The translations under genes and the position numbers were made by a program. A DNA stretch of 64,000 nucleotides from Pseudomonas cremoricolorata (lineage in GTDB: Bacteria; Pseudomonadota; Gammaproteobacteria; Pseudomonadales; Pseudomonadaceae). The notes beneath the pieces were generated by a model, which was not told the origin of the DNA, ran no database searches, and saw only the letters and a program-made list of their open reading frames with translations. How positions within the stretch are numbered: the first letter of the stretch is position 1; each line of letters starts with the position of its first letter. Location of the stretch: positions 4,092,001 to 4,156,000 of the forward strand of contig NZ_CP009455.1 in assembly GCF_000759535.1 (NCBI RefSeq), in the 5' to 3' direction. Positions 1-64,000 of the stretch are shown one piece after another.

Positions 1-1790
1 TGCTGGGTCGCCTGTATGTGCTGCAGGTGGTGCAGCATGAGCGTCAGAGCGCGGTATCGGAAAACAACCGCGTGCATGTGCTGCCAATCGCCCCGGAGCG
101 CGGGCTGATCTACGATCGCAACGGCGTGGTGCTGGCCGACAACAAGCCCAGCTTCAACCTGACCCTGACCCGCGAACGCGCCGGCAACAGTGCCCAGGTG
201 CTCGATACCCTGACCCAGGTACTGGGCCTGTCGGCAGATGATCGCGAACAATTCGACAAAGACCTGCGACGCGGCCGCAAACCGTTCGAACCGGTGACGC
301 TGATGGTGGGCTTGAGTGAAGAGCAGATCGCCCATGTGGCGGTCAATCAGTTCCGCCTGCCGGGGCTTGAGGTCGAGCCGCAGTTCATCCGCGAATACCC
401 CCTGGGCGAGCACTTCGCCCATTCGGTCGGCTATGTCGGGCGGATCAACGAGCGCGAGGCCAAGACCCTCGACAGCACCGAATACCGCGGTACCGAATCG
501 ATCGGCAAGACCGGTATCGAGCGCTTCTACGAAGATCAGTTGCACGGCCATGTCGGCTTCGAAGAAGTCGAAACCAATGCCCAGGGCCGAGTGATGCGCG
601 TGCTCAGCCACCGCGACCCTACCCCTGGCCAGGACATCGTGCTGAGCCTGGATGCGCACCTGCAGGCGGCCGCCGAGAAAGCCCTGGGTGGTCGACGTGG
701 CGCGCTGGTGGCGCTGGACCCGAACAATGGCGACATTTTGGCGATGGTCAGCACGCCCAGCTTCGACCCTAATCTGTTCGTCAAGGGCATCAGCTTCAAG
801 CAGTACGCCGCCCTGCGCGATTCGATCGACCGTCCGCTGTTCAATCGGGTCTTGCGCGGCCTGTACGCACCCGGCTCGACGGTCAAGCCGGAAGTGGCCA
901 TCGCAGGTCTGGACAGCGGTGTCATCACGCCGTCCAGCAGGGTCTTCGACCCTGGCTACTACGAGTTGCCCAACTACGCGCACAAATACCGCAACTGGAA
1001 TCGCAGCGGCGATGGCTGGGTCGATCTGTACAGCGCGATCATGCGCTCCAACGACACCTACTTCTACGACCTGGCGCACAAGCTGGGTATCGACCGCCTG
1101 CACGACTACATGGCCGAGTTCGGCTTGGGGCAGAAGGTCTCGCTCGACCTGTTCGAAGAGGCTGCAGGGCTGATGCCCTCGGCGCAGTGGAAGCGTGCCA
1201 CTCGGCGCCAGGCCTGGTTCCCTGGGGAAACCCTGATTCTGGGTATCGGTCAGGGCTATATGCAGGTCACCCCGCTGCAACTGGCGCAGGCCACCAGCCT
1301 GCTGGCAAGCAAAGGCGCCTGGCACCGCCCGCACCTGGCCACGCGCATTGGCGATCGCCAACCCACCGACCCGGACCCGATGCCCGACATCGTCCTGCAC
1401 GACAAACGCGCCTGGGATCAGGTCAGCCAAGGCATGCAGATGGTCATGCATGACCCGCGCGGCATCGCCCGCGCCGCCGCAGCCGGCGCGCAGTACCGTA
1501 TCGCCGGCAAAAGCGGCACGGCGCAGGTGGTGGCGATCCGCCAGGGCGAGCGCTACAACCGCGACAAGACCCTCGAACGCCACCGCGACAACGCCCTGTT
1601 CGTCGGCTTCGCCCCGGCCGATGCGCCGCGTATCGTGGTTGCGGTGATGATCGAGAACGGCGAAGCCGGCGGACGCGTGGCAGGCCCGGTAGTGCGCGAG
1701 GTAATGGATGCCTGGCTGCTCGATGAACACGGTCACCTCAAGCCCGAGTACGCCGGTGCCAGTGGCGACGCCAAGCCTGCACATTCCTGA
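1..1790 (+). CDS. mrdA: Penicillin-binding protein 2 (peptidoglycan D,D-transpeptidase), 5' end cut by window edge
   Basis: Cross-links peptidoglycan during cell elongation; anchored in the inner membrane with its catalytic part in the periplasm. The reading frame is open from base 3 (LGRLYVLQVV), which matches the end of the N-terminal membrane helix of PBP2, so the true start and most of the anchor lie upstream of the window. Numbering from the GTG at 18, the three penicillin-binding motifs are all present: STVK with catalytic Ser287, SND in MRSNDTYF, and KSGT starting at Lys498. About 590 codons are visible, close to a full PBP2 minus its first 40 residues. In the usual elongasome cluster rodA follows, but here the next gene is xdhC-like, so this is probably the second PBP2 paralog that several Pseudomonas carry. 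The class is certain; which paralog it is remains an inference. Confidence 0.93.
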   Translation, partial: LGRLYVLQVVQHERQSAVSENNRVHVLPIAPERGLIYDRNGVVLADNKPSFNLTLTRERAGNSAQVLDTLTQVLGLSADDREQFDKDLRRGRKPFEPVTLMVGLSEEQIAHVAVNQFRLPGLEVEPQFIREYPLGEHFAHSVGYVGRINEREAKTLDSTEYRGTESIGKTGIERFYEDQLHGHVGFEEVETNAQGRVMRVLSHRDPTPGQDIVLSLDAHLQAAAEKALGGRRGALVALDPNNGDILAMVSTPSFDPNLFVKGISFKQYAALRDSIDRPLFNRVLRGLYAPGSTVKPEVAIAGLDSGVITPSSRVFDPGYYELPNYAHKYRNWNRSGDGWVDLYSAIMRSNDTYFYDLAHKLGIDRLHDYMAEFGLGQKVSLDLFEEAAGLMPSAQWKRATRRQAWFPGETLILGIGQGYMQVTPLQLAQATSLLASKGAWHRPHLATRIGDRQPTDPDPMPDIVLHDKRAWDQVSQGMQMVMHDPRGIARAAAAGAQYRIAGKSGTAQVVAIRQGERYNRDKTLERHRDNALFVGFAPADAPRIVVAVMIENGEAGGRVAGPVVREVMDAWLLDEHGHLKPEYAGASGDAKPAHS

Positions 1791-1910
1791 GCGGCTCACG
1801 TAGCCCGGCCAGGCTGCGCAGAAAAAACGAATCGACGCGACCTGCCGGTGGTCCAATCCTGACCAGGGCAATGCGCCGCAACGGCGGGGCCCGAGACGTC
1901 AAGGATTCAC

Positions 1911-2924
1911 ATGGAAAGCATCGATCTATTGGTACTGCGCAGCGCCTGCCAGTGGCTTGCCGAGGGTGAGCGTGTACTGTTGGCCACGGTGGCCGGCACC
2001 TGGGGCTCGTCGCCACGGCCGGTGGGTTCGATGATGGCCCTGCGCGCCGACGGCCGCGTGGTCGGCAGCGTTTCCGGCGGTTGTATCGAGGACGACCTGA
2101 TCGTGCGCTACACCTGCGCCCATGGCGGCCCAGGCATGCCAAGCGGCGTGCCAGAAGTGCTGCGCTACGGGGTCAGCGCCGACGACGCCCACCGCTTCGG
2201 CCTGCCCTGCGGCGGAACCCTGGAGCTGGTACTGGAGTTCGACCCTGACCTGGCGACATTGCGCTACTTGCTCAGCCAGCTCGACGCTGGACACCTGGTC
2301 CAGCGCCAGCTTGACCTGCGCAGCGGCCAAGTCCACCTCGAAGTCACCGATCACCCGGCGCTCGCCGGCCTGCAGGATCACGTGATGCACAGCACCCTCG
2401 GCCCTGGTTATCGACTGTTGTTGATCGGCGCCGGCGCGCTGGCCGAGTACCTGGCCACGATGGCGCTGTTCAATGGCTTCAAGGTGGCGGTGTGCGACCC
2501 GCGCGCCGAGTATCGCGCCACTTGGGGCGTGGCCGGGGTCGAGCATCTGCCCGGCATGCCGGACGATGCAGTCCGCGCGTTCGGCCCCGACCAGCGCAGC
2601 GCCGTCATCGCGCTGAGCCACGACCCCAGGCTGGACGATCTGGCCCTGCTCGAGGCCCTGCAAGGGCCTGCCTTCTACATCGGCGCAATTGGCTCGCGGC
2701 GCAACTCGCAGAGCCGTCGCGAGCGGCTGATCGAGCATTTCGGCCAGACCCAGGCCTCGCTGCAACGCCTGCATGGCCCCATCGGCCTGTACATCGGCAG
2801 CAAGACGCCGGCAGAAATCGCCGTCAGTGTGATGGCCGAACTGCTGGCCGAGAAAAACAGCGTGCGCCTGCCGGGCAGCGTGCGGGTGGCCGAGGGCAAG
2901 CACGTCATGGAGTGCTCGGCGTGA
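1911..2924 (+). CDS. XdhC/CoxI family protein
   Basis: XdhC proteins help sulfurate and insert the molybdenum cofactor of xanthine dehydrogenase-type hydroxylases. The 337-residue protein has the N-terminal XdhC_CoxI segment (GTWGSSPRPVG near residues 29-39 and SGGCIEDD at 55-62), a CGGTLEL motif near 100, and a C-terminal Rossmann half with GAGALAEY at 173-180 and YIGAIGSRRN near 262-271. This is the complete two-domain layout. A good AAGGA box precedes the ATG. No molybdenum hydroxylase subunit genes lie beside it in this window, so its client enzyme is encoded elsewhere, or upstream on the other side of mrdA. The family assignment is firm; the client is unknown. Confidence 0.88.
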   Translation: MESIDLLVLRSACQWLAEGERVLLATVAGTWGSSPRPVGSMMALRADGRVVGSVSGGCIEDDLIVRYTCAHGGPGMPSGVPEVLRYGVSADDAHRFGLPCGGTLELVLEFDPDLATLRYLLSQLDAGHLVQRQLDLRSGQVHLEVTDHPALAGLQDHVMHSTLGPGYRLLLIGAGALAEYLATMALFNGFKVAVCDPRAEYRATWGVAGVEHLPGMPDDAVRAFGPDQRSAVIALSHDPRLDDLALLEALQGPAFYIGAIGSRRNSQSRRERLIEHFGQTQASLQRLHGPIGLYIGSKTPAEIAVSVMAELLAEKNSVRLPGSVRVAEGKHVMECSA

Positions 2925-3035
2925 GCCATCGTGAACGCTAATGCGGGTAAGGCACCGGAATAAAAGCCATGGTCATTTGGATAACGGCATTTTGAGTGCA
3001 ATACTTCCCTACCCCGTTACCCGAGACGCTACGCC

Positions 3036-4232
3036 ATGCGCGCATTTCTTCAGCACTTCAGCGATCGTTCGCTGCAGGTCATGGCGTCCGGCGCACCGGT
3101 GACGCCGTTGCTGGCCGACTTCGTTCTGGCTTTGCAGACAGAAATCCCCGGGACGCAAATAGGCGTACTGGTGCTCGACACCGCCGGCAACACCTTCCGC
3201 CACGCCATCTTTCCCGGTCTGCCGGCCAGCTTCTCGGAAAAACTGGTCGGTAATCCGATCAGTCCCGACCGCGGCTCATGTGGCCGTGCGGTGACCAGTG
3301 GCAAGACCGTCGAGGTACCGGACGTCGCCAGCGACGAGCGTTTCGCCGATCAGTGGAAGGCGCTGTTTCACCGACATGGGCTGACCTCGCTCATATCGGT
3401 CCCGGCCGTTGCCGGCGACGGTCACGTACAAGGCTCGATCGCCGTGGTCCACCCCTTTGGCCAGCCGCCTGGCGCCGAGCAGCGCAGCTTCCTCGAACAT
3501 GCCGCGACGTTGTGCGCGGTCATCTGCCGCTACAGCCGCACCCAGGAATCCAACACCCTGCTCATCGGCGAGCTGGAACACCGCATGCGCAATCTGTTCT
3601 CGACATTGTCCGGGGTGGCCGTTCTGACCCTGCGCAGTCACCCGGAACCGGAGCAGTTCCGTCGGGTGCTGGATCAGCGCGTGATGATGATGCAGCGCGC
3701 CCATGCTCTGGCCCTGGCCCCGGCAGAGATCGAGCTGTCAACCCTGGTCGATGAGGTGCTTTCACCATACCGAGAAAGCTACCGTATCGAACGCAACGGC
3801 CCGGACATCACCCTTGCTGGTGAGGCGGCGGCGGCGCTGGCCATGGTGGTGCATGAACTGGGCACCAATGCCGCCAAGTATGGCGCGCTGTCCCAGGCGG
3901 GTGGCGAATTGCACATTGAGTGGAGTACCACGCACGGCGATGATGAAGCCCACACCTTCAGCCTCAACTGGCAGGAACGCAATGGTCCGCCAGTCAGTCC
4001 ACCGGCACGCAAGGGCTACGGCTCGATCATGGTCAACGGCGCACTGCGCAATGCCTTCAATGGCACCGCAGCCTTCATCTACGAGCCAACGGGGTTCAAC
4101 TGCGTGATTTCGGCACCGTTCGGCAAAAAACTGGGGCGCACGGTTGGATCAGATCTGCCGACCCAGGCCGGTCAGGTGCTCTGCACGGATCCGCACAATG
4201 CGCCACTGGAAACACCCTCCTGCCGCCCATAA
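3036..4232 (+). CDS. GAF domain HWE-family sensor histidine kinase
   Basis: Cytoplasmic sensor kinase of 398 residues with no membrane segment. Residues about 20-165 form a GAF domain. The H-box is ELEHRMRN, with the phospho-acceptor His182, and the N-box is HELGTNAAKYGAL with Asn278; together these are the hallmark of the HWE/HisKA_2 subgroup rather than classical HisKA kinases. A glycine box (GYGSIMVNGAL) follows near residue 330. There is no receiver domain and no adjacent response-regulator gene, so its partner is encoded elsewhere. HWE kinases often act in light, redox or general-stress signalling; which signal this GAF domain reads cannot be told from the sequence. It has a single-gene context, with convergent small genes on the other strand downstream. 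Confidence 0.88.
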   Translation: MRAFLQHFSDRSLQVMASGAPVTPLLADFVLALQTEIPGTQIGVLVLDTAGNTFRHAIFPGLPASFSEKLVGNPISPDRGSCGRAVTSGKTVEVPDVASDERFADQWKALFHRHGLTSLISVPAVAGDGHVQGSIAVVHPFGQPPGAEQRSFLEHAATLCAVICRYSRTQESNTLLIGELEHRMRNLFSTLSGVAVLTLRSHPEPEQFRRVLDQRVMMMQRAHALALAPAEIELSTLVDEVLSPYRESYRIERNGPDITLAGEAAAALAMVVHELGTNAAKYGALSQAGGELHIEWSTTHGDDEAHTFSLNWQERNGPPVSPPARKGYGSIMVNGALRNAFNGTAAFIYEPTGFNCVISAPFGKKLGRTVGSDLPTQAGQVLCTDPHNAPLETPSCRP

Positions 4233-4308
4233 TCGGGCTCCAGGCGCGAGTAAGGCGGCGTGATCGTGGGCAGGTCAGGCCTGCACGGCGACGTTACCTG
4301 CAAGGCCC

Positions 4309-4545
4309 TCATTCATGCAGCGTATTGTCCGGGACGACTGGATCATGTCGCGTATCTCGCGATGGATCCTGCTCGAACCCGTGCTTGTCCGGATCGGTGA
4401 TCAGCGGATCACCGCCGGGCAAATCGGGATAACCAGGCTTGCGGGGGTCGGTACGGCCTGGCTCCGAGCCAGGATCACGCGCGGGATCGTTCGGCAGCGG
4501 GCCGTCTGGCGGCGTGTTGACTGGGTCACGTGGGTCAGTACTCAT
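4309..4545 (-). CDS. Small hydrophilic Asp/Pro-rich protein
   Basis: A 78-residue protein dominated by Asp, Pro, Gly and Arg (starting MSTDPRDPVNTPPDG), with no predicted membrane segment or cysteine, probably intrinsically disordered. An in-frame ATG exists further upstream, but the ATG at 4545 is preferred because CAGAGGAA sits eight bases in front of it and the extra codons upstream are of different composition. It lies in tandem with another small hydrophilic gene (4590-4796) on the same strand, 44 bases apart, suggesting co-transcription. Function is not recognised; such proteins are common and poorly conserved in Pseudomonas. Confidence 0.65.
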   Translation of the reverse strand: MSTDPRDPVNTPPDGPLPNDPARDPGSEPGRTDPRKPGYPDLPGGDPLITDPDKHGFEQDPSRDTRHDPVVPDNTLHE

Positions 4546-4589
4546 GGCGAGGTTCCTCTGGAAAAAGAACGTGGCGCGAGCGTGGGCAT

Positions 4590-4796
4590 TCACTGCCCGC
4601 CAGGGTGCTCGCTGTTGACCGAGTTGTTCACTGCCACATCGGGTTGGTCCTGCTCCTGCGGGGTGCGTGGCCTGGTGGGTCGTTCGAGTTTGTCGGTGTC
4701 CTGCTCCGGCTGCCCGTTGTTGTCTGGTTGGGCTTGATCTTCCGGCCTGGCATCGGTGCCGTGGCGGGGGTCCTGGGCTTGCTCATCTGGCTTCAT
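4590..4796 (-). CDS. Small hydrophilic Gln/Asp/Pro-rich protein
   Basis: A 68-residue, highly charged, glutamine- and proline-rich protein (starting MKPDEQAQDPRHG) with no hydrophobic stretch, likely disordered. The start at 4796 has a GGAGAG ribosome-binding site directly upstream; a longer in-frame extension reads like non-coding sequence. It is transcribed away from the GAF gene at 5022, with which it shares a 225-base divergent intergenic region, and it is followed in the same direction by the similar small gene at 4309-4545. No domain is recognised. Confidence 0.6.
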   Translation of the reverse strand: MKPDEQAQDPRHGTDARPEDQAQPDNNGQPEQDTDKLERPTRPRTPQEQDQPDVAVNNSVNSEHPGGQ

Positions 4797-5021
4797 GTCG
4801 ACTCTCCACGGGGCGGAAAAAGGGCCGCCCTTACTGGAGTGAGTGCAACGACCGTCACAAGGTGCAGCGCAGTGGACCAACGGCGCTCATTCGAACGAAT
4901 TAATGCCAAGGTTATACCCTGCTCGCGAACTGCCAATTGCCCCTAGCATGGCGCTTGCGCAGGCCTCGGCAATGCCAGCACACTACCGCTGCCCACCCCT
5001 GCCTGATGAGGCCTACAACGG

Positions 5022-5537
5022 ATGTCGCCTACCCTGTTCCCGCAACACTCCCACCTTTCTGGCGCCGAGCGTTCAGCCATTGCGGAGATCGAAGGCACCA
5101 CCAACATTCTCAAGCTGGTGTTGAAATTCACCGCAATGCCGTTTGCCGCCATCGCCAAGTTCGATGACAACGAATGGGTGATCTGCTCGGCACTGGACCG
5201 CGGCGATTTCGGCCTGGAGCAAGGTGATGCTTTTCCTCTCGAACGCACGGTGTGCAGCGAGTTTCTGCACAGCCCCGAGGCACTCCTGGTGCCTTCTCTG
5301 GAGCATGATTCACGCTTCGCCGATCGCCCCATCGTCAATCAGCTGGGCATCGATAGCTATGCTGGCGTACCGATCTTCCTGCCTAACGGCCAGTTGTATG
5401 GCGCCCTCTGCGCCCTGGACACCCGGGAGTCGTATTTCGATGACCCTGATCTGGCCGAAGTGCTGGGCCTCTTCGCACGCCTGGTGGGCTGCATTCTGTA
5501 TGCGTGCATGGAAGACCAAGCTCCGCAGTCTGTCTGA
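5022..5537 (+). CDS. Free-standing GAF domain protein
   Basis: A 171-residue soluble protein that is almost entirely one GAF domain (about residues 22-160), with the typical core SYAGVPIFLPNGQLYGALCALD. It has no output domain, so it probably senses a small molecule or redox state and acts by protein contact. Related single-GAF proteins include methionine sulfoxide reductases of the fRMsr type, but the catalytic cysteine arrangement of that group is not clearly present, so I do not call it one. A REP-type palindrome follows 44 bases after the stop. A GAF-containing histidine kinase lies 800 bases upstream on the same strand; a functional link is only a guess. Confidence 0.78.
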   Translation: MSPTLFPQHSHLSGAERSAIAEIEGTTNILKLVLKFTAMPFAAIAKFDDNEWVICSALDRGDFGLEQGDAFPLERTVCSEFLHSPEALLVPSLEHDSRFADRPIVNQLGIDSYAGVPIFLPNGQLYGALCALDTRESYFDDPDLAEVLGLFARLVGCILYACMEDQAPQSV

Positions 5538-5580
5538 AGGATGGGTTGCAGCGCCTAAGCGCCGCAGCGACTTTACGCAC

Positions 5581-5636
5581 TATCGCGGCTCAAGCCGCTC
5601 CTGCCGGGGCTTTCAGGAGCGGCTCTAGCCGCGATA
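5581..5636. repeat. REP-type palindromic element
   Basis: Two 23-base arms (5581-5603 and 5614-5636) form a near-perfect inverted repeat around CCGGGGCTTT. The arm core TCGCGGCTCAAGCCGCT occurs again at 45817-45876. Intergenic placement just after a stop codon and the recurrent sequence fit Pseudomonas REP elements, which are often mobilised by REP-associated tyrosine transposases and can act as transcript-end stabilisers. Confidence 0.8.
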
Positions 5637-5719
5637 GGGCGCCCAGTGAGCGCTCGTGCTTGAATCAATAGCCATTGGCAGCAGGGCTAGGTTTTACGTT
5701 GCCTGGCGCGCCTTAAGGC

Positions 5720-5956
5720 TCACTCGGTGCGGGCCGTTCCATTGTCCCGCGGCACCTGCGAATCCTGATCGGAACCAGGATTGCCTGGCGGCGGATTCCA
5801 GTCTTCAGGACGTTTGCCTGCCGGTGTTTCAGCCGGCGCCTGCTTGGGTTCGGAGGGGGTCTGTTCCAGCCCTGAGCCGTGCCCCTCGCCCGTGTCGGGG
5901 GTGTCATTGCCAGGGCCTGGGTAGGCCGCTGCGGGGCCGTTGTTATCGTCTGTCAT
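5720..5956 (-). CDS. Small hydrophilic Pro/Gly-rich protein
   Basis: A 78-residue protein beginning MTDDNNGPAAAYPGPG, rich in Pro, Gly, Asp and Glu, without hydrophobic segments, so likely disordered and cytoplasmic. The start at 5956 is preferred over a longer frame because GGAGAT precedes it at suitable spacing. It resembles in composition, though not clearly in sequence, the two small proteins at 4309-4545 and 4590-4796. Function is not recognised. Confidence 0.6.
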   Translation of the reverse strand: MTDDNNGPAAAYPGPGNDTPDTGEGHGSGLEQTPSEPKQAPAETPAGKRPEDWNPPPGNPGSDQDSQVPRDNGTARTE

Positions 5957-6146
5957 GATCGATCTCCACAGAGGGACGCAGCCTATCTGCATCTGGTACT
6001 TCGGCATTTGTCGTCGTCGCTCGGTGCCCGGGACTGGACGAACGGTCGCATAGCAGACAAGCTGTTGCCTCTTGCGCAATGTAGTCCAGCCCACCCGGGA
6101 CTCAGCGCCTTTTACCGTGCATTTTTCATTCAAGGATTCTTCCACC

Positions 6147-6470
6147 ATGAAACGCTATTGCGCCCTTGCTGCCCTCTTCGTCCTGGCCGGTTGCAGCAGT
6201 GGCACGCCTGTTCCCAATGTTCCAGACCTCAACGGCAAATGCGACGAGGTGGCCAGCTTCGACATGGCTTTCAGCCGCTTCGACGAGGCGGCGCAAGAGA
6301 TCGCCCATGGCAGCGGCTGCTTCGTGCAGACCAACACTGCGGCCACCGGCTCGATCAAGCCCAATCCGGTCAAGGGTGAAATGACCCGCCGCGAAGCCGT
6401 GCAGGCGAGCATCCAGGCTACGGGCCTTAAGATCACCAATCACCAGCCTGACCAAGTTACCGTCGAGTAA
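6147..6470 (+). CDS. Small lipoprotein made of a lone STN-like domain
   Basis: A 107-residue protein with a lipoprotein signal (MKRYCALAALFVLAGCSSG; lipobox LAGC, acylated Cys15), so it should be anchored in the inner or outer membrane facing the periplasm. After the linker, residues about 35-107 follow the pattern of the secretin/TonB short N-terminal (STN) domain: a segment of the DMAFSRFDEAAQEIAHGSG type, then VKGEMTRREAVQASIQATGL. STN domains normally sit at the N-terminus of secretins or of TonB receptors with anti-sigma signalling. Here the domain is alone on a lipid anchor. The start at 6147 is set by the signal peptide. A hairpin follows the stop immediately. Lipoprotein status is firm; the STN match is from pattern reading. 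Confidence 0.75.
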   Translation: MKRYCALAALFVLAGCSSGTPVPNVPDLNGKCDEVASFDMAFSRFDEAAQEIAHGSGCFVQTNTAATGSIKPNPVKGEMTRREAVQASIQATGLKITNHQPDQVTVE

Positions 6471-6496
6471 AAAAACGGCGGGCTCAAGGCCCGCCG
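6469..6496 (-). terminator. Bidirectional intrinsic terminator
   Basis: Stem CGGCGGGC/GCCCGCCG (6476-6496) with a five-base loop. On the minus strand it is followed by a run of seven T residues (6469-6475), making a canonical Rho-independent terminator for the 38-codon gene at 6503-6619. It also lies directly after the plus-strand lipoprotein stop codon, where it lacks a T tract. Confidence 0.8.
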
Positions 6497-6502
6497 CATG
6501 AC

Positions 6503-6619
6503 TCACTCCGCGCCTGGCGGAATGCCGTCCTTGTTCTTGTCCCTGAGACGTTCTCGCTCCTCTTCTGTGGAATGGGCGGGAACGTCAGATTCTTTAGGGG
6601 GTTGCTGCTGTTCGCTCAT
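6503..6619 (-). CDS. 38-residue hydrophilic protein
   Basis: Reads MSEQQQPPKESDVPAHSTEE and then an Arg/Lys/Asp-rich tail ending in GIPPGAE. It is below the usual length cut-off, but the case for a real gene is good: an intrinsic terminator sits six bases past the stop, in the correct orientation, and the composition matches the other small hydrophilic proteins nearby. A weak AGAGGGC box lies before the ATG. Function unknown. Confidence 0.55.
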   Translation of the reverse strand: MSEQQQPPKESDVPAHSTEEERERLRDKNKDGIPPGAE

Positions 6620-6694
6620 GGCACTGCCCTCTGCGTGATGTCATGCCATTGGGCAATGCTCGGCATCAGGCGTTCAGAACGATTGCCGCGCGAC

Positions 6695-6940
6695 TCAGCG
6701 CTTGCCCAGCTTGGGCTGAATGACGCTGGTGTAGAGGAAGTAGCCACCGGCGACTTCCAGCACGGCCAGTACGCCATAGCCCACACTGAACATGAACGAT
6801 GAGGCGATGAACGCGACGGCCACGATACCGGCGAAGATCTGCAAAATCTGCAACGTCTTGGCGCTTGCCGCGACCTTGCCATTGACCAGGTAACCGGCTG
6901 CCAGGCCGATCAGAATACCTACGATGATGCGTGCGAACAT
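6695..6940 (-). CDS. Small two-helix membrane protein
   Basis: An 81-residue protein with an N-terminal hydrophobic segment (residues about 3-18) followed by further hydrophobic stretches around 33-70, so two or three inner-membrane helices with a basic C-terminus (QPKLGKR). The ribosome-binding site AAGGAG is ideally placed before the ATG at 6940. It is a compact conserved-hypothetical type membrane protein; no function is recognised. It lies downstream of nothing obvious and is probably monocistronic. Confidence 0.7.
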   Translation of the reverse strand: MFARIIVGILIGLAAGYLVNGKVAASAKTLQILQIFAGIVAVAFIASSFMFSVGYGVLAVLEVAGGYFLYTSVIQPKLGKR

Positions 6941-7241
6941 GTCGTCTCCTTAGCCGGCTCCGAGCCGATGATGGTAGTGCGCAGCGGCAGACAAGGCCGG
7001 CCGATGCAAAGTCATGCACGCTCATCTTGGCACACTGTGGCGCCGCGCAGCTCGTCCGAAACGACACATTCAGGCACTCATCCGCGACACGCGTGCGTCG
7101 TGGGGGAGGCCCTACCGCGGGCCTGGCTCATCTCTTCGGACCCACCATTCGTCGTTTGCGCGAGCGTTGCACACTTTACTGTGGTCGTAGTCCGTGAAGG
7201 GCGGCTGTTTGCTGCCGCGCCATTGAATGGGGAGACACTAC
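6941..7241. other. Intergenic region without recognised gene
   Basis: About 300 bases between divergent small genes. It must hold the promoters of the minus-strand membrane protein (6695-6940) and the plus-strand 70-residue protein (7242-7454). I see no convincing RNA gene or coding sequence here. Confidence 0.5.
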
Positions 7242-7454
7242 ATGGCAGTTACGGTGAAAAAACTCGAAGGCCAGGACATACCCCCAGAGCGTCGTGGCGA
7301 TGGGGTCACGCAGGTGTTTCGCGTGACCGACGACAGCGGCACCGAGCACTTTCTGGACAGCGATGAAGACGCGGCCAAGGTAGCGGTCTCGTTGAGCGAG
7401 CCGGATGAGGCGCAAGACGCCTCAAACCCCGCTCAGAGCGAACGCAACGATTAA
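7242..7454 (+). CDS. Small hydrophilic protein, 70 residues
   Basis: Begins [20 protein letters not shown] and is acidic toward the C-terminus; no signal peptide or membrane helix. The start at 7242 follows GGGGAG with good spacing, so the in-frame ATG five codons upstream is not used. Its last four bases overlap the end of the convergent PAS/MCP gene. The [21 protein letters not shown] segment suggests a small folded beta-rich unit, but I do not recognise a family. Confidence 0.65.
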
Positions 7455-8755
7455 CGTGCGATCATGCTCGCCGCCTGCTCGGTGGCCTCGGTGGTACGCG
7501 TGGCCAGCTTGCGGACCTCATCGGCCACCACCGCAAAGCCACGCCCAGCCTCCCCTGCACGCGCCGCTTCGATAGCAGCGTTGAGCGCCAGCAGGTTGGT
7601 CTGGCTGGCGATGCTCTGAATGGTGGCCACGATGCTGGATAACTTGGCGATGTTGGCCTCCAGATTCTTCTGATAGTCAGCCTGAGTGTCGCGCAGCGCC
7701 TGCTGTTCATGCTCCAGGTTGATATCCACCAACGCTCCGACCACGCGCAGGGGCAGGCCGTCGTGACTACGGCGGGTCTGACCGCGGGCGCGGAACCAGC
7801 GATAGGTGCCGTTGCGGTGCTTGAGCCGATACTCGATGTCAAAAGGCGTCTTGCCGCTGCGGTCGTTCAAGTGCGCGCCGAAGGCGGCCAGGCTGCGCTC
7901 CTTGTCATCGGGATGCAGGCGCGAGGCCCAGCTGTCCAGTACATCGGGAAACTCCTCGATGGTCTCGAAGCCCAACAGACGGCGAAACTGTGGCGACCAC
8001 CAGAATGGATTACGCGGGTTGACCGGATCGCCGGCAATCACTTCCATGTCCCACAGGCCATCTGAGAGCATCTCGCGGGCCAGTTCGAAGCGGGTGATGA
8101 TCACCTCGTGCTCACGGTCGCGCTCCAGTTCATCGTGAATGTCGCGCAACGAACCTGCGACGCGTACGGGCGTGCCTTTATTGTCACGCAGGGTTTCACC
8201 CTGGGCGTAGAACCAGCGGTAGCTGCCATCTTTCATGGCCAGACGGTTCTTGACGCGGTACGGGGTCATCCCGGAGCGATCATTCAGATGACGCGCGAAA
8301 GCATCGAGCGTGGCCTGTTTGTCTTGCGGGTGCAGGCGGTCGGCCCAGCTTGCAAGGACGTTAGGGAAATCGTGCTCGCCCTGAAAGCCCAGCAACTGCC
8401 GAAAGTGTTGTGACCACCAGAACACGTTGTGCGGATTGACCGGGTCGCCGGCTACCACCTCCATGTCCCACAGGCCTTCGCTGGAGGCGCGGTTGACCAG
8501 ATCGAAACGCACCTCGTGCAATCGTGCGGCGGCGTTGGCCCCAGCCAGTTCCGCGCAAGTGTCGCTGATTTGTTGCTGCAGATGCTCGAGGCGCTGCGCG
8601 TGCGCCTGCTGAGTGCTCTGCAACCTGTCCCAGGCATCGTTCACCGCATGGGCTTCGGCACAGCCCGAGACCTGCGGCGGGCGATGATTGACCACCGCCT
8701 GAATGAGTTGATGCAGCGCGCGACGGTCGCGGCGTGGAGCGAGGAAGGTGAACAT
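7451..8755 (-). CDS. Soluble double-PAS protein with a shortened MCP signalling tip
   Basis: A 434-residue cytoplasmic protein. Two PAS domains (about residues 85-215 and 220-345) are strikingly alike: each carries [18 protein letters not shown], a GF motif, W..RLHP and HLNDRSG, so they arose by internal duplication. They end in PAC motifs near [11 protein letters not shown] and [11 protein letters not shown]. The C-terminus holds only the methyl-accepting chemoreceptor hairpin tip ([20 protein letters not shown], then [15 protein letters not shown]) and stops shortly after, so most of the returning helix of the coiled coil is missing. An N-terminal segment of about 80 residues looks helical. 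There is no membrane helix. The plan recalls BdlA, the biofilm-dispersion protein of P. aeruginosa, but with a shorter output domain. Confidence 0.85.
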
Positions 8756-9011
8756 GGAACGGTGGACCTCTAAGGAAAGAATGGCCGCGTCCCTGGCACC
8801 TGCAAGGGTAATCGGCAGCCGGCGCTATTTCTGTAGCATTTTGTTGCAAATTGATGGCTCGATGCCATTAGCAGACCTCAGGCTGATGCCAGCGGTTCCT
8901 TCAGCGCAGCCGAACATTGCTCCGCCCGACGCAGGCAGCGGGTACATGTCATCCGCTGACTTGCATTGGTTGGGCTGCGTGTCTAGGGTGAGCGCTTCCA
9001 AGGAGGCGCAG

Positions 9012-9254
9012 GTGACGACCTTGATCCGTGAATACCGCAGCAGCGATCTCGAAGGCCAAGCGCTGGGAAAACGACTGCTGAACCAGGCACTACGGCAGCA
9101 CGACGAGCGTTTTCTGAGCGCGTATAGCGTCACTCTGCGCGCGGTGAGGTTCTATCAGGCCAGTGGCTTTACCACCCAACGCGAAGCCGTCGACCCGCAG
9201 ACTGGCGCCGCAGAGCTGCACATGCACTGGCAGCACAGGGGTGCGGCGCGATGA
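9012..9254 (+). pseudogene. GNAT acetyltransferase with internal deletion
   Basis: Translation from a GTG at 9012, which has a perfect AAGGAGG box, gives 80 residues. The first 12 (TTLIREYRSSDLE type) are the usual start of a GNAT enzyme, but the next residues are GQALGKRLL, which belong to acetyl-CoA binding motif A some 70-80 residues later in a normal family member of about 150. The C-terminal motif (SVTLRAVRFYQASGF) is intact. So the middle, including most of the acceptor-binding fold, has been lost in frame. It probably makes no active enzyme. The stop overlaps the next gene by ATGA, showing the two were an operon. Confidence 0.65.
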
Positions 9255-9544
9255 CGGGGCTGTGGAGCGGGCTCAAAGCGCTGTTCAGCCGAAGCCGAAA
9301 CCCTGCGGCTGCGGCTGCACCTGCACCTGCGCAGACTGCCGCTAGCAACACTTGCTCTGCACCTTCTGGCAGCGGCACGCTACCGGTGGTACCCACAACC
9401 CTGGGTGACACCCTTACCTACAGTCGCCACGACGCCCCTTGTGCGGGCCGCCACACTGGCGGTGATTTCTGCGCTGACGGCTCAAGCTACGACGGTGGCA
9501 GTGGCGATGGCGGCGGCGGTGACGGCGGGGGTGGCAGCGATTAG
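9251..9544 (+). CDS. Small protein with Ala/Pro linker and Gly/Asp-rich tail
   Basis: A 97-residue protein starting MTGLWSGLKALFSRSR, a short amphipathic N-terminus that might touch the membrane, then an Ala/Pro-rich linker, a region with three cysteines, and a tail of alternating Gly and Asp/Ser. The ATG overlaps the stop of the deleted GNAT gene (ATGA), so it is translationally coupled to it. I know of no function; the Gly/Asp tail resembles those of other small Pseudomonas hypotheticals. Confidence 0.55.
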   Translation: MTGLWSGLKALFSRSRNPAAAAAPAPAQTAASNTCSAPSGSGTLPVVPTTLGDTLTYSRHDAPCAGRHTGGDFCADGSSYDGGSGDGGGGDGGGGSD

Positions 9545-10007
9545 GCGTATCTGCGCCTCGCATAGCCGCCCTTGTTCGCGCTCCTATCGCCCTATCCCGA
9601 GGTATTCGACTCAGTGATTGCACTTGTCTCTACTCGCCGCGCTGCTGTGTAGAAGTGGCCGCACTCAAGTGCAATGACTTGGGTGTAGCCGGGCGGCTCC
9701 ACCGGAGGCGGCTGGTAAGCGAGCACGAATAAAGGGCTGATTGGCGCGCAGTTGATACCTGTTGAATCAATGCCACGACCGGCAGTGGTGCCGAAACAAT
9801 TATTGCTGTGCGATCGAGTTCAGCCGGTAACGTTTTGTCTTTAAAAAGCCACGACTACAACTAAGGAACCTTCCCACAAGTTGTTAGGAACGCGTCTGAA
9901 CTACATGGAAGTGGTTCCCCGGTATGGTCCTTGGCGCTCTGTTCGATGCGCCCTGCAAGTGCTCGATGACAGGGCGCTGCCCAAAGGACTGTCCCGCAGG
10001 AGACCGC
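9545..10007. other. Long intergenic region before vgrG with inverted repeats
   Basis: 463 bases without a credible gene. It contains a perfect 10-base inverted repeat ATTGCACTTG/CAAGTGCAAT (9617-9626 and 9666-9675) with a weaker CTAC/GTAG pair inside, and a short palindrome TTGAT-N9-ATCAA (9752-9770). These may be an mRNA end for the upstream operon and a regulator site for vgrG respectively. I looked for a sigma-54 promoter of the GG-N10-GC type and did not find one. Confidence 0.45.
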
Positions 10008-12749
10008 ATGAGCAACGCGCAGGAAGTGCGCTTCACCTTCAGCACCCCGGCCGATGGAGCAATCGCCTTCGAGGTCGTGTCGTTCGAACTGACCGAGGGC
10101 ATCAGCGAGCTGTACCGGCTGGAAATCGAGCTGGCCAGCTTCACCGACCAGGCCGATTTCGCCGCCCTGCTCGACCAGCCCGCCGTGCTGACCCTCTGGC
10201 AGCAGCAACGCCCGGTACGCCATGTCCACGGCCTGATCAGCAGCTTCGAACAGGGCAAGACCGGCCATCGCCGCACGCGCTACCGCGCCGTGATCGAACC
10301 GCAACTGGCCCGCGCCGCCCTGCAATCGGACTGGCGCATCTTTCAACTGCGCTCCGTCCCGCAGTTGCTCGAGGCACTGTCTGGCGAACGCCGCTGGGGC
10401 ACCCTCACCCAGTACCTGATCGACCCGCACCAACCTCGTGAGTTCTGCGTCCAGGCCGGTGACCTGGACCTGGATTTTTACTGGCGCCTGTGCGCCGAGG
10501 AAGGCCTGCTGTCGATTTTCCAGCACAGCCAAGACAGCCACACATTGATCCAGACCGATCGCATCCACCAGCTCGGCGCGCTGGAAGGCGAGCCGGTGCG
10601 CTATGTCGCCAACCCGGGCGGCCTGCAGCAGCAACCCTGCCTGCAGCACTTCACCTACCGCGAGCAGGTGCGCAGCAGCCGCCAGGTGCAGCGTGATTAC
10701 ACGTTCACCCATCCGCGCTACAAGCACGAACACGTCATGTTGCCGCGGCATCTGGGCAATCAGCGCGCTGCCTACGAACGCTACGACTACCCCGGTCGCT
10801 ACAAGCATGACCACGCGGGTAAACCCTTCACCCAAACCAGAATCGACGCCCTGTTCGGCGATACCCGCGTGGCCGAGGTCGCGGGCGACGATGCCCGCCT
10901 GCAACCCGGCATTGCCTTTGAACTGACCGGCCACCCCCGCGCGGACATGAACATCGCCTGGCGGCCGTTGCGTGTCACCCATCGAGGTCGCCAGTTCACG
11001 GCGCTGGAGGAAGATGCCGCGCAGGCGGACGTCGGTGCGTCCTACACGCTCACTGCCACCCTGATACCCGCCGATGTCCAATGGCACGCCCCTGCCCGCC
11101 CGAAGCCTGTGATCGACGGCCCGCAGATGGCCACGGTGGTTGGCCCACCGGGTGAGGAAATCTACTGCGACGAACACGGCCGCGTGCGCGTGCAGTTCCC
11201 TTGGGACAGGCGCGGCCAGGACGATGAAAAAAGCTCATGCTGGGTGCGCGTCACCCAGGCCTGGGCGGGGGCCAACTGGGGCCACATGGCGATTCCGCGC
11301 ATCGGCCAGGAAGTGTTGGTGAGTTTTCTTGACGGCGACCCCGACCAACCGATGATCACCGGGCGCAGTTATCACATTGTCAACCGCCCGCCCTATCGCC
11401 TGCCTGATTTCAAGGCGCTCAGCCCGATCCGCAGCAAGGAGCACCACGGCAAACGGCACAACGAACTGCGCCTGGACGACACCACCGGGCAGATCAGCGC
11501 AGCGCTGATGAGTGATCACGATCACTCGGCGATACACCTGGGCTACCTCACCCACCCGCGCCACGCTGGCGGCAAGCCTCGGGGACAAGGTTTCGAGCTG
11601 CGCACCGACAGCCATGGCGTGCTGCGTGCAGGTGGCGGGTTGCTGCTCACCACCGAATCCCGCATCCGAGCCAGCGAACACCACACCGACCTCGGCGAAA
11701 CCGCCGAACGTCTGAAGATGGCGCAGGAGCATCATGCCACCTTCGCCAGCGAAGCCCGCGCTCACCTCGCCCAGGACCTTGGCGATCAGGATGAAGTGGG
11801 CGATGCTCTGCTGCTCCAGCACGACGCCATTCGTGGCAACGCCAGCAATCCTCAAGCCAATCGTTTTCCCGAGCTGGCCGACCCGCAATTGGTGCTCGCC
11901 AGTCCGACCGGGATCGCCACCAGCACAGCGCAATCGACCCATATCGCCAGCGGCGAACACCTGGGCCTGAGCACCGGCGGCCACACCAGCTTGGCCATTG
12001 GCAAGCGCCTGCTGATCAGCGCCAGTCGCGGCGTGCGGCAGTTCGTGCAGAGCATGGGCTGGCGCCTGGTGGCGGCGTCAGGCGACATCGACCTCAAGGC
12101 CCTGAAGGACAACATCAACCTGCTGGCCAAGCTCAACGTCACCGCAACCGCCGAACGCATCACCCTGAGTGCAAAGGAAGAACTGATCATCCAGGGCGGC
12201 GGCAGCAGCAGCACCTACAACGCAAGCGGCATTCACCACGCCACGGCGGGCCAGTACACCACCCACGCGACGGATTTCATCTACAAAGGTTCGAAAAGCC
12301 AGGGCGCGGTGTTTCCCGGGGACATCCAGGCGAGCGCTGGCGAGCTTGAATTGTTCCAGCACTATGCCAGCCAGCATGCCTATGAGACGGCTGACTACCG
12401 CGTGGAAGACGCATTGGGTCAGGTGTTCAGCGGCAAACTGAACGGTGAAGGCTTCGCCGGCGTGGCCGGGCTTGCCACCGGGCCGGCAAGCGCGGCATTG
12501 GGCGCCGACCCGACCGACACCTGGTCACACGCCAGTGCAATTCAACGCTCGGACGAGTCCGGCGCCAGTCCCGACGCCGTCGACCCTGCCAGCGAGGCCG
12601 CAGAGCAACTTGCGACAACGCTGCTCTGCGGCCTTTCGACAGCCAGTCGAGCCGGCCTGAAAAACCTGTTCAGGCAACCCGAAGCCACTCATGCCCCTCA
12701 GCAATCGCCGGTGTCAGCCGACGCGCTCATCGGGAGCACGCGAGCATGA
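10008..12749 (+). CDS. vgrG: Type VI secretion spike protein VgrG with C-terminal TTR-like extension
   Basis: VgrG trimers form the puncturing tip of the type VI secretion needle and carry effectors out of the cell. The 913-residue protein has the gp27-like part (residues about 1-370), the gp5 OB-fold with VRVQFPWDRRG near 390 and a gp5/DUF2345 beta-helix region to about 770. From about 778 a transthyretin-like module follows (ELFQHYASQHAYE, then YRVEDALGQVFSGKLNGEG and GLATGPASAALGADP), the type used to recruit a cargo effector. The start at 10008 follows CAGGAGA and replaces a longer frame. The stop overlaps the rhs start by ATGA, so the two are translationally coupled. No other T6SS structural gene is in the window, so this is an orphan vgrG island. 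Confidence 0.92.
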   Translation: MSNAQEVRFTFSTPADGAIAFEVVSFELTEGISELYRLEIELASFTDQADFAALLDQPAVLTLWQQQRPVRHVHGLISSFEQGKTGHRRTRYRAVIEPQLARAALQSDWRIFQLRSVPQLLEALSGERRWGTLTQYLIDPHQPREFCVQAGDLDLDFYWRLCAEEGLLSIFQHSQDSHTLIQTDRIHQLGALEGEPVRYVANPGGLQQQPCLQHFTYREQVRSSRQVQRDYTFTHPRYKHEHVMLPRHLGNQRAAYERYDYPGRYKHDHAGKPFTQTRIDALFGDTRVAEVAGDDARLQPGIAFELTGHPRADMNIAWRPLRVTHRGRQFTALEEDAAQADVGASYTLTATLIPADVQWHAPARPKPVIDGPQMATVVGPPGEEIYCDEHGRVRVQFPWDRRGQDDEKSSCWVRVTQAWAGANWGHMAIPRIGQEVLVSFLDGDPDQPMITGRSYHIVNRPPYRLPDFKALSPIRSKEHHGKRHNELRLDDTTGQISAALMSDHDHSAIHLGYLTHPRHAGGKPRGQGFELRTDSHGVLRAGGGLLLTTESRIRASEHHTDLGETAERLKMAQEHHATFASEARAHLAQDLGDQDEVGDALLLQHDAIRGNASNPQANRFPELADPQLVLASPTGIATSTAQSTHIASGEHLGLSTGGHTSLAIGKRLLISASRGVRQFVQSMGWRLVAASGDIDLKALKDNINLLAKLNVTATAERITLSAKEELIIQGGGSSSTYNASGIHHATAGQYTTHATDFIYKGSKSQGAVFPGDIQASAGELELFQHYASQHAYETADYRVEDALGQVFSGKLNGEGFAGVAGLATGPASAALGADPTDTWSHASAIQRSDESGASPDAVDPASEAAEQLATTLLCGLSTASRAGLKNLFRQPEATHAPQQSPVSADALIGSTRA

Positions 12750-15700
12750 CCCCACCCCCAGCCCCGCACACCGCCGAAACCGCCATCGCCCCCATAACCG
12801 ACATCGCCCTCGAAGACATCACCGAGGCCGCCAACCATGTCGACCTCTGGCTACGGCAACTAAGCGACAACCACCTGACCCTGGCCACGCTCAAGCAGGC
12901 CGCCGAATACATCCCCATCGCCAACAACATCATGGCGGCGGTGGATGCCGTTGGCGACATCATCGCCCTGGCCGAGCGCGAGCAGAACGACCCACTCGAT
13001 TGGGTCAGCCTGGGCATCAACCTGATCGGCATCATCCCCATCCCGCCGGCCCTGGCCTTTGCCCGCAAGAGCCTGAGGCCCACCCTGCACCTGGTCCGCC
13101 AGCAGCTCAAGGCCACCCCCAGGGCACCTCTTGGCAATGGCCTGGTCACCGTGCTGGCCGGACACATGAACGCCACGATCCTTGGCGAACTCGAGAACTT
13201 CGTCACCCAGGCCCGGGCACGGCGATCGTCCTGGCGCTCGCAGGCGGCATCGAAGATTTTCTGAACGGTCAGTTGAAGCCCAGCCCGGTGGTCCAGGACG
13301 AGCACGCTTCCCTGCTCGACACCCTGGTCAGACACGCGACGCTGCCGCTGGAAGTGGCCACCGTGGCCAGCCTCAATCGCTTGTCCACACTGCTTCCCGC
13401 TTCTACCCGAACCCTGGGCCTGACCTATGCCCAGCGCCTGCGCCAACTGGCGACCGAGGTGGCACCGAACCTGCGCAGGCTGGCCAACGCCGACACCCCG
13501 CACAGCATTGGCCACTTGTTGTCCATGCTGGCGCAGGCGGCCAAGCACAAGCGCACCCACCTCTCGATCAACATTCCGCCGGCCGGCACCAAGCAGGTCA
13601 GGCATGTCACCCGCCAGCAGCAACTGGGCGCCATCGGCCGGCAGCGCCCGGCGCGGCAGGACCCAGGCGCTGCGAAGAACGGCGCCTGTTCGGGCACCTG
13701 CAACTCGATCAGCTTCGCCCGCGGCTCTGAGCAACTGGTGCATACCGACTTCATCTTGCCAGGGCCGTTTCCCGTGACCTGGAGCCGCAATTACCGCTCC
13801 AGCCAGGCGGCCCTGGACGACGGCCCGCTGGGCGCGCGCTGGATCAGCCCCTTCATCGTGTTCTTCGAAGTGATCGAAAACACCGTGCGCCACCAGGCCG
13901 CCGATGGCCGCAGCCATGACTACCCGCTGCCCAGGGTGGGCAAGTTCCACCATGACCCGGTCGAGGACATCGTCCTGATGCGCACCGGCGAGCGCACGCT
14001 GTCACTGGCCCGGGGCTACCGGGTCGAAGAATGTTACGAGCAGGGCGGTGATCGCTTCCGCCTCTGTGCCATCCGCCAGCGCGGCGGCGCGTGTATCGCG
14101 CTGCATTACGAGCACAGCCACCAGGGCGTGCAGGTGCTCTCGGACCTGCTCACCTACCAGGACGAGCGCCTGCACCAGCATATCCGCACGCGCCTCGATG
14201 CCAGCGGCCGCATCGAAAGCCTGTGGTCGATGCACGACGGCGAGCCGACCCGGCAGTTGGCGGCCTACCAGTACAGCGCCGAAGGCGACCTGGCATCGGC
14301 CCGCGACGAACACGGCCGGCAATGGACCTACGCCTACCAGCACCACCTGCTCACCCGCCACACCGACCGCACCGGCCGCGGCATGAACCTGCAGTGGCAG
14401 GGCACCACGCCCGACGCCCGGGCCATTGCCGAGTGGGCCGACGATGGCAGCCACGCGGTGCGTCTGGCCTGGGACGCCACTATCCGCATGACCTGCGTCA
14501 CCGACGCGCTGGGCCACCAAACCCGCCACTACTACAACCGCGACGGCTACACCTACCGCATCGTCCATCCCGACGGCCTGGAGGAATGGTTCTTCCGCGA
14601 CGCGGCGATGAATGTGGTGCAGCACGTGCACCGCGATGGCGGTATCGACCACTACACCTACGACCCGCGCGGCAACCTGCTGCAGCACACCCGCGCCGAC
14701 AACTCCTCGGTGCACCACGCCTATGACGAGCTCAATCAACGCTTCAAGACCCGCGATGCCGAGGGCGGGCTGTGGAAGTACGACCATGACCCGCGCGGCA
14801 ACCTCATCCAGACCCAGGACCCGCTGGAGCACAAGACCGAGTACGTTTACGACCGTGACAACCGGCTCACCGCGATCATCGAGGCCAATGGCACCGAGAA
14901 GAAGCTCGCCTACGACCGCGACGGGCGCCTGAGCCACTACATCGACTGCTCCGGCAAGACCACTCAGTGGCACTACAACGCCCTCGGCCAACTGCGCAAA
15001 CTGACCAACGCGGCCGGCGAGGTCACCCTGTATCAGTACGAAGCCGGCCACCTGAGCCAGGTGATCTACCCCGACAGCACCCGTGAACAGTTCGAGTACG
15101 ACGCCGAAGGCCGCCTGCTCAGCTTCACCGATGCCCTGTATCGCAAAACCGCGTGGACCTACGACGAAGCCGGCCTGATCCGCCAGCGCATCAACGCCAA
15201 CGACACCCGGCTCACCTACCACTGGGACGCGCTCGGCCAGTTGGTGCGGCTGTACAACGAGAACGATAGCCAGGCGACCTTCAGCTACGACCCGCTGGGC
15301 CGGCTGCTCGCCAAAACCGGCTTCGACCGGCAGACCACCCACTACCGCTACGCGCGTGGCAGCGACCTGCCCACGCACCGCGCCGATGGCGAGCGCATCA
15401 CCCACTTCGAGTACGACGCCATGGGCCGGCTGGTACGGCGTCAGGCCGAGCGAGCCGACGGAACAGACCCAGACAGCGAAACTTTCGCCTACGACGGCAA
15501 CGGCCGCCTGCTGCTCGCCCGCAACAGCGCCTGCAAGCTGCAGTGGGTCTACGACCTGGCCGGCAACAACACCCGCGAACACCAGCACTTGAGCTACCTG
15601 ACGCAGCCCCAGGTCGCCGTCTTCACCCACGAATACGACGCCCTCAACCAGCGCATCGCCACCACCCACCCGGACGGCCACCGCGTCAGCTGGCTGACCT

Positions 15701-17247
15701 ACGGCAGCGGACACCTGCTGGGCCTGAAATTCGACGAGCGCGAACTGCTCAGCTACCGGCGTGACGACCTGCACCGGGAAATCACCCGCGAACAAGGCAA
15801 TGGCCTGATCCAGCGGCAACAGTGGACACCCAACGGCCAGTTGCGCGAACAGATGCTGGGGCCGCGCGACACCCACCACCTCACCGCGCTGCGCCGCTAC
15901 CGCTACGACGACAGCGGGCAGCTCACGGCCCTCGAGGACCTGAGCCGCGGCGATATCCGCTACCGTTACGACCCCATAGGCCGACTGCTCGAAGCGAGCC
16001 ACTTTCGCAGCCAAGAAACCTTCGCCTTCGACCCGGCAAGCAACCTGCTCGACCCCGACGCCCCACCCGGGCCCAACCCCTACGCCCCAGTCAAGCTGAG
16101 CGACAACCTGCTGCGCAGCTACTGCGGCAACCAGTACCGCTACGACGCACGCGGCAACCTGCTCGAGCGCATCGAAGCAGGCCAACACGGCCACTTCCGC
16201 TGGGACCTCCACAACCGCCTGCGCCGTTATGAAGATGACCGGCTGATCGTCGAATTCAGTTACGACGCCCTCGGCCGTCGCCTGTACAAGAAATCGAGGT
16301 GCAAATACCGCGAAGACCCCCAGGCCCCAGCGCGCTGGAACGAATACATACGGCGCAAGCGCGCCGAAACCCCCGACAGCGGCCTGACCGGCTACCTGTG
16401 GGACGGCGACACCCTCGCCATCGAGTGCCGCGTAGACGAACAGCAGCATGGCTTCACCGTGCACTACGTGTTCGAACCCGGCACCTTCGTGCCCGTCGCC
16501 CAGGCAGTGATCAACACCCCGCTCACACTGATCCCCCAGCCCTTCTACGGCGAGTACTACAGCACCGCCCGCGACCCGGTCTGGCAACACAAACCGACCC
16601 CCGGGAACGTCGATACCTTCGCCTGGTACCAGTGCGACCAGCTGGGCACCCCGATGGAGCTGACCGACACCGACGGCCAGATCGCCTGGAGCGGGAACTA
16701 CAAAGCCTGGGGCCAGGCCACCGAAGAGCGCAGCGACACCGCCAAGCGGAAAAACATCCACAATGCGTTACGCTTTCAGGGGCAGTACTTCGATGTCGAG
16801 ACGGGGTTGCATTACAACCGGTATCGATATTACGACCCGCAGGTTGGGCGGTTCATTGGCAAGGACCCGATTGGGTTTGCGGGTGGGGTCAATGTTTATC
16901 AGTATGCGCCGAGTCCGGGGAATTGGGTTGATCCGTTAGGGTTAGCAGCAAATAGAGGAAGATTCCAAGCACAAGGGGCAAAGCTGGAGGAATCTGTTTC
17001 TTGGAATCAAGACGAACCCATCACCGTCTCAGATGGAAAGAGGCTAATGGGAGAGCTAAAGGCAAAACTTACTGATCGAGACCTGACTCTAAGGCGCACA
17101 GCTTTCGAAAAGGCCGAGCGATTTATAGACGATGCCTGCAGATGCGGGGGAGTCAGCGCTCAGACATCTCGCTCATTTAAGGTGAAAGATACAAAGGGCG
17201 AGCGCGTCGATGTAGAAATTATAAATGGCGTAGCATTCAAGGAATAG
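12746..17247 (+). pseudogene. rhs: Rhs polymorphic toxin, interrupted by a single-base frameshift
   Basis: Rhs proteins encase a C-terminal toxin in a YD-repeat cocoon and are delivered on VgrG. Translation starts at the ATG overlapping the vgrG stop (MTPPPAPHTAETAIAP) and gives a sensible N-terminal region with a hydrophobic stretch (WVSLGINLIGIIPIPPALAF), then loses sense after ELENFVTQA. From about 13217 the coherent protein continues in the -1 frame (TAIVLALAGGIEDFLNGQL) through many YD repeats to the cleavage-type motif DPIGF...DPLGL (ending at 16944). One missing G in the CCCGGG at about 13210-13216 would explain this. The full product would be about 1,500 residues. No PAAR domain is fused; a separate PAAR gene lies at 19170. 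Either a sequencing error, a recent mutation or a slip site. Confidence 0.82.
16945..17247 (+). other. Rhs C-terminal toxin domain 1 (uncharacterised)
   Basis: The variable tip released after DPLGL: about 100 residues beginning AANRGRFQAQGAKLEESVSW. GC content and codon use drop sharply here, as expected for an exchangeable toxin module. I do not recognise its activity; conserved features shared with toxin 2 at 17749-18057 are RGRFQAQG, LEESVSW.QD, a Lys/Leu-rich helix, FxKAERxxxxAC, and the ERVDxEI...AF end. Its neighbour at 17253 is the presumed antidote. Confidence 0.7.
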
Positions 17248-17252
17248 AAAGT

Positions 17253-17609
17253 ATGCATGAAGACTATTTGGCAAGTGCTATCAGCTACCACATGCTTGAG
17301 GATTGCTTTGCGAGAACATTCAAGGAAGCCATTGAGGCGTACGGTCTATCCGGGAATTTTATTACGCCTTATTATCATACGGCATTTAACAATGGGCAGC
17401 CATTCCGTGATGCAAATCCGATATTTTCGGCAAAGAGTTTGAAATCGAGCAACACCATTAGAATTATCATTGAAGAAGATAGCAATAATGTCTCAGTGGT
17501 TGAGGAAAACAAAGATAACGGACTTGAAACCATTGCTTTCGGAGGGATAAAAAACCTGAATGAGCTGTTAGAAAGCTTGCGCCATTGGATAGCCAATTCA
17601 GGAAGTTGA
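17253..17609 (+). CDS. Presumed immunity protein for Rhs toxin 1
   Basis: A 118-residue acidic protein starting six bases after the rhs stop with an AGGAATAG box, in the low-GC toxin region. Position and composition mark it as the cognate immunity protein that protects the producer and its siblings. It has no signal peptide, so it acts in the cytoplasm, which implies a cytoplasmic toxin target. The segment FITPYYHTAFNNG...FRDANPIFS is clearly shared with the second immunity gene (18058-18422), which supports the pairing of both with homologous toxins. The molecular activity it blocks is not known. Confidence 0.72.
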   Translation: MHEDYLASAISYHMLEDCFARTFKEAIEAYGLSGNFITPYYHTAFNNGQPFRDANPIFSAKSLKSSNTIRIIIEEDSNNVSVVEENKDNGLETIAFGGIKNLNELLESLRHWIANSGS

Positions 17610-17640
17610 CCTTCACCCCCCTACGTCAAAAGCAATCTAT

Positions 17641-18057
17641 TATCCACAGACAGGGCGGTGCATAAGCAAGTACCCGATTGGGTTTGCGGGTGGGGTTAAT
17701 GTTTATCGGTATGCGCCGAGTCCAGTAAACTGGATTGATCCGCTTGGTTTGGCCGCACACAGAGGGCGGTTCCAAGCCCAAGGAAAAACGCTTGAGGAAT
17801 CGGTCAGTTGGGATCAGGACTCTCCTTTAAGCGCATCTGATGCACAAGCTAAGATGGAAGAGCTTAAAAGAAAATTGTCGAAAAAAGATCTAAAGCTTAG
17901 ACAAGGCGCATTCAGCCGTGCAGAACGATGGGTTGAGCGAGCCTGCAATCGCGGCGGAATATATGCTCAGAGAAGCCAGACTTTTATGGTGGATGGCACT
18001 AGACACGAGCGTGTGGATATAGAGATTAGAGCCGGAAAGGCATTTGTGGAGGACTAG
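17641..18057 (+). pseudogene. Orphan rhs 3' end with toxin domain 2
   Basis: The stretch 17673-17723 repeats 16866-16916 with two mismatches in 51 bases and encodes PIGFAGGVNVYRYAPSPVNWIDPLGL in frame with the toxin that follows; before it a decayed YPQTGRCISKY matches YDPQVGRFIGKD of the active gene. The toxin domain (17749-18057, about 102 residues, RGRFQAQGKTLEESVSWDQD...) is homologous to toxin 1 over its length. There is no start codon or ribosome-binding site of quality, only a TTG within the core remnant. It is a displaced, silent tip that could be swapped back into the rhs gene by recombination through the shared core sequence. Confidence 0.78.
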
Positions 18058-18422
18058 ATGTTTGAAGACTTCCTGTGCAATGAGGAAACATACGACAACC
18101 TTGAAAGATTTTTTCGTCCTATTTCGAGGGTTACATAAAAAAAATGCGCATCAAGCCCGATGAGTTTGTTAGCCCTTACTATAATGCCAAGTACGCCAAT
18201 GGGGCTAAAATAAGAGAAGCCAATCCGATTTTCTCGGTGCGCAATAAGAGGACCGGCAACGCCTTCAGAATCGTCATATACAACCAAGTTCGGGGATATG
18301 CAAAGCATTACAAGGAAATTGAAGGAGGCAATGAAGTATGCCTTGTCATAAAAATAAAACATTTAAAAAGAGCACGGAAAGATCTTATGCGCTGGGCAAG
18401 CCTACAAGTACACAATACTTGA
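18058..18422 (+). pseudogene. Immunity gene 2, frameshifted
   Basis: The ATG at 18058 directly follows the toxin 2 stop. The frame MFEDFLCNEETYDNLERFF is interrupted by TAA at 18136, but one frame over the sequence continues SYFEGYIKKMRIKPDEFVSPYY and then NAKYANGAKIREANPIFS to 18422, aligning along its length with immunity protein 1. The shift falls at the six-T run 18109-18114. A shorter 92-residue product from the ATG at 18144 is possible but lacks the N-terminus. It is probably a decayed immunity gene unless the base loss is an assembly error. Confidence 0.7.
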
Positions 18423-18517
18423 GCAAAGTAAACTTAAAGCCATCATGACTCAGGGTACAATCAGTTGAAGCAATGGTCTTAGAGCTAGATAAATCACCGC
18501 AACTTCCAACACTGCTA

Positions 18518-18634
18518 GGCTCTGTACGACAAAATTTGAGACATCGGCGAGACAAGGCAATGGCGGCTCCGAATGGGCGACTCAGCTGTTTTCAACGCAG
18601 CATAACAAAGTATCAAATTTTTCCGTACAGATTC
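18518..18634. mobile_element. MITE-like element or insertion-sequence remnant
   Basis: A 117-base segment bounded by 21-base imperfect inverted repeats: GGCTCTGTACGACAAAATTT (18518 onward) against CAAATTTTTCCGTACAGATTC (18614-18634), with about 17 of 21 positions matching. The left end is preceded by CTA, giving CTAGGCTCTG, which recalls IS5-group ends that target CTAG or TA. There is no transposase reading frame inside. The family assignment is tentative. Confidence 0.4.
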
Positions 18635-18687
18635 TGTCAATACGTGGACGAAATCTTTCACAGCTTCATAGTAAGTACTGTCATGCC

Positions 18688-18753
18688 GAGACGGGGTTGC
18701 ATTACAACCGGTATCGATATTACGACCCGCGGGTTGGGTGGTTCATTGGCAAG
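18688..18753 (+). repeat. Third copy of the rhs core 3' end (fragment)
   Basis: 66 bases identical to 16798-16863 of the main rhs gene except for two substitutions, encoding ETGLHYNRYRYYDPRVGWFI and then GK. The frame continues out of homology as LEKTTKRGALKLAVYRAW and stops near 18822. It marks an older displaced tip whose toxin has been truncated. Confidence 0.8.
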
Positions 18754-18803
18754 CTTGAAAAAACAACTAAGCGTGGGGCACTGAAGTTGGCAGTGTACAG
18801 AGC

Positions 18804-19061
18804 ATGGCTCTCGACGAAATAGTACTACTTGCAGCACTTGACACTCTGCACGCTCTGAGAAATTTCTTCTTATGTGCTGCACAAGAAATGACAGCGCATA
18901 TCCATCTTCAGGATCGGTGCGATAATTTGTGGACTGAAGAGCATGTAGACATCATCCTTGCAAACAAGAAAACAATCAAAATCAGCACAGAATTAATCAG
19001 TAATGCCATTCATGTAAACTATTTCGAAATGAAAGCGAAAACAACATTTCGTTATATCTAA
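18804..19061 (+). CDS. Hypothetical 85-residue protein after the third rhs fragment
   Basis: A low-GC reading frame starting MALDEIVLLAALDTLHALRN with a mostly helical, cytoplasmic-looking product. It sits where an immunity gene of the third, truncated toxin would be, between an rhs core fragment and the PAAR gene. No good ribosome-binding site precedes its ATG. It may be an orphan immunity gene or a chance frame in AT-richer DNA. Confidence 0.35.
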   Translation: MALDEIVLLAALDTLHALRNFFLCAAQEMTAHIHLQDRCDNLWTEEHVDIILANKKTIKISTELISNAIHVNYFEMKAKTTFRYI

Positions 19062-19169
19062 GTCTATTTATGGCTGGCAACACCTTTCTCATCCGACACC
19101 CCAGCAAATCAAACTTCGAAATCGAAATTCTTCAACTAAAGCTGCGCTCCCCGATAAGGATTCCTGCCC

Positions 19170-19433
19170 ATGAACAAGATCATCCGCCTCGGCGACACCA
19201 CTTCCCACGGCGGGGTGGTACTCAGCGCCATTTCTCACACCGACCTCAACGGCAAGCCCATCGCCGGCAAGGGCGACAAGGTTCTATGCCCGCTCTGCAA
19301 GGGTGAGTTTGCGATTATCGAGGGCAGCAGCACCTATCACGTCAATGGCACGCCTGTCGCACTGGAAGGGATGAAGACGGCCTGTGGTGCGAGTCTGATT
19401 GCCGGTGCCTGTCATGCCAAAGTGCACCTTTGA
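19170..19433 (+). CDS. PAAR domain spike-tip protein
   Basis: An 87-residue protein that is essentially one PAAR domain: IRLGDTTSHGGVVLSAIS at the N-terminus, a central CPLCKGEF pair of cysteines, and the closing GMKTACGASLIAG. PAAR proteins cap the VgrG trimer and sharpen the type VI needle, binding one metal ion through conserved His/Cys residues. The codon use is again GC-rich, unlike the toxin region just upstream. AAGGA precedes the ATG. In this island VgrG, Rhs cargo and PAAR are separate polypeptides; the PAAR gene ends the island on this side. Confidence 0.88.
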   Translation: MNKIIRLGDTTSHGGVVLSAISHTDLNGKPIAGKGDKVLCPLCKGEFAIIEGSSTYHVNGTPVALEGMKTACGASLIAGACHAKVHL

Positions 19434-19502
19434 GCAGGGTGCCAGGTGTAACGCATCAAGCATGGTCTGCGCGTGCAAGGACACTCGGTATGTACGACCA
19501 CA

Positions 19503-19534
19503 AAAACGAAAAAGCCCTGGCATTTACCAGGGCT
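19503..19534 (-). terminator. Intrinsic terminator for the membrane protein gene
   Basis: Stem AGCCCTGG/CCAGGGCT with a six-base loop (19513-19534), followed on the minus strand by TTTTTCGTTTT. It lies 45 bases beyond the stop of the gene at 19579-19941. It may also stop transcripts coming from the PAAR gene. Confidence 0.82.
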
Positions 19535-19578
19535 CAAACCGACTCTACTTCAGCCACAGTGGCTCAAGCAGTCGCCAT

Positions 19579-19941
19579 TCAAGACGCCTGCTGACGGCGG
19601 TGATGCCAATACAGGTAGGCGAGTCCGACGGGTGCGATGAAGACCGCCAGGAACCAGCAGAACATCATGGTGATGAACTTGACGAACAGCATCAGCAACG
19701 CGTTTACCACGAACAGGTTGCCCCCCATGATGAAGCCCATCACGGTCTCGTAGACGAATCGCGAATAGGGGTACAGCAAGGTGCTGACCACCGCCATCAG
19801 CACGCTCGCGACGTCCAGGCCCTGGGTCGACTGGGACTTCATCCAGATGAAGAGCGCCGCGAACAGCGCGCCGAAGAACAGCTGGCGCAGGTAATAGGCG
19901 GGCGTCAGGCCGCCGAAGGTCATCGCTATGAATTGCCGCAT
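19579..19941 (-). CDS. Conserved hypothetical multi-helix membrane protein
   Basis: A 120-residue protein with about four hydrophobic segments, including QLFFGALFAALFIWM, a central one (VLMAVVSTLLY), MGGNLFVVNALLMLFV and FCWFLAVFIAPVGLAYLY, ending in a basic tail (WHHRRQQAS). The start at 19941 is preferred (GAGAGGGATC upstream); a longer frame reaches into unlikely sequence. It faces the T6SS island and has its own terminator. The architecture resembles MreD-like or other small inner-membrane scaffold proteins, but I cannot assign a family. Confidence 0.65.
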   Translation of the reverse strand: MRQFIAMTFGGLTPAYYLRQLFFGALFAALFIWMKSQSTQGLDVASVLMAVVSTLLYPYSRFVYETVMGFIMGGNLFVVNALLMLFVKFITMMFCWFLAVFIAPVGLAYLYWHHRRQQAS

Positions 19942-20340
19942 CCAAGATCCCTCTCTACTGATTTGAACAAGGCGCGGACTGTAACAGACCGTGTCTACCG
20001 ATTGAACCACCCTGCCGCTCTGACTCAACCTGCCCTGACCTCTAATGTGACGGGCTCGTCAATACACACGCCGTTCAATCCATCAGGAAAATTGCGGAAC
20101 GCTATCGTTGTGCCAGCGGTCTAGCTGCATTGAGGAAGTTCCGCAAAGCTGCCCAGTGGATTGTTGCAAGGTACTACAGCGCTCCAAGCACCGGCACTGC
20201 TGTCGCCTGTCCAGGCAACGGCAAAGGTTTCGCGGCCCTTAGCCATGGATGTCCGTGCATCCGCATGCCGTCGTGCAGTGGCTCCAATACCAAAGCCTGA
20301 GCCGTGCAGCTGTGTTGCGCGGACATAAATGGAGCGTGAT
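19942..20340. other. Intergenic region upstream of the dehydrogenase operon
   Basis: About 400 bases without a credible gene. It contains the promoters of the divergent genes on each side and the inverted repeat at 20092-20146. A weakly tRNA-like stretch on the minus strand near 19960-20022 was considered and rejected. Confidence 0.5.
20092..20146. promoter_or_regulatory. Widely spaced perfect 9-base inverted repeat
   Basis: TTGCGGAAC at 20092-20100 and GTTCCGCAA at 20138-20146, exactly complementary, centres 46 bases apart, about 195 bases before the first gene of the dehydrogenase operon. Either two half sites of a looping regulator or the arms of an mRNA hairpin. No regulator gene is adjacent. 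Confidence 0.4.
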
Positions 20341-21081
20341 ATGACCACACCCCCTGTCCCAGGACTGAGCCGGCGCAGCCTGCTCAAGGCCTCGGCCACC
20401 ACCGTTGCCGCAGGCGCGGCAGCCTATACCCAGGCCGCCACGGTCAAGGGCGTGCCGAGCTGGCTGCCGTTCGACCATAACGGCCCTTTGCACTACCAGG
20501 ACCAGCAGCCACAGTTCTTCAGCGCCGAGCAGTTGCGCGAAGTCGAAGCCATCGTCGAGCGCCTGATTCCCGGCGATGAGCTATCGGTGAGCGGCAAGGA
20601 GGCCGGTTGTGCGGTGTTCATCGACCGCCAGTTGGCCGGCCAGTACGGCACCTACGAGCGTCTGTATCAGCACGGGCCGTTCGTCGCTGGTGTCGAACCC
20701 AAGTCCGATCATGTGCCGCGCGAGCGTTATCGGCTGGGTCTGGAACAACTGGAAAAACACTGCCAACAGACCTACCAGAAGCATTTCAGCGAGCTGCCCG
20801 ATGCGCAGCGCGACGAAGTGCTGCAAGCGCTGGAGGGTGGCAAGATCGAGTTTGCCGGCGTCGCGTCGCAGGTGTTTTTCGAGCAAGTGCTGCAAAACAC
20901 CATGGAAGGCTTCTTTGCCGACCCGGTGTATGGCGGCAACCGTGACATGGTCAGTTGGAAGATGCTGGGTTTCCCCGGCGCACGCTACGACTACCGGCCC
21001 TATATTGCCCGGCACAACCAGAAGCTGGAGCTGACTCCGCTGTCGATCATCGGCAGCTCGGCCTGGAGTCGTAAAGCATGA
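20341..21081 (+). CDS. Gluconate 2-dehydrogenase gamma subunit (subunit 3 family), Tat-exported
   Basis: The small subunit of a periplasmic three-part flavoprotein dehydrogenase. The 246-residue protein begins with a twin-arginine signal (LSRRSLLKASATTVAAGAAA, Arg11-Arg12), which exports the folded complex, including the flavoprotein that has no signal of its own. The rest matches the gluconate 2-dehydrogenase subunit 3 fold, with EAIVERLIPGDE near residue 68 and GCAVFIDRQLAGQYG near 85. The ATG at 20341 is chosen because GGAGCG lies at correct spacing. It overlaps the flavoprotein gene by ATGA, so the subunits are made in step. The exact sugar-acid substrate cannot be read from sequence. Confidence 0.88.
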   Translation: MTTPPVPGLSRRSLLKASATTVAAGAAAYTQAATVKGVPSWLPFDHNGPLHYQDQQPQFFSAEQLREVEAIVERLIPGDELSVSGKEAGCAVFIDRQLAGQYGTYERLYQHGPFVAGVEPKSDHVPRERYRLGLEQLEKHCQQTYQKHFSELPDAQRDEVLQALEGGKIEFAGVASQVFFEQVLQNTMEGFFADPVYGGNRDMVSWKMLGFPGARYDYRPYIARHNQKLELTPLSIIGSSAWSRKA

Positions 21082-22853
21082 CGACCCAAGCCAAGAAACT
21101 GCCAGCAACCGATGTCGTGGTGGTCGGCCTCGGCTGGGCCGGTTCCATCGTCGCCAAAGAACTCGCCGATGCCGGTCTGCGGGTGATCGGCTTCGAGCGC
21201 GGCGCCTGGCGCGACACCGCCAGCGACTTCAACATCGCCTCGGCAGCCGACGAGTTGCGCTATGTGCAGCGCCAGGAACTGATGCTGCGTACCCGGCAGA
21301 ACACCTGCACGATGCGCAACAACGTCACGCAAACCGCCCTGCCCATGCGCACCTGGGGCTCGTTCCACCCCGGTAACGGTACTGGCGGCGCCGGCAACCA
21401 CTGGGCCGGCATCACCTTCCGTTTCCAGCCCGACGAATTCCGCCTCAAGAGCCACCTGGAAGAGCGCTATGGAAAACAGGCGCTCGACGGCCTGACCTTG
21501 CAGGACTGGGGCACCACTTGGGAGGAAATGGAACCGTTCTACGACGCCTTCGAGCGCGTCGCCGGGATTTCCGGCAAGGCCGGCAACATCGATGGCAACC
21601 TTATTGAGGGCGGCAACCCATTCGAAGGTCCGCGCAAGCGTGACTACCCCAACCCACCCACGCAGCAGACCTACGCCCCGACCCTGTTCGCCGAGGCCGC
21701 GCGCAACCTGGGTTACAAACCGTTCCCAGTGCCTTCGGCATTGGCGTTCCAGGGTTACACCAACAGCTATGGCGTGACCATGGGGCCGTGCACCTTCTGC
21801 GGCTTCTGCACCAACTACGGCTGCGCCAACTACTCCAAGGCCAGCGCCATCGTCAACGTGCTGCCGGCGTTGATCCGCATGCCCAACTTCACCGCCATGA
21901 CCCACTGTGAAGTGCTGGAAGTGCGCAAGGACAGCTCCGGCAAACGCGCCACCGGCATCGTCTATGTCGACGCCAACGGTCAGACCTGGGAACAACCCGC
22001 GCAGATCGTCGTGGTGGCTGCGTTCACCTTCGAGAACGTGCGCCTGATGTTGCTCTCAGGCATCGGTGAACCCTACGACCCGGTCAGCAACACCGGCACC
22101 ACCGGGCGCAACTACGCCTACCAGACCGCCAACAACGTTCAGCTGTTCTTCGATGAAGGCAAGCACTTCAACCCGTTCATCGGCGGTGGCGCCATCGGCA
22201 TGGGCATCGATGAGTTCAACAACGACAACTTCGACCATAGCGGCCTGGGCTTCGTCGGCGGAGGCAGCACCCGCGTCACGCCTATCGGCGCAGCGCCGAT
22301 CGCCTCGCGTCCAGTGCCGCCCGGCACCCCGCGCTGGGGCTCGCAGTGGAAGAAGACGACCGCACAGTACTACTCGGCGAGCATGTCCATCGGCTGCGAG
22401 GCGAGCAACTACAGCTCGCGCACCAACTACCTGTCCCTCGACCCCACCTACAAAGACCCGCACGGGCGACCCCTGCTGCGCATTACCTTCGACTTCACCG
22501 AGAACGATCTGCGCATGGCCCAGTACGTCACCGGCAAGACTGCCGAGATCGCCCGCGCGCTGAACCCTTCACTGGTGGTCGAGAGCCCGCGCAAGGCGCC
22601 GTGGAACAATACGTCTTACCAGTCCTCCCACGTGGTCGGTGGTTTCGTCATGGGCGCAGACCCGGCCACCAGTTCGGTGAACAAGCACTTGCAGGTGTGG
22701 GATGTACCGAACCTGTTCGTGGTGGGCGCTTCGGCCTTCCCGCAGAACCCCGGCTACAACCCGACCGGCACCGTCGGCGCGCTGGCGTTCAAGGCTGCCC
22801 ACGCGATTCGCACGCTCTACCTGAAGAACCCTGGGGAGATGATCAGCGTATGA
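21078..22853 (+). CDS. GMC-family FAD dehydrogenase, large subunit (gluconate 2-dehydrogenase type)
   Basis: The catalytic subunit that oxidises a sugar or sugar acid in the periplasm. The 591-residue protein has the FAD-binding GLGWAGS motif near residue 17 and the GMC C-terminal signature with a His/Asn pair (SYQSSHVVGG and GYNPTGTVGA). It carries a cysteine cluster C238-x2-C241-x2-C244-x4-C249 like the one that holds a [3Fe-4S] centre in bacterial FAD-glucose dehydrogenases and relays electrons to the cytochrome subunit. It has no signal peptide and is expected to be carried through the Tat pore by the gamma subunit. It overlaps both neighbours by ATGA. Gluconate, 2-ketogluconate or glucose are the likely substrates. 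Confidence 0.9.
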   Translation: MTTQAKKLPATDVVVVGLGWAGSIVAKELADAGLRVIGFERGAWRDTASDFNIASAADELRYVQRQELMLRTRQNTCTMRNNVTQTALPMRTWGSFHPGNGTGGAGNHWAGITFRFQPDEFRLKSHLEERYGKQALDGLTLQDWGTTWEEMEPFYDAFERVAGISGKAGNIDGNLIEGGNPFEGPRKRDYPNPPTQQTYAPTLFAEAARNLGYKPFPVPSALAFQGYTNSYGVTMGPCTFCGFCTNYGCANYSKASAIVNVLPALIRMPNFTAMTHCEVLEVRKDSSGKRATGIVYVDANGQTWEQPAQIVVVAAFTFENVRLMLLSGIGEPYDPVSNTGTTGRNYAYQTANNVQLFFDEGKHFNPFIGGGAIGMGIDEFNNDNFDHSGLGFVGGGSTRVTPIGAAPIASRPVPPGTPRWGSQWKKTTAQYYSASMSIGCEASNYSSRTNYLSLDPTYKDPHGRPLLRITFDFTENDLRMAQYVTGKTAEIARALNPSLVVESPRKAPWNNTSYQSSHVVGGFVMGADPATSSVNKHLQVWDVPNLFVVGASAFPQNPGYNPTGTVGALAFKAAHAIRTLYLKNPGEMISV

Positions 22854-24076
22854 AGGCTCTCATTCTCTCAAGCGTCGCGCTGCTCGGCAGCGTCAGCCTT
22901 GGTGCTCATGCCATGGGTGGCCAGGATTCCTACGAGCTGGTCAGCAAGGGTCGCTACATCGCTACCCTCGGCGACTGTACGGCGTGCCACACGGTACCGG
23001 GACAGCCGTTGTTCTCGGGTGGGGTGAGCATCGATACGCCATTCGGCAAGCTGGTCGGCGCCAACATCACCCCCGACACCACCACCGGCATCGGCCGCTG
23101 GAGCTTCGAGGACTTTTACAACACCATGGCCCGCGGCCATGCCCACAACGGCAAACGGCTGTACCCGGCCATGCCTTACACCGCCTACACCAAGGTCAGT
23201 CGCGAGGACAACTACGCGCTGTGGGCCTACCTGCGCACCATCGAACCGGTGCATCACCCGGTAGAGACCAACCAACTGCCCTTCCCGCTCAGCGTGCGCC
23301 TGAACATGAGCGTATGGAACCTGCTCAACTTCAGCGAAGGCGAGTACCAGCCCAAGGCCGACAAGAGCGCGCAGTGGAACCGCGGCGCTTACCTGGTGCA
23401 GGGCCTGGGTCACTGTGGCACCTGTCACACGCCAAAAAGCCTGCTCGGCGGTGACGACGACAGCGCCTTCCTCAAAGGTGGCGCGCTACAGGGCGTGACC
23501 GCGCCGGACATCACCGGCACCGACCATGTCGGCCTCGGCGCCTGGAGCGAGGACGACATCGTCGAGTACCTCAAGACCGGCGCCAACCGCTACGACATCG
23601 CCTCGGGCCCCATGGCCGAGGCCGTCGAGCACTCCACGCAGTTCTGGCACGACCAGGACCTGCGGGCAGTGGCTGTTTACCTGAAGGATCTGGGCGAACA
23701 GCACGAGCGCCCCGAACCTCTGGCTGCCGAGCAACCGGTCATGGGCGTAGGTCGTGCGATCTACGAAGACCGCTGCTCTGGATGTCACACCCCAAATGGC
23801 GAAGGCATCGCCAAGCTATTCCCGAAACTGGACAACGCGCCGCTGGTCAACGCCGACGACCCCACTTCGCTGATCGGTGTGGTGCTGGCTGGCAGCCGAG
23901 CGGTGAGCACCGAGGCGGCACCGACCGGCCCGGCCATGCCGGCGTTCGCCTGGAACCTCAAGGATGAACAGGTCGCCGCGGTACTGACCTACATCCGCAA
24001 CACCTGGGGCAACGCGGCGAGCGAAGTGACGGCGAGTGAAGTGGGCAAGCGGCGTGAGGCGTTGATGAAGGAATAG
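22850..24076 (+). CDS. Triheme cytochrome c subunit of the membrane dehydrogenase
   Basis: The electron-transfer and membrane-docking subunit. The 408-residue precursor has a Sec signal peptide (MKALILSSVALLGSVSLGAHA) and three CxxCH heme sites: CTACH at 43-47, CGTCH at 189-193 and CSGCH at 309-313. This three-heme layout is the one seen in gluconate 2-dehydrogenase, alcohol dehydrogenase and sorbitol dehydrogenase cytochromes, which pass electrons to ubiquinone. An N-terminal extension possible in the same frame overlaps the flavoprotein gene and is not used; the ATG at 22850 overlaps the preceding stop. It is the last gene of the operon. Confidence 0.92.
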   Translation: MKALILSSVALLGSVSLGAHAMGGQDSYELVSKGRYIATLGDCTACHTVPGQPLFSGGVSIDTPFGKLVGANITPDTTTGIGRWSFEDFYNTMARGHAHNGKRLYPAMPYTAYTKVSREDNYALWAYLRTIEPVHHPVETNQLPFPLSVRLNMSVWNLLNFSEGEYQPKADKSAQWNRGAYLVQGLGHCGTCHTPKSLLGGDDDSAFLKGGALQGVTAPDITGTDHVGLGAWSEDDIVEYLKTGANRYDIASGPMAEAVEHSTQFWHDQDLRAVAVYLKDLGEQHERPEPLAAEQPVMGVGRAIYEDRCSGCHTPNGEGIAKLFPKLDNAPLVNADDPTSLIGVVLAGSRAVSTEAAPTGPAMPAFAWNLKDEQVAAVLTYIRNTWGNAASEVTASEVGKRREALMKE

Positions 24077-24134
24077 GCCGACGGCGCTGCGGTTGCCGCT
24101 GCTTTCCAGGCAGCAGCGGCAATCGACTGCAGGC

Positions 24135-24314
24135 TTAACGCTTGCCGCGCTGCTTGAATGCCACCAACAGCAGCACCAGCCCCGGCAATAGAAATCCAAC
24201 GGCCAGATAGCCGAACGTCGATTGCCCGGACGCCCCAACCGCAGCGAATGACGCGCCCAGAATCAATAACGGTGAAGCCGCCATGTAAAACGGCTTGCGG
24301 GTGTCCTGACGCAT
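24135..24314 (-). CDS. 59-residue two-helix membrane protein
   Basis: Reads MRQDTRKPFYMAASPLLILG and then a Gly/Ala-rich turn, a second helix (FLLPGLVLLLVAFK) and a basic end QRGKR. A perfect AGGAGG box lies six bases before the ATG at 24314, which makes it a strong small-gene candidate despite its length. Two inner-membrane helices with both ends positively charged. Function unknown. Confidence 0.65.
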   Translation of the reverse strand: MRQDTRKPFYMAASPLLILGASFAAVGASGQSTFGYLAVGFLLPGLVLLLVAFKQRGKR

Positions 24315-24403
24315 TGCAGTTCCTCCTGAACCGGGGATCGGGCCACAGCACTCAACGGCTGCGCGCTAAAACCAATGAATGACGGCGTTGCCGATGACGA
24401 ACA

Positions 24404-24961
24404 TCAGCAGCATCCGCTTGAGTCTTGTGCGCAGACTGTAAGCAACGGCCAAGTGATTAACCAGCCTTTGTCATTCAACCGCTGTTGAAAAATCGTTGCC
24501 TTCGCTGCAGCGAAGTCCCCCGCGGGCCTGATCTTCAACTCAAACAAATCATCCAAAGCAAAGGGCGCTGCCACCTCGCAGTGGTCCTCCTCGCTTCGTC
24601 TTACCGCCACTGCGGTAGCGGTCTCCGGCCAATGTCCCATGGCATCGTTGACGTTCAGATACGCAGCATCGCCATTATTCAAGTGCATCCGCGCCTGATT
24701 CTTCACCGACCATTTCACGCCTGGCTCTATCGCCTGAAGTGTGCGCTCAAGCGCTCGATCGGTCTCGGCACTGCACGCATCGGCATCGAACCAGATGACA
24801 TCGACATCGGTAACGATAGGCGATGACGTACGGCCATGCAGGTGATCCCACACCGCATTGCGCACGAAACCTGCGCCGATCCAGCAGTCGGGTAACTGCA
24901 GAGCGTTCACCACGCCGAGCAATCGCCAGCGCAGCGGGTCGTTGCGGATGATCGATTGCAC
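24404..24961 (-). CDS. Nucleotidyltransferase-like protein (NTP_transf_6 type)
   Basis: A 185-residue protein starting at a GTG. GAGFVRNAVWD (residues 29-39) and the acidic pair in TDVDVIWFD (Asp52, Asp54) form the nucleotidyltransferase core of the PF06042 group, which is related to poly(A) polymerase heads and is biochemically uncharacterised. The C-terminal part (FALDDLFELKIRPAGDF) is also typical of the family. No RBS of strength is visible before the start. It is likely monocistronic, followed 26 bases upstream on the map by the DMT transporter gene on the same strand. Confidence 0.72.
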   Translation of the reverse strand: MQSIIRNDPLRWRLLGVVNALQLPDCWIGAGFVRNAVWDHLHGRTSSPIVTDVDVIWFDADACSAETDRALERTLQAIEPGVKWSVKNQARMHLNNGDAAYLNVNDAMGHWPETATAVAVRRSEEDHCEVAAPFALDDLFELKIRPAGDFAAAKATIFQQRLNDKGWLITWPLLTVCAQDSSGCC

Positions 24962-24986
24962 GCTGATTCGCGCTCACACCCCGCGC

Positions 24987-25922
24987 TCATCGCGACGGCC
25001 TGCGTGCCACCAGCAACCCGGCCAGCAGGATCAGCAGCATGCCGACCCAGGTATGGGCAGTGGGCACCTCATCGAACAACCAATAGCCCCAGAAGCAGGC
25101 GAAGATCAGGTAGGCGTAGTCGAACGTGCCCACCAATGCAGCGGGCGCCAGCTGGTAGGCCCGGGCGGTGGAGATGTTGATCATGACCAGTACCAACGCG
25201 TAGGCGGTAATGAAGAGGGCCTCATGCACGCCAAGCGGCTGCCAGGTCGCCAGCAGAAACGGCACATTGGCGGCGGCTTGGGTGAATACCTGCGAAGCCA
25301 CTGCCCCGCCGCAGGACGCAAGGAGGAATACCACATTCAAGGCAAACGCCAGAACCACGGGATGTTCACCGCGACAGTGGCGCCGGGTGACGACCATGGC
25401 CATGGCATAGAAGATCGCCGCCACCACTGGTAGCAATGCGGCGAGCGAAAAGCCGAGGGAGCCTGGTTCGAGCACGATGACCACCCCGGCAAAGCCGAGC
25501 ACGACCGCCAGCCAACCGAACGGCGACAGGCGCTCGTTGCCCCACCAGGCGGCGAACAGTGCGATGAACAGCGGCGCGGTATAGATCGCCACTGCTGCCA
25601 CCGACAGCGGAATCAGCGGCAACGCAGCGTAGTAGGTGATCCACATCACCAGCAACAGCACACTGCGCAAAGCAGCCCAGCGCAGGGAACGAATGCGAAT
25701 GCGCCGAGCCCGAACCTGCCGGAACAGCCAGGCGCCAAGCGTCGGCACCGAGATGAACGAGACGCCGAGAAACAACTGCCAAAGCGGCATGCGCAGGCTG
25801 AAATACTTGACCGAGGCATCGGCCATCGCCAGCAGGAACACCGCCAGGGTGATCAGCGCGACCCCCTGCATGGCCTGATCGTCAAGAGCAGTATGGGGGT
25901 CTGTCAGAGGGTGATCATTCAT
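24987..25922 (-). CDS. EamA/DMT family transporter
   Basis: A 311-residue inner-membrane protein with ten hydrophobic segments arranged as two EamA repeats (about residues 20-155 and 165-305), the RhaT/YdcZ-like drug/metabolite exporter plan. Typical motifs are the helix-end PLIPLSVAAVAIYTAPLF in repeat one and APAALVGTFDYAYLIF in repeat two. Such proteins usually export amino acids, nucleosides or metabolites; the substrate is not predictable. The ATG at 25922 follows AGGAACC. It precedes the nucleotidyltransferase-like gene on the same strand, with 25 bases between them, so the two may be co-transcribed. Confidence 0.85.
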   Translation of the reverse strand: MNDHPLTDPHTALDDQAMQGVALITLAVFLLAMADASVKYFSLRMPLWQLFLGVSFISVPTLGAWLFRQVRARRIRIRSLRWAALRSVLLLVMWITYYAALPLIPLSVAAVAIYTAPLFIALFAAWWGNERLSPFGWLAVVLGFAGVVIVLEPGSLGFSLAALLPVVAAIFYAMAMVVTRRHCRGEHPVVLAFALNVVFLLASCGGAVASQVFTQAAANVPFLLATWQPLGVHEALFITAYALVLVMINISTARAYQLAPAALVGTFDYAYLIFACFWGYWLFDEVPTAHTWVGMLLILLAGLLVARRPSR

Positions 25923-25979
25923 TGGCTGGGTTCCTGCCGGGCAAGGCTTGCAGCTTAGTCGCTCATCAGCGTTACGCCG

Positions 25980-26438
25980 CTATTGAACGCGTTTGCCGAT
26001 CACTTTTTCGGTCTTGGCGTCTTCGAGCCAGACGATCAGTCTGTTGAGCCCGATGTAACGGGTGCGAGCCATGATCTTCTGCCCAGGCTCTGCATCGAAC
26101 TCGAAGTCTGCCATCAAGTAGCTGCCCGGTACGTTGTATTTGAGCTGGACGGTGTAATGCCCAGGTTCGAGCATGGCGCGCTGCGGAGAGCCATTCTTGT
26201 AGTAGTAGGTGGCGAAGGGAATGTCGCCCACCTTCTTGTCATTGATGCGGATGATGTCCAGGTTCGGCTGCATGTCTGCCCAGCGACGGTTGGGTTGCCC
26301 GGCGTAGGTTTCGGTTTCCAGAACGGTGTAGCTGGAGGTATCAGCGAGTTGTTCGGGCTTGACGTTCGAATAAGGCCCCATTTGCGCGCAGCCTTGTAAT
26401 GCCAGCAGTACAACGCCAGCCAGTAGTACTTTTATCAC
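25980..26438 (-). CDS. Lipoprotein of unknown function
   Basis: A 152-residue precursor with a lipoprotein signal (MIKVLLAGVVLLALQGCAQ; acylated Cys17) starting from a GTG at 26438 that has AAGGA upstream. The mature part is beta-rich, with MLEPGHYTVQLKYNVPGSY and the phrase EPGQKIMARTRY, a layout reminiscent of small DUF2846-type periplasmic proteins that handle extracellular ligands. A longer frame exists but would bury the signal peptide. It begins a run of three small lipoprotein genes on this strand. Family not named with confidence. Confidence 0.72.
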   Translation of the reverse strand: MIKVLLAGVVLLALQGCAQMGPYSNVKPEQLADTSSYTVLETETYAGQPNRRWADMQPNLDIIRINDKKVGDIPFATYYYKNGSPQRAMLEPGHYTVQLKYNVPGSYLMADFEFDAEPGQKIMARTRYIGLNRLIVWLEDAKTEKVIGKRVQ

Positions 26439-26503
26439 CTGTAAATCCTTGCGGGAGTGGAATCGAATCTTGAACGCCGCCTGGCCAGGGCGGCGTTGGG
26501 GGA

Positions 26504-26674
26504 TCACGGCGTGAAGCCTTTATCCTTGCTTTCATCCGATGGCGTGATGTTCCACAGGTTGTCGCTTGACGCCTCCTGCGCCTGGGCCTTTTCGTCGTCC
26601 TCGGATTCGAAACACCCGCTGAGTGACAGCGCGGTGACGGCCACTAGCAGTGCGCCGAGTACAGTGCGTTTCAT
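26504..26674 (-). CDS. Small acidic lipoprotein, 56 residues
   Basis: MKRTVLGALLVAVTALSLSG followed by the lipobox Cys (LSGC), then a short acidic tail (FESEDDEKAQAQE...). AAGGAAC precedes the ATG at 26674. Mature length is only about 35 residues, so it is a lipid-anchored peptide of unknown role. It lies between two other lipoprotein genes in the same orientation. Confidence 0.65.
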   Translation of the reverse strand: MKRTVLGALLVAVTALSLSGCFESEDDEKAQAQEASSDNLWNITPSDESKDKGFTP

Positions 26675-26777
26675 GAAGTTCCTTGCTGCCAATGGCTAGG
26701 CGTTATATCGAACAGTCTTCGACATCGCGCAATCCAAGTTCATCGGGTTGGCCTGAGCCCTGATACCGGTTTGAAAT

Positions 26778-26999
26778 CTACCAAGTCTTGGCATCGGACT
26801 TCTGATAGGAACCGCGGGTCATGCACTTCTCCATCAGCCCTTCCCGATCCGGGCTGTCCGGCAGTGACTTGATATGATCGGGCGTGCAGTTCTGATCGTT
26901 CGCTTCATAGGCGGTTTTGTCGATGGATTCACCGCATGCGGTCAACAGTGTTGCCGAGAACAGCGTTGCGCAGAAAGCCGTCAGTGTTTTGCCAAACAT
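26778..26999 (-). CDS. TrbK-like small lipoprotein
   Basis: A 73-residue precursor with lipobox LLTACG (Cys22). The mature segment, with NCTPDHIKSLPDS, then LMEKCMTRGSYQKSDAKTW, has the two-cysteine pattern and the xRGxFKxSxxxxW ending of TrbK, the entry-exclusion lipoprotein of IncP plasmids, and of its many chromosomal relatives. In this chromosome there is no conjugation gene near it. AAGGAAT precedes the ATG. Whether it excludes incoming conjugative DNA or has taken another envelope role is unknown. Confidence 0.6.
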   Translation of the reverse strand: MFGKTLTAFCATLFSATLLTACGESIDKTAYEANDQNCTPDHIKSLPDSPDREGLMEKCMTRGSYQKSDAKTW

Positions 27000-27132
27000 G
27001 GAATCATTCCTTGAAAGTTGGGCGCCCGTTATAGCAAACAGCGGGTGGCCGTTGCAAAATAGGCTGTTGTTTTCGCGCGGTCGGCGTAGCGCCCACGCCG
27101 GTCATTTGCCTTTCTGACTCAAGGACAGAGCC

Positions 27133-27786
27133 GTGATGACGTCACCTGAAAAGATCGTTTTTCTTCCCGGTGCTTCTGGCAATACCCATTTCTGGGAACC
27201 GGTCGCTGACCATCTGAACACGCCCATCGCCCGGCAACACCTGGGCTGGCCCGGCTTCGGCCAGACTCCCGCCAACCCGGACATCACGTGCTTGGAAGAC
27301 CTCGCTCAAGGGGTTATCGCGCAGCTCGAAGGCCCCGTCGCACTGATCGCGCAGTCGATGGGCGGCGTGGTCGCAGTGCACATCGCGCTGAGCCGCCCAG
27401 AGCTAGTGACGCATCTGATTCTGTCGGTCACCTCAGGCGGTCTGGACCTGTCTGGGTTCGGCGCCGCGGACTGGCGCACGGAGCTCGAAGCCGAACAACC
27501 GGATGTGCCGCGCTGGTTCCTCGACGATCGCACCGACCTCAGCGAACGCCTGCATCAACTGCAACTGCCGGTACTGCTGCTGTGGGGTGGTGCCGACCCG
27601 ATCAGTCCGGTGGCGGTCGGTGAGCAACTTGCGCAACTGTTACCTGACGCGCGTCTGCACGTATTCCCGCAAGCAGGACACGACCTCGGACTGCGCCACG
27701 CAGCTGCAGTTGCGAAGTTGATCGATGAGCATCTTGGCGATTGTGCGCGTACTGCACATCCAGCACCACGACTGACAAATCCGTGA
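27133..27786 (+). CDS. Alpha/beta hydrolase
   Basis: A 217-residue cytoplasmic hydrolase. The catalytic triad is readable: nucleophile Ser75 in AQSMGG, Asp155 in GGADPISP and His183 in QAGHDLG; the oxyanion-hole loop is LPGASGN at the N-terminus. It lacks a sizeable lid, like small esterase and MenH-like enzymes. Two adjacent starts (GTG 27133 and ATG 27136) serve the same AAGGA box; the ATG is equally plausible. Substrate unknown. A weak stem-loop follows at 27843. Confidence 0.85.
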   Translation: MMTSPEKIVFLPGASGNTHFWEPVADHLNTPIARQHLGWPGFGQTPANPDITCLEDLAQGVIAQLEGPVALIAQSMGGVVAVHIALSRPELVTHLILSVTSGGLDLSGFGAADWRTELEAEQPDVPRWFLDDRTDLSERLHQLQLPVLLLWGGADPISPVAVGEQLAQLLPDARLHVFPQAGHDLGLRHAAAVAKLIDEHLGDCARTAHPAPRLTNP

Positions 27787-27842
27787 TAAACACCTGGCGC
27801 CTGCACTCACGGCTTCGCGGTACGCTGAAAGAACCCAACTGG

Positions 27843-27866
27843 CACGGCCTAGTGGCCGTGTATTTA
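27843..27866 (+). terminator. Possible terminator hairpin
   Basis: CACGGCC-TAGT-GGCCGTG (27843-27860) followed by TATTTAT. It lies 57 bases after the hydrolase stop. The T tract is poor, so this is only a moderate terminator candidate. Confidence 0.4.
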
Positions 27867-27992
27867 TCCAGCCAAGCAACTTCGCACGCGCATGTACACA
27901 CCAGCACCGTGCTAGGATGGCGCCGGGCAAATACCCACTAATTGATCGGTACGCCTCGCCATGGATGAGGCGTAGTGTGCAAGGAGCTGTTC

Positions 27993-28733
27993 ATGTCTTT
28001 CCGTTCTTCGGCGTTGATCGCCACATTCGCTGCACTGTCGAGCATGGCTGTAATGGCTGGCGAGGATATCGCCGGTGTCTCGCTGGGTGCCTCTCTGGCG
28101 CAAGCCAAGCAAGCCGTCACGACTGCCAATGAGGACTACATCATCTCGCCGCTGTTGGGCGAAGGCATGCGTGAAGTCGGGGTCAAGGCGGTCACTGAAG
28201 TGCACATGCCCGGGCTGGGCCTGTCGGATGACGGCGGCCCCAGCGATGAATTTCTCGCGTTGACCGACAAGTCCGAGAAAATCTGGTTCGCCTCCCGCGT
28301 GCAACGTTTGCCAGACGGCGAACGAATCAACAAGCAAACCCTTGAAGCTGCGCTGGTGGAAAAATTCGGCAAACCCTCCACGATCGTTCCGCTGTCAGGC
28401 ACGCATTATTTCTGGATGTACGATCGCAGTGGCAAACAGTACTTCGGAAACACCCCCCAAGGCCCCTGCCCAGGCATCATGGGTAATGGCAACACAACCG
28501 GCTTCAACGGCATGACCATCCGCTACCCGCACCAATTCAGAGCCGAATGCGGCAAACGAATCGAGGCGCATTTCTCCGGCATGGACGCCAACATGATCTC
28601 GATGTACAAGCTGTCGATCACCGACTACAAGGCCATGTACGACCAGATCACCGGTGAAGAAGCGCAAGCCAAGGCCGCGCAAGAACAGCAATTGTCGGAT
28701 GAAAAGGCCAAGGACAACAAGCCGAAGCTCTAG
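27993..28733 (+). CDS. Secreted hypothetical protein
   Basis: A 246-residue precursor starting MSFRSSALIATFAALSSMAVMAGE, a Sec signal peptide with a likely cut after MAG or VMA; AAGGAG precedes the ATG at 27993. The mature protein has a repeated-looking N-terminal part (IAGVSLGASLAQAKQAV, a motif common in small periplasmic proteins of the GASL type), a pair of cysteines in GPCPGIMGNG and AECGK that could form a disulfide, and a charged, helical C-terminal tail rich in Lys, Gln and Ala. I do not recognise the family. Confidence 0.7.
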   Translation: MSFRSSALIATFAALSSMAVMAGEDIAGVSLGASLAQAKQAVTTANEDYIISPLLGEGMREVGVKAVTEVHMPGLGLSDDGGPSDEFLALTDKSEKIWFASRVQRLPDGERINKQTLEAALVEKFGKPSTIVPLSGTHYFWMYDRSGKQYFGNTPQGPCPGIMGNGNTTGFNGMTIRYPHQFRAECGKRIEAHFSGMDANMISMYKLSITDYKAMYDQITGEEAQAKAAQEQQLSDEKAKDNKPKL

Positions 28734-28749
28734 GCCCTGATTCCGGTAC

Positions 28750-28771
28750 GCCCTGATGACGCCATCAGGGC
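28750..28771 (+). terminator. Hairpin after the secreted protein gene
   Basis: GCCCTGATG-ACGC-CATCAGGGC, nine perfect base pairs, 17 bases after the stop. There is no T tract, so it may be a terminator with assistance or a 3'-end stabiliser. Confidence 0.45.
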
Positions 28772-28844
28772 AGTGCCGACAGTGTCGCAGTTCGACTGGA
28801 CTATCTGGGCAGAGTGCTCAGCGCATAGCATTGGAGACTCATCG

Positions 28845-29450
28845 ATGTCCCTGACCGTTGGAATCTATGTGTTCGATGACGTCGAAGTCCTGGACTTCGC
28901 CGGACCCTATGAGGTGTTCACCACCGCAACGCGCATGCAGCAACGCAGCGCGACGGGAGCGCCGCCACCGTTCGATGTCTTGACCATTGGCCGCACCACC
29001 GCCCCGGTCAAAGCCCGTGCGGGACTAAAGATCGACCCCGACCACGACATCCGCAGCCACCCATCCCTCGATTGCCTGATCGTGCCAGGCGGTGTGGTCA
29101 CGGCAGAGCTGGGCAAGCCGGATGTCATCGACTGGATCGGTCGCCAAACCACCCTCACCTCCACCGTGGCCTCAGTGTGCACAGGTGCGTTTCTGCTGGC
29201 CAAGGCTGGCACGCTCGATGGACTGCGTGTGACCACTCACTGGGAAGACATCGACGAGCTGAAAGCGATGTTTCCGGCGCTGGAGGTGGTGAGCGGCGTG
29301 CGCTGGGTCGATCAAGGCGCTCTGCTCACCTCGGCCGGCATCTCGGCCGGCATCGACATGAGCCTGCATTTGGTCGAGCGCCTGCACAGCCGCACGCTGG
29401 CAGAGCGCACCGCCAGACAGATGGACTTCGACTGGACGCAGAACCCATAA
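28845..29450 (+). CDS. DJ-1/PfpI family protein (isonitrile hydratase-like)
   Basis: A 201-residue protein of the DJ-1/PfpI glutamine-amidotransferase-like superfamily. Motifs: FDDVEVLDFAGPYEVF at the N-terminus, PGGVVTAE near 81-88 and the nucleophile elbow SVCTGAFLLAKAG with Cys112. The ThiJ-like arrangement, with Asp17 and Thr113 near the active Cys, fits the group that includes Pseudomonas isonitrile hydratase and the amidase-like domain of some AraC regulators. No HTH domain follows. GGAGAC precedes the ATG. The substrate is not known. Confidence 0.83.
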   Translation: MSLTVGIYVFDDVEVLDFAGPYEVFTTATRMQQRSATGAPPPFDVLTIGRTTAPVKARAGLKIDPDHDIRSHPSLDCLIVPGGVVTAELGKPDVIDWIGRQTTLTSTVASVCTGAFLLAKAGTLDGLRVTTHWEDIDELKAMFPALEVVSGVRWVDQGALLTSAGISAGIDMSLHLVERLHSRTLAERTARQMDFDWTQNP

Positions 29451-29821
29451 ATCCAGCAGGCGAGACGATCACTGGCCGCGCTGGCGGCCAACCCTCGACT
29501 GATTGCGATATTGATGCCCCTAGCCGATCGCGAGCAGCTCGCTGGCGCGCCGCTGGTTTGAAACGTCCATCGGCATCGTCTGATTTGCTTCCCGAGTCGT
29601 CGCGCACAGCAATCTGCGCTTCTCCCCGCCATGAGACATTTCAACAGCCGTACAATTAATGGCACGATGCCAGCAGCAGAAAGTCTCAAAAATACCGCGA
29701 TCGATCACAGCGACAGCACTGACAAGCGCCGTCCCTGCATAGCACCTCTTTGTGTTTCCTCACCCATCTTGCGAGCGGCAGACACGAAACATGCCGGGTC
29801 ATTACATATGAGGAACGCCCG
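29451..29821. other. Intergenic region before the GGDEF gene
   Basis: 370 bases in which I see no credible gene or RNA. It contains a TACAAT (29655-29660) that could be a -10 element for the GGDEF gene, with no clear -35 element. Confidence 0.4.
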
Positions 29822-30967
29822 ATGGACCTTACGACGCTTCATCTTACCGATGCCTTGGTGAACCTGACCTGCGGTGCGATGTGCTTCGCAATCTGGGCCA
29901 GCCGCCCACGTGATCGCTGTTTCGCCCTCTGGGGCATGGGCAGCTTACTGTATGGCCTGACAGCTTCGTGGTTTCCCTACTTGCCCACCGGTGTACTTGG
30001 ATTGGGCCTGGGTTACGCTGCGTTGCAAGTGGCCAATATCATGTTCTGGGCCGGATACCGCGCCTTCGATAACGTCCGCGTCCTGCCACTGTGGCTGGTC
30101 GCCTTACCCTCACTGCCGTTGATCGCCTGCCTGCTCGCCAACGGCCTCGGTAGCAGCGAAGCGGTGACCAACAATATTACCGTCGCCTTGTACTGCGCCA
30201 TTTCGACCGGCCAGGTCGTCTACGTGTTACGTGGACGCGAGTGCTGGTTCGACCAGCGTTCGATATCGGCCTACGCCGTCATCCTCATCATCGTCTCCAT
30301 CCTGGCCACGAGCTTTTCCACCGGCGCACCTGCGAACGATGAAGCGAGCGGAGCCCTGTTCATCCTCACCGATCATGTCATGTCGATCGTCTTCACCATG
30401 GCGGTGATTGCCATGGTAGGCCAACGGGACTTGCAGCATCTGATCAAGGCCTCGCGCCGCGACCCATTGACCGGCGCGCTTAACCGCGCCGGGCTAAGGG
30501 CCGTCATCACGCAAGCGTCCCCAGCCCCCGGGCTGATTCTCATCGATATCGATAACTTCAAACGCATCAACGATCAGCATGGTCACGATGCGGGCGATGA
30601 AGTGCTGCGGGAACTGGTGGCGCGCACCTATCCCATCATGCGCCCCACCGAGCACCTGGTGAGAATGGGTGGGGAAGAGTTTCTGATCATCGCCGATATC
30701 ACCAGCCAACAGCAGATCGTCGAACTGGCAGAACGCATCCGCACCTCGGCGCGCACTGCGCCGATTCAGCATACAGATACGGTCATAGCGTTTACCCTGA
30801 GCATCGGTGTTGCCATTCGTGGCCGCGACGAGCCGTTCGTTCATGCCCTCAAACGCGCAGACCTTGCCATGTATCAGGCCAAGGCGTCGGGCCGCGATTG
30901 TGTGGTTTTTGCGCCCTGCACTGGTACAGCCTGTTCTGAAAAAGAACAGACCCTGCGTTTGACGTAA
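29822..30967 (+). CDS. Membrane-bound diguanylate cyclase
   Basis: A 381-residue inner-membrane protein that should make cyclic di-GMP. Residues about 10-205 form some six transmembrane helices, and residues about 215-370 a GGDEF domain with an intact active-site loop GGEEF at 283-287 and the earlier RDPLTGALNR and LIDIDNFKRIND motifs. The inhibitory RxxD site expected just before the active loop is replaced (PTEHLVRM), so product feedback inhibition is probably absent. The start at 29822 follows GAGGAACG. Control of biofilm or motility is likely; the sensory input of the membrane part is unknown. Confidence 0.88.
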   Translation: MDLTTLHLTDALVNLTCGAMCFAIWASRPRDRCFALWGMGSLLYGLTASWFPYLPTGVLGLGLGYAALQVANIMFWAGYRAFDNVRVLPLWLVALPSLPLIACLLANGLGSSEAVTNNITVALYCAISTGQVVYVLRGRECWFDQRSISAYAVILIIVSILATSFSTGAPANDEASGALFILTDHVMSIVFTMAVIAMVGQRDLQHLIKASRRDPLTGALNRAGLRAVITQASPAPGLILIDIDNFKRINDQHGHDAGDEVLRELVARTYPIMRPTEHLVRMGGEEFLIIADITSQQQIVELAERIRTSARTAPIQHTDTVIAFTLSIGVAIRGRDEPFVHALKRADLAMYQAKASGRDCVVFAPCTGTACSEKEQTLRLT

Positions 30968-31338
30968 CCAGCGTCCGCTTCGACCAGCCCTTTCGTCTTG
31001 CGGCCACGCAATGGTGGGCTGTAGATCAACGAGGCAAGTGTTACAATCGCCCCTTCAAATCGGTGCCCAGCGCGCCGAACATCCGTGAGCGTCGCCAGTA
31101 CGACACCCGCCACACCTACGCCATCCTGTCTCTGCCCTGCGCAATGAGCCTGACGCCCATCGCCAGCCAGATCGGGCACCGCGTCGAGATGTCGCCCTCT
31201 ACCCACGCGAAATGGATCAGCTCCTCCTCGGACTGGAGGGAGCTGGAGAAGCGATCGCCCCGCGTCGGATCGGCCAGACAGGCCCATCACTGACAAGAGG
31301 GAACCAATACACCTCTGGAATCCCCGCAGGACAAGCAC
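30968..31338. other. Leader region of ybiT
   Basis: A 371-base interval. A TACAAT at 31042-31047 could be the -10 box, giving a leader of nearly 290 bases. A hairpin at 31218-31245 (CAGCTCCTCC with GGAGGGAGCTG, ten pairs with one bulge) stands about 90 bases ahead of the start codon. Whether it attenuates ybiT is unknown. Confidence 0.45.
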
Positions 31339-32925
<1,587 letters not shown>

Positions 32926-32942
32926 GCCTCGCCCAGTACTGC

Positions 32943-32970
32943 AAAATGGCGCTTCGGCGCCATTTTTTTT
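32943..32970 (+). terminator. Strong intrinsic terminator of ybiT
   Basis: AAAATGGCGC-TTCG-GCGCCATTTT with an unbroken run of T residues following. It has a UUCG tetraloop and a U-rich tail, starting 17 bases after the stop. Textbook Rho-independent terminator. Confidence 0.95.
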
Positions 32971-32999
32971 GCTGGCGACCCGTGCAAGGAGCCACGCCT

Positions 33000-33911
33000 T
33001 TGATTGAAACTCGCCTGTTGCAGCAATTCATCGCCGTCGCCGAGGAGCTGCATTTCAACCGCGCCGCGCAGCGCTTGCACATGGCGCAGCCGCCGCTGAG
33101 CCAGGCGATTCGTCGACTGGAGCAGGACATCGGCGCGCCGTTGTTCGAACGCAACAGTCGCAGCGTTGTGCTGACACCGGCCGGCACGGTGTTCCTGCAA
33201 TGGGCCAGAACGGTGCTGGAAACCCTCGATCAGGGCGTCGAGCACACGCGCCGGGTCGCCCAGGGCATGGAGGGGCATCTGACCCTGACCTTCATCAATC
33301 TCGCGCCCTACCGGCAACTGTTGCAGGTGCTCAGGCACTTTCGCAGCGACTATCCGGCGGTCGCGCTGACGATGCAAGAAGCCACCACCCAGGAGCAGGT
33401 CGATGCGCTGGAACACGGCCGCGCCGACCTTGCCTTCATGCGACCGCCCGGTCGGACGGCGCCGGGTCTGCGCTGGATTACCCTGCTGGAAGAGCCAATC
33501 ATCCTCGCCCTGCCCGCCTCGCATCGCTTGGCGACCACTGATCCTGTGCCCCTGGCCGCGCTGGCAGACGATGACTTCGTCGCTTCGCCAAGGCATCTGG
33601 GCCAAGGCTTTCACGACCAGATCGTGCAACTGTGCCACGCTGCAGGCTTCGCGCCGCGCATCGTGCAGCAGGCGCGGCACCTGCAGACGCTGGTGGCGCT
33701 GGTGGCCGGTGAATTTGGCGTCGCGCTACTGCCCGCCTCGATGATGGATGCAACGCGCGACGACGTGGTGTTCAGGGCGATTGAGGTAAACACTTCTGAG
33801 CAGTTGCGCCACGTGCCTTTGTTGATGGCCTGGCGAGAGCAAACGCCCAGCGTGATTCGCGACCAGTTGATCGAGCGACTACGTGAAGGTCTGTCGATCG
33901 ATACTTCATAG
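33000..33911 (+). CDS. LysR-family transcriptional regulator
   Basis: A 303-residue regulator. The HTH is LLQQFIAVAEELHFNRAAQRL with PPLSQAIRRLEQDIG, and the rest is the two-lobed ligand-binding domain. The start is a TTG at 33000 with AAGGAG eight bases before it; the longer frame would begin inside the ybiT terminator. The SDR gene follows 84 bases later in the same direction, so the two could share a transcript or the regulator could control that gene; LysR regulators usually act on a divergent neighbour, which here would be ybiT in the wrong orientation. Confidence 0.88.
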   Translation: MIETRLLQQFIAVAEELHFNRAAQRLHMAQPPLSQAIRRLEQDIGAPLFERNSRSVVLTPAGTVFLQWARTVLETLDQGVEHTRRVAQGMEGHLTLTFINLAPYRQLLQVLRHFRSDYPAVALTMQEATTQEQVDALEHGRADLAFMRPPGRTAPGLRWITLLEEPIILALPASHRLATTDPVPLAALADDDFVASPRHLGQGFHDQIVQLCHAAGFAPRIVQQARHLQTLVALVAGEFGVALLPASMMDATRDDVVFRAIEVNTSEQLRHVPLLMAWREQTPSVIRDQLIERLREGLSIDTS

Positions 33912-33995
33912 GTCTTAATCGGTAACGAATAAGATATTTTACGGATTAACTCATCCTGCCCATCATCGTGAATCGACCCTTCATGGAGACCCACG

Positions 33996-34877
33996 ATGAA
34001 TCCTCTACCTGATGCAGACAAGCAACTGTTCGACGGCAAGGTCGCCATCGTCACCGGGGCCGCGCAGGGGTTGGGCCTGTGTTATGTACAGGCATTGCTC
34101 GAACGCGGCGCCAGGGTCGTCGCCAGCGATCTGGGCACCGATCGCTCAGGCGCAGGGAGCGACCCGCAACGGATCGCCGAGATCGCCCGGCTGGCCCCCA
34201 ACGCCAATGGCCGACTCATCACCCACAGCGGCGCGCTCGACGACGAACCCGGCTGCCGGGCACTGGTGGAGCTGGCGATTGCGCAGTTCGGCGCGCTGGA
34301 CGTTGTCATTCATAACGCCGGCTGGGTCGGTTATCAGCCCATCGAGCAGCAGGACGAAGCCTTCCTCGAACGAGCGATCGGCATCAACCTGCGCGCGCCG
34401 ATCTGGCTGAGCAAGCAGGCCTGGCCGTACCTGCGCCGCGCCCCGGCGCCACGAATCGTGCTGACCACCTCGGACCGCGCCCTGTATCAGTGCTATGGGC
34501 AGCCGGGACTGGCGGCCTACGCGGCGGGCAAGATGGCGCAAGTGGGCATCATGAACGCGTTGAGTGTGGAAGGTGCGCCCCACGGCATTCTGGTCAATGC
34601 CATCTCACCGGTGGCCAAGACGCGCATGTGGGGCATCGAGCATCCCCCGCAGGACTTGAAGCCTGAGTGGGTCGCGCCCGGCGTGCTGTATTTGGCAAGC
34701 CACCTGTGCCATGACAGCGGAGTGATTCTGCGCGCCAGCAACGGCCAGTTCACAGCCACCCGGTTCGATGAAAACCCAGGGGTGAACTACCCCAGGGATC
34801 TGGCTCGGGTCGCCTGTAGCAGCGTCGAGGAGGTGGCTCGCGATTGGTCACGGATCAAGGACGTTGCCGCTGGCTGA
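33996..34877 (+). CDS. Short-chain dehydrogenase/reductase
   Basis: A 293-residue NAD(P)-dependent oxidoreductase. Cofactor motif TGAAQGLG (residues about 20-27), the NAG motif (HNAGWVG) and the catalytic Ser-Tyr-Lys set with YAAGK. The C-terminus is longer than in the minimal 250-residue SDR and has an AISPVAKTRMWG segment as in the multifunctional-enzyme-2-like group that acts on acyl-CoA or steroid-type substrates. The specific substrate is unknown. A LysR gene precedes it. Confidence 0.86.
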   Translation: MNPLPDADKQLFDGKVAIVTGAAQGLGLCYVQALLERGARVVASDLGTDRSGAGSDPQRIAEIARLAPNANGRLITHSGALDDEPGCRALVELAIAQFGALDVVIHNAGWVGYQPIEQQDEAFLERAIGINLRAPIWLSKQAWPYLRRAPAPRIVLTTSDRALYQCYGQPGLAAYAAGKMAQVGIMNALSVEGAPHGILVNAISPVAKTRMWGIEHPPQDLKPEWVAPGVLYLASHLCHDSGVILRASNGQFTATRFDENPGVNYPRDLARVACSSVEEVARDWSRIKDVAAG

Positions 34878-34943
34878 CGAAGCCGGAAGGTGCGCACACG
34901 CTGCCGCCCGGCATGCTTGGCTATGTGCACGCATCTGATCCTC

Positions 34944-36320
34944 TCAACACTCGACGAACGCCACCGCCAGCCCACCCCGCGAGGTTTCCTTGTAGTTGGC
35001 GTGCATGTCGGCGCCAGTATCGCGCATGGTGCGGATCACCCGGTCGAGGGAGATGAAGTGCTCACCGTCACCGCGCAGGGCCATCTGCACGGCGTTGATG
35101 GCCTTGACGGCGGCGATGGCGTTGCGCTCGATGCATGGCACCTGCACCAGACCGCCGACCGGGTCGCAGGTCAGGCCGAGGTTGTGCTCGAGGGCGATCT
35201 CAGCGGCGTTTTCCACTTGTTCGGGAGTGGCGCCGAGAATATCGGCCAGGCCCGCGGCGGCCATCGAGCAGGCCGAGCCAACTTCCCCCTGGCAGCCCAC
35301 TTCGGCGCCCGAGATCGAAGCGTTCTTCTTGCACAGAATGCCCACCGCTGCGGCGGCGAGGAGGAAGTTCACCACATCGTCGTCGGACACCTGCGGGTTG
35401 AACTTCATGTAGTAGTGCAGCACCGCGGGGATGATGCCGGCCGCGCCGTTGGTCGGTGCGGTGACCATGCGTCCGCCGGCGGCGTTTTCCTCGTTGACCG
35501 CCAGGGCGAACAGGTTGACCCACTCCATGGCGCTCAGGGTCGAGCCAATCACATTGGGTTTGCCCAGTTCCTGCAGGCTGCGGTGCAGTTTGGCGGCGCG
35601 GCGCTTGACGTTCAGACCACCCGGCAAAGTGCCTTCGTTGCGCAGGCCGTTTTCCACGCACTGCTGCATGGCAGCCCAGATTTTCAGCAGGCCGGAGCGA
35701 ATTTCCTCGTCGCAGCGCCAGGCGCGCTCGTTGGCCATCATCAATTGGCTGACGCTCAGGTTATAGCGCTTGCACAGTGCCAGCAGTTCGGCCCCGGAGG
35801 AAAACTCATACGGCAGGTTGACCTGCCCGGCGTCACTGGCCGGGGCGTCGATTTCGCTTTCTTCGATGATGAAGCCGCCACCGACCGAATAATAGGTTTG
35901 CTTGAGCAGGCTTTGCTCGCCGTTCCAGGCTTCCAGCGACATGGCGTTGGGGTGGTACGGCAGGTCTTCGTCGAGCAGCAGCATGTCGCGTTGGTACTCG
36001 AAGTGCACCGGCTGACGGCCATCGAGAATCAGGCACTGCTCCTTGAGCAGTTGGGCGATGCGCGGCTCGATGCTGTGCGGGTCGATCTGATCAGGCCACT
36101 GGCCCATCAGCCCGAGCAGGCAGGCACGGTCGGTGGCGTGGCCAACGCCTGTGGCCGACAACGAGCCATACAGGCGCACTTCGACGCGGCTGACCTGCTC
36201 CAGCACACCGGCGGTGCGCAAGGTCTGGGCGAAGGTGGCGGCGGCGCGCATGGGCCCGACAGTGTGGGAGCTGGAGGGGCCGATGCCAATCTTGAAGAGA
36301 TCAAAAACACTGATAGCCAT
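34944..36320 (-). CDS. sdaA: L-serine ammonia-lyase (iron-sulfur type)
   Basis: Deaminates L-serine to pyruvate and ammonia. The 458-residue single chain fuses the beta domain ([20 protein letters not shown], with SSSH typical) and the alpha domain, whose [4Fe-4S] cluster cysteines sit in the pattern C-x12-C-x7-C (starting [16 protein letters not shown]). The C-terminal [10 protein letters not shown] tail, which can plug the active site and ligate the cluster in the family, is intact. The start at 36320 is set by homology to SdaA; a longer frame overlaps the regulator promoter. The divergent LysR gene at 36467 likely controls it. Confidence 0.94.
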
Positions 36321-36466
36321 GCTAATACCTGGCGGTTTCACGGCACCGGGCCGCTGCACCGCCCCTCCGAAAAATGAATGGGTGAAGCTGTTGGAGACTA
36401 TCGTCGTCCTCATTGCCTACAATGACCAACGAAAATTCCTAAGCAAGCCTTTAGCAGGACTAAACC

Positions 36467-37426
36467 ATGAAGGGGCAACTGAACGGGCAGGTGTATGTCT
36501 GGCTACACGTCTTCGCCTGCGCCGCGCGGCATTTGTCGTTCACCCGCTGCGCCGAAGAGCTGCATATCACCCCCGGCGCGGTCAGCCAGCAGATGCGTCA
36601 GCTCGAAGAGCGCCTGGGCTTTCGCCTGTTCCTGCGCCGCGCGCGTGGCGTCGAGCTGACGGCTGAAGGCCAGCGGCTGGCGCAGACGGTCAGCGATGCC
36701 TACGCCAGCATCGAAGCGGAACTGCTGCGCCTGGATGCAGGTGAAATCCGCGGCACCTTGCGCCTGCGCTCGATCCCCTCGTTCCTGGCCAAGTGGCTGA
36801 CGCCGCGCCTGCCCCGCTTTCAGCAGCGCTACCCGGACATCGAACTGCGCCTGGTGGCCGAGGACAGCAGCCAGGCGCTGGATGAAAGCGAGTTCGACCT
36901 GGCCATCGACCTCAATGATGGCAGCTACCCCGGCATGCTCTCGACACCGCTGCTCGATGAGCAGATCTTCCCAGTCTGCTCGCCGGCGCTGCTGCGCGGG
37001 CGGCCACCGCTGCATGGCCCGGCTGATCTGATCCACTACCCGTTGCTGCACGACATCACCGCCTGGCGCGGCAGTTCGGAATACGCCGAGTGGGAGTTCT
37101 ACCTGCGCGGCATCGGCGCCGACGGTCTGGACGTGCGCCGCGGCCACACCTTCAACCGCAACCACCTGAGCATCGAGGCGGCCATCGCCGGAGTCGGCGT
37201 GGCGATTGCCCGGCGCACGTTGCTCAACGACGAACTGGAGCGTGGCGCGCTGATCGTGCCGTTCGGCGTGCCGATCGCCAACCACAAGCGCTACGTGCTG
37301 TTGTATTCCCAAGCCGGCCTGCTGCAACCCGGGGCACGTGCCGTGCACGACTGGCTGGTGGAAGAAGCGCAGAGTTTCCGCGCCCTGCACCCGCTGGCAC
37401 TGGATGAGAGCAAACCGTTGGGATGA
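36467..37426 (+). CDS. LysR-family regulator divergent from sdaA
   Basis: A 319-residue regulator of the GcvA-like branch: the N-terminal HTH spans LHVFACAARHLSFTRCAEEL and HITPGAVSQQMRQLEERLG, and the C-terminal domain has the VGVAIARRTLLNDEL end typical of GcvA relatives. The 146-base region shared with sdaA holds both promoters. GcvA-type proteins respond to amino-acid levels, so control of serine deamination is a natural inference. The ATG at 36467 follows AGGA. Confidence 0.88.
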   Translation: MKGQLNGQVYVWLHVFACAARHLSFTRCAEELHITPGAVSQQMRQLEERLGFRLFLRRARGVELTAEGQRLAQTVSDAYASIEAELLRLDAGEIRGTLRLRSIPSFLAKWLTPRLPRFQQRYPDIELRLVAEDSSQALDESEFDLAIDLNDGSYPGMLSTPLLDEQIFPVCSPALLRGRPPLHGPADLIHYPLLHDITAWRGSSEYAEWEFYLRGIGADGLDVRRGHTFNRNHLSIEAAIAGVGVAIARRTLLNDELERGALIVPFGVPIANHKRYVLLYSQAGLLQPGARAVHDWLVEEAQSFRALHPLALDESKPLG

Positions 37427-37499
37427 CTGCACAGATGTTCCAGACCCTCACGCCTGCCAGCCATTACCCTGAGCCCTTTGCCCGGCAGCGGAGGCGCGC

Positions 37500-38330
37500 G
37501 TGAGCAACTGGATCGACCTGCAGCAGGACGCCGACACCGGTATCGAGTCGCTGCGCGCGCATTTCGTCGGCCATGCCTACGACCCGCACTGGCACGACAG
37601 CTTTCTGGTCGGCGTCACCGAGCAAGGCGTGCAACAGTTCAACTGCCGGCGCAGGCGCCACCAGAGCACGCCGGGACAGGTGTTTCTGCTCGAACCCGGC
37701 GAGTTGCACGATGGCCACGCGCCTAGCGCAGATGGCTTCACCTATTCGATGCTGCACCTGCCACCGCAGTGGCTGGAGCGCGAACTGCGCGCGCTGTTCG
37801 AACACGCCCCGCAACAGGCACTGCCCGGTTTTGCCGACACCCTGAACGCAGACCCGCAACTGGCCGCGGCTACCGTGCGGGCCTTCCACGCCGTGCATGG
37901 CAAGGAACTGCGCATCGTCCGCGAGACCGCCAGCGACGATCTGCTGTGCGCCCTCACGCGCCACCTGCACTGGCGCCAGCGCCTGGCGATTGACCCGCGC
38001 CTGCCGCTGACCGCGCAACGCGCCCGCGAGTACCTGCATGCCCATGTGGCCGAAGATATCGGCCTGGAGCAACTGGCCGCCGCCTGCAACACCGACCGCT
38101 ACCGCCTGACCCGCGCCTTCAAGGCCGCCTATGGCCTGGCACCGCATGCCTATCTGATTCAACTGCGTCTGACCCAGGCGCGGCAGTTGCTCAGTCGCGG
38201 GCAGACCCCGGCAGCGGTCGCTGCCCGCCTTGGCTTTGCCGACCAGAGCCACCTGGGCCGCTGGTTCCGCCGCGCCTACCGGCTGACCCCGGCTGACTAC
38301 CGCAAGCGCTGCACATACCTTCCAGACTGA
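37500..38330 (+). CDS. AraC-family transcriptional regulator
   Basis: A 276-residue regulator with an N-terminal cupin (HFVGHAYDPHWHDSFLVGV, and a FLLEPGELHDGH turn) and a C-terminal double HTH (IGLEQLAAACNTDRYRLTR and LGFADQSHLGRWFRR). It starts at a GTG with GGAGG. It is followed 50 bases later by a LysE exporter gene in the same direction, an arrangement common in Pseudomonas in which the AraC protein regulates the exporter. The effector is probably an amino acid; not provable here. Confidence 0.88.
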   Translation: MSNWIDLQQDADTGIESLRAHFVGHAYDPHWHDSFLVGVTEQGVQQFNCRRRRHQSTPGQVFLLEPGELHDGHAPSADGFTYSMLHLPPQWLERELRALFEHAPQQALPGFADTLNADPQLAAATVRAFHAVHGKELRIVRETASDDLLCALTRHLHWRQRLAIDPRLPLTAQRAREYLHAHVAEDIGLEQLAAACNTDRYRLTRAFKAAYGLAPHAYLIQLRLTQARQLLSRGQTPAAVAARLGFADQSHLGRWFRRAYRLTPADYRKRCTYLPD

Positions 38331-38380
38331 GCGCACAGCGGGCGGCGAGGATGATGACTTCACCGTCCGGAGCCTCGCCC

Positions 38381-38962
38381 ATGTACCCCACCCTCTTGCC
38401 CTTCACCCTGTTCGCCCTGGCCGCCAGTATCAGCCCCGGCCCGACCAACCTGTTGATCCTCGCCCACGCCGCCCGACGTGGCTGGCGCGCCAGCGTGCTG
38501 CCGGTGCTGGCCGCGTGCCTGGCGGCTGCGGCGATCGTCTGGGTGGTCGGCCTGGGCCTGGGGGACTGGCTGCTCGGCCAACCGCAGGTGCAGCGGGCGA
38601 TGAGCTGGCTGGGCGTGGCCTGGTTGAGCTGGCTGGCGCTGGGCTTACTGCGCAGTGCGAGTGCGCCGCTTGAGGCAACCCAGGGCAAGCCCTTTGGCCC
38701 AGGCAGCGCGGCGGCGCTGCAACTGCTCAACCCGAAAGTGTGGTGGATGGCGGTGGCAGTGATTAGCGTGTTCGCCACACCGACTCTGCCGGTCTGGCAA
38801 TTGGCACTGGTGTTCTTGCTGGTGGCCCTGCCGAGCATGGCGGCCTGGGCCTGGCTTGGCGCCAGCAGTGCGCGCTGGCTGCAGGCGCCCGGGGCGCGGC
38901 GCCTGTTCAACCGCAGCCTGGCCGGGCTGTTGCTGGCCTCGGCCTGGCTGACCCTGCTGTAG
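38381..38962 (+). CDS. LysE/RhtB family exporter
   Basis: A 193-residue inner-membrane protein with six hydrophobic segments and the family start ISPGPTNLLILAHAARRGW. LysE-family proteins export amino acids or related metabolites. The ATG at 38381 has GGAGCC before it; ten extra in-frame codons upstream read poorly. The partner AraC gene lies just upstream. The downstream convergent sotB gene ends ten bases after this gene. Confidence 0.86.
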   Translation: MYPTLLPFTLFALAASISPGPTNLLILAHAARRGWRASVLPVLAACLAAAAIVWVVGLGLGDWLLGQPQVQRAMSWLGVAWLSWLALGLLRSASAPLEATQGKPFGPGSAAALQLLNPKVWWMAVAVISVFATPTLPVWQLALVFLLVALPSMAAWAWLGASSARWLQAPGARRLFNRSLAGLLLASAWLTLL

Positions 38963-38971
38963 GCCAAACCG

Positions 38972-40174
38972 TCAGTGCGGTGCCTGGGCCTGTGCAAAGC
39001 GCCGGGTGCCGAGCAGCGCCAGCAGCAGGCCGAGCAACGCCACGCTGCCCCCGACCAGGCCAATGTTGGCCACGCCCAGCTGGCTGCTGACGATACTGCC
39101 GAGCAGCGCGCCGCCACCGATGCCGATGTTGTAGATGCCGGAAAACAGCGCCATCGCCACATCGGTGGCATCGCTGGCAAGCTTGAGGGTCTTGGACTGC
39201 AAGGCCAGGCTGAAGCTGAGGATGGCGATGCCCCACAGCATGCTCAGCGCCGACAGCACATAGAAATGCCCGGACAGCGGCAGCAGCAACAGCAGGCACA
39301 GCGCCAGGCTAGCGATCGAGCCGAGCAGGAACCCCTGCGGGAAACGCTCGCTGTAACGGCTGAACAACACCGAGCCGATCACCCCGGCGCCGCCGAACAG
39401 CAACAGCAGCAGCGTGGTGCGCTCACCGCCGATCTGCGCAACGTGCAGGGCAAAGGGCTCGATGTAGCTGTAGGCGGTGAATTGCGCAGTGATCACCAGG
39501 GTCACCAAGGCATAGGTAATCACCAGCGCCGGGCGGCGGAACAGAATCGGCAGGCTGCGCAGCGAGCCGGAGTTCTGACTCGGCAGCAGCGGCAGCGACT
39601 TCATCAGACAGAGCATGGTCGCCAGGGCCACGCCGGCGATGCTCAGGAACGTTACCCGCCAGCCCAGCGCTTCGCCCACAACCCGCCCAAGCGGAATGCC
39701 CAGAACCATGGCCAGGGTGGTGCCGGTGGCCAGCAAGCCCAGCGCCTTGGCCTGCTGCCCAGGCGGCGCCACGCGCACCGCGAGCGATGCGGTGATGGCC
39801 CAGAACACCGCGTGGGCCAGGGCGATGCCGATACGGCTGAGCAGCAGCATGGCAAAGCTCTGCGCCATCCACGACAGCACATGGCTGACGGTGAACACCA
39901 GAAACACGCACAGCAATAGCTTGCGGCGCTCGACGTTACGGGTCAGCAGCATCATCGGCAGCGAGGTCAGCGCCACCACCCAGGCATAGACCGTGAGCAT
40001 CAGGCCAACCTGCGCCGGGGTCATGCTGAAGCTGGCGCCGATGTCGCTGAGCAGCGCCACCGGCACGAACTCGGTGGTGTTGAAGATGAACGCCGCCAGG
40101 GCCAGGGCGATGACGCTCAGCCAGCTGCCGCCGCCGGCGGGCGCTGGCGTGGTGAGGGGGATGGGACCGTGCAT
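38972..40174 (-). CDS. sotB: Sugar efflux MFS transporter SotB
   Basis: A 400-residue major-facilitator protein with 12 hydrophobic segments. The N-terminal [20 protein letters not shown] and [15 protein letters not shown] and the central [16 protein letters not shown] follow E. coli SotB almost residue by residue. SotB exports arabinose, IPTG and related sugars. Inner membrane. Divergent from a TonB receptor gene over a 257-base spacer. Confidence 0.9.
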
Positions 40175-40355
40175 GGGCGAAAATCGGCTCCGCGAGACAA
40201 TGGGCTAGACGCCATCCGCCCTTGGGGGCGCCGGCACGAAGATTGTTATTGGAAGGAGTGCCGTGCATGGTACGCGGCTGTGCGGCGGCTCACAACCACG
40301 CTCGCCCGTTGGCGTCATTGGCAAGGCACGGTTATCTGGCACACCAAAAACCATT

Positions 40356-40374
40356 GTGAATACGAATATTTACC
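40356..40374 (+). promoter_or_regulatory. Possible Fur box upstream of the siderophore receptor
   Basis: GTGAATACGAATATTTACC matches 11 of 19 positions of the classical Fur operator and lies in an AT-rich stretch 60-75 bases before the receptor start. This is a modest match. The function of the next gene makes iron control plausible. Confidence 0.35.
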
Positions 40375-40431
40375 AGATACTATCGCGCCGCATTTACAAA
40401 GCCTTACATCTCATTTCAGGACTTGATCTCG

Positions 40432-42558
40432 ATGCGTCGCTCGTTCGTCTCGCTGTGCCTGCTTCACGCCGCGCCCACCCTAGTATGGGCGGCGCAACCG
40501 CCGCTCGAGGTCGGCAACATTCAGCTCGATGCCGTGAACATCAGCGCCGACGGCGAGTTCGAGCGTGCCGACGGCCCGGTGGTGGGCTACAAGGCCTCGC
40601 GCTCGGCCAGCGCCACGCGCACCGACACGGCCCTGCACGAAACCCCGCAGTCGGTCAGCGTGGTGCCCAGGGACGTGGTCGAGGACACCGGCGCCACGCG
40701 CCTGCAGGACGCCCTGGACTACGCCGGCGGCGTCGGTCGGGCGAACAACTTCGGCGGTCAGGGCCTGACCACCTTCACCGTGCGCGGCTTCACCACCGGC
40801 GAGTTCTACCGCAACGGTTTTCCGATCAACCGCGGCTACCCCAACGCTCCCGACGCCAACACCATCGAGCGCCTGGAAGTGCTGCGCGGCCCGGCCACCA
40901 GCCTGTACGGCCGCGGCGACCCTGGCGGCACCTTCAACGTGGTCAGCAAGCAGCCCCAGGCCGAATCCAAGGTCACCGTGGGCACGCAGTTCGATGACTA
41001 CGGCATGCACCGCGGCACCCTCGACGCTACCGGCCCGCTCAATCAGGACGGCAGCCTGGCCTACCGTCTGAACATTCTCGGCGAAGGCGGCGACAGCTTC
41101 CGTGATGACGTCGAGACCGAACGCTACGACGTCGCGCCAGTGATCAGCTGGCAGATCAACGAAACCACCAAGGTGGTCTTCGAAGGCGACTTCATGCGCA
41201 ACAACCACCCGCTGGACCGCGGCCTGACCCGCTATACCACGCAGACCGCCGGCGCCTCGCGCGACACCTACCTGTGGGAAAAAGGCAGCGACAACCTGCT
41301 GCACAACGACAACGACATGGCCCAGGTGCGCTTCGAGCACAGCCTCAACGACAACTGGACCCTGGGCGGCGGCATGCAGTGGCTCGACGGCAGCCTCAAG
41401 GGCAATGCGGTCGAGGCCAACGGTCTGCAAGCGGACAACCGCACCCTGGGGCGCAACTTCAACTACCGCAAGCTGGAATGGACCGACCGCGACTACCAGC
41501 TCAACCTGACCGGCCACTTCGACACCGGCAACGTCTCCCACACCCTGCTGACCGGTGTTGAGTACGAAGACTACGACTACAAGTCGATCATCATGCGCTC
41601 GGCCGGCGGCGCCGATCAGTATCCGATCGACATCTACGACCCGGTGCTCGGCCAGCCGCGCCCGGCCCTGACCCGCACCCCGACCCACGACAAGTCCAAC
41701 CTCAAGACCTGGGCCTTCTTCATCCAGGACCAGGTGGCGCTCACCGAACGCCTCAAGGTTCTCGGCGGCCTGCGCTTCGAGCGCTTCGAAAACCAAAACG
41801 AAGACTACGTGCTGGCCAGCCGCACCTTCGACAAGGGCGAAAACAGCGTCACCCCGCGCCTGGGCGTGATCTACGACCTCACCGACACCCTGGCCGTGTA
41901 CGCCAACACCGCGCGCTCGTTCAAGCCCAATACCGGCGCTGCGTTCGGCGGTGGCGGGTTCGACCCGGAAAAAGGCAAGTCGTATGAACTGGGGCTGAAA
42001 TGGGAAGCGCTGGACCGCCAGCTCAGCGTCGATGCGGCGATTTACCACATCGAGAAAGAAAACGTGCTGACGCTCGACCCGGTCAACGCCAACTTCAGTG
42101 TGGCAGCCGGCGAGGTACGCAGCCGCGGTCTGGACCTGAACGTGGCAGGCAACATCACCCCCGAGTGGCGCGTGATCGGTGGCTATTCCTACGTCGACGC
42201 CGAAGTGACCAAGGACAACCGCGTGCCGACCGGCACCCGCCTGGCGAACATCCCGCGCAATACCCTGAGCCTGCTCAACACCTACGAATTCCAGGACGGC
42301 TTCGCCAAAGGCCTGGGCCTTGGCGTCGGCTTCAAGTACGTCGACGACCGCAACGCGGCCACCGAAGCGGTGACCTACACCATGGAGCGCTACAGCGTGG
42401 TCGACCTGCTGAGCTTCTACAAGGTCAACGAGCACGTGCGCCTGAACCTCGACCTGAAAAACGTGTTTAACAAGGGCTACGACGAGGGGTCGTTCCTCAC
42501 CTATGCCTATCCAGGCGCGCCGCGCACCGTCCAGGCCGGAGTGTCGTACACTTTCTGA
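40432..42558 (+). CDS. TonB-dependent siderophore receptor
   Basis: A 708-residue outer-membrane receptor. A signal peptide (MRRSFVSLCLLHAAPTLVWA) is followed by a short region, then the plug domain with SRSASATRTDTALHETPQSV and VVSKQPQ, and a 22-strand barrel ending in the aromatic VQAGVSYTF, typical of proteins inserted by the BAM machine. There is no N-terminal STN signalling domain, so it should not drive a cell-surface sigma/anti-sigma relay. The plug signatures are those of the FhuA/FpvA-type siderophore receptor group; the ligand is not predictable. The ATG at 40432 is used (AGGA before it) rather than the TTG nine bases earlier. Confidence 0.9.
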   Translation: MRRSFVSLCLLHAAPTLVWAAQPPLEVGNIQLDAVNISADGEFERADGPVVGYKASRSASATRTDTALHETPQSVSVVPRDVVEDTGATRLQDALDYAGGVGRANNFGGQGLTTFTVRGFTTGEFYRNGFPINRGYPNAPDANTIERLEVLRGPATSLYGRGDPGGTFNVVSKQPQAESKVTVGTQFDDYGMHRGTLDATGPLNQDGSLAYRLNILGEGGDSFRDDVETERYDVAPVISWQINETTKVVFEGDFMRNNHPLDRGLTRYTTQTAGASRDTYLWEKGSDNLLHNDNDMAQVRFEHSLNDNWTLGGGMQWLDGSLKGNAVEANGLQADNRTLGRNFNYRKLEWTDRDYQLNLTGHFDTGNVSHTLLTGVEYEDYDYKSIIMRSAGGADQYPIDIYDPVLGQPRPALTRTPTHDKSNLKTWAFFIQDQVALTERLKVLGGLRFERFENQNEDYVLASRTFDKGENSVTPRLGVIYDLTDTLAVYANTARSFKPNTGAAFGGGGFDPEKGKSYELGLKWEALDRQLSVDAAIYHIEKENVLTLDPVNANFSVAAGEVRSRGLDLNVAGNITPEWRVIGGYSYVDAEVTKDNRVPTGTRLANIPRNTLSLLNTYEFQDGFAKGLGLGVGFKYVDDRNAATEAVTYTMERYSVVDLLSFYKVNEHVRLNLDLKNVFNKGYDEGSFLTYAYPGAPRTVQAGVSYTF

Positions 42559-42670
42559 TCGCTCCTTTGCCCGCAACGGCACGCCGCAATGGCTGCCGTG
42601 CGGCGCTTGGCGGCGCCGGTGTGGCACGCTATGCTGCAATCATAGCTTTGTGCCACTACCGGACCTGACC

Positions 42671-43216
42671 TTGCCCAGCCATTCCACCCGCCACACCATC
42701 GCCCGCCAGTGGCAACTGCTCAAGCTGCTGCCTTCGCAACACCCCGGCACCACGTCCACGCACCTGCACCGGGCGCTGAGCGAAGCCGGCCACAGCACCA
42801 GCAAGCGCACCATCGAGCGCGACCTCAATGAGCTGTCGGCGCTGTTTCCCCTGCGCTGCAACGACCAGGGCACGCCGTTCGGCTGGTACTTGTTGCCTGA
42901 ACTCGATCTTTACCCGCTCGACCCCGAGCCCTGGGCCGACAGCACCGTCGATGCAGCCGCCGCGATGCTTGACCTGTACCTGTGGGTCGACGCCGATCTG
43001 GCCGAACACCTGCTGCAATCGCCCCTTTCCAGCGACATGCAGATGCGCCGCGATGAACACGGTGGCGGCCATGTCGCGGCCAGCGTGCGCGATGACAAAG
43101 CGTTGCTGGCCTGGCTGCTGGCCCACGCTGGCAGAGTGCGGGTCAAGCGCCCGCATGCCCTGCGCGCGGCGATGCTCGAGCGTCTGCAACAGGCGACGGC
43201 GCTGAACGCCCCCTGA
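42671..43216 (+). CDS. Short HTH regulator with WCX-like tail, lacking the WYL core
   Basis: About 181 residues if it starts at the TTG (42671); a GTG at 42650 is an alternative. Residues about 8-60 form the winged HTH of the WYL-regulator family ([36 protein letters not shown]). The C-terminal half ([13 protein letters not shown], then [18 protein letters not shown] and [12 protein letters not shown]) has the pattern of the WCX domain that normally follows the central WYL domain. The WYL beta-fold itself appears missing, so the usual nucleic-acid or effector-binding core is absent. The uvrA2-like gene follows 47 bases downstream and may be its target or partner. Confidence 0.65.
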
Positions 43217-43263
43217 GCCCAGGCGGTCCTAGCTGGATCGAACTGCAACCAGGACCCTGCCCC

Positions 43264-45780
<2,517 letters not shown>

Positions 45781-45816
45781 ATGCGGGGTGGTTGCTCGTT
45801 TTCGTAGATATGACAT

Positions 45817-45876
45817 GGCCATTCGCGGCTCAAGCCGCTACAAGCCCTGCAGGAGCGGCTTGAGCCGCGAATGGCC
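45817..45876. repeat. REP-type palindromic element, second copy
   Basis: GGCCATTCGCGGCTCAAGCC with its near-perfect complement up to 45876, loop around ACAAGCCCTGCAGG. It shares the core TCGCGGCTCAAGCCGCT with the element at 5581-5636. Located between convergent genes, where it may also act as a transcript end. Confidence 0.8.
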
Positions 45877-45886
45877 CACGCAGGAA

Positions 45887-46141
45887 TCACGCGTACCGGC
45901 GCAACCCCTGGCGCCGCTGCTCCTGGCGCAACTGACCCACCAGCCCCACCACGTCACGGCAACTGTTGAGGCTGTCGAGGGGCACACCGGTCAGCAGGAT
46001 GCAGGACTCCAGGCTTTCACCGTGGCCAAGGCGAATGGTCAGGCAGACGCCATCCGGGCAGGAAACCTCGCAGCGATCAGGCAGGCAGGCCTGTTCGATC
46101 ATCTGGCGCATTTCAAGCATTGAAACGCCGATCATGGACAT
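45887..46141 (-). CDS. DUF1652 protein
   Basis: An 84-residue soluble protein of the DUF1652 type, widespread in Pseudomonas and of unknown function: MIGVSMLEMRQMIEQACLP, then a cysteine-rich segment (DRCEVSCPDGVCL) and RLGHGESLESCILLTGVP, LNSCRDV. The start at 46141 is supported by AGAGGG; longer extensions look non-coding. Five cysteines in 84 residues suggest metal binding or redox sensitivity, but no activity is established. Confidence 0.75.
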   Translation of the reverse strand: MSMIGVSMLEMRQMIEQACLPDRCEVSCPDGVCLTIRLGHGESLESCILLTGVPLDSLNSCRDVVGLVGQLRQEQRRQGLRRYA

Positions 46142-46461
46142 GTCACGACCCTCTGGGTAGCAAGTGGGCTGCTCGCGGCGGGCACGAACACAGGCAGGTG
46201 CTCGGGCCTGGAAACAAGGCAGGCAACCTCTTGCACCATACATCCAGAACCGCGCCTGGGGACGACCGTTCGGTCGGCCAGCAGCGACATGCGACCGGTG
46301 GTCTGCCACTGCACCGCAGATCACTGCGCCGACTGTACTGCCCCGCGCTCAAAGCGCTGTACAGCATGTCGGATTCAGCCACACCGCCTGCGCGGACAGA
46401 CAACGCCACAGCGGGCAATCCGGCACACTGGGCGCATCTTTACGCTCAGGTAAGCCGAGTC
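46142..46461. other. Intergenic region between DUF1652 gene and MTHFR gene
   Basis: 320 bases separating divergent genes. It carries a short inverted repeat GCGCT-CAA-AGCGC near 46347-46359 and no convincing gene. If the MTHFR gene starts at the alternative ATG at 46366, part of this region is coding. Confidence 0.4.
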
Positions 46462-47916
46462 ATGACCGTCCTCAAGAACGCCCTGCAGCAAGGCCAGTTC
46501 GTGTGCATTCTGGAGTTCGTACCCAAGCCGTCCGCGCAGCGCTTCGCGCAGGTGGCGGCGATGATGGCGCGCGGTGGTTTCTGTGGCTGGCCCCTGACCG
46601 TGTCGATCGGCGACCGGGTCGGCAGTGCGCTGGATCTGTCGCCCCTCGATGCCTACGATTGCCTGCCCGAGCCAGTGCCGGCCCTGCTGCACTTTTCCGG
46701 CAAGGACCGCGAGCGCAGCGAGCTGCTGGCGCAGTTGCAACGCATGGACGCAGCGGGCCTTGCGCAGATGCTGGTACTCACCGGCGACCGCCTGCACGGC
46801 CATGTGCCAGGGCAGCGCCCGGTGCGCTATCTGGAATCGGTGGCCGCGCTTGGCATCATCCGCCAGGCCCGCCCCGACTGGCTGCTCGGTGCAGCGCTCA
46901 ACCCGTTCAAGTACCGTGAGGAAGAAGGCGGCGCGCAGTACTTCAAAGCGGCCAAGAAGCTCAAGGCCGGGGCGGACTTTCTTGATTTGCAGCTGGGCTT
47001 CGACATGGACAAGCACGTCGAGGCGCTGGATTGGATGCAGCGCCAGCCACAGCCGCGGCCGCTGATCGCCTGCCTGCTGGCGCTGACTGTGGGCCGGGCG
47101 AAGATGCTTGGACAGGTTGCCGGGGTTACGGTGTCGGCATCGATGCTGGCGATGCTCGAGGCCGAGGCGGCGGTGTCCAAGGCCTTCGCCCAGGCCCGCA
47201 GTGTAGGCCGCCTGGCCTTGCAGATCGTCGAGCTGCAACGGCTGGGCTATGCCGGGGTGCATTTGTCTGGCCTGCATGAGGCGCAGCAGATGGACGCGCT
47301 GGAGGCTGCGGTGCAGGCGTGCCAGGCTCAAATCCGCACGCCGGCAGCTTGGCAGACCGCCTGGAATGAAGCCTGGCACATGCCAGGGTGTGCGCCGGTG
47401 ACGTTCCACCCCGAGCAGGCCAACTGGCGCCAAGGCCAGTCACACGTGCAGCCCTCGTGGCGCGAGGCTGCGCGGGTCAAGCTGCTTGGCGGTTTGCACC
47501 ATCAACTGTTCAGCGCCAGCACCCCACTGGGTCGCGGTTTCGCCTGGGCCGTACGCCGCCCGTTCTGGCAAGGCCGACGCGGGGCGCGCTGGCTGCACTG
47601 GCTGGAGCGCCGTGCCAAGCGCCCGCTGGTCGGTTGCGACACCTGCGGCAGCTGCCGCCTGGAACAGACCGTGTACATCTGCCCCGAGACCTGCCCCAAA
47701 GGCCTGGCCAACGGACCCTGTGGCGGTACGCAACTGAACCGTTGCGAGTTCGGCGACCGCGAGTGCATCCACAGCGTGCGCTACCGTACCGCCAAGGCCG
47801 ACCCACAGGCAGCACTGGCCAGTCAGGCGTTGATCGACTGCGTGAACGTTGAAACTCGACATCGCAGTTCGTGGCCGCAATGGTTCGACGCCAATCGTCC
47901 CGGCGAGCCTCGCTAG
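46462..47916 (+). CDS. Methylenetetrahydrofolate reductase fused to MTHFR_C cysteine-rich domain
   Basis: A 484-residue cytoplasmic protein. The first about 290 residues show the MetF-like TIM barrel (CILEFVPKPSAQRF, VLTGDRLHGH, AALNPFKYREEEG, KLKAGADFLDLQLGFD), which binds FAD and folate. The C-terminal part (residues about 380-480) is the MTHFR_C domain with CDTCGSCRLEQT, CPETCPKGLANGPCGGT and CEFGDREC, a cysteine-rich module found in MTHFRs linked to iron-sulfur partners or demethylation pathways. The ATG at 46462 has AGGTAA upstream; an earlier ATG at 46366 is possible. Possible use in one-carbon catabolism (demethylation of methoxy-aromatics or betaines); the specific pathway is not shown by neighbours. 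Confidence 0.83.
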   Translation: MTVLKNALQQGQFVCILEFVPKPSAQRFAQVAAMMARGGFCGWPLTVSIGDRVGSALDLSPLDAYDCLPEPVPALLHFSGKDRERSELLAQLQRMDAAGLAQMLVLTGDRLHGHVPGQRPVRYLESVAALGIIRQARPDWLLGAALNPFKYREEEGGAQYFKAAKKLKAGADFLDLQLGFDMDKHVEALDWMQRQPQPRPLIACLLALTVGRAKMLGQVAGVTVSASMLAMLEAEAAVSKAFAQARSVGRLALQIVELQRLGYAGVHLSGLHEAQQMDALEAAVQACQAQIRTPAAWQTAWNEAWHMPGCAPVTFHPEQANWRQGQSHVQPSWREAARVKLLGGLHHQLFSASTPLGRGFAWAVRRPFWQGRRGARWLHWLERRAKRPLVGCDTCGSCRLEQTVYICPETCPKGLANGPCGGTQLNRCEFGDRECIHSVRYRTAKADPQAALASQALIDCVNVETRHRSSWPQWFDANRPGEPR

Positions 47917-48101
47917 CCCTGGCGAAGAAGCTCACAGCACACTACGCCCACCTTCCGGTTCAGGCATACTGCGCGGCGCCCTGGCAGGGTAAAAAAACCT
48001 TGTATACCGCCTGCAGTGTGCAACCCTGGCCAAGCGGCCAATGTCCAAGCCTTGCCAAGCGTCCAGGCACCCTCTCCCGTGGCCCTGTGTGACCGAACAG
48101 A

Positions 48102-51080
48102 ATGACTGCCCAGAACCCGCTGCCTCCCACCCCTGACACCGCTGAACAGCACGACTTGCAGGCGCAAATCCTGCGCCTGCGCGCGTTGCTCGACGCAGCC
48201 GGCATCGATCCCGATCAGCCAGCCGACCCACGCTGCGACGTGCAGCGCGCAGCGGCCAGCGCGGAGCACGCACGCCGCGCGCGCAATGCCGCACGGCAAT
48301 GGGCGGCATTCGAAAGCGCGGTGGATTTCGCCATCGTTCTGAGCGACCAACACGGCGTGATCACCGACTGGAACTCTGGCGCGGTGCATGTCATGGGCTG
48401 GAGCGCCGAGGAAATGTGCGGTCATACGGCCGATGCCTTCTTCACCCACGGCGACCGCGCCAGCGGCCGAGTCGCCGAGGAAATGCAACTGGCCCTGCGC
48501 GACGGTCGGGTGTCGGACGAGCGTTGGCACTTGCGCAAGGACGGCGGGCAGTTCTGGGCTTCGGGCGAGATGATGCCGCTGTACAGCGAAAACGATACGC
48601 ACCTGGGATTCATGAAGATCCTGCGCGACCGCACCCAGGAGCACCTGGCCGGGCGCGCCGTGGCCGAAGCGCAGGAGCGCCACCGTCTGGCTGCCAAGGC
48701 CACCAACGATGCCATCTGGGACTGGGATCTGCGCAGCAACTACGTGCTGTGGAACGACGCTCTGCACGAGGCCTACGGTCATCATCTGGAACCGGGTCAG
48801 ATGCTCCACCAATGGTGGGTATCGCACATTCACGTCGACGACCGCGCGCGTATCCATGCCTCGTTGCGGGCGGTGATCGACGGCACTGACACGACCTGGA
48901 GCGATGGCTACCGCTTCGAGCGCGCCGACGGCTCCTACGCTGAAGTGCTCGACCGCGGTCATGTCAGCCGCGATGCCGAGGGCAACGCGGTGCGCATGAT
49001 CGGCGCCATGCTCGATCTGACCCGCATGCGCTCGGCCGAAGCGGCGCTGCGCAAGAGCGAAGAACGCTTTCGCACCATGTTGGGCATCATCGAAACGGCG
49101 TTCGCCATCGTCGAGGTCAAGTTCGATGCCCAGGACCTGCCCGTCGACTACCGCTTCCTGGAGGTCAACCCGGCGTTCGAGCGTCAGGCCGGGGTCAACC
49201 TGCAAGGCAAATGGGTCACCGAATACGCGCCGGACCTCGAGCCGTTCTGGTTCCAGGTTTACGGACACGTGGCCAAGACCGGCGAACCGACCCACTTCGA
49301 AAACTACGCCGAAGCCTTCGAGCGCTGGTTCGATGTGCGCGCGGTGCGCGTCGGCGAGCCGGAAAAGCGCCAGATCGGCATCTTCTTCAACGATGTCACC
49401 GAACGCCGCACGGCCCAGGAACGGCTGCGGGTCAGCGAACAATTGGCGCGGGAGAACGTCGAGCGCGTGCAACTGGCCCTGGCCGCTGGCGCAATCATTG
49501 GCACCTGGCACTGGGACCTGGTGCACGATCGCTTCACCGTCGATGAAGCCTTCGCCCTGGCCTTCGGCCTCGACCCCTCGCTGGGCCGCGTGGGCCTGAG
49601 CCTGGAACAGGTGGTCACCACCGTACACCCGGAAGACCGCGCCGGGCTGATCGCCGCCATCGACGAAGCGTGCAAGCGGGGTGGCGCCTACGCCCACCAG
49701 TACCGGGTGCGCCGCGCCGATGGCCGTTATTACTGGATCGAAGCCAATGGCCGGGTCGACCACGCCGCCGACGGCACCCCCCTGGATTTTCCCGGCGTGC
49801 TGATCGATGTCGAAGAACGCCGCGCCGTGCGCGAACAGCGCGACGACGCCCTCAAGGCCCTGCGCCACCTCACCGAAACCCTCGAACAGCGGGTCGCCGA
49901 ACGCACCCTGGAGCTGATGCAGTCGGAAGAAAAGCTGCGTCAGTCGCAGAAGATGGAAGCCGTCGGCCAGCTCACCGGCGGCCTGGCCCATGACTTCAAT
50001 AACCTGCTGGCCGGTATCTCCGGCGCGCTCGAGCTGATGAACCTGCGCATCGGCCAGGGCCGGGTGCAGGACATCGACAAGTACATGACCGCCGCGCAGG
50101 GCGCCGCCAAGCGCGCTGCGGGCCTGACCCACCGCCTGCTGGCGTTCTCGCGAAGGCAGACCCTCGACCCGCAACCGATCGACGTCAACCGTCTGGTCGA
50201 AGGTCTGAGCGATCTGATCCAGCGCACGGTAGGCCCGAGCATCCTCATCGAAACCGTGAGCGTCAGCGGCAGTTGGCCAGCCCGGGCCGATGTCAGCCAG
50301 CTGGAAAATGCCCTGCTCAACCTGTGCATCAACGCCCGCGATGCCATGCCGACCGGTGGGCGCATCATCATTGAAACCGCCAACCGCTGGATTGGCGCCG
50401 ATGCGGCGCGAGCACTGGACATTCCCGCCGGCCAGTACCTGTCGCTTAGCGTCAGCGACACCGGCATGGGCATGAGTTCCGAGGTGCTGGCCAAGGCCTT
50501 CGACCCGTTCTTCACCACCAAGCCGATCGGCCAGGGCACCGGCCTTGGCCTGTCGATGATCTATGGCTTTGCCAAGCAGTCCGGTGGCCAGGCACGGATC
50601 TACTCGCAACCGGGCGAAGGCACCACGGTGTCGATCTACCTGCCACGTTCGCAGGACGGCAGCGTCGAACCGCGCATCGAGCCGAGCGCCAGCCCCGACC
50701 TGCACAATCAGGCCGGCAAGACGGTGTTGGTCGTCGACGATGAACCGACGGTGCGCATGTTGCTGCACGATGTGCTGAGCGACCTGGGCTACAGCATCAT
50801 CGATGCTGCCGACAGCGTCGCCGGTCTGGCCGTGTTGCGTTCGGACACGGTCATCGAGCTGCTGATCACCGATGTCGGCCTGCCCGGTGGTCTGAACGGT
50901 CGGCAACTGGCCGATGCCGGACGAGCCCTGCGCCCGGAGCTCAAAACCCTGTTCATCACCGGCTACGCGGAAAGTGCCGCCATCGGCAGCGGCCAACTCG
51001 ATCCGGGCATGCTGATCCTGACCAAGCCGTTCGCGGTCGAGGCGCTGGTGGCCAAGGTGCGCGAGCTGATCGTGCTGTGA
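48102..51080 (+). CDS. Hybrid sensor histidine kinase with four PAS domains
   Basis: A 992-residue cytoplasmic kinase without membrane segments. Four PAS/PAC units run from about residue 66 to 575; the second and fourth carry the classical PAC ends FERADGSYAEVLDRG and RRADGRYYWIEANG. A HisKA domain follows with phospho-acceptor His630 in GGLAHDFNNLL, then the ATPase domain (N-box NALLNLCINARDAMP and G-box GTGLGLSMIYGF) and a C-terminal receiver with Asp924 in ITDVGLPGG. The GGLAHDFNN form places it among the NtrB/FixL-like kinases. There is no separate response regulator in the neighbourhood, so the receiver may feed another phospho-transfer protein. Confidence 0.9.
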   Translation: MTAQNPLPPTPDTAEQHDLQAQILRLRALLDAAGIDPDQPADPRCDVQRAAASAEHARRARNAARQWAAFESAVDFAIVLSDQHGVITDWNSGAVHVMGWSAEEMCGHTADAFFTHGDRASGRVAEEMQLALRDGRVSDERWHLRKDGGQFWASGEMMPLYSENDTHLGFMKILRDRTQEHLAGRAVAEAQERHRLAAKATNDAIWDWDLRSNYVLWNDALHEAYGHHLEPGQMLHQWWVSHIHVDDRARIHASLRAVIDGTDTTWSDGYRFERADGSYAEVLDRGHVSRDAEGNAVRMIGAMLDLTRMRSAEAALRKSEERFRTMLGIIETAFAIVEVKFDAQDLPVDYRFLEVNPAFERQAGVNLQGKWVTEYAPDLEPFWFQVYGHVAKTGEPTHFENYAEAFERWFDVRAVRVGEPEKRQIGIFFNDVTERRTAQERLRVSEQLARENVERVQLALAAGAIIGTWHWDLVHDRFTVDEAFALAFGLDPSLGRVGLSLEQVVTTVHPEDRAGLIAAIDEACKRGGAYAHQYRVRRADGRYYWIEANGRVDHAADGTPLDFPGVLIDVEERRAVREQRDDALKALRHLTETLEQRVAERTLELMQSEEKLRQSQKMEAVGQLTGGLAHDFNNLLAGISGALELMNLRIGQGRVQDIDKYMTAAQGAAKRAAGLTHRLLAFSRRQTLDPQPIDVNRLVEGLSDLIQRTVGPSILIETVSVSGSWPARADVSQLENALLNLCINARDAMPTGGRIIIETANRWIGADAARALDIPAGQYLSLSVSDTGMGMSSEVLAKAFDPFFTTKPIGQGTGLGLSMIYGFAKQSGGQARIYSQPGEGTTVSIYLPRSQDGSVEPRIEPSASPDLHNQAGKTVLVVDDEPTVRMLLHDVLSDLGYSIIDAADSVAGLAVLRSDTVIELLITDVGLPGGLNGRQLADAGRALRPELKTLFITGYAESAAIGSGQLDPGMLILTKPFAVEALVAKVRELIVL

Positions 51081-51093
51081 GCCGCCGCGAGCC

Positions 51094-52308
51094 TCAGGCG
51101 CGTGGCGGCAGGTAGCGGCTCAGTTCGTACTTGCCCACGGCTGCGCGGTGTACTTCGTCCGGGCCGTCGGCCAGGCGCAAGGTGCGCTGCATGGCGTACA
51201 TGTAGGCCAGCGGGAAGTCATCGCTGACGCCTGCGCCGCCATGCAACTGAATCGCGCGGTCGATCACCTGCAAGGCGACGTTGGGCGCTACCACCTTGAT
51301 CTGGGCGATCTCGCTGCGCGCCACCTTGTTGCCGACACTGTCCATCATGTAGGCAGCCTTGAGGGTCAGCAGCCGGGCCATGTCGATCTGCATGCGCGAG
51401 TCGGCGATGATGTCGAGGTTGCCGCCCAGTTGCGCCAGCGGCTTGCCGAACGCCACCCGCTCACTGGCGCGCCGGCACATCAGTTCGAGCGCCCGCTCGG
51501 CCATGCCCAGCGAACGCATGCAGTGGTGGATGCGCCCCGGCCCCAGACGCCCCTGGGCGATCTCGAAGCCGCGACCTTCGCCAAGGATCACGTTCTCGTA
51601 GGGCACCCGTACGTTGTCGAAGCGCATCTCGGCGTGGCCATGGGGGGCGTCGTCGTAGCCGAATACGCTCAGCGGCCGGACGATGTTCACGCCTGGGGTG
51701 TCAGTAGGCACGAGGATCATCGAATGCTGTTGGTGACGCGGGCCATCGGGATTACTCAGGCCCATGAAGATCAACACCTTGCAGCGCGGGTCGCAGGCCC
51801 CCGAAGTCCACCACTTGCGCCCGTCGATCACCCATTGATCGCCTTCGCGGCGGGCGCTGGCGCGCATGTTGGTGGCGTCGGAAGACGCCACATCCGGCTC
51901 GGTCATGGCGAAGGCCGAACGGATCTCGCCGCGCAACAACGGCTCCAGCCAGCGTTGCTTGTGTTCAGCACTGCCATAGCGCACCAGCAGCTCCATGTTG
52001 CCGGTGTCGGGCGCCGAGCAGTTGAACGGCTCTGGGCCGAGCAGCGACCGGCCCATGATTTCCGCCAGCGGCGCGTATTCCAGGTTGCTCAGGCCTGCGC
52101 CGTACTCAGACTCGGGCAGAAACAGGTTCCACAGTCCTTCGGCCTGGGCCTGGCGCTTGAGTACCTCGACGATCTCGGTGGGCTGCCAGCGATCGCCCTC
52201 GGCCACCTGACGGGCGAACACCGCTTCGGCAGGATACACGCAGGCCTCCATGAACGCGCTGACGCGCTCACAGAGGGCCTGGACCTTGGGCGTGTAGGAG
52301 AAATCCAT
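51094..52308 (-). CDS. Acyl-CoA dehydrogenase (ACAD10/11-like)
   Basis: A 404-residue flavoenzyme. [15 protein letters not shown] is followed by the ACAD core, with [20 protein letters not shown] for substrate and FAD binding, and the C-terminal [10 protein letters not shown]. The close pattern to the long-chain ACAD10/11-like group and to Pseudomonas FadE-like enzymes points to oxidation of branched or long acyl-CoA. The ATG at 52308 is chosen for its AGGACG box; a longer frame reaches into the operator region. Divergent from a LysR gene, probably its regulator. Confidence 0.85.
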
Positions 52309-52400
52309 GGGCAGCGTCCTGGTAGCGGTGGGCACGGATGGCGCAAGCGTAAGGCAGCCTTCAGTCATCCATCCAATGTATTTTCTTTGTGTATCAACAT

Positions 52401-52417
52401 TCATAAGCACTATATGA
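52401..52417. promoter_or_regulatory. Candidate LysR operator between acyl-CoA dehydrogenase and LysR genes
   Basis: TCATA-N7-TATGA, a palindrome of the T-N11-A form favoured by LysR proteins, 26 bases before the lysR start and 93 bases before the dehydrogenase start. The surrounding 134-base divergent region is AT-rich at this point. Confidence 0.5.
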
Positions 52418-52442
52418 TCGAGCGCATTGCCCGCCATGAGCC

Positions 52443-53366
52443 ATGCGCATGAACCTCAGCAAGGTCGACCTCAACCTGTTCATCGTTTTCGACGCCATCT
52501 ACACCGAAGCCAACCTGACCCGCGCAGGGCAGATCGTCGGCATCACCCAACCGGCGGTGTCCAATGCCCTGTCGCGGTTGCGCGATACCTTCAACGATCC
52601 ACTCTTCGTGCGCACTGCCCACGGCATGGTGCCCACGCCCATGGCGCAGAACATCATTGGCCCGGTGCGCAACGCGCTGGCCCTGCTGCGCACCTCGGTA
52701 CAGGAAAGCCGCACCTTCATCCCGCTGGAGGCGAACAAGACCTTTCGCATCAGCATGACCGACCTGATCGAGGCCGTGGTCCTGCCACCGCTGTTCCAGC
52801 GCCTGCGCCGCCTGGCTCCCGGCGTGGTGATCGACAGCTTTCTGAGCAAGCGCCGCGAAACCACCAAGGAACTGGCCGCCGGACGCCTGGATTTCGCCGT
52901 CGACGTGCCGCTCAACACCGACCCACAGGTGCGCCACGTCAAGCTGCTGGAAGACCGCTTCGTTTGCGCCCTGCGCCAGGGCCACCCGCTGGCCGACAGC
53001 CGCCTGACCCTGGAAAGCTACCTGTCGATGGCGCACATCCACATCTCCAGTCGGCGCAATGGCCTGGGTTACGTCGATTTGGCATTGGGCAAGATGGGCG
53101 TGCAGCGCAAGGTGGTGTTGCGCTCACAGCACTACCTGATGGCGTGCCAGGTCTTGCAGCAGTCCGACCTGGTGATGACCGTGCCGGAACGCTTCGCCCG
53201 CCGCCATCAATTGCGCCACTTGCCCCTGCCGGTCGAAGTCGCACCGCTGGAGACCCATCTGTACTGGCACGAAAGCACCGACCAGGACCCGGCCAACCGC
53301 TGGATGCGCGAGCAGATCATCGAGTTGTGCCAGCGGGTGGTGGCGCAGGATCAGGCGGCGCCGTGA
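52443..53366 (+). CDS. LysR-family regulator (NodD/LeuO-like start)
   Basis: A 307-residue regulator with the N-terminus [20 protein letters not shown], the DLNLL-type start of the NahR/NodD/LeuO branch, and an [22 protein letters not shown]. The effector domain ends with [20 protein letters not shown], also typical of this group. It is divergent from the acyl-CoA dehydrogenase, so that gene is its probable target. The second Met (52449) is an alternative start. Confidence 0.88.
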
Positions 53367-53426
53367 GGCGGCGCAGCGCAGACCTGCACGCGTGGACCGC
53401 TGCAATGGCAAACGGCTCGGGATGTC

Positions 53427-54752
53427 CTACAACACCCGCTTGATCAACGGCCCCAGCCGGGTATAGCGCAAACGGCGCAGGAAAGTGCGGACCTTTTTCG
53501 GGTGATCGCCCTTCTCGCCCAGTTCGGCCGGATGCTCGATCAGTTGGGTGTGCCGGCGAATGCCCTCCAGTTCGCGGTGCCGTGGCTCGAGCCAGGCGCC
53601 TTCGGGGTCGTCGATCAGTAGGGCGTTTTCCAGGTCGAGGTTGAAGCCGCGGGGGTTGAAGTTGTTGCCGGTGAGCAGGCTGTAGCGCTGATCGACCCAC
53701 ATGCCCTTTGCGTGAAACGTGTGACCTGGGTCGTTCCACACACGCAGTTTCAGCTGCTTGCGGGCAATGGCCTTGGCCTGGCGGCGGACGAACGCCCGCA
53801 GGTTGTCTTCGTACAGATAGGGCAGCACGCCACTGGCGCTGAAGGGTTGGTCCGGGGCGATGTAGAAATCGTTGGCAGTGCGGTGGCCGACGATCAGCTC
53901 GACCTGCACCCCGCGCGCCAGGGCCAGGCGCACTTCGCGCAGCAACATGCGCGGCAGGTTGAAGTACGGCGTACACAGCACCAGCTCGCCGCGGGCGGCG
54001 CGCACCAGCGTGCACAAGGTGTGATTGAGCAGGTTGCCGCGGCCGATGCCCAGCAGCGGGATCACCCGCAGGCCGCTGAACGCCGGGCTCTGGAGCGCGT
54101 ATTGCTGGTTGCGCAAGTAACTGCGCAGGCGACGGATCTTGCTGCGCAAGCTGCCCGGGTCGGGCGCTTCCGGCAGGTCAAGACGCGCAGTGGCATCGCT
54201 GGCGAGGATGCGCTGCACCAGCGCCACCATGGCGTCGGCCAATGCCGGGCTGTGCAGCAGGTGGTAGCGGTCGAGGCGATAGCGCTCGAAACGGTGCAGG
54301 TAGACGTTGTTCAGGCTGGCGCCGGTGTACAGCACACAGTCATCGATGACGCTGCCCTTGAGGTGCAGCACGCCGAACAGCTCGCGGGTCTGCACCGGCA
54401 CGCCATGGATCGCCACATCCAGGCCGCGTAACTGGCGCTGCGCCTGATACCAGGCGGCGTTGCCCGGCTGCTTGCCGCCACCGAGCAGGCCGCGACGGGC
54501 GCGGAACCAGTCGACCACCACGGTGATCTGCAACTCGGGTCGCGCGGCCTTGGCCTGGTACAGCGCATCGAGCACCTGCTGCCCGGCCTCGTCTTCCTGC
54601 AGGTACAGCGCCACCAGCATGATCCGTCGGGTGGCAGTGGCAATGCGTTGCAGCAGTGCCTCACGGTAACTGGCAGCATCGGCCAGCACCTCCAGCGCAT
54701 CGGCACCCACGGCAACGCCCGGCAGCTGGGCAAGGTAAGAATCAGCGGTCAA
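53427..54752 (-). CDS. pssA: Phosphatidylserine synthase (phospholipase D-type)
   Basis: Transfers the phosphatidyl group of CDP-diacylglycerol to serine at the membrane. The 441-residue protein has the two HKD signatures of the PLD superfamily: HLKGSVIDD (His130, Lys132) and HAKGMWVDQ. The N-terminus TADSYLAQLPGVAVGADALE aligns to the start of E. coli PssA. I choose the TTG at 54752 because a GGAGG box lies seven bases before it; the longer GTG start at 54773 would overlap that site. It is downstream of katG, separated by a terminator. Confidence 0.9.
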   Translation of the reverse strand: MTADSYLAQLPGVAVGADALEVLADAASYREALLQRIATATRRIMLVALYLQEDEAGQQVLDALYQAKAARPELQITVVVDWFRARRGLLGGGKQPGNAAWYQAQRQLRGLDVAIHGVPVQTRELFGVLHLKGSVIDDCVLYTGASLNNVYLHRFERYRLDRYHLLHSPALADAMVALVQRILASDATARLDLPEAPDPGSLRSKIRRLRSYLRNQQYALQSPAFSGLRVIPLLGIGRGNLLNHTLCTLVRAARGELVLCTPYFNLPRMLLREVRLALARGVQVELIVGHRTANDFYIAPDQPFSASGVLPYLYEDNLRAFVRRQAKAIARKQLKLRVWNDPGHTFHAKGMWVDQRYSLLTGNNFNPRGFNLDLENALLIDDPEGAWLEPRHRELEGIRRHTQLIEHPAELGEKGDHPKKVRTFLRRLRYTRLGPLIKRVL

Positions 54753-54765
54753 AGGTGACACCTCC

Positions 54766-54794
54766 AAAAGCACGGCAGCCGATGGGCTGCCGTG
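54766..54794 (-). terminator. Intrinsic terminator downstream of katG
   Basis: CACGGCAGCC-GATG-GGCTGCCGTG (54771-54794) with CTTTT following on the minus strand. It ends katG transcripts about 100 bases past the stop and sits just ahead of the pssA ribosome-binding site, whose leader it overlaps. Confidence 0.78.
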
Positions 54795-54896
54795 TGAGTG
54801 AGTTGCAGAGGTGCAGTGTAGAGGGTTGCGTGGCGCAGACCCAAGGGCTGCTGGCGCCGATCTGGCAGACGCAGCAGCACCTGGCGCTCATCACCG

Positions 54897-57245
<2,349 letters not shown>

Positions 57246-57274
57246 TCATCAGTGCGGTCTTGGTCAGACCGCTG

Positions 57275-57297
57275 CTGCCGGGTGACACACCCGGCAG
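57275..57297. terminator. Hairpin between katG and the decarboxylase gene
   Basis: CTGCCGGG-TGACACA-CCCGGCAG, eight perfect pairs, located in the spacer after the decarboxylase stop and 117 bases before the katG start. It has no T tract in either direction. It may end the decarboxylase mRNA or serve as a katG regulatory element. Confidence 0.4.
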
Positions 57298-57371
57298 CCC
57301 TGGAGACAGCGTAGTCCAGGCTCATTGCAGGTCTAATAGAGCGAGTGTTGAGCGTCGATAGGCTGGCTCTG

Positions 57372-58781
57372 TCAGCGCACCACCGCTTGCAGCGCCGTCC
57401 ACAGCTGCGCGACATGCTCGCGCTCGGTGGGCAGCGCGCCGATCGACACCCGCACCATCCACTGCCCGTCGAGCTGCGCCGGGGTCACATAGGCCTGGCC
57501 GCTGTCGTTGAGCCTTTGCGCCCAGTCGCGGGTGTGCTGCTCCAGCGCCGCACCCTCGACGCCAGGCGGGCAATGGCGCAGACACAGGGTCTGCAAGTGC
57601 ACCGGGGCAAGCAGCTGCCAGTCAGGGCTAGCCGCGACCTGCTCGGCCAGCCAGCGGGCGTTGTCCAGGTCACGGCGCAAACGTTGCTGCAGCGCTTCGA
57701 CGCCTTCGCTGCGCAGCAGGAACCACAGCTTCAAAGCGCGGAAACGCCGGCCCAGGGGAATGCCCCAGTCACGCAGGTTCTTCACCTCGGCATCCACTGC
57801 CGATTGCAGGTAGCTGGGATTGGTGCTCATCACCCGAATCAGGTGCTGCGGATCGCGGACGTAGTACAACGAGCAGTCGAAGGCCACCCCCAGCCACTTG
57901 TGCGCATTGACCACCAGCGAGTCGGCCAGCTCGATACCCTCCCACATCCAGCGGCATTCGGGCAGGATCATCGCTGAGCCGGCCATGGCCGCATCGACGT
58001 GCAGCCACAGGCCATGGGCCTGGGCGATCTGCCCCACTGGCGTCAGCGGGTCGAGCGCGGTGGTGGCGGTGGTGCCACAGGTGGCGACGATGGCGCAGGG
58101 CTGATTGCCCCGGGCCAGGTCGTCGGCGATGGCCGCCTGCAAGGCCGCGGGGCGCATGGCGAAGTGTTCGTCGGTGGCGATCAGGCGAATGTTGTCGCGC
58201 CCAAAGCCTGCCAGCAGCGCGGCCTTGTCTACCGAGCTGTGGGCGTGGGCGCTGGCGTAGACGATCAGCGGCGCCGCCTGCGCTTGCACGCCGCCGCGCG
58301 CCAGGGCATAGCCGCTGGCCCGTTCCCGGGCGCAGATCAGCGCCACCAGCGTGCTGGTCGAGGCGGTGTCCTGAATCACCCCGCTCCACTGGCTCGACAG
58401 GCCGAACAGTTGGCGCAGCCAGTCGAGGGTGGTTTCTTCCAGCTCGCTCAGCGCCGGGCTGGATTGCCATGACAGGCCGAGCACGCCCAGGCCGGTGCTG
58501 AGCATGTCGCCCAGCACCGAAGGCAGGCTGGCGTTGGAGGGGAAGTAGCCGTAGAACTGCGGATGCTGCCAATGCGACAGCCCCGGCATCAGCAAGCGCT
58601 GAACATCGTCCAGCAGGCTGGCGAATGGCTCGCCGTGCTGCGGCGCGGCGCTGGGCAACGCTGCCTTGAGGTAGCCGGGCGCGACCTGGGCCATGACCGG
58701 GCGCTGCTCTACGCTCTGGCGGTAGTCGGCGATCAGGTCGATCAGTTGGTGGCCATGGCGGCGGAAGTCTTCGGGGGTCAT
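57372..58781 (-). CDS. ddc: PLP-dependent aromatic L-amino-acid (L-DOPA) decarboxylase
   Basis: A 469-residue group II decarboxylase. The cofactor lysine is Lys295 in VNAHKWLG; His181 (HAHSSVDKA) stacks on the ring and Asp263 in LHVDAA binds the pyridine nitrogen. The sequence follows the P. putida L-DOPA decarboxylase, an enzyme known to be highly selective for L-DOPA over other aromatic amino acids, nearly to its end. It converts L-DOPA to dopamine. The start MTPEDFRRHGHQLIDLIADY is the homologous one. A LysR gene lies upstream in the same direction and may regulate it. Confidence 0.87.
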   Translation of the reverse strand: MTPEDFRRHGHQLIDLIADYRQSVEQRPVMAQVAPGYLKAALPSAAPQHGEPFASLLDDVQRLLMPGLSHWQHPQFYGYFPSNASLPSVLGDMLSTGLGVLGLSWQSSPALSELEETTLDWLRQLFGLSSQWSGVIQDTASTSTLVALICARERASGYALARGGVQAQAAPLIVYASAHAHSSVDKAALLAGFGRDNIRLIATDEHFAMRPAALQAAIADDLARGNQPCAIVATCGTTATTALDPLTPVGQIAQAHGLWLHVDAAMAGSAMILPECRWMWEGIELADSLVVNAHKWLGVAFDCSLYYVRDPQHLIRVMSTNPSYLQSAVDAEVKNLRDWGIPLGRRFRALKLWFLLRSEGVEALQQRLRRDLDNARWLAEQVAASPDWQLLAPVHLQTLCLRHCPPGVEGAALEQHTRDWAQRLNDSGQAYVTPAQLDGQWMVRVSIGALPTEREHVAQLWTALQAVVR

Positions 58782-58889
58782 TGGCGGTCCTCCACAGGCT
58801 GGCCCGTGGCGGAGAACGCCAGCGGGGGAGCGAGGCCGGCAGTGTAGGCTGGGCGCGCGGCGGGAAGAACCGCGCCGCGCGCATAGCTG

Positions 58890-59834
58890 CTATGTCGAAA
58901 GCGGCGAGCCGCCCTGAACACTGAACTGCGACTGCTGCCACAGGCTGAACACCCGCTCACGCAACCAGCGGTGCTCGGCTGAGCCATGCAAACGTTGATG
59001 CCAGACCACCCAGTAGCGCTGGCTATGGCGAACGAAGCCCAGGCCACGCCAGACCAGCGGATGGCGCTGACACAGCTGTTGGGCGATGTGCTCAGGCACG
59101 GTGACCAGCGCCTGGCTGTTACCCACCACCTGCACCGCAGCGCTGAAAAACGGCACCTCCAGGCTGACCCTGCGTTGCAGGCCCTGGGCGCGCAGATGGC
59201 GATCGACGAAGCTGTCCTTGTCACCGCCTGCGCAGATGCGCACATGGCGGTAGGCCAGGTAATCGTCCTGGCTCAGCGCATCGACCGCCGCCAGTGGATG
59301 CTCGCGGTGCATCAGGCACACCGCACGGTCTTCACCCAGCAGCCGGCCATGCAGGTTGGCGGGCGATTCATCGAACAAGGTGGTGGCAAGGTCGACCTCG
59401 CCATTGGCCAGCCACTGGTACTGCCCGGCCTGCCAGCTGCGATAGACCAGCGACACCCCCGGCGCCTCGCGCTCAAGCGCAGCCACCAGCAGCGGCAGCA
59501 TGTGCTCTGCCACGTAGTCGGACGCCGCCAGGCAAAAGCGCCGCTCGCAGCGCGCCGGGTCGAACGCCGCAGGCTGAGGCAAGGCCTGCAGCGCCAGCAG
59601 CACCTCCTGCAACGGCTGCAACAACTGTTCGGCAGTTTCGCTCAGGCCATAGCCGCGTCCCTGGCGCACCAGCAACGGGTCGGCGAAGGCCTGGCGCAGG
59701 TGGGTCAGTTGACGGCTGAGTGCCGACTGGCTGCAGCCCAGGCGCAGCGCCGCATGGCTGAGGTTCTTCAGCTGCAGCAGGCATTCCAGGGTACGCAGGT
59801 GGGTCAGGCTGAGGGAGGCGAAGGCGGCGTTCAT
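58890..59834 (-). CDS. LysR-family regulator upstream of ddc
   Basis: A 314-residue regulator with an N-terminal HTH (LTHLRTLECLLQLKNLSHAA and SQSALSRQLTHLRQAFADP) of the NahR/LeuO-like branch and a typical effector domain ending in a tryptophan-rich segment (WVVWHQRLHGSAEHRWLRE). It lies 108 bases upstream of ddc in the same direction, so it could be in the same transcript or control the spacer promoter. Its ligand is unknown. Confidence 0.86.
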   Translation of the reverse strand: MNAAFASLSLTHLRTLECLLQLKNLSHAALRLGCSQSALSRQLTHLRQAFADPLLVRQGRGYGLSETAEQLLQPLQEVLLALQALPQPAAFDPARCERRFCLAASDYVAEHMLPLLVAALEREAPGVSLVYRSWQAGQYQWLANGEVDLATTLFDESPANLHGRLLGEDRAVCLMHREHPLAAVDALSQDDYLAYRHVRICAGGDKDSFVDRHLRAQGLQRRVSLEVPFFSAAVQVVGNSQALVTVPEHIAQQLCQRHPLVWRGLGFVRHSQRYWVVWHQRLHGSAEHRWLRERVFSLWQQSQFSVQGGSPLST

Positions 59835-59881
59835 GGGCGCGGGCCGGCAGCCGGGAACGCCTGGCGCTCCCGGCCGGGGGA

Positions 59882-60592
59882 TCAGTCGGTCAGGCCGACA
59901 TAGACGTTCTGCACGTCGTCGTGGTGGTCGATGGCTTCGAGGAAGGCTTCCACCTCAGCCAGGGCTTCGGCGCCCAGGCTGGCAGCGCTGACCGGATTCT
60001 TCGGCGTGTAGCCGATCTTGGCCGAGGTCACGGTGAAGCCGAACTCCGGCAGGGCCTTCTGCACTGCGCCCAGGTCGCTGGTTTCGGTGATGAACAGGGT
60101 CGAACCTTCTTCCTCGCCCTCTTCAAAGTCCTGCGCACCGGCTTCGATGGCGGCCAGTTCCGGGTCAGCATCGCCCTCAGGCAACGCTTCGATCAGGCCA
60201 ACGTGGTTGAAGTCCCAGGCCACCGAGCCGCTGGCGCCGAGCTGGCCTTTGCGGAAAGCCACGCGGATTTCAGCCACGGTGCGGTTGACGTTGTCGGTCA
60301 GGCACTCGACGATCAGTGGCACCTGGTGCGGGGCGAAGCCTTCGTAGCTCACTGCGGTGTACTGCACCGCGTCGCCATCGAGGCCCGCACCTTTACGGAT
60401 TGCGCGCTCCAGCGTCTCGCGGGTCATCGAAGCCTTTTTGGCTTGATCGATAGCCAGGCGCAGGCGCGGGTTCATGTCCGGGTCAGCGCCAGACTTGGCC
60501 GCGATCTGAATCTCCTTGGCCAATTTGCCCATGACCTTGCCTTTGGCATTCGCCGCGGCTTCTCTGTGTTTGGCTTTCCACTGTGCGCCCAT
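59882..60592 (-). CDS. YebC/PmpR-family protein (YeeN-like paralog)
   Basis: A 236-residue soluble protein of the YebC family, with the conserved start [20 protein letters not shown], the helical N-terminal domain ([15 protein letters not shown]), the central [10 protein letters not shown] motif and a C-terminal [10 protein letters not shown]. This second, YeeN-like branch differs from the ruvC-linked housekeeping YebC. YebC proteins have been described as transcription regulators (PmpR) and more recently as translation factors that relieve ribosome stalling; which applies here is not known. No ruvABC genes are nearby, supporting the paralog call. Confidence 0.86.
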
Positions 60593-60703
60593 GTCGACTC
60601 TCTATGTTTCAGTGGCCGATTCCGGAAGCGACCGGCCAAGTGCGGTGCAGTTTATACGCCCTCATCGCAGCTTCGACAACCGAGCTGCGGTGCCCGGCGG
60701 GCT

Positions 60704-61480
60704 TCAGCGCGTCGCCACTACAAACAGCCGCGGGAAGGCCAGCAGCACTTTGCCATCACCGACGAGCGGACAGTCGGCGGCAATGGCAGCCAGGTACTGC
60801 GCCTCGAACGCCAGCTGCTCGGCTTCATCCAGGCGCGCCAGGTAGGGGCGCAGGGCCGAGCCCTTGAACCATTCCACCACCGCCTGCGCACCGCCTTCGA
60901 GGGGATGATGATAGGTGGTGCGCCACACATCGACACGCGAGCACAATGGGCTGAGCAGCTTGTAGTAGAAGCAAGCTGAATGCCGCGCGGGCAAGTGCAG
61001 GTCACCGAATCTTTCAGCCCAGGCCGGGCTTGCGGCCAGTGTGCGCAGGTGACGATGGGCCGGCTCTTCGGTGTTGTCGGGCGTCTGCACTGCCAGGCTG
61101 CCGCCTTCGTTGAGCTGCTCGAGCAAGTGCGGGTACAGAGTTGCGTGATCGTCCAGCCATTGCAGCGAGGCATTGGCAAGGATCAGGTCCTGGGCTTGGC
61201 GGGCGCGCCACTGAGCGATGTCGGCCTGCTCGATGCGTACGCGCGGGATGCTCAGGCGGGGCCGCTGTCGGGCCTTGTCGAGCATGTCCGGGTCGCTGTC
61301 GAGCGCGGTGACCTGAGCGTGACCGCAGTGCTGCAGCAAGACCTCGGTGGAGTTACCGGGGCCGCAGCCAAGGTCAGTGGCGTGGCGCACCGGGCGCGGT
61401 GGCACAGCGGCCAGCAGGTCGCGCACCGGCCGGGTGCGCTGGTCTTCGAAGCGGGAATACTGAGTGGCAGACCAGGTCAT
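60704..61480 (-). CDS. tam: Trans-aconitate 2-methyltransferase
   Basis: A 258-residue S-adenosylmethionine-dependent methyltransferase with DLGCGPGNSTEVL (motif I) and the NASLQWL motif, then VWRTTYHHPLEGG and the end LLAFPRLFVVATR, which follow E. coli Tam closely. Tam methylates trans-aconitate, an inhibitor of aconitase that forms spontaneously. The start MTWSATQYSRFEDQRTRPV at 61480 is the homologous one. Cytoplasmic; single gene. Confidence 0.9.
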   Translation of the reverse strand: MTWSATQYSRFEDQRTRPVRDLLAAVPPRPVRHATDLGCGPGNSTEVLLQHCGHAQVTALDSDPDMLDKARQRPRLSIPRVRIEQADIAQWRARQAQDLILANASLQWLDDHATLYPHLLEQLNEGGSLAVQTPDNTEEPAHRHLRTLAASPAWAERFGDLHLPARHSACFYYKLLSPLCSRVDVWRTTYHHPLEGGAQAVVEWFKGSALRPYLARLDEAEQLAFEAQYLAAIAADCPLVGDGKVLLAFPRLFVVATR

Positions 61481-61616
61481 GGCACGGCTCCTTGTGAACG
61501 AAGGCGTCAGCATACGGCAGTCGCCCGGCAATGCCAGTCAGTGCTTGAGCAAGCGAATGTTACCGGGGGAAAAATTGCATTCCGTTTCCGCACAACGCTA
61601 GGCATAATGGCCGCCC

Positions 61617-61719
61617 TTGTTGGGGAGTAGCCTGCGCACGGCCATGCCGATGCGCGTTCATGTCAACATTCTCGGCGGCTGCCGTGGCGTGAACATCTCC
61701 GGATTGGCGAGACCAACGA
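61617..61719 (+). promoter_or_regulatory. yybP-ykoY manganese riboswitch upstream of mntP
   Basis: The two conserved strands of the manganese-sensing loop are visible: GGGGAGTAGCC (61622-61632) and GGCGAGACCA (61706-61715). The closing helix P1 forms between TTGTTGG (61617-61623) and CCAACGA (61713-61719), with one G-T pair. In E. coli and others this aptamer switches on mntP/yebN when manganese binds. The expression platform runs on to the GTG start at 61786. Confidence 0.88.
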
Positions 61720-61785
61720 TGCATCCATGCCTAAGGTCGGGCGTGTGGTTGCGTCGTTGACTCATAGCCCGACCGGATAACCACC

Positions 61786-62352
61786 GTGAACCCGATATCC
61801 CTCATCTTCCTGGCTTTCGCCATGTCCACCGACGCCTTCGCCGCGGCCATCGGCAAGGGCGCCAGCCTGCACAAACCACGTCTGAGCGAGGCCTTGCGCA
61901 CCGGCCTGATCTTCGGCGTCATCGAAGCCATCACCCCGCTGATCGGCTGGGCCATCGGCCAGGCTGCCGCCGACTACGTACAGAACTGGGACCACTGGAT
62001 CGCCTTCACCCTGCTTCTGCTGCTTGGCCTGCACATGATCTACAACGGTTTCAAGGACGACCACGAAGAAGCGGAAAAGCCCAACCAGCATGGTTTCCTG
62101 ATTCTTGCCGTCACCGCCTTCGCCACCAGTATCGATGCCTTGGCCGTGGGCGTGGGCCTGGCCTTCGTCGACGTCAACATCCTGGTCGCGGCCCTGGCCA
62201 TTGGCCTTGCCACCACGCTGATGGTGACCCTGGGTGTGATGCTCGGCCGCGCCCTGGGGACGGTGGTCGGCAAACGTGCCGAAATCATCGGCGGCGTGGT
62301 GCTGATGCTGATCGGTGCGACCATTTTGTATGAGCATCTTTCGGTGCAGTGA
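61786..62352 (+). CDS. mntP: Manganese exporter MntP
   Basis: A 188-residue inner-membrane protein of six hydrophobic segments. The paired aspartate motifs [14 protein letters not shown] in the first helix and [15 protein letters not shown] in the fourth mark the MntP family, which pumps Mn2+ out. The start is a GTG ([15 protein letters not shown]) behind a weak GGATAA, consistent with translational control by the upstream riboswitch. Single gene. Confidence 0.93.
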
Positions 62353-62499
62353 CGGCCTGGACGCGCAGTCTGCACGCGCGCCTTGCATCGCGTGGCGGGC
62401 TGCGTTGCAACGCTTTTCAACTGCCCTCTCGTTGCCGCCCCGATTTGTCGGTATGGTGGCGACACAGAAGGATGTTTTACATGCACAGGAAAGACTTAG

Positions 62500-63873
62500 A
62501 TGCCCCAACGCAAAGTCATCAACGCATCCGTCAGCCCCAAAGGCAGCCTCGAGACGCTGTCGCAACGCGAAGTCCAACAACTGAGTGAAATGGGTACCGG
62601 TACCCTCTATACCCTGTTCCGCCAGTGCGCCCTGGCCATCCTCAATACCGGCGCCCATGTCGACAACGCCAAGACCATCCTCGAAGCCTACAAGGACTTC
62701 GAAGTACGCATTCACCAGCAGGACCGCGGCGTGCGCCTGGAACTGCTCAATGCCCCGGCCGACGCCTTTGTCGACGGCGAGATGATCGCCAGCACCCGGG
62801 AAATGCTCTTCAGCGCTCTGCGCGACATCGTCTACACCGAAAGCGAGCTCAACAGCCAGCGCATCGACCTGGAAAGCTCCCAGGGCCTGACCGACTACGT
62901 CTTCCACCTGCTGCGCAATGCCCGCACCCTGCGCCCGGGCGTCGAGCCAAAAATGGTGGTGTGCTGGGGCGGTCACTCGATCAGCAACGAGGAATACCAG
63001 TACACCAAGAAAGTCGGCCATGAACTGGGCCTGCGCAAGCTCGATATCTGCACCGGCTGCGGCCCGGGGGTGATGAAGGGGCCAATGAAAGGCGCCACCA
63101 TCGCCCACGCCAAGCAGCGCATGCAGGGCAGCCGTTACCTGGGCCTGACCGAACCGGGGATCATCGCCGCCGAGGCGCCGAACCCGATCGTTAACGAACT
63201 GGTGATCCTGCCGGATATCGAGAAACGCCTGGAGGCCTTCGTGCGGGTCGGCCACGGCATCATCATCTTCCCCGGCGGCGCCGGCACGGCCGAGGAATTC
63301 CTCTACCTGCTGGGCATCCTCATGCACCCCGACAACGCCTCGCTGCCGTTCCCGGTGGTGCTCACCGGCCCGCGCAGCGCCGAAGCGTTCCTCCAGCAGT
63401 TGCACGACTTCGTCGGCGCGACCTTGGGCGAAGACGCCCAGCGCCATTACCAGATCATCATCGACGACCCGGCCGAAGTGGCGCGGCAGATGGTCGAAGG
63501 GCTCAAGGCGGTCAAGCAGTTCCGCCGCGAGCGCAACGACGCCTTCCACTTCAACTGGTTGCTGAAAATCGACGAAGGCTTCCAGCACCCCTTCGACCCG
63601 ACCCACGAAAATATGGCCAGTCTGGCCCTGCGCCGGGAGCTGCCAGCGCACCAGTTGGCCGCCAACCTTCGCCGAGCGTTTTCCGGCATCGTCGCCGGCA
63701 ACGTCAAGGACAACGGCATTCGCCTGATCGAGAAACACGGCCCTTACCAGATTCGTGGCGACAGTGCCGTGCTCGACCCGCTCGGGCGACTGCTGCAGGC
63801 CTTCGTCGATCAGCATCGGATGAAACTGCCCGGCGGCGCGGCGTACGTGCCGTGTTATCAGGTGGTGACCTAA
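62500..63873 (+). CDS. ppnN: Pyrimidine/purine nucleotide 5'-monophosphate nucleosidase
   Basis: A 457-residue cytoplasmic enzyme (YgdH/PpnN type) that releases the base from nucleoside monophosphates and is activated by (p)ppGpp in E. coli. The LOG-family catalytic region contains CTGCGPGVMKGPMKGA and PGGAGTAEEF, the glycine-rich phosphate-binding loops. The N-terminal regulatory part starting MPQRKVINASVSPKGSLETL and the C-terminal domain are both present at full length. The ATG at 62500 is preceded by a weak GGAAAGA. Confidence 0.92.
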   Translation: MPQRKVINASVSPKGSLETLSQREVQQLSEMGTGTLYTLFRQCALAILNTGAHVDNAKTILEAYKDFEVRIHQQDRGVRLELLNAPADAFVDGEMIASTREMLFSALRDIVYTESELNSQRIDLESSQGLTDYVFHLLRNARTLRPGVEPKMVVCWGGHSISNEEYQYTKKVGHELGLRKLDICTGCGPGVMKGPMKGATIAHAKQRMQGSRYLGLTEPGIIAAEAPNPIVNELVILPDIEKRLEAFVRVGHGIIIFPGGAGTAEEFLYLLGILMHPDNASLPFPVVLTGPRSAEAFLQQLHDFVGATLGEDAQRHYQIIIDDPAEVARQMVEGLKAVKQFRRERNDAFHFNWLLKIDEGFQHPFDPTHENMASLALRRELPAHQLAANLRRAFSGIVAGNVKDNGIRLIEKHGPYQIRGDSAVLDPLGRLLQAFVDQHRMKLPGGAAYVPCYQVVT

Positions 63874-63885
63874 GGCCCCAAGCGC

Positions 63886-63918
63886 GCGGTCCTGAACCTG
63901 TTCACAGGCCAGGACCGC
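63886..63918 (+). terminator. Long hairpin after ppnN
   Basis: GCGGTCCTG-AA-CCTGT-TC-ACAGG-C-CAGGACCGC, two stacked perfect stems of nine and five pairs with small internal asymmetry. It begins 13 bases after the stop codon. No T tract follows, so termination may need Rho or the hairpin may stabilise the 3' end. Confidence 0.55.
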
Positions 63919-64000
63919 TGCTCGCTCTGCAACATCTCGCAGACTTTTCCTACGCCAAGCGGTGAACCGACCGCAAAAAAAATAGTCTTTCGCTGACGAT

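What the first reader, a model, noticed from the sequence alone, without database searches (positions are those of the whole stretch)
16945..18422. Two homologous Rhs toxin/immunity cassettes in tandem, the second a silent tip
Directly visible: toxin 1 (end of rhs) and toxin 2 (17749-18057) share RGRFQAQG, LEESVSW, FxKAERW-like and ERVDxEI...AF motifs over their whole length, and both immunity genes share FxTPYY...FxxxNPIFS-type segments. Toxin 2 is preceded by a 51-base copy of the rhs core end with two mismatches, so homologous recombination could swap it back. Successive displaced tips are known in Rhs loci, but usually carry unrelated toxins; here the neighbours are divergent members of one uncharacterised toxin family, as though immunity specificity itself had been drifting.
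Basis: partly seen in the sequence, partly recalled or inferred. Interest (0 to 1): 0.75.

Follow-up and report, generated by a model that had tools for sequence, protein, structure and literature searches.

The report
Two related Rhs toxin tips stacked
A Pseudomonas carries, behind one secreted-toxin gene, an older silent copy of a related toxin with its protective gene; the two look like separately acquired members of one unnamed toxin family rather than one copy drifting from the other, and the main gene and the silent copy's protective gene are both broken in this sequence.

Summary
In detail: toxin 1 (16948-17247) and toxin 2 (17755-18057) are 57% identical over 99 residues, the immunity genes are related, and a core-end copy precedes toxin 2. 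Three corrections. (1) Immunity 2 does not start at 18144: its start is 18058 behind GGAGG, and the frame breaks after some 17-19 codons. The 'active' rhs is also broken: at 13,215 it lacks 40 bases that both copies of the sister strain DSM 17059 have. (2) The neighbours are not drifted duplicates: a tree puts them in two subfamilies with kin elsewhere and rejects a joint clade. (3) The stack is three deep: a further core scrap (18688-18754) precedes an orphan immunity-like gene (18804-19061), then PAAR. A second rhs locus, which in DSM 17059 carries a subfamily-2 tip, is deleted to a remnant here. Best reading: ordinary Rhs tip displacement (Jackson 2009), here stacking members of one toxin/immunity family that matched nothing in Pfam, NCBIfam, PHROGs, PADLOC or the PDB in my searches. 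Relatives also occur as free-standing gene pairs in Bacteroidota and beside FRG genes on plasmids. Toxicity and activity are inferred only.

The parts
9924..12749 (+). vgrG (T6SS tip protein) upstream of rhs
   Evidence: TIGR03361 E 1e-154; Pfam Phage_GPD, T6SS_Vgr
12746..13264 (+). N-terminal piece of rhs in its own frame; start overlaps the vgrG stop; stop after 172 codons
   Evidence: 67% identical to residues 60-227 of the single 1571-aa rhs frame of L020; 40 bases missing at 13,215 against both DSM 17059 copies
13216..17247 (+). rhs body and core in a second frame, ending in toxin 1 (listed ORF is 12691-17247)
   Evidence: matches L020 from residue 231 on; codon-usage frame switch; RHS repeats and Rhs_assc_core
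16948..17247 (+). toxin 1 domain (attached tip), subfamily 1
17253..17609 (+). immunity 1, 118 aa, open frame
17653..17754 (+). core scrap 2 (copy of the rhs core end) before toxin 2
17755..18057 (+). toxin 2 domain, subfamily 2; open frame, first possible start in frame is TTG 17749
18058..18138 (+). first piece of immunity 2 (ATG behind GGAGG), 26 codons then stop
   Evidence: similar N-terminus in L022 in one frame
18108..18422 (+). rest of immunity 2 in another frame (first ATG 18144)
   Evidence: (profile positions 18-115)
18516..18631 (.). REP-like interspersed repeat (parts recur at 17 other places)
18688..18754 (+). core scrap 3, no toxin behind it
   Evidence: 65 of 67 identical to 16797-16863
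18804..19061 (+). orphan immunity-like gene (weak Imm32, below cut-off); a relative follows an HxHC-type Rhs tip in L068
19170..19433 (+). PAAR protein
   Evidence: PF05488 E 2e-26

Best explanation
This is a T6SS rhs locus with a stack of displaced tips. An rhs gene next to vgrG received toxin1-immunity1 by recombination in its core. Older tips (toxin2-immunity2, then a cassette of which only a core scrap and an orphan immunity-like gene remain) lie downstream without an evident start of their own. Toxin 1 and toxin 2 belong to two subfamilies of one unnamed family of about 98 residues (RGRxQAQG...LEES...ERVDxE) and came in separately; toxin 2 or its kin may have sat at a second rhs locus that this genome has since lost (inferred). 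When the rhs frame was whole, the tip would have been delivered into neighbouring bacteria, with the gene behind it protecting the producer (inferred from position and from known Rhs effectors). The toxin fold is predicted with high confidence as two strands, three helices, three strands; the invariant or nearly invariant R3, R5, Q7, Q9, then E14, S16, then D88, E90 sit at alternating strand positions, so probably on one face. I take it to be a small enzyme acting on RNA or another nucleotide (my estimate 0.45, inferred). Between toxin 1 and 2 strands 1-2 keep 14 of 16 residues, strands 3-5 keep 9 of 18, helices 16 of 35, which fits one activity with separate immunity specificity but does not show it. 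As sequenced, rhs (40-base deletion) and immunity 2 (frame break) are both broken, so the locus looks decaying.
For: Homology of toxins, immunities and core scraps. An immunity-family hit directly behind 31 of 35 toxin or toxin-fragment positions (L063 dropped as the same contig as L028); of the 16 positions whose partner was not in the profile's alignment, 12 hit. Misses: L008, L017, L031, L062 (L031 ends 180 bases after the toxin and may be the other half of L039, same genome). Toxin and immunity distances co-vary, Mantel r 0.82 over 19 pairs. Separate subfamilies. DSM 17059 L019 matches at 95% (core), 96% (toxin 1), 92% (immunity 1), 84% (scrap 2) and stops matching at the tip boundary 17754/17755, with a different toxin there and the match resuming at 19076. 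Second rhs site: flanks at 96% over 1239 and 92% over 5456 bases, with 271 + 75 bases of core left here. GC 0.66 in the core against 0.48-0.49 in the tips and 0.41 in the immunities. AF2 pLDDT toxin 97.3, immunity 90.7. rhs deletion: 40 bases at 13,215 against both DSM 17059 copies, with no other gap in 2,992 aligned bases.
Against: Toxicity, secretion, binding and immunity are untested. As sequenced the main rhs is broken, so nothing may be delivered from this copy. The immunity-2 break rests on one assembly with no close relative to compare (L022 is about 74% at the DNA level). Toxin 2 is only 75% identical to the DSM 17059 tip while the flanks of that second locus are 92-96% identical, so descent from the lost locus is not shown. 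No PDB or BFVD fold match under E 0.001 supports an enzyme class. Mantel distances partly reflect species kinship. Toxins are basic (15 of 16, pI 8.3-9.9), but the partners are acidic in only 11 of 16.
Confidence: 0.75

Rival explanations
1. Local tandem duplication of one cassette followed by divergence of toxin and immunity.
For: Same family, same locus, 57% identity.
Against: Tree: toxin 1 with L019 and L020 (100/99), toxin 2 with L022 (99/94); AU rejects joint clades. Toxin 1 is closer to L020 (73%) and six other loci than to toxin 2; immunity 2 is nearest L022 (43%), not immunity 1 (27%).
Confidence: 0.05
2. Toxin 2 is an archived alternative tip kept for reuse: recombination between core end and scrap 2 deletes cassette 1 and fuses toxin 2 to rhs.
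For: 52 bases with 2 mismatches; toxin 2 frame still open; replacement of an attached tip by an orphan module in Salmonella (Koskiniemi 2014: search listing and its citation only).
Against: Immunity 2 is frame-broken, as is the immunity behind the subfamily-2 tip of P. putida L023; rhs itself carries a 40-base deletion.
Confidence: 0.15
3. The frame breaks are assembly errors; rhs-toxin1-immunity1 is a working effector and immunity 2 a working orphan immunity gene against subfamily-2 attackers.
For: Single assembly; a subfamily-2 toxin exists in the sister strain; an orphan Rhs immunity is protective in Serratia (PMC10539506 section 12).
Against: The rhs break is a clean 40-base absence against two copies, not a short slip, and the only gap in 3,610 aligned bases downstream of the stack is one base between predicted genes. 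I lowered this rival from 0.3 to 0.15. For immunity 2 alone an error stays possible.
Confidence: 0.15

Closest known systems
Rhs C-terminal tip displacement (Jackson et al. 2009, PMC2935791; passages, section 10)
   Same: High-GC core, low-GC tips, core scraps of varying length downstream, silent tips mostly without starts, some frame-broken.
   Different: There, fragments within a locus carry entirely dissimilar tips; here the attached and first silent tip are homologous (57%).
V. cholerae T6SS immunity arrays (Kirchberger et al. 2017, PMC5361080; passages, section 13; first author recalled)
   Same: Successive displacement; homologous immunity alleles in one genome that do not cluster together, hence not duplicates.
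   Different: There effectors are mostly replaced and immunity genes kept; here toxin 2 is still open and its immunity is the broken part.
Serratia Rhs NADase tips and orphan immunity (Hagan et al. 2023, PMC10539506; abstract and outline, section 12)
   Same: Immunity gene of an alternative tip kept behind the current pair.
   Different: Toxin activity (NADase) and protection were tested there; nothing is tested here.
Homogeneous polyimmunity loci (Zhang et al. 2012, PMC3482391; passages, section 39; first author recalled)
   Same: Related immunity genes in one locus.
   Different: Those loci are described as never interrupted by toxin cassettes; this one is.
Snodgrassella alvi Rhs loci (PMC5727410; passages only)
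   Same: Full rhs at the 5' end, then orphaned tips with immunity genes; pseudogenised orphan immunity genes in several strains.
   Different: Many orphan tips there are transcribed; expression here is unknown.

Membership tests
T6SS Rhs effector locus | vgrG, RHS repeats, Rhs-associated core and PAAR in one locus | tested here: met
T6SS Rhs effector locus | one intact reading frame from rhs N-terminus to tip | tested here: not met
   40-base deletion at 13,215; whole in L020, open past it in both DSM 17059 copies
Displaced Rhs tip | core scrap directly before a tip that lacks an evident start | tested here: met
   promoter-like sites in 17200-19200 not above chance, 2 against mean 3.5
Displaced Rhs tip | tip unrelated to the attached one (usual, not obligatory) | tested here: not met
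   57% identity
Toxin/immunity pair | immunity-family gene directly behind the toxin across relatives | tested here: met
   31 of 35 positions
Toxin/immunity pair | toxicity and neutralisation | not testable with these tools
   needs expression assays
Named toxin family (Pfam, NCBIfam, PHROGs, PADLOC) | profile match | tested here: not met
   0 families at E 0.01 for 18 of 18 toxin members in Pfam, NCBIfam and PHROGs; 0 for toxin 1 in PADLOC
Named immunity family | Pfam profile match | tested here: not met
   0 families at E 0.01 for 21 of 21 members; immunity not run in PHROGs
Imm32 (gene at 18804) | Pfam gathering score 27 bits | tested here: not met
   16.8 bits; relative in L023 20.6 bits
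Free-standing two-gene module (relatives in Bacteroidota) | short toxin gene with own ATG followed by the partner gene | tested here: met
   4 of 7 Bacteroidota loci: L032, L033, L034, L036; no such ATG-started toxin ORF was listed for L035, and L037 and L038 have broken toxins

The most novel reading that the evidence does not exclude
One small unnamed toxin fold serves three roles: interchangeable Rhs tip in Gammaproteobacteria, free-standing two-gene module in Bacteroidota, and cargo beside FRG-domain (candidate anti-phage) genes on plasmids. Rhs loci repeatedly collect members of its different subfamilies (window, P. putida W15Oct28, one further Pseudomonas genome, Psychrobacter) because immunity of one subfamily does not cover the other.
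Probability: 0.35. Interest if true: 0.6.

Novelty: new member of a known kind. Interest (0 to 1): 0.42.

Why it matters
If the toxins are active, the locus and its sister strain give natural pairs of homologous toxins with diverged immunities, so one could ask directly how far immunity must diverge before cross-protection is lost. The family matched no profile library searched, has a confident predicted fold without a PDB match, and links interbacterial toxin tips with free-standing gene pairs.

Tried and rejected
Known toxin family: no match in Pfam, NCBIfam, PHROGs or PADLOC. Toxin against PDB sequences: none at E 10 for toxin 1, best 0.29 for the alignment; PDB folds best E 0.2; viral fold library best E 0.04, TM 0.52, an uncharacterised Klebsiella phage protein. 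Immunity 1 against PDB sequences: best 0.009, designed proteins over a stretch of 27-28 residues; alignment best 0.41; folds best E 0.18. Toxin 1 in phage records: no match at E 0.01. Order-level sample: 1 of 390 genomes, the window's own (at most 12 candidates scored per genome). Motif in papers: 0 papers for four spellings. Local duplication: rejected (the groups were named before the tree was seen but after the pairwise identities). L018 looked like noise on translation. The 49 bases between scrap 3 and the 18804 gene leave no room for a toxin domain.

Full report
Setting. The window is G000:C1:4092001-4156000 of a single-contig 4.78 Mb genome. The nearest named relative met in my searches is Pseudomonas cremoricolorata DSM 17059, 93% identical over 3,617 bases downstream of the stack. 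The locus reads vgrG (9924-12749), rhs, toxin/immunity cassettes, PAAR (19170-19433).

Check of the observation. Toxin 1 (16948-17247) and toxin 2 (17755-18057) align without gaps, 56 of 99 identical; the two immunity ORFs share 24 of 77. The core-end copy before toxin 2 is 52 bases with 2 mismatches (counted), or 86% over 98 bases. A second scrap, 65 of 67 identical to core 16797-16863, lies at 18688-18754. This genome holds the toxin at 2 places, both here, plus one chance-level match, E 0.29.

Two broken frames. Immunity 2 is not a gene starting at 18144. An ATG at 18058, five bases after GGAGG (18048-18052), opens MFEDFLCNEETYDNLERFF and stops at 18138; the remainder (profile positions 18-115, 18108-18404) is in another frame. 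L022 has the whole protein in one frame, MFEDYLSSIETYDKLEA..., 120 aa. The rhs gene is broken too: its start 12746 overlaps the vgrG stop, that frame ends at 13264, and the body continues in another frame. L020 has both parts in one 1571-aa frame. Both DSM 17059 copies stay open past this point, 531 and 505 codons, up to where the contigs seem to end. Against each of the two, the window lacks 40 bases at 13,215 and has no other gap (2,992 and 1,457 aligned bases). Downstream of the stack 3,610 aligned bases show a single one-base gap, at 20197, between predicted genes. So the rhs break looks like a real deletion; the immunity-2 break could still be an assembly error.

One family, two subfamilies. 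Relatives came from a scan of genome contigs (22 loci), plasmids (8 records), viral contigs (3 loci: one full, L017 a fragment, L018 noise) and a genus sample (6 of 298 genomes, own included); an order sample gave only the own genome, 1 of 390. In a tree of 24 toxins with open frames, toxin 1 groups with DSM 17059 L019 and UBA4617 L020 (100/99), toxin 2 with DSM 17059 L022 (99/94) and P. putida L023 (93/93). Holding toxin 1 and toxin 2 together costs 57 log-likelihood units (p-AU 1e-7); with L019 p 0.001; with L019 and L022 p 0.0095. Toxin and immunity distances co-vary: r 0.82 over 19 pairs, 0.89 over 12 gammaproteobacterial, 0.92 over 8 Pseudomonas pairs, permutation p 1e-4 each. Loci with broken or partial toxin or immunity, the plasmids and the viral contigs were left out there, and shared ancestry inflates r.

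History of the stack. Window and DSM 17059 L019 match through core (95%), toxin 1 (96%), immunity 1 (92%) and scrap 2 (84%), then stop matching at 17755 (37 of 96 bases) and match again from 19076. DSM 17059 has there a tip with KSQWHAHC (weak Ntox47, E 0.008, below cut-off) and a further core fragment. P. putida L023 has a similar tip with KSQWHSHC attached, then a silent subfamily-2 toxin with broken immunity, an orphan subfamily-1 immunity (45-47% to immunity 1 and the L020 immunity), a gene of the 18804 kind, then PAAR. Kin of the 18804 gene were found in 13 of 298 genomes, own included; in L068 one directly follows a tip with VHAHCQC that is in frame with a core end, so I read it as an immunity gene of such toxins (inferred from one locus). 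The same few cassettes thus appear in different order in related loci.

A lost second locus. DSM 17059 has two rhs copies. The left flank of one (L083) and the right flank of the subfamily-2 tip (L022) lie side by side in the window's genome at about 2.626 Mb, 96% over 1239 and 92% over 5456 bases, with 271 and 75 bases of core between. That L083 and L022 are two ends of one locus is inferred from this synteny. The window's genome has lost that locus. Toxin 2 may descend from it, but is only 75% identical to the DSM 17059 tip.

Recurrence. More than one immunity-family gene occurs in 4 of 34 loci with a toxin hit: window, L023, L030 (Psychrobacter), L058 (flanks differ in length). In L058 the second immunity is 71% identical to the immunity at another rhs locus of the same genome (L059) and 52% to its own neighbour.

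What the protein may do. AlphaFold2 with 18 rows gives pLDDT 97.3: strands 2-9 and 14-21, helices 27-39, 43-48, 50-65, strands 73-78, 86-93, 95-98. Invariant or nearly so: R3 G4 R5 Q7 A8 Q9 G10 L13 E14 E15 S16 W19 ... R49 F53 ... E85 R86 V87 D88 E90. R3, R5, Q7, Q9 and D88, E90 alternate along strands, so probably face one side (inference; coordinates were not seen). Toxins are basic, pI 8.3-9.9 in 15 of 16 and 6.6 in L020; partners have pI under 6 in 11 of 16 and over 9 in 5 of 16, one of the 5 being the truncated immunity-2 ORF. Foldseek found nothing under E 0.001 in PDB or BFVD. An RNA- or nucleotide-directed enzyme is a guess at 0.45. Between toxin 1 and toxin 2, strands 1-2 keep 14 of 16 residues, strands 3-5 keep 9 of 18, helices 16 of 35.

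Beyond Rhs. In 4 of 7 Bacteroidota loci (L032, L033, L034, L036) the toxin is a gene of 101-109 codons with RGR close behind its first Met, followed by the immunity homologue. On a Citrobacter and an Enterobacter plasmid it follows an FRG-domain gene (the Citrobacter one matches PADLOC PDC-S15, E 2e-91, and Pfam FRG, E 8e-21). On viral contig L017 a toxin fragment follows an ORF whose end resembles those FRG genes by eye; it was not scanned.

Known or new. Tip displacement with silent, frame-broken fragments is described (PMC2935791 section 10), as are homologous immunity alleles that are not duplicates (PMC5361080 section 13), an orphan Rhs immunity (PMC10539506 section 12) and the same layout in Snodgrassella (PMC5727410, passages). 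The locus is a new member of a known kind. The toxin family matched none of the libraries searched, and a text search for its motif found 0 papers, which does not show that it is undescribed under another wording.

Noticed in passing
12746-13264 and 12691-17247: The rhs gene behind vgrG lacks 40 bases at 13,215 against both DSM 17059 copies and is split between two reading frames.
   Followed up: yes
G000:C1:2625464-2625806 (L056:5465-5807): Remnant of a deleted second rhs locus, syntenic with the DSM 17059 locus that carries a subfamily-2 tip.
   Followed up: yes
18516-18631: REP-like repeat; parts of it match 17 other places in the genome.
   Followed up: partly
18804-19061: Orphan immunity-like gene before PAAR; kin in 13 of 298 genus genomes, one behind an HxHC-type tip.
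   Followed up: partly
L006:1633-3881, L007:1612-3863: FRG-domain gene, toxin relative and immunity-like gene in a row on enterobacterial plasmids, with a tyrosine recombinase gene nearby.
   Followed up: partly
L032:5995-7139, L033:5995-6844, L034:5992-7060, L036:3886-4675: Free-standing toxin/immunity gene pairs of this family in Bacteroidota.
   Followed up: partly
L069: Immunity-family gene, 18804-like gene and PAAR in a row in a Pseudomonas genome (G018) in which one search found no toxin of this family.
   Followed up: no
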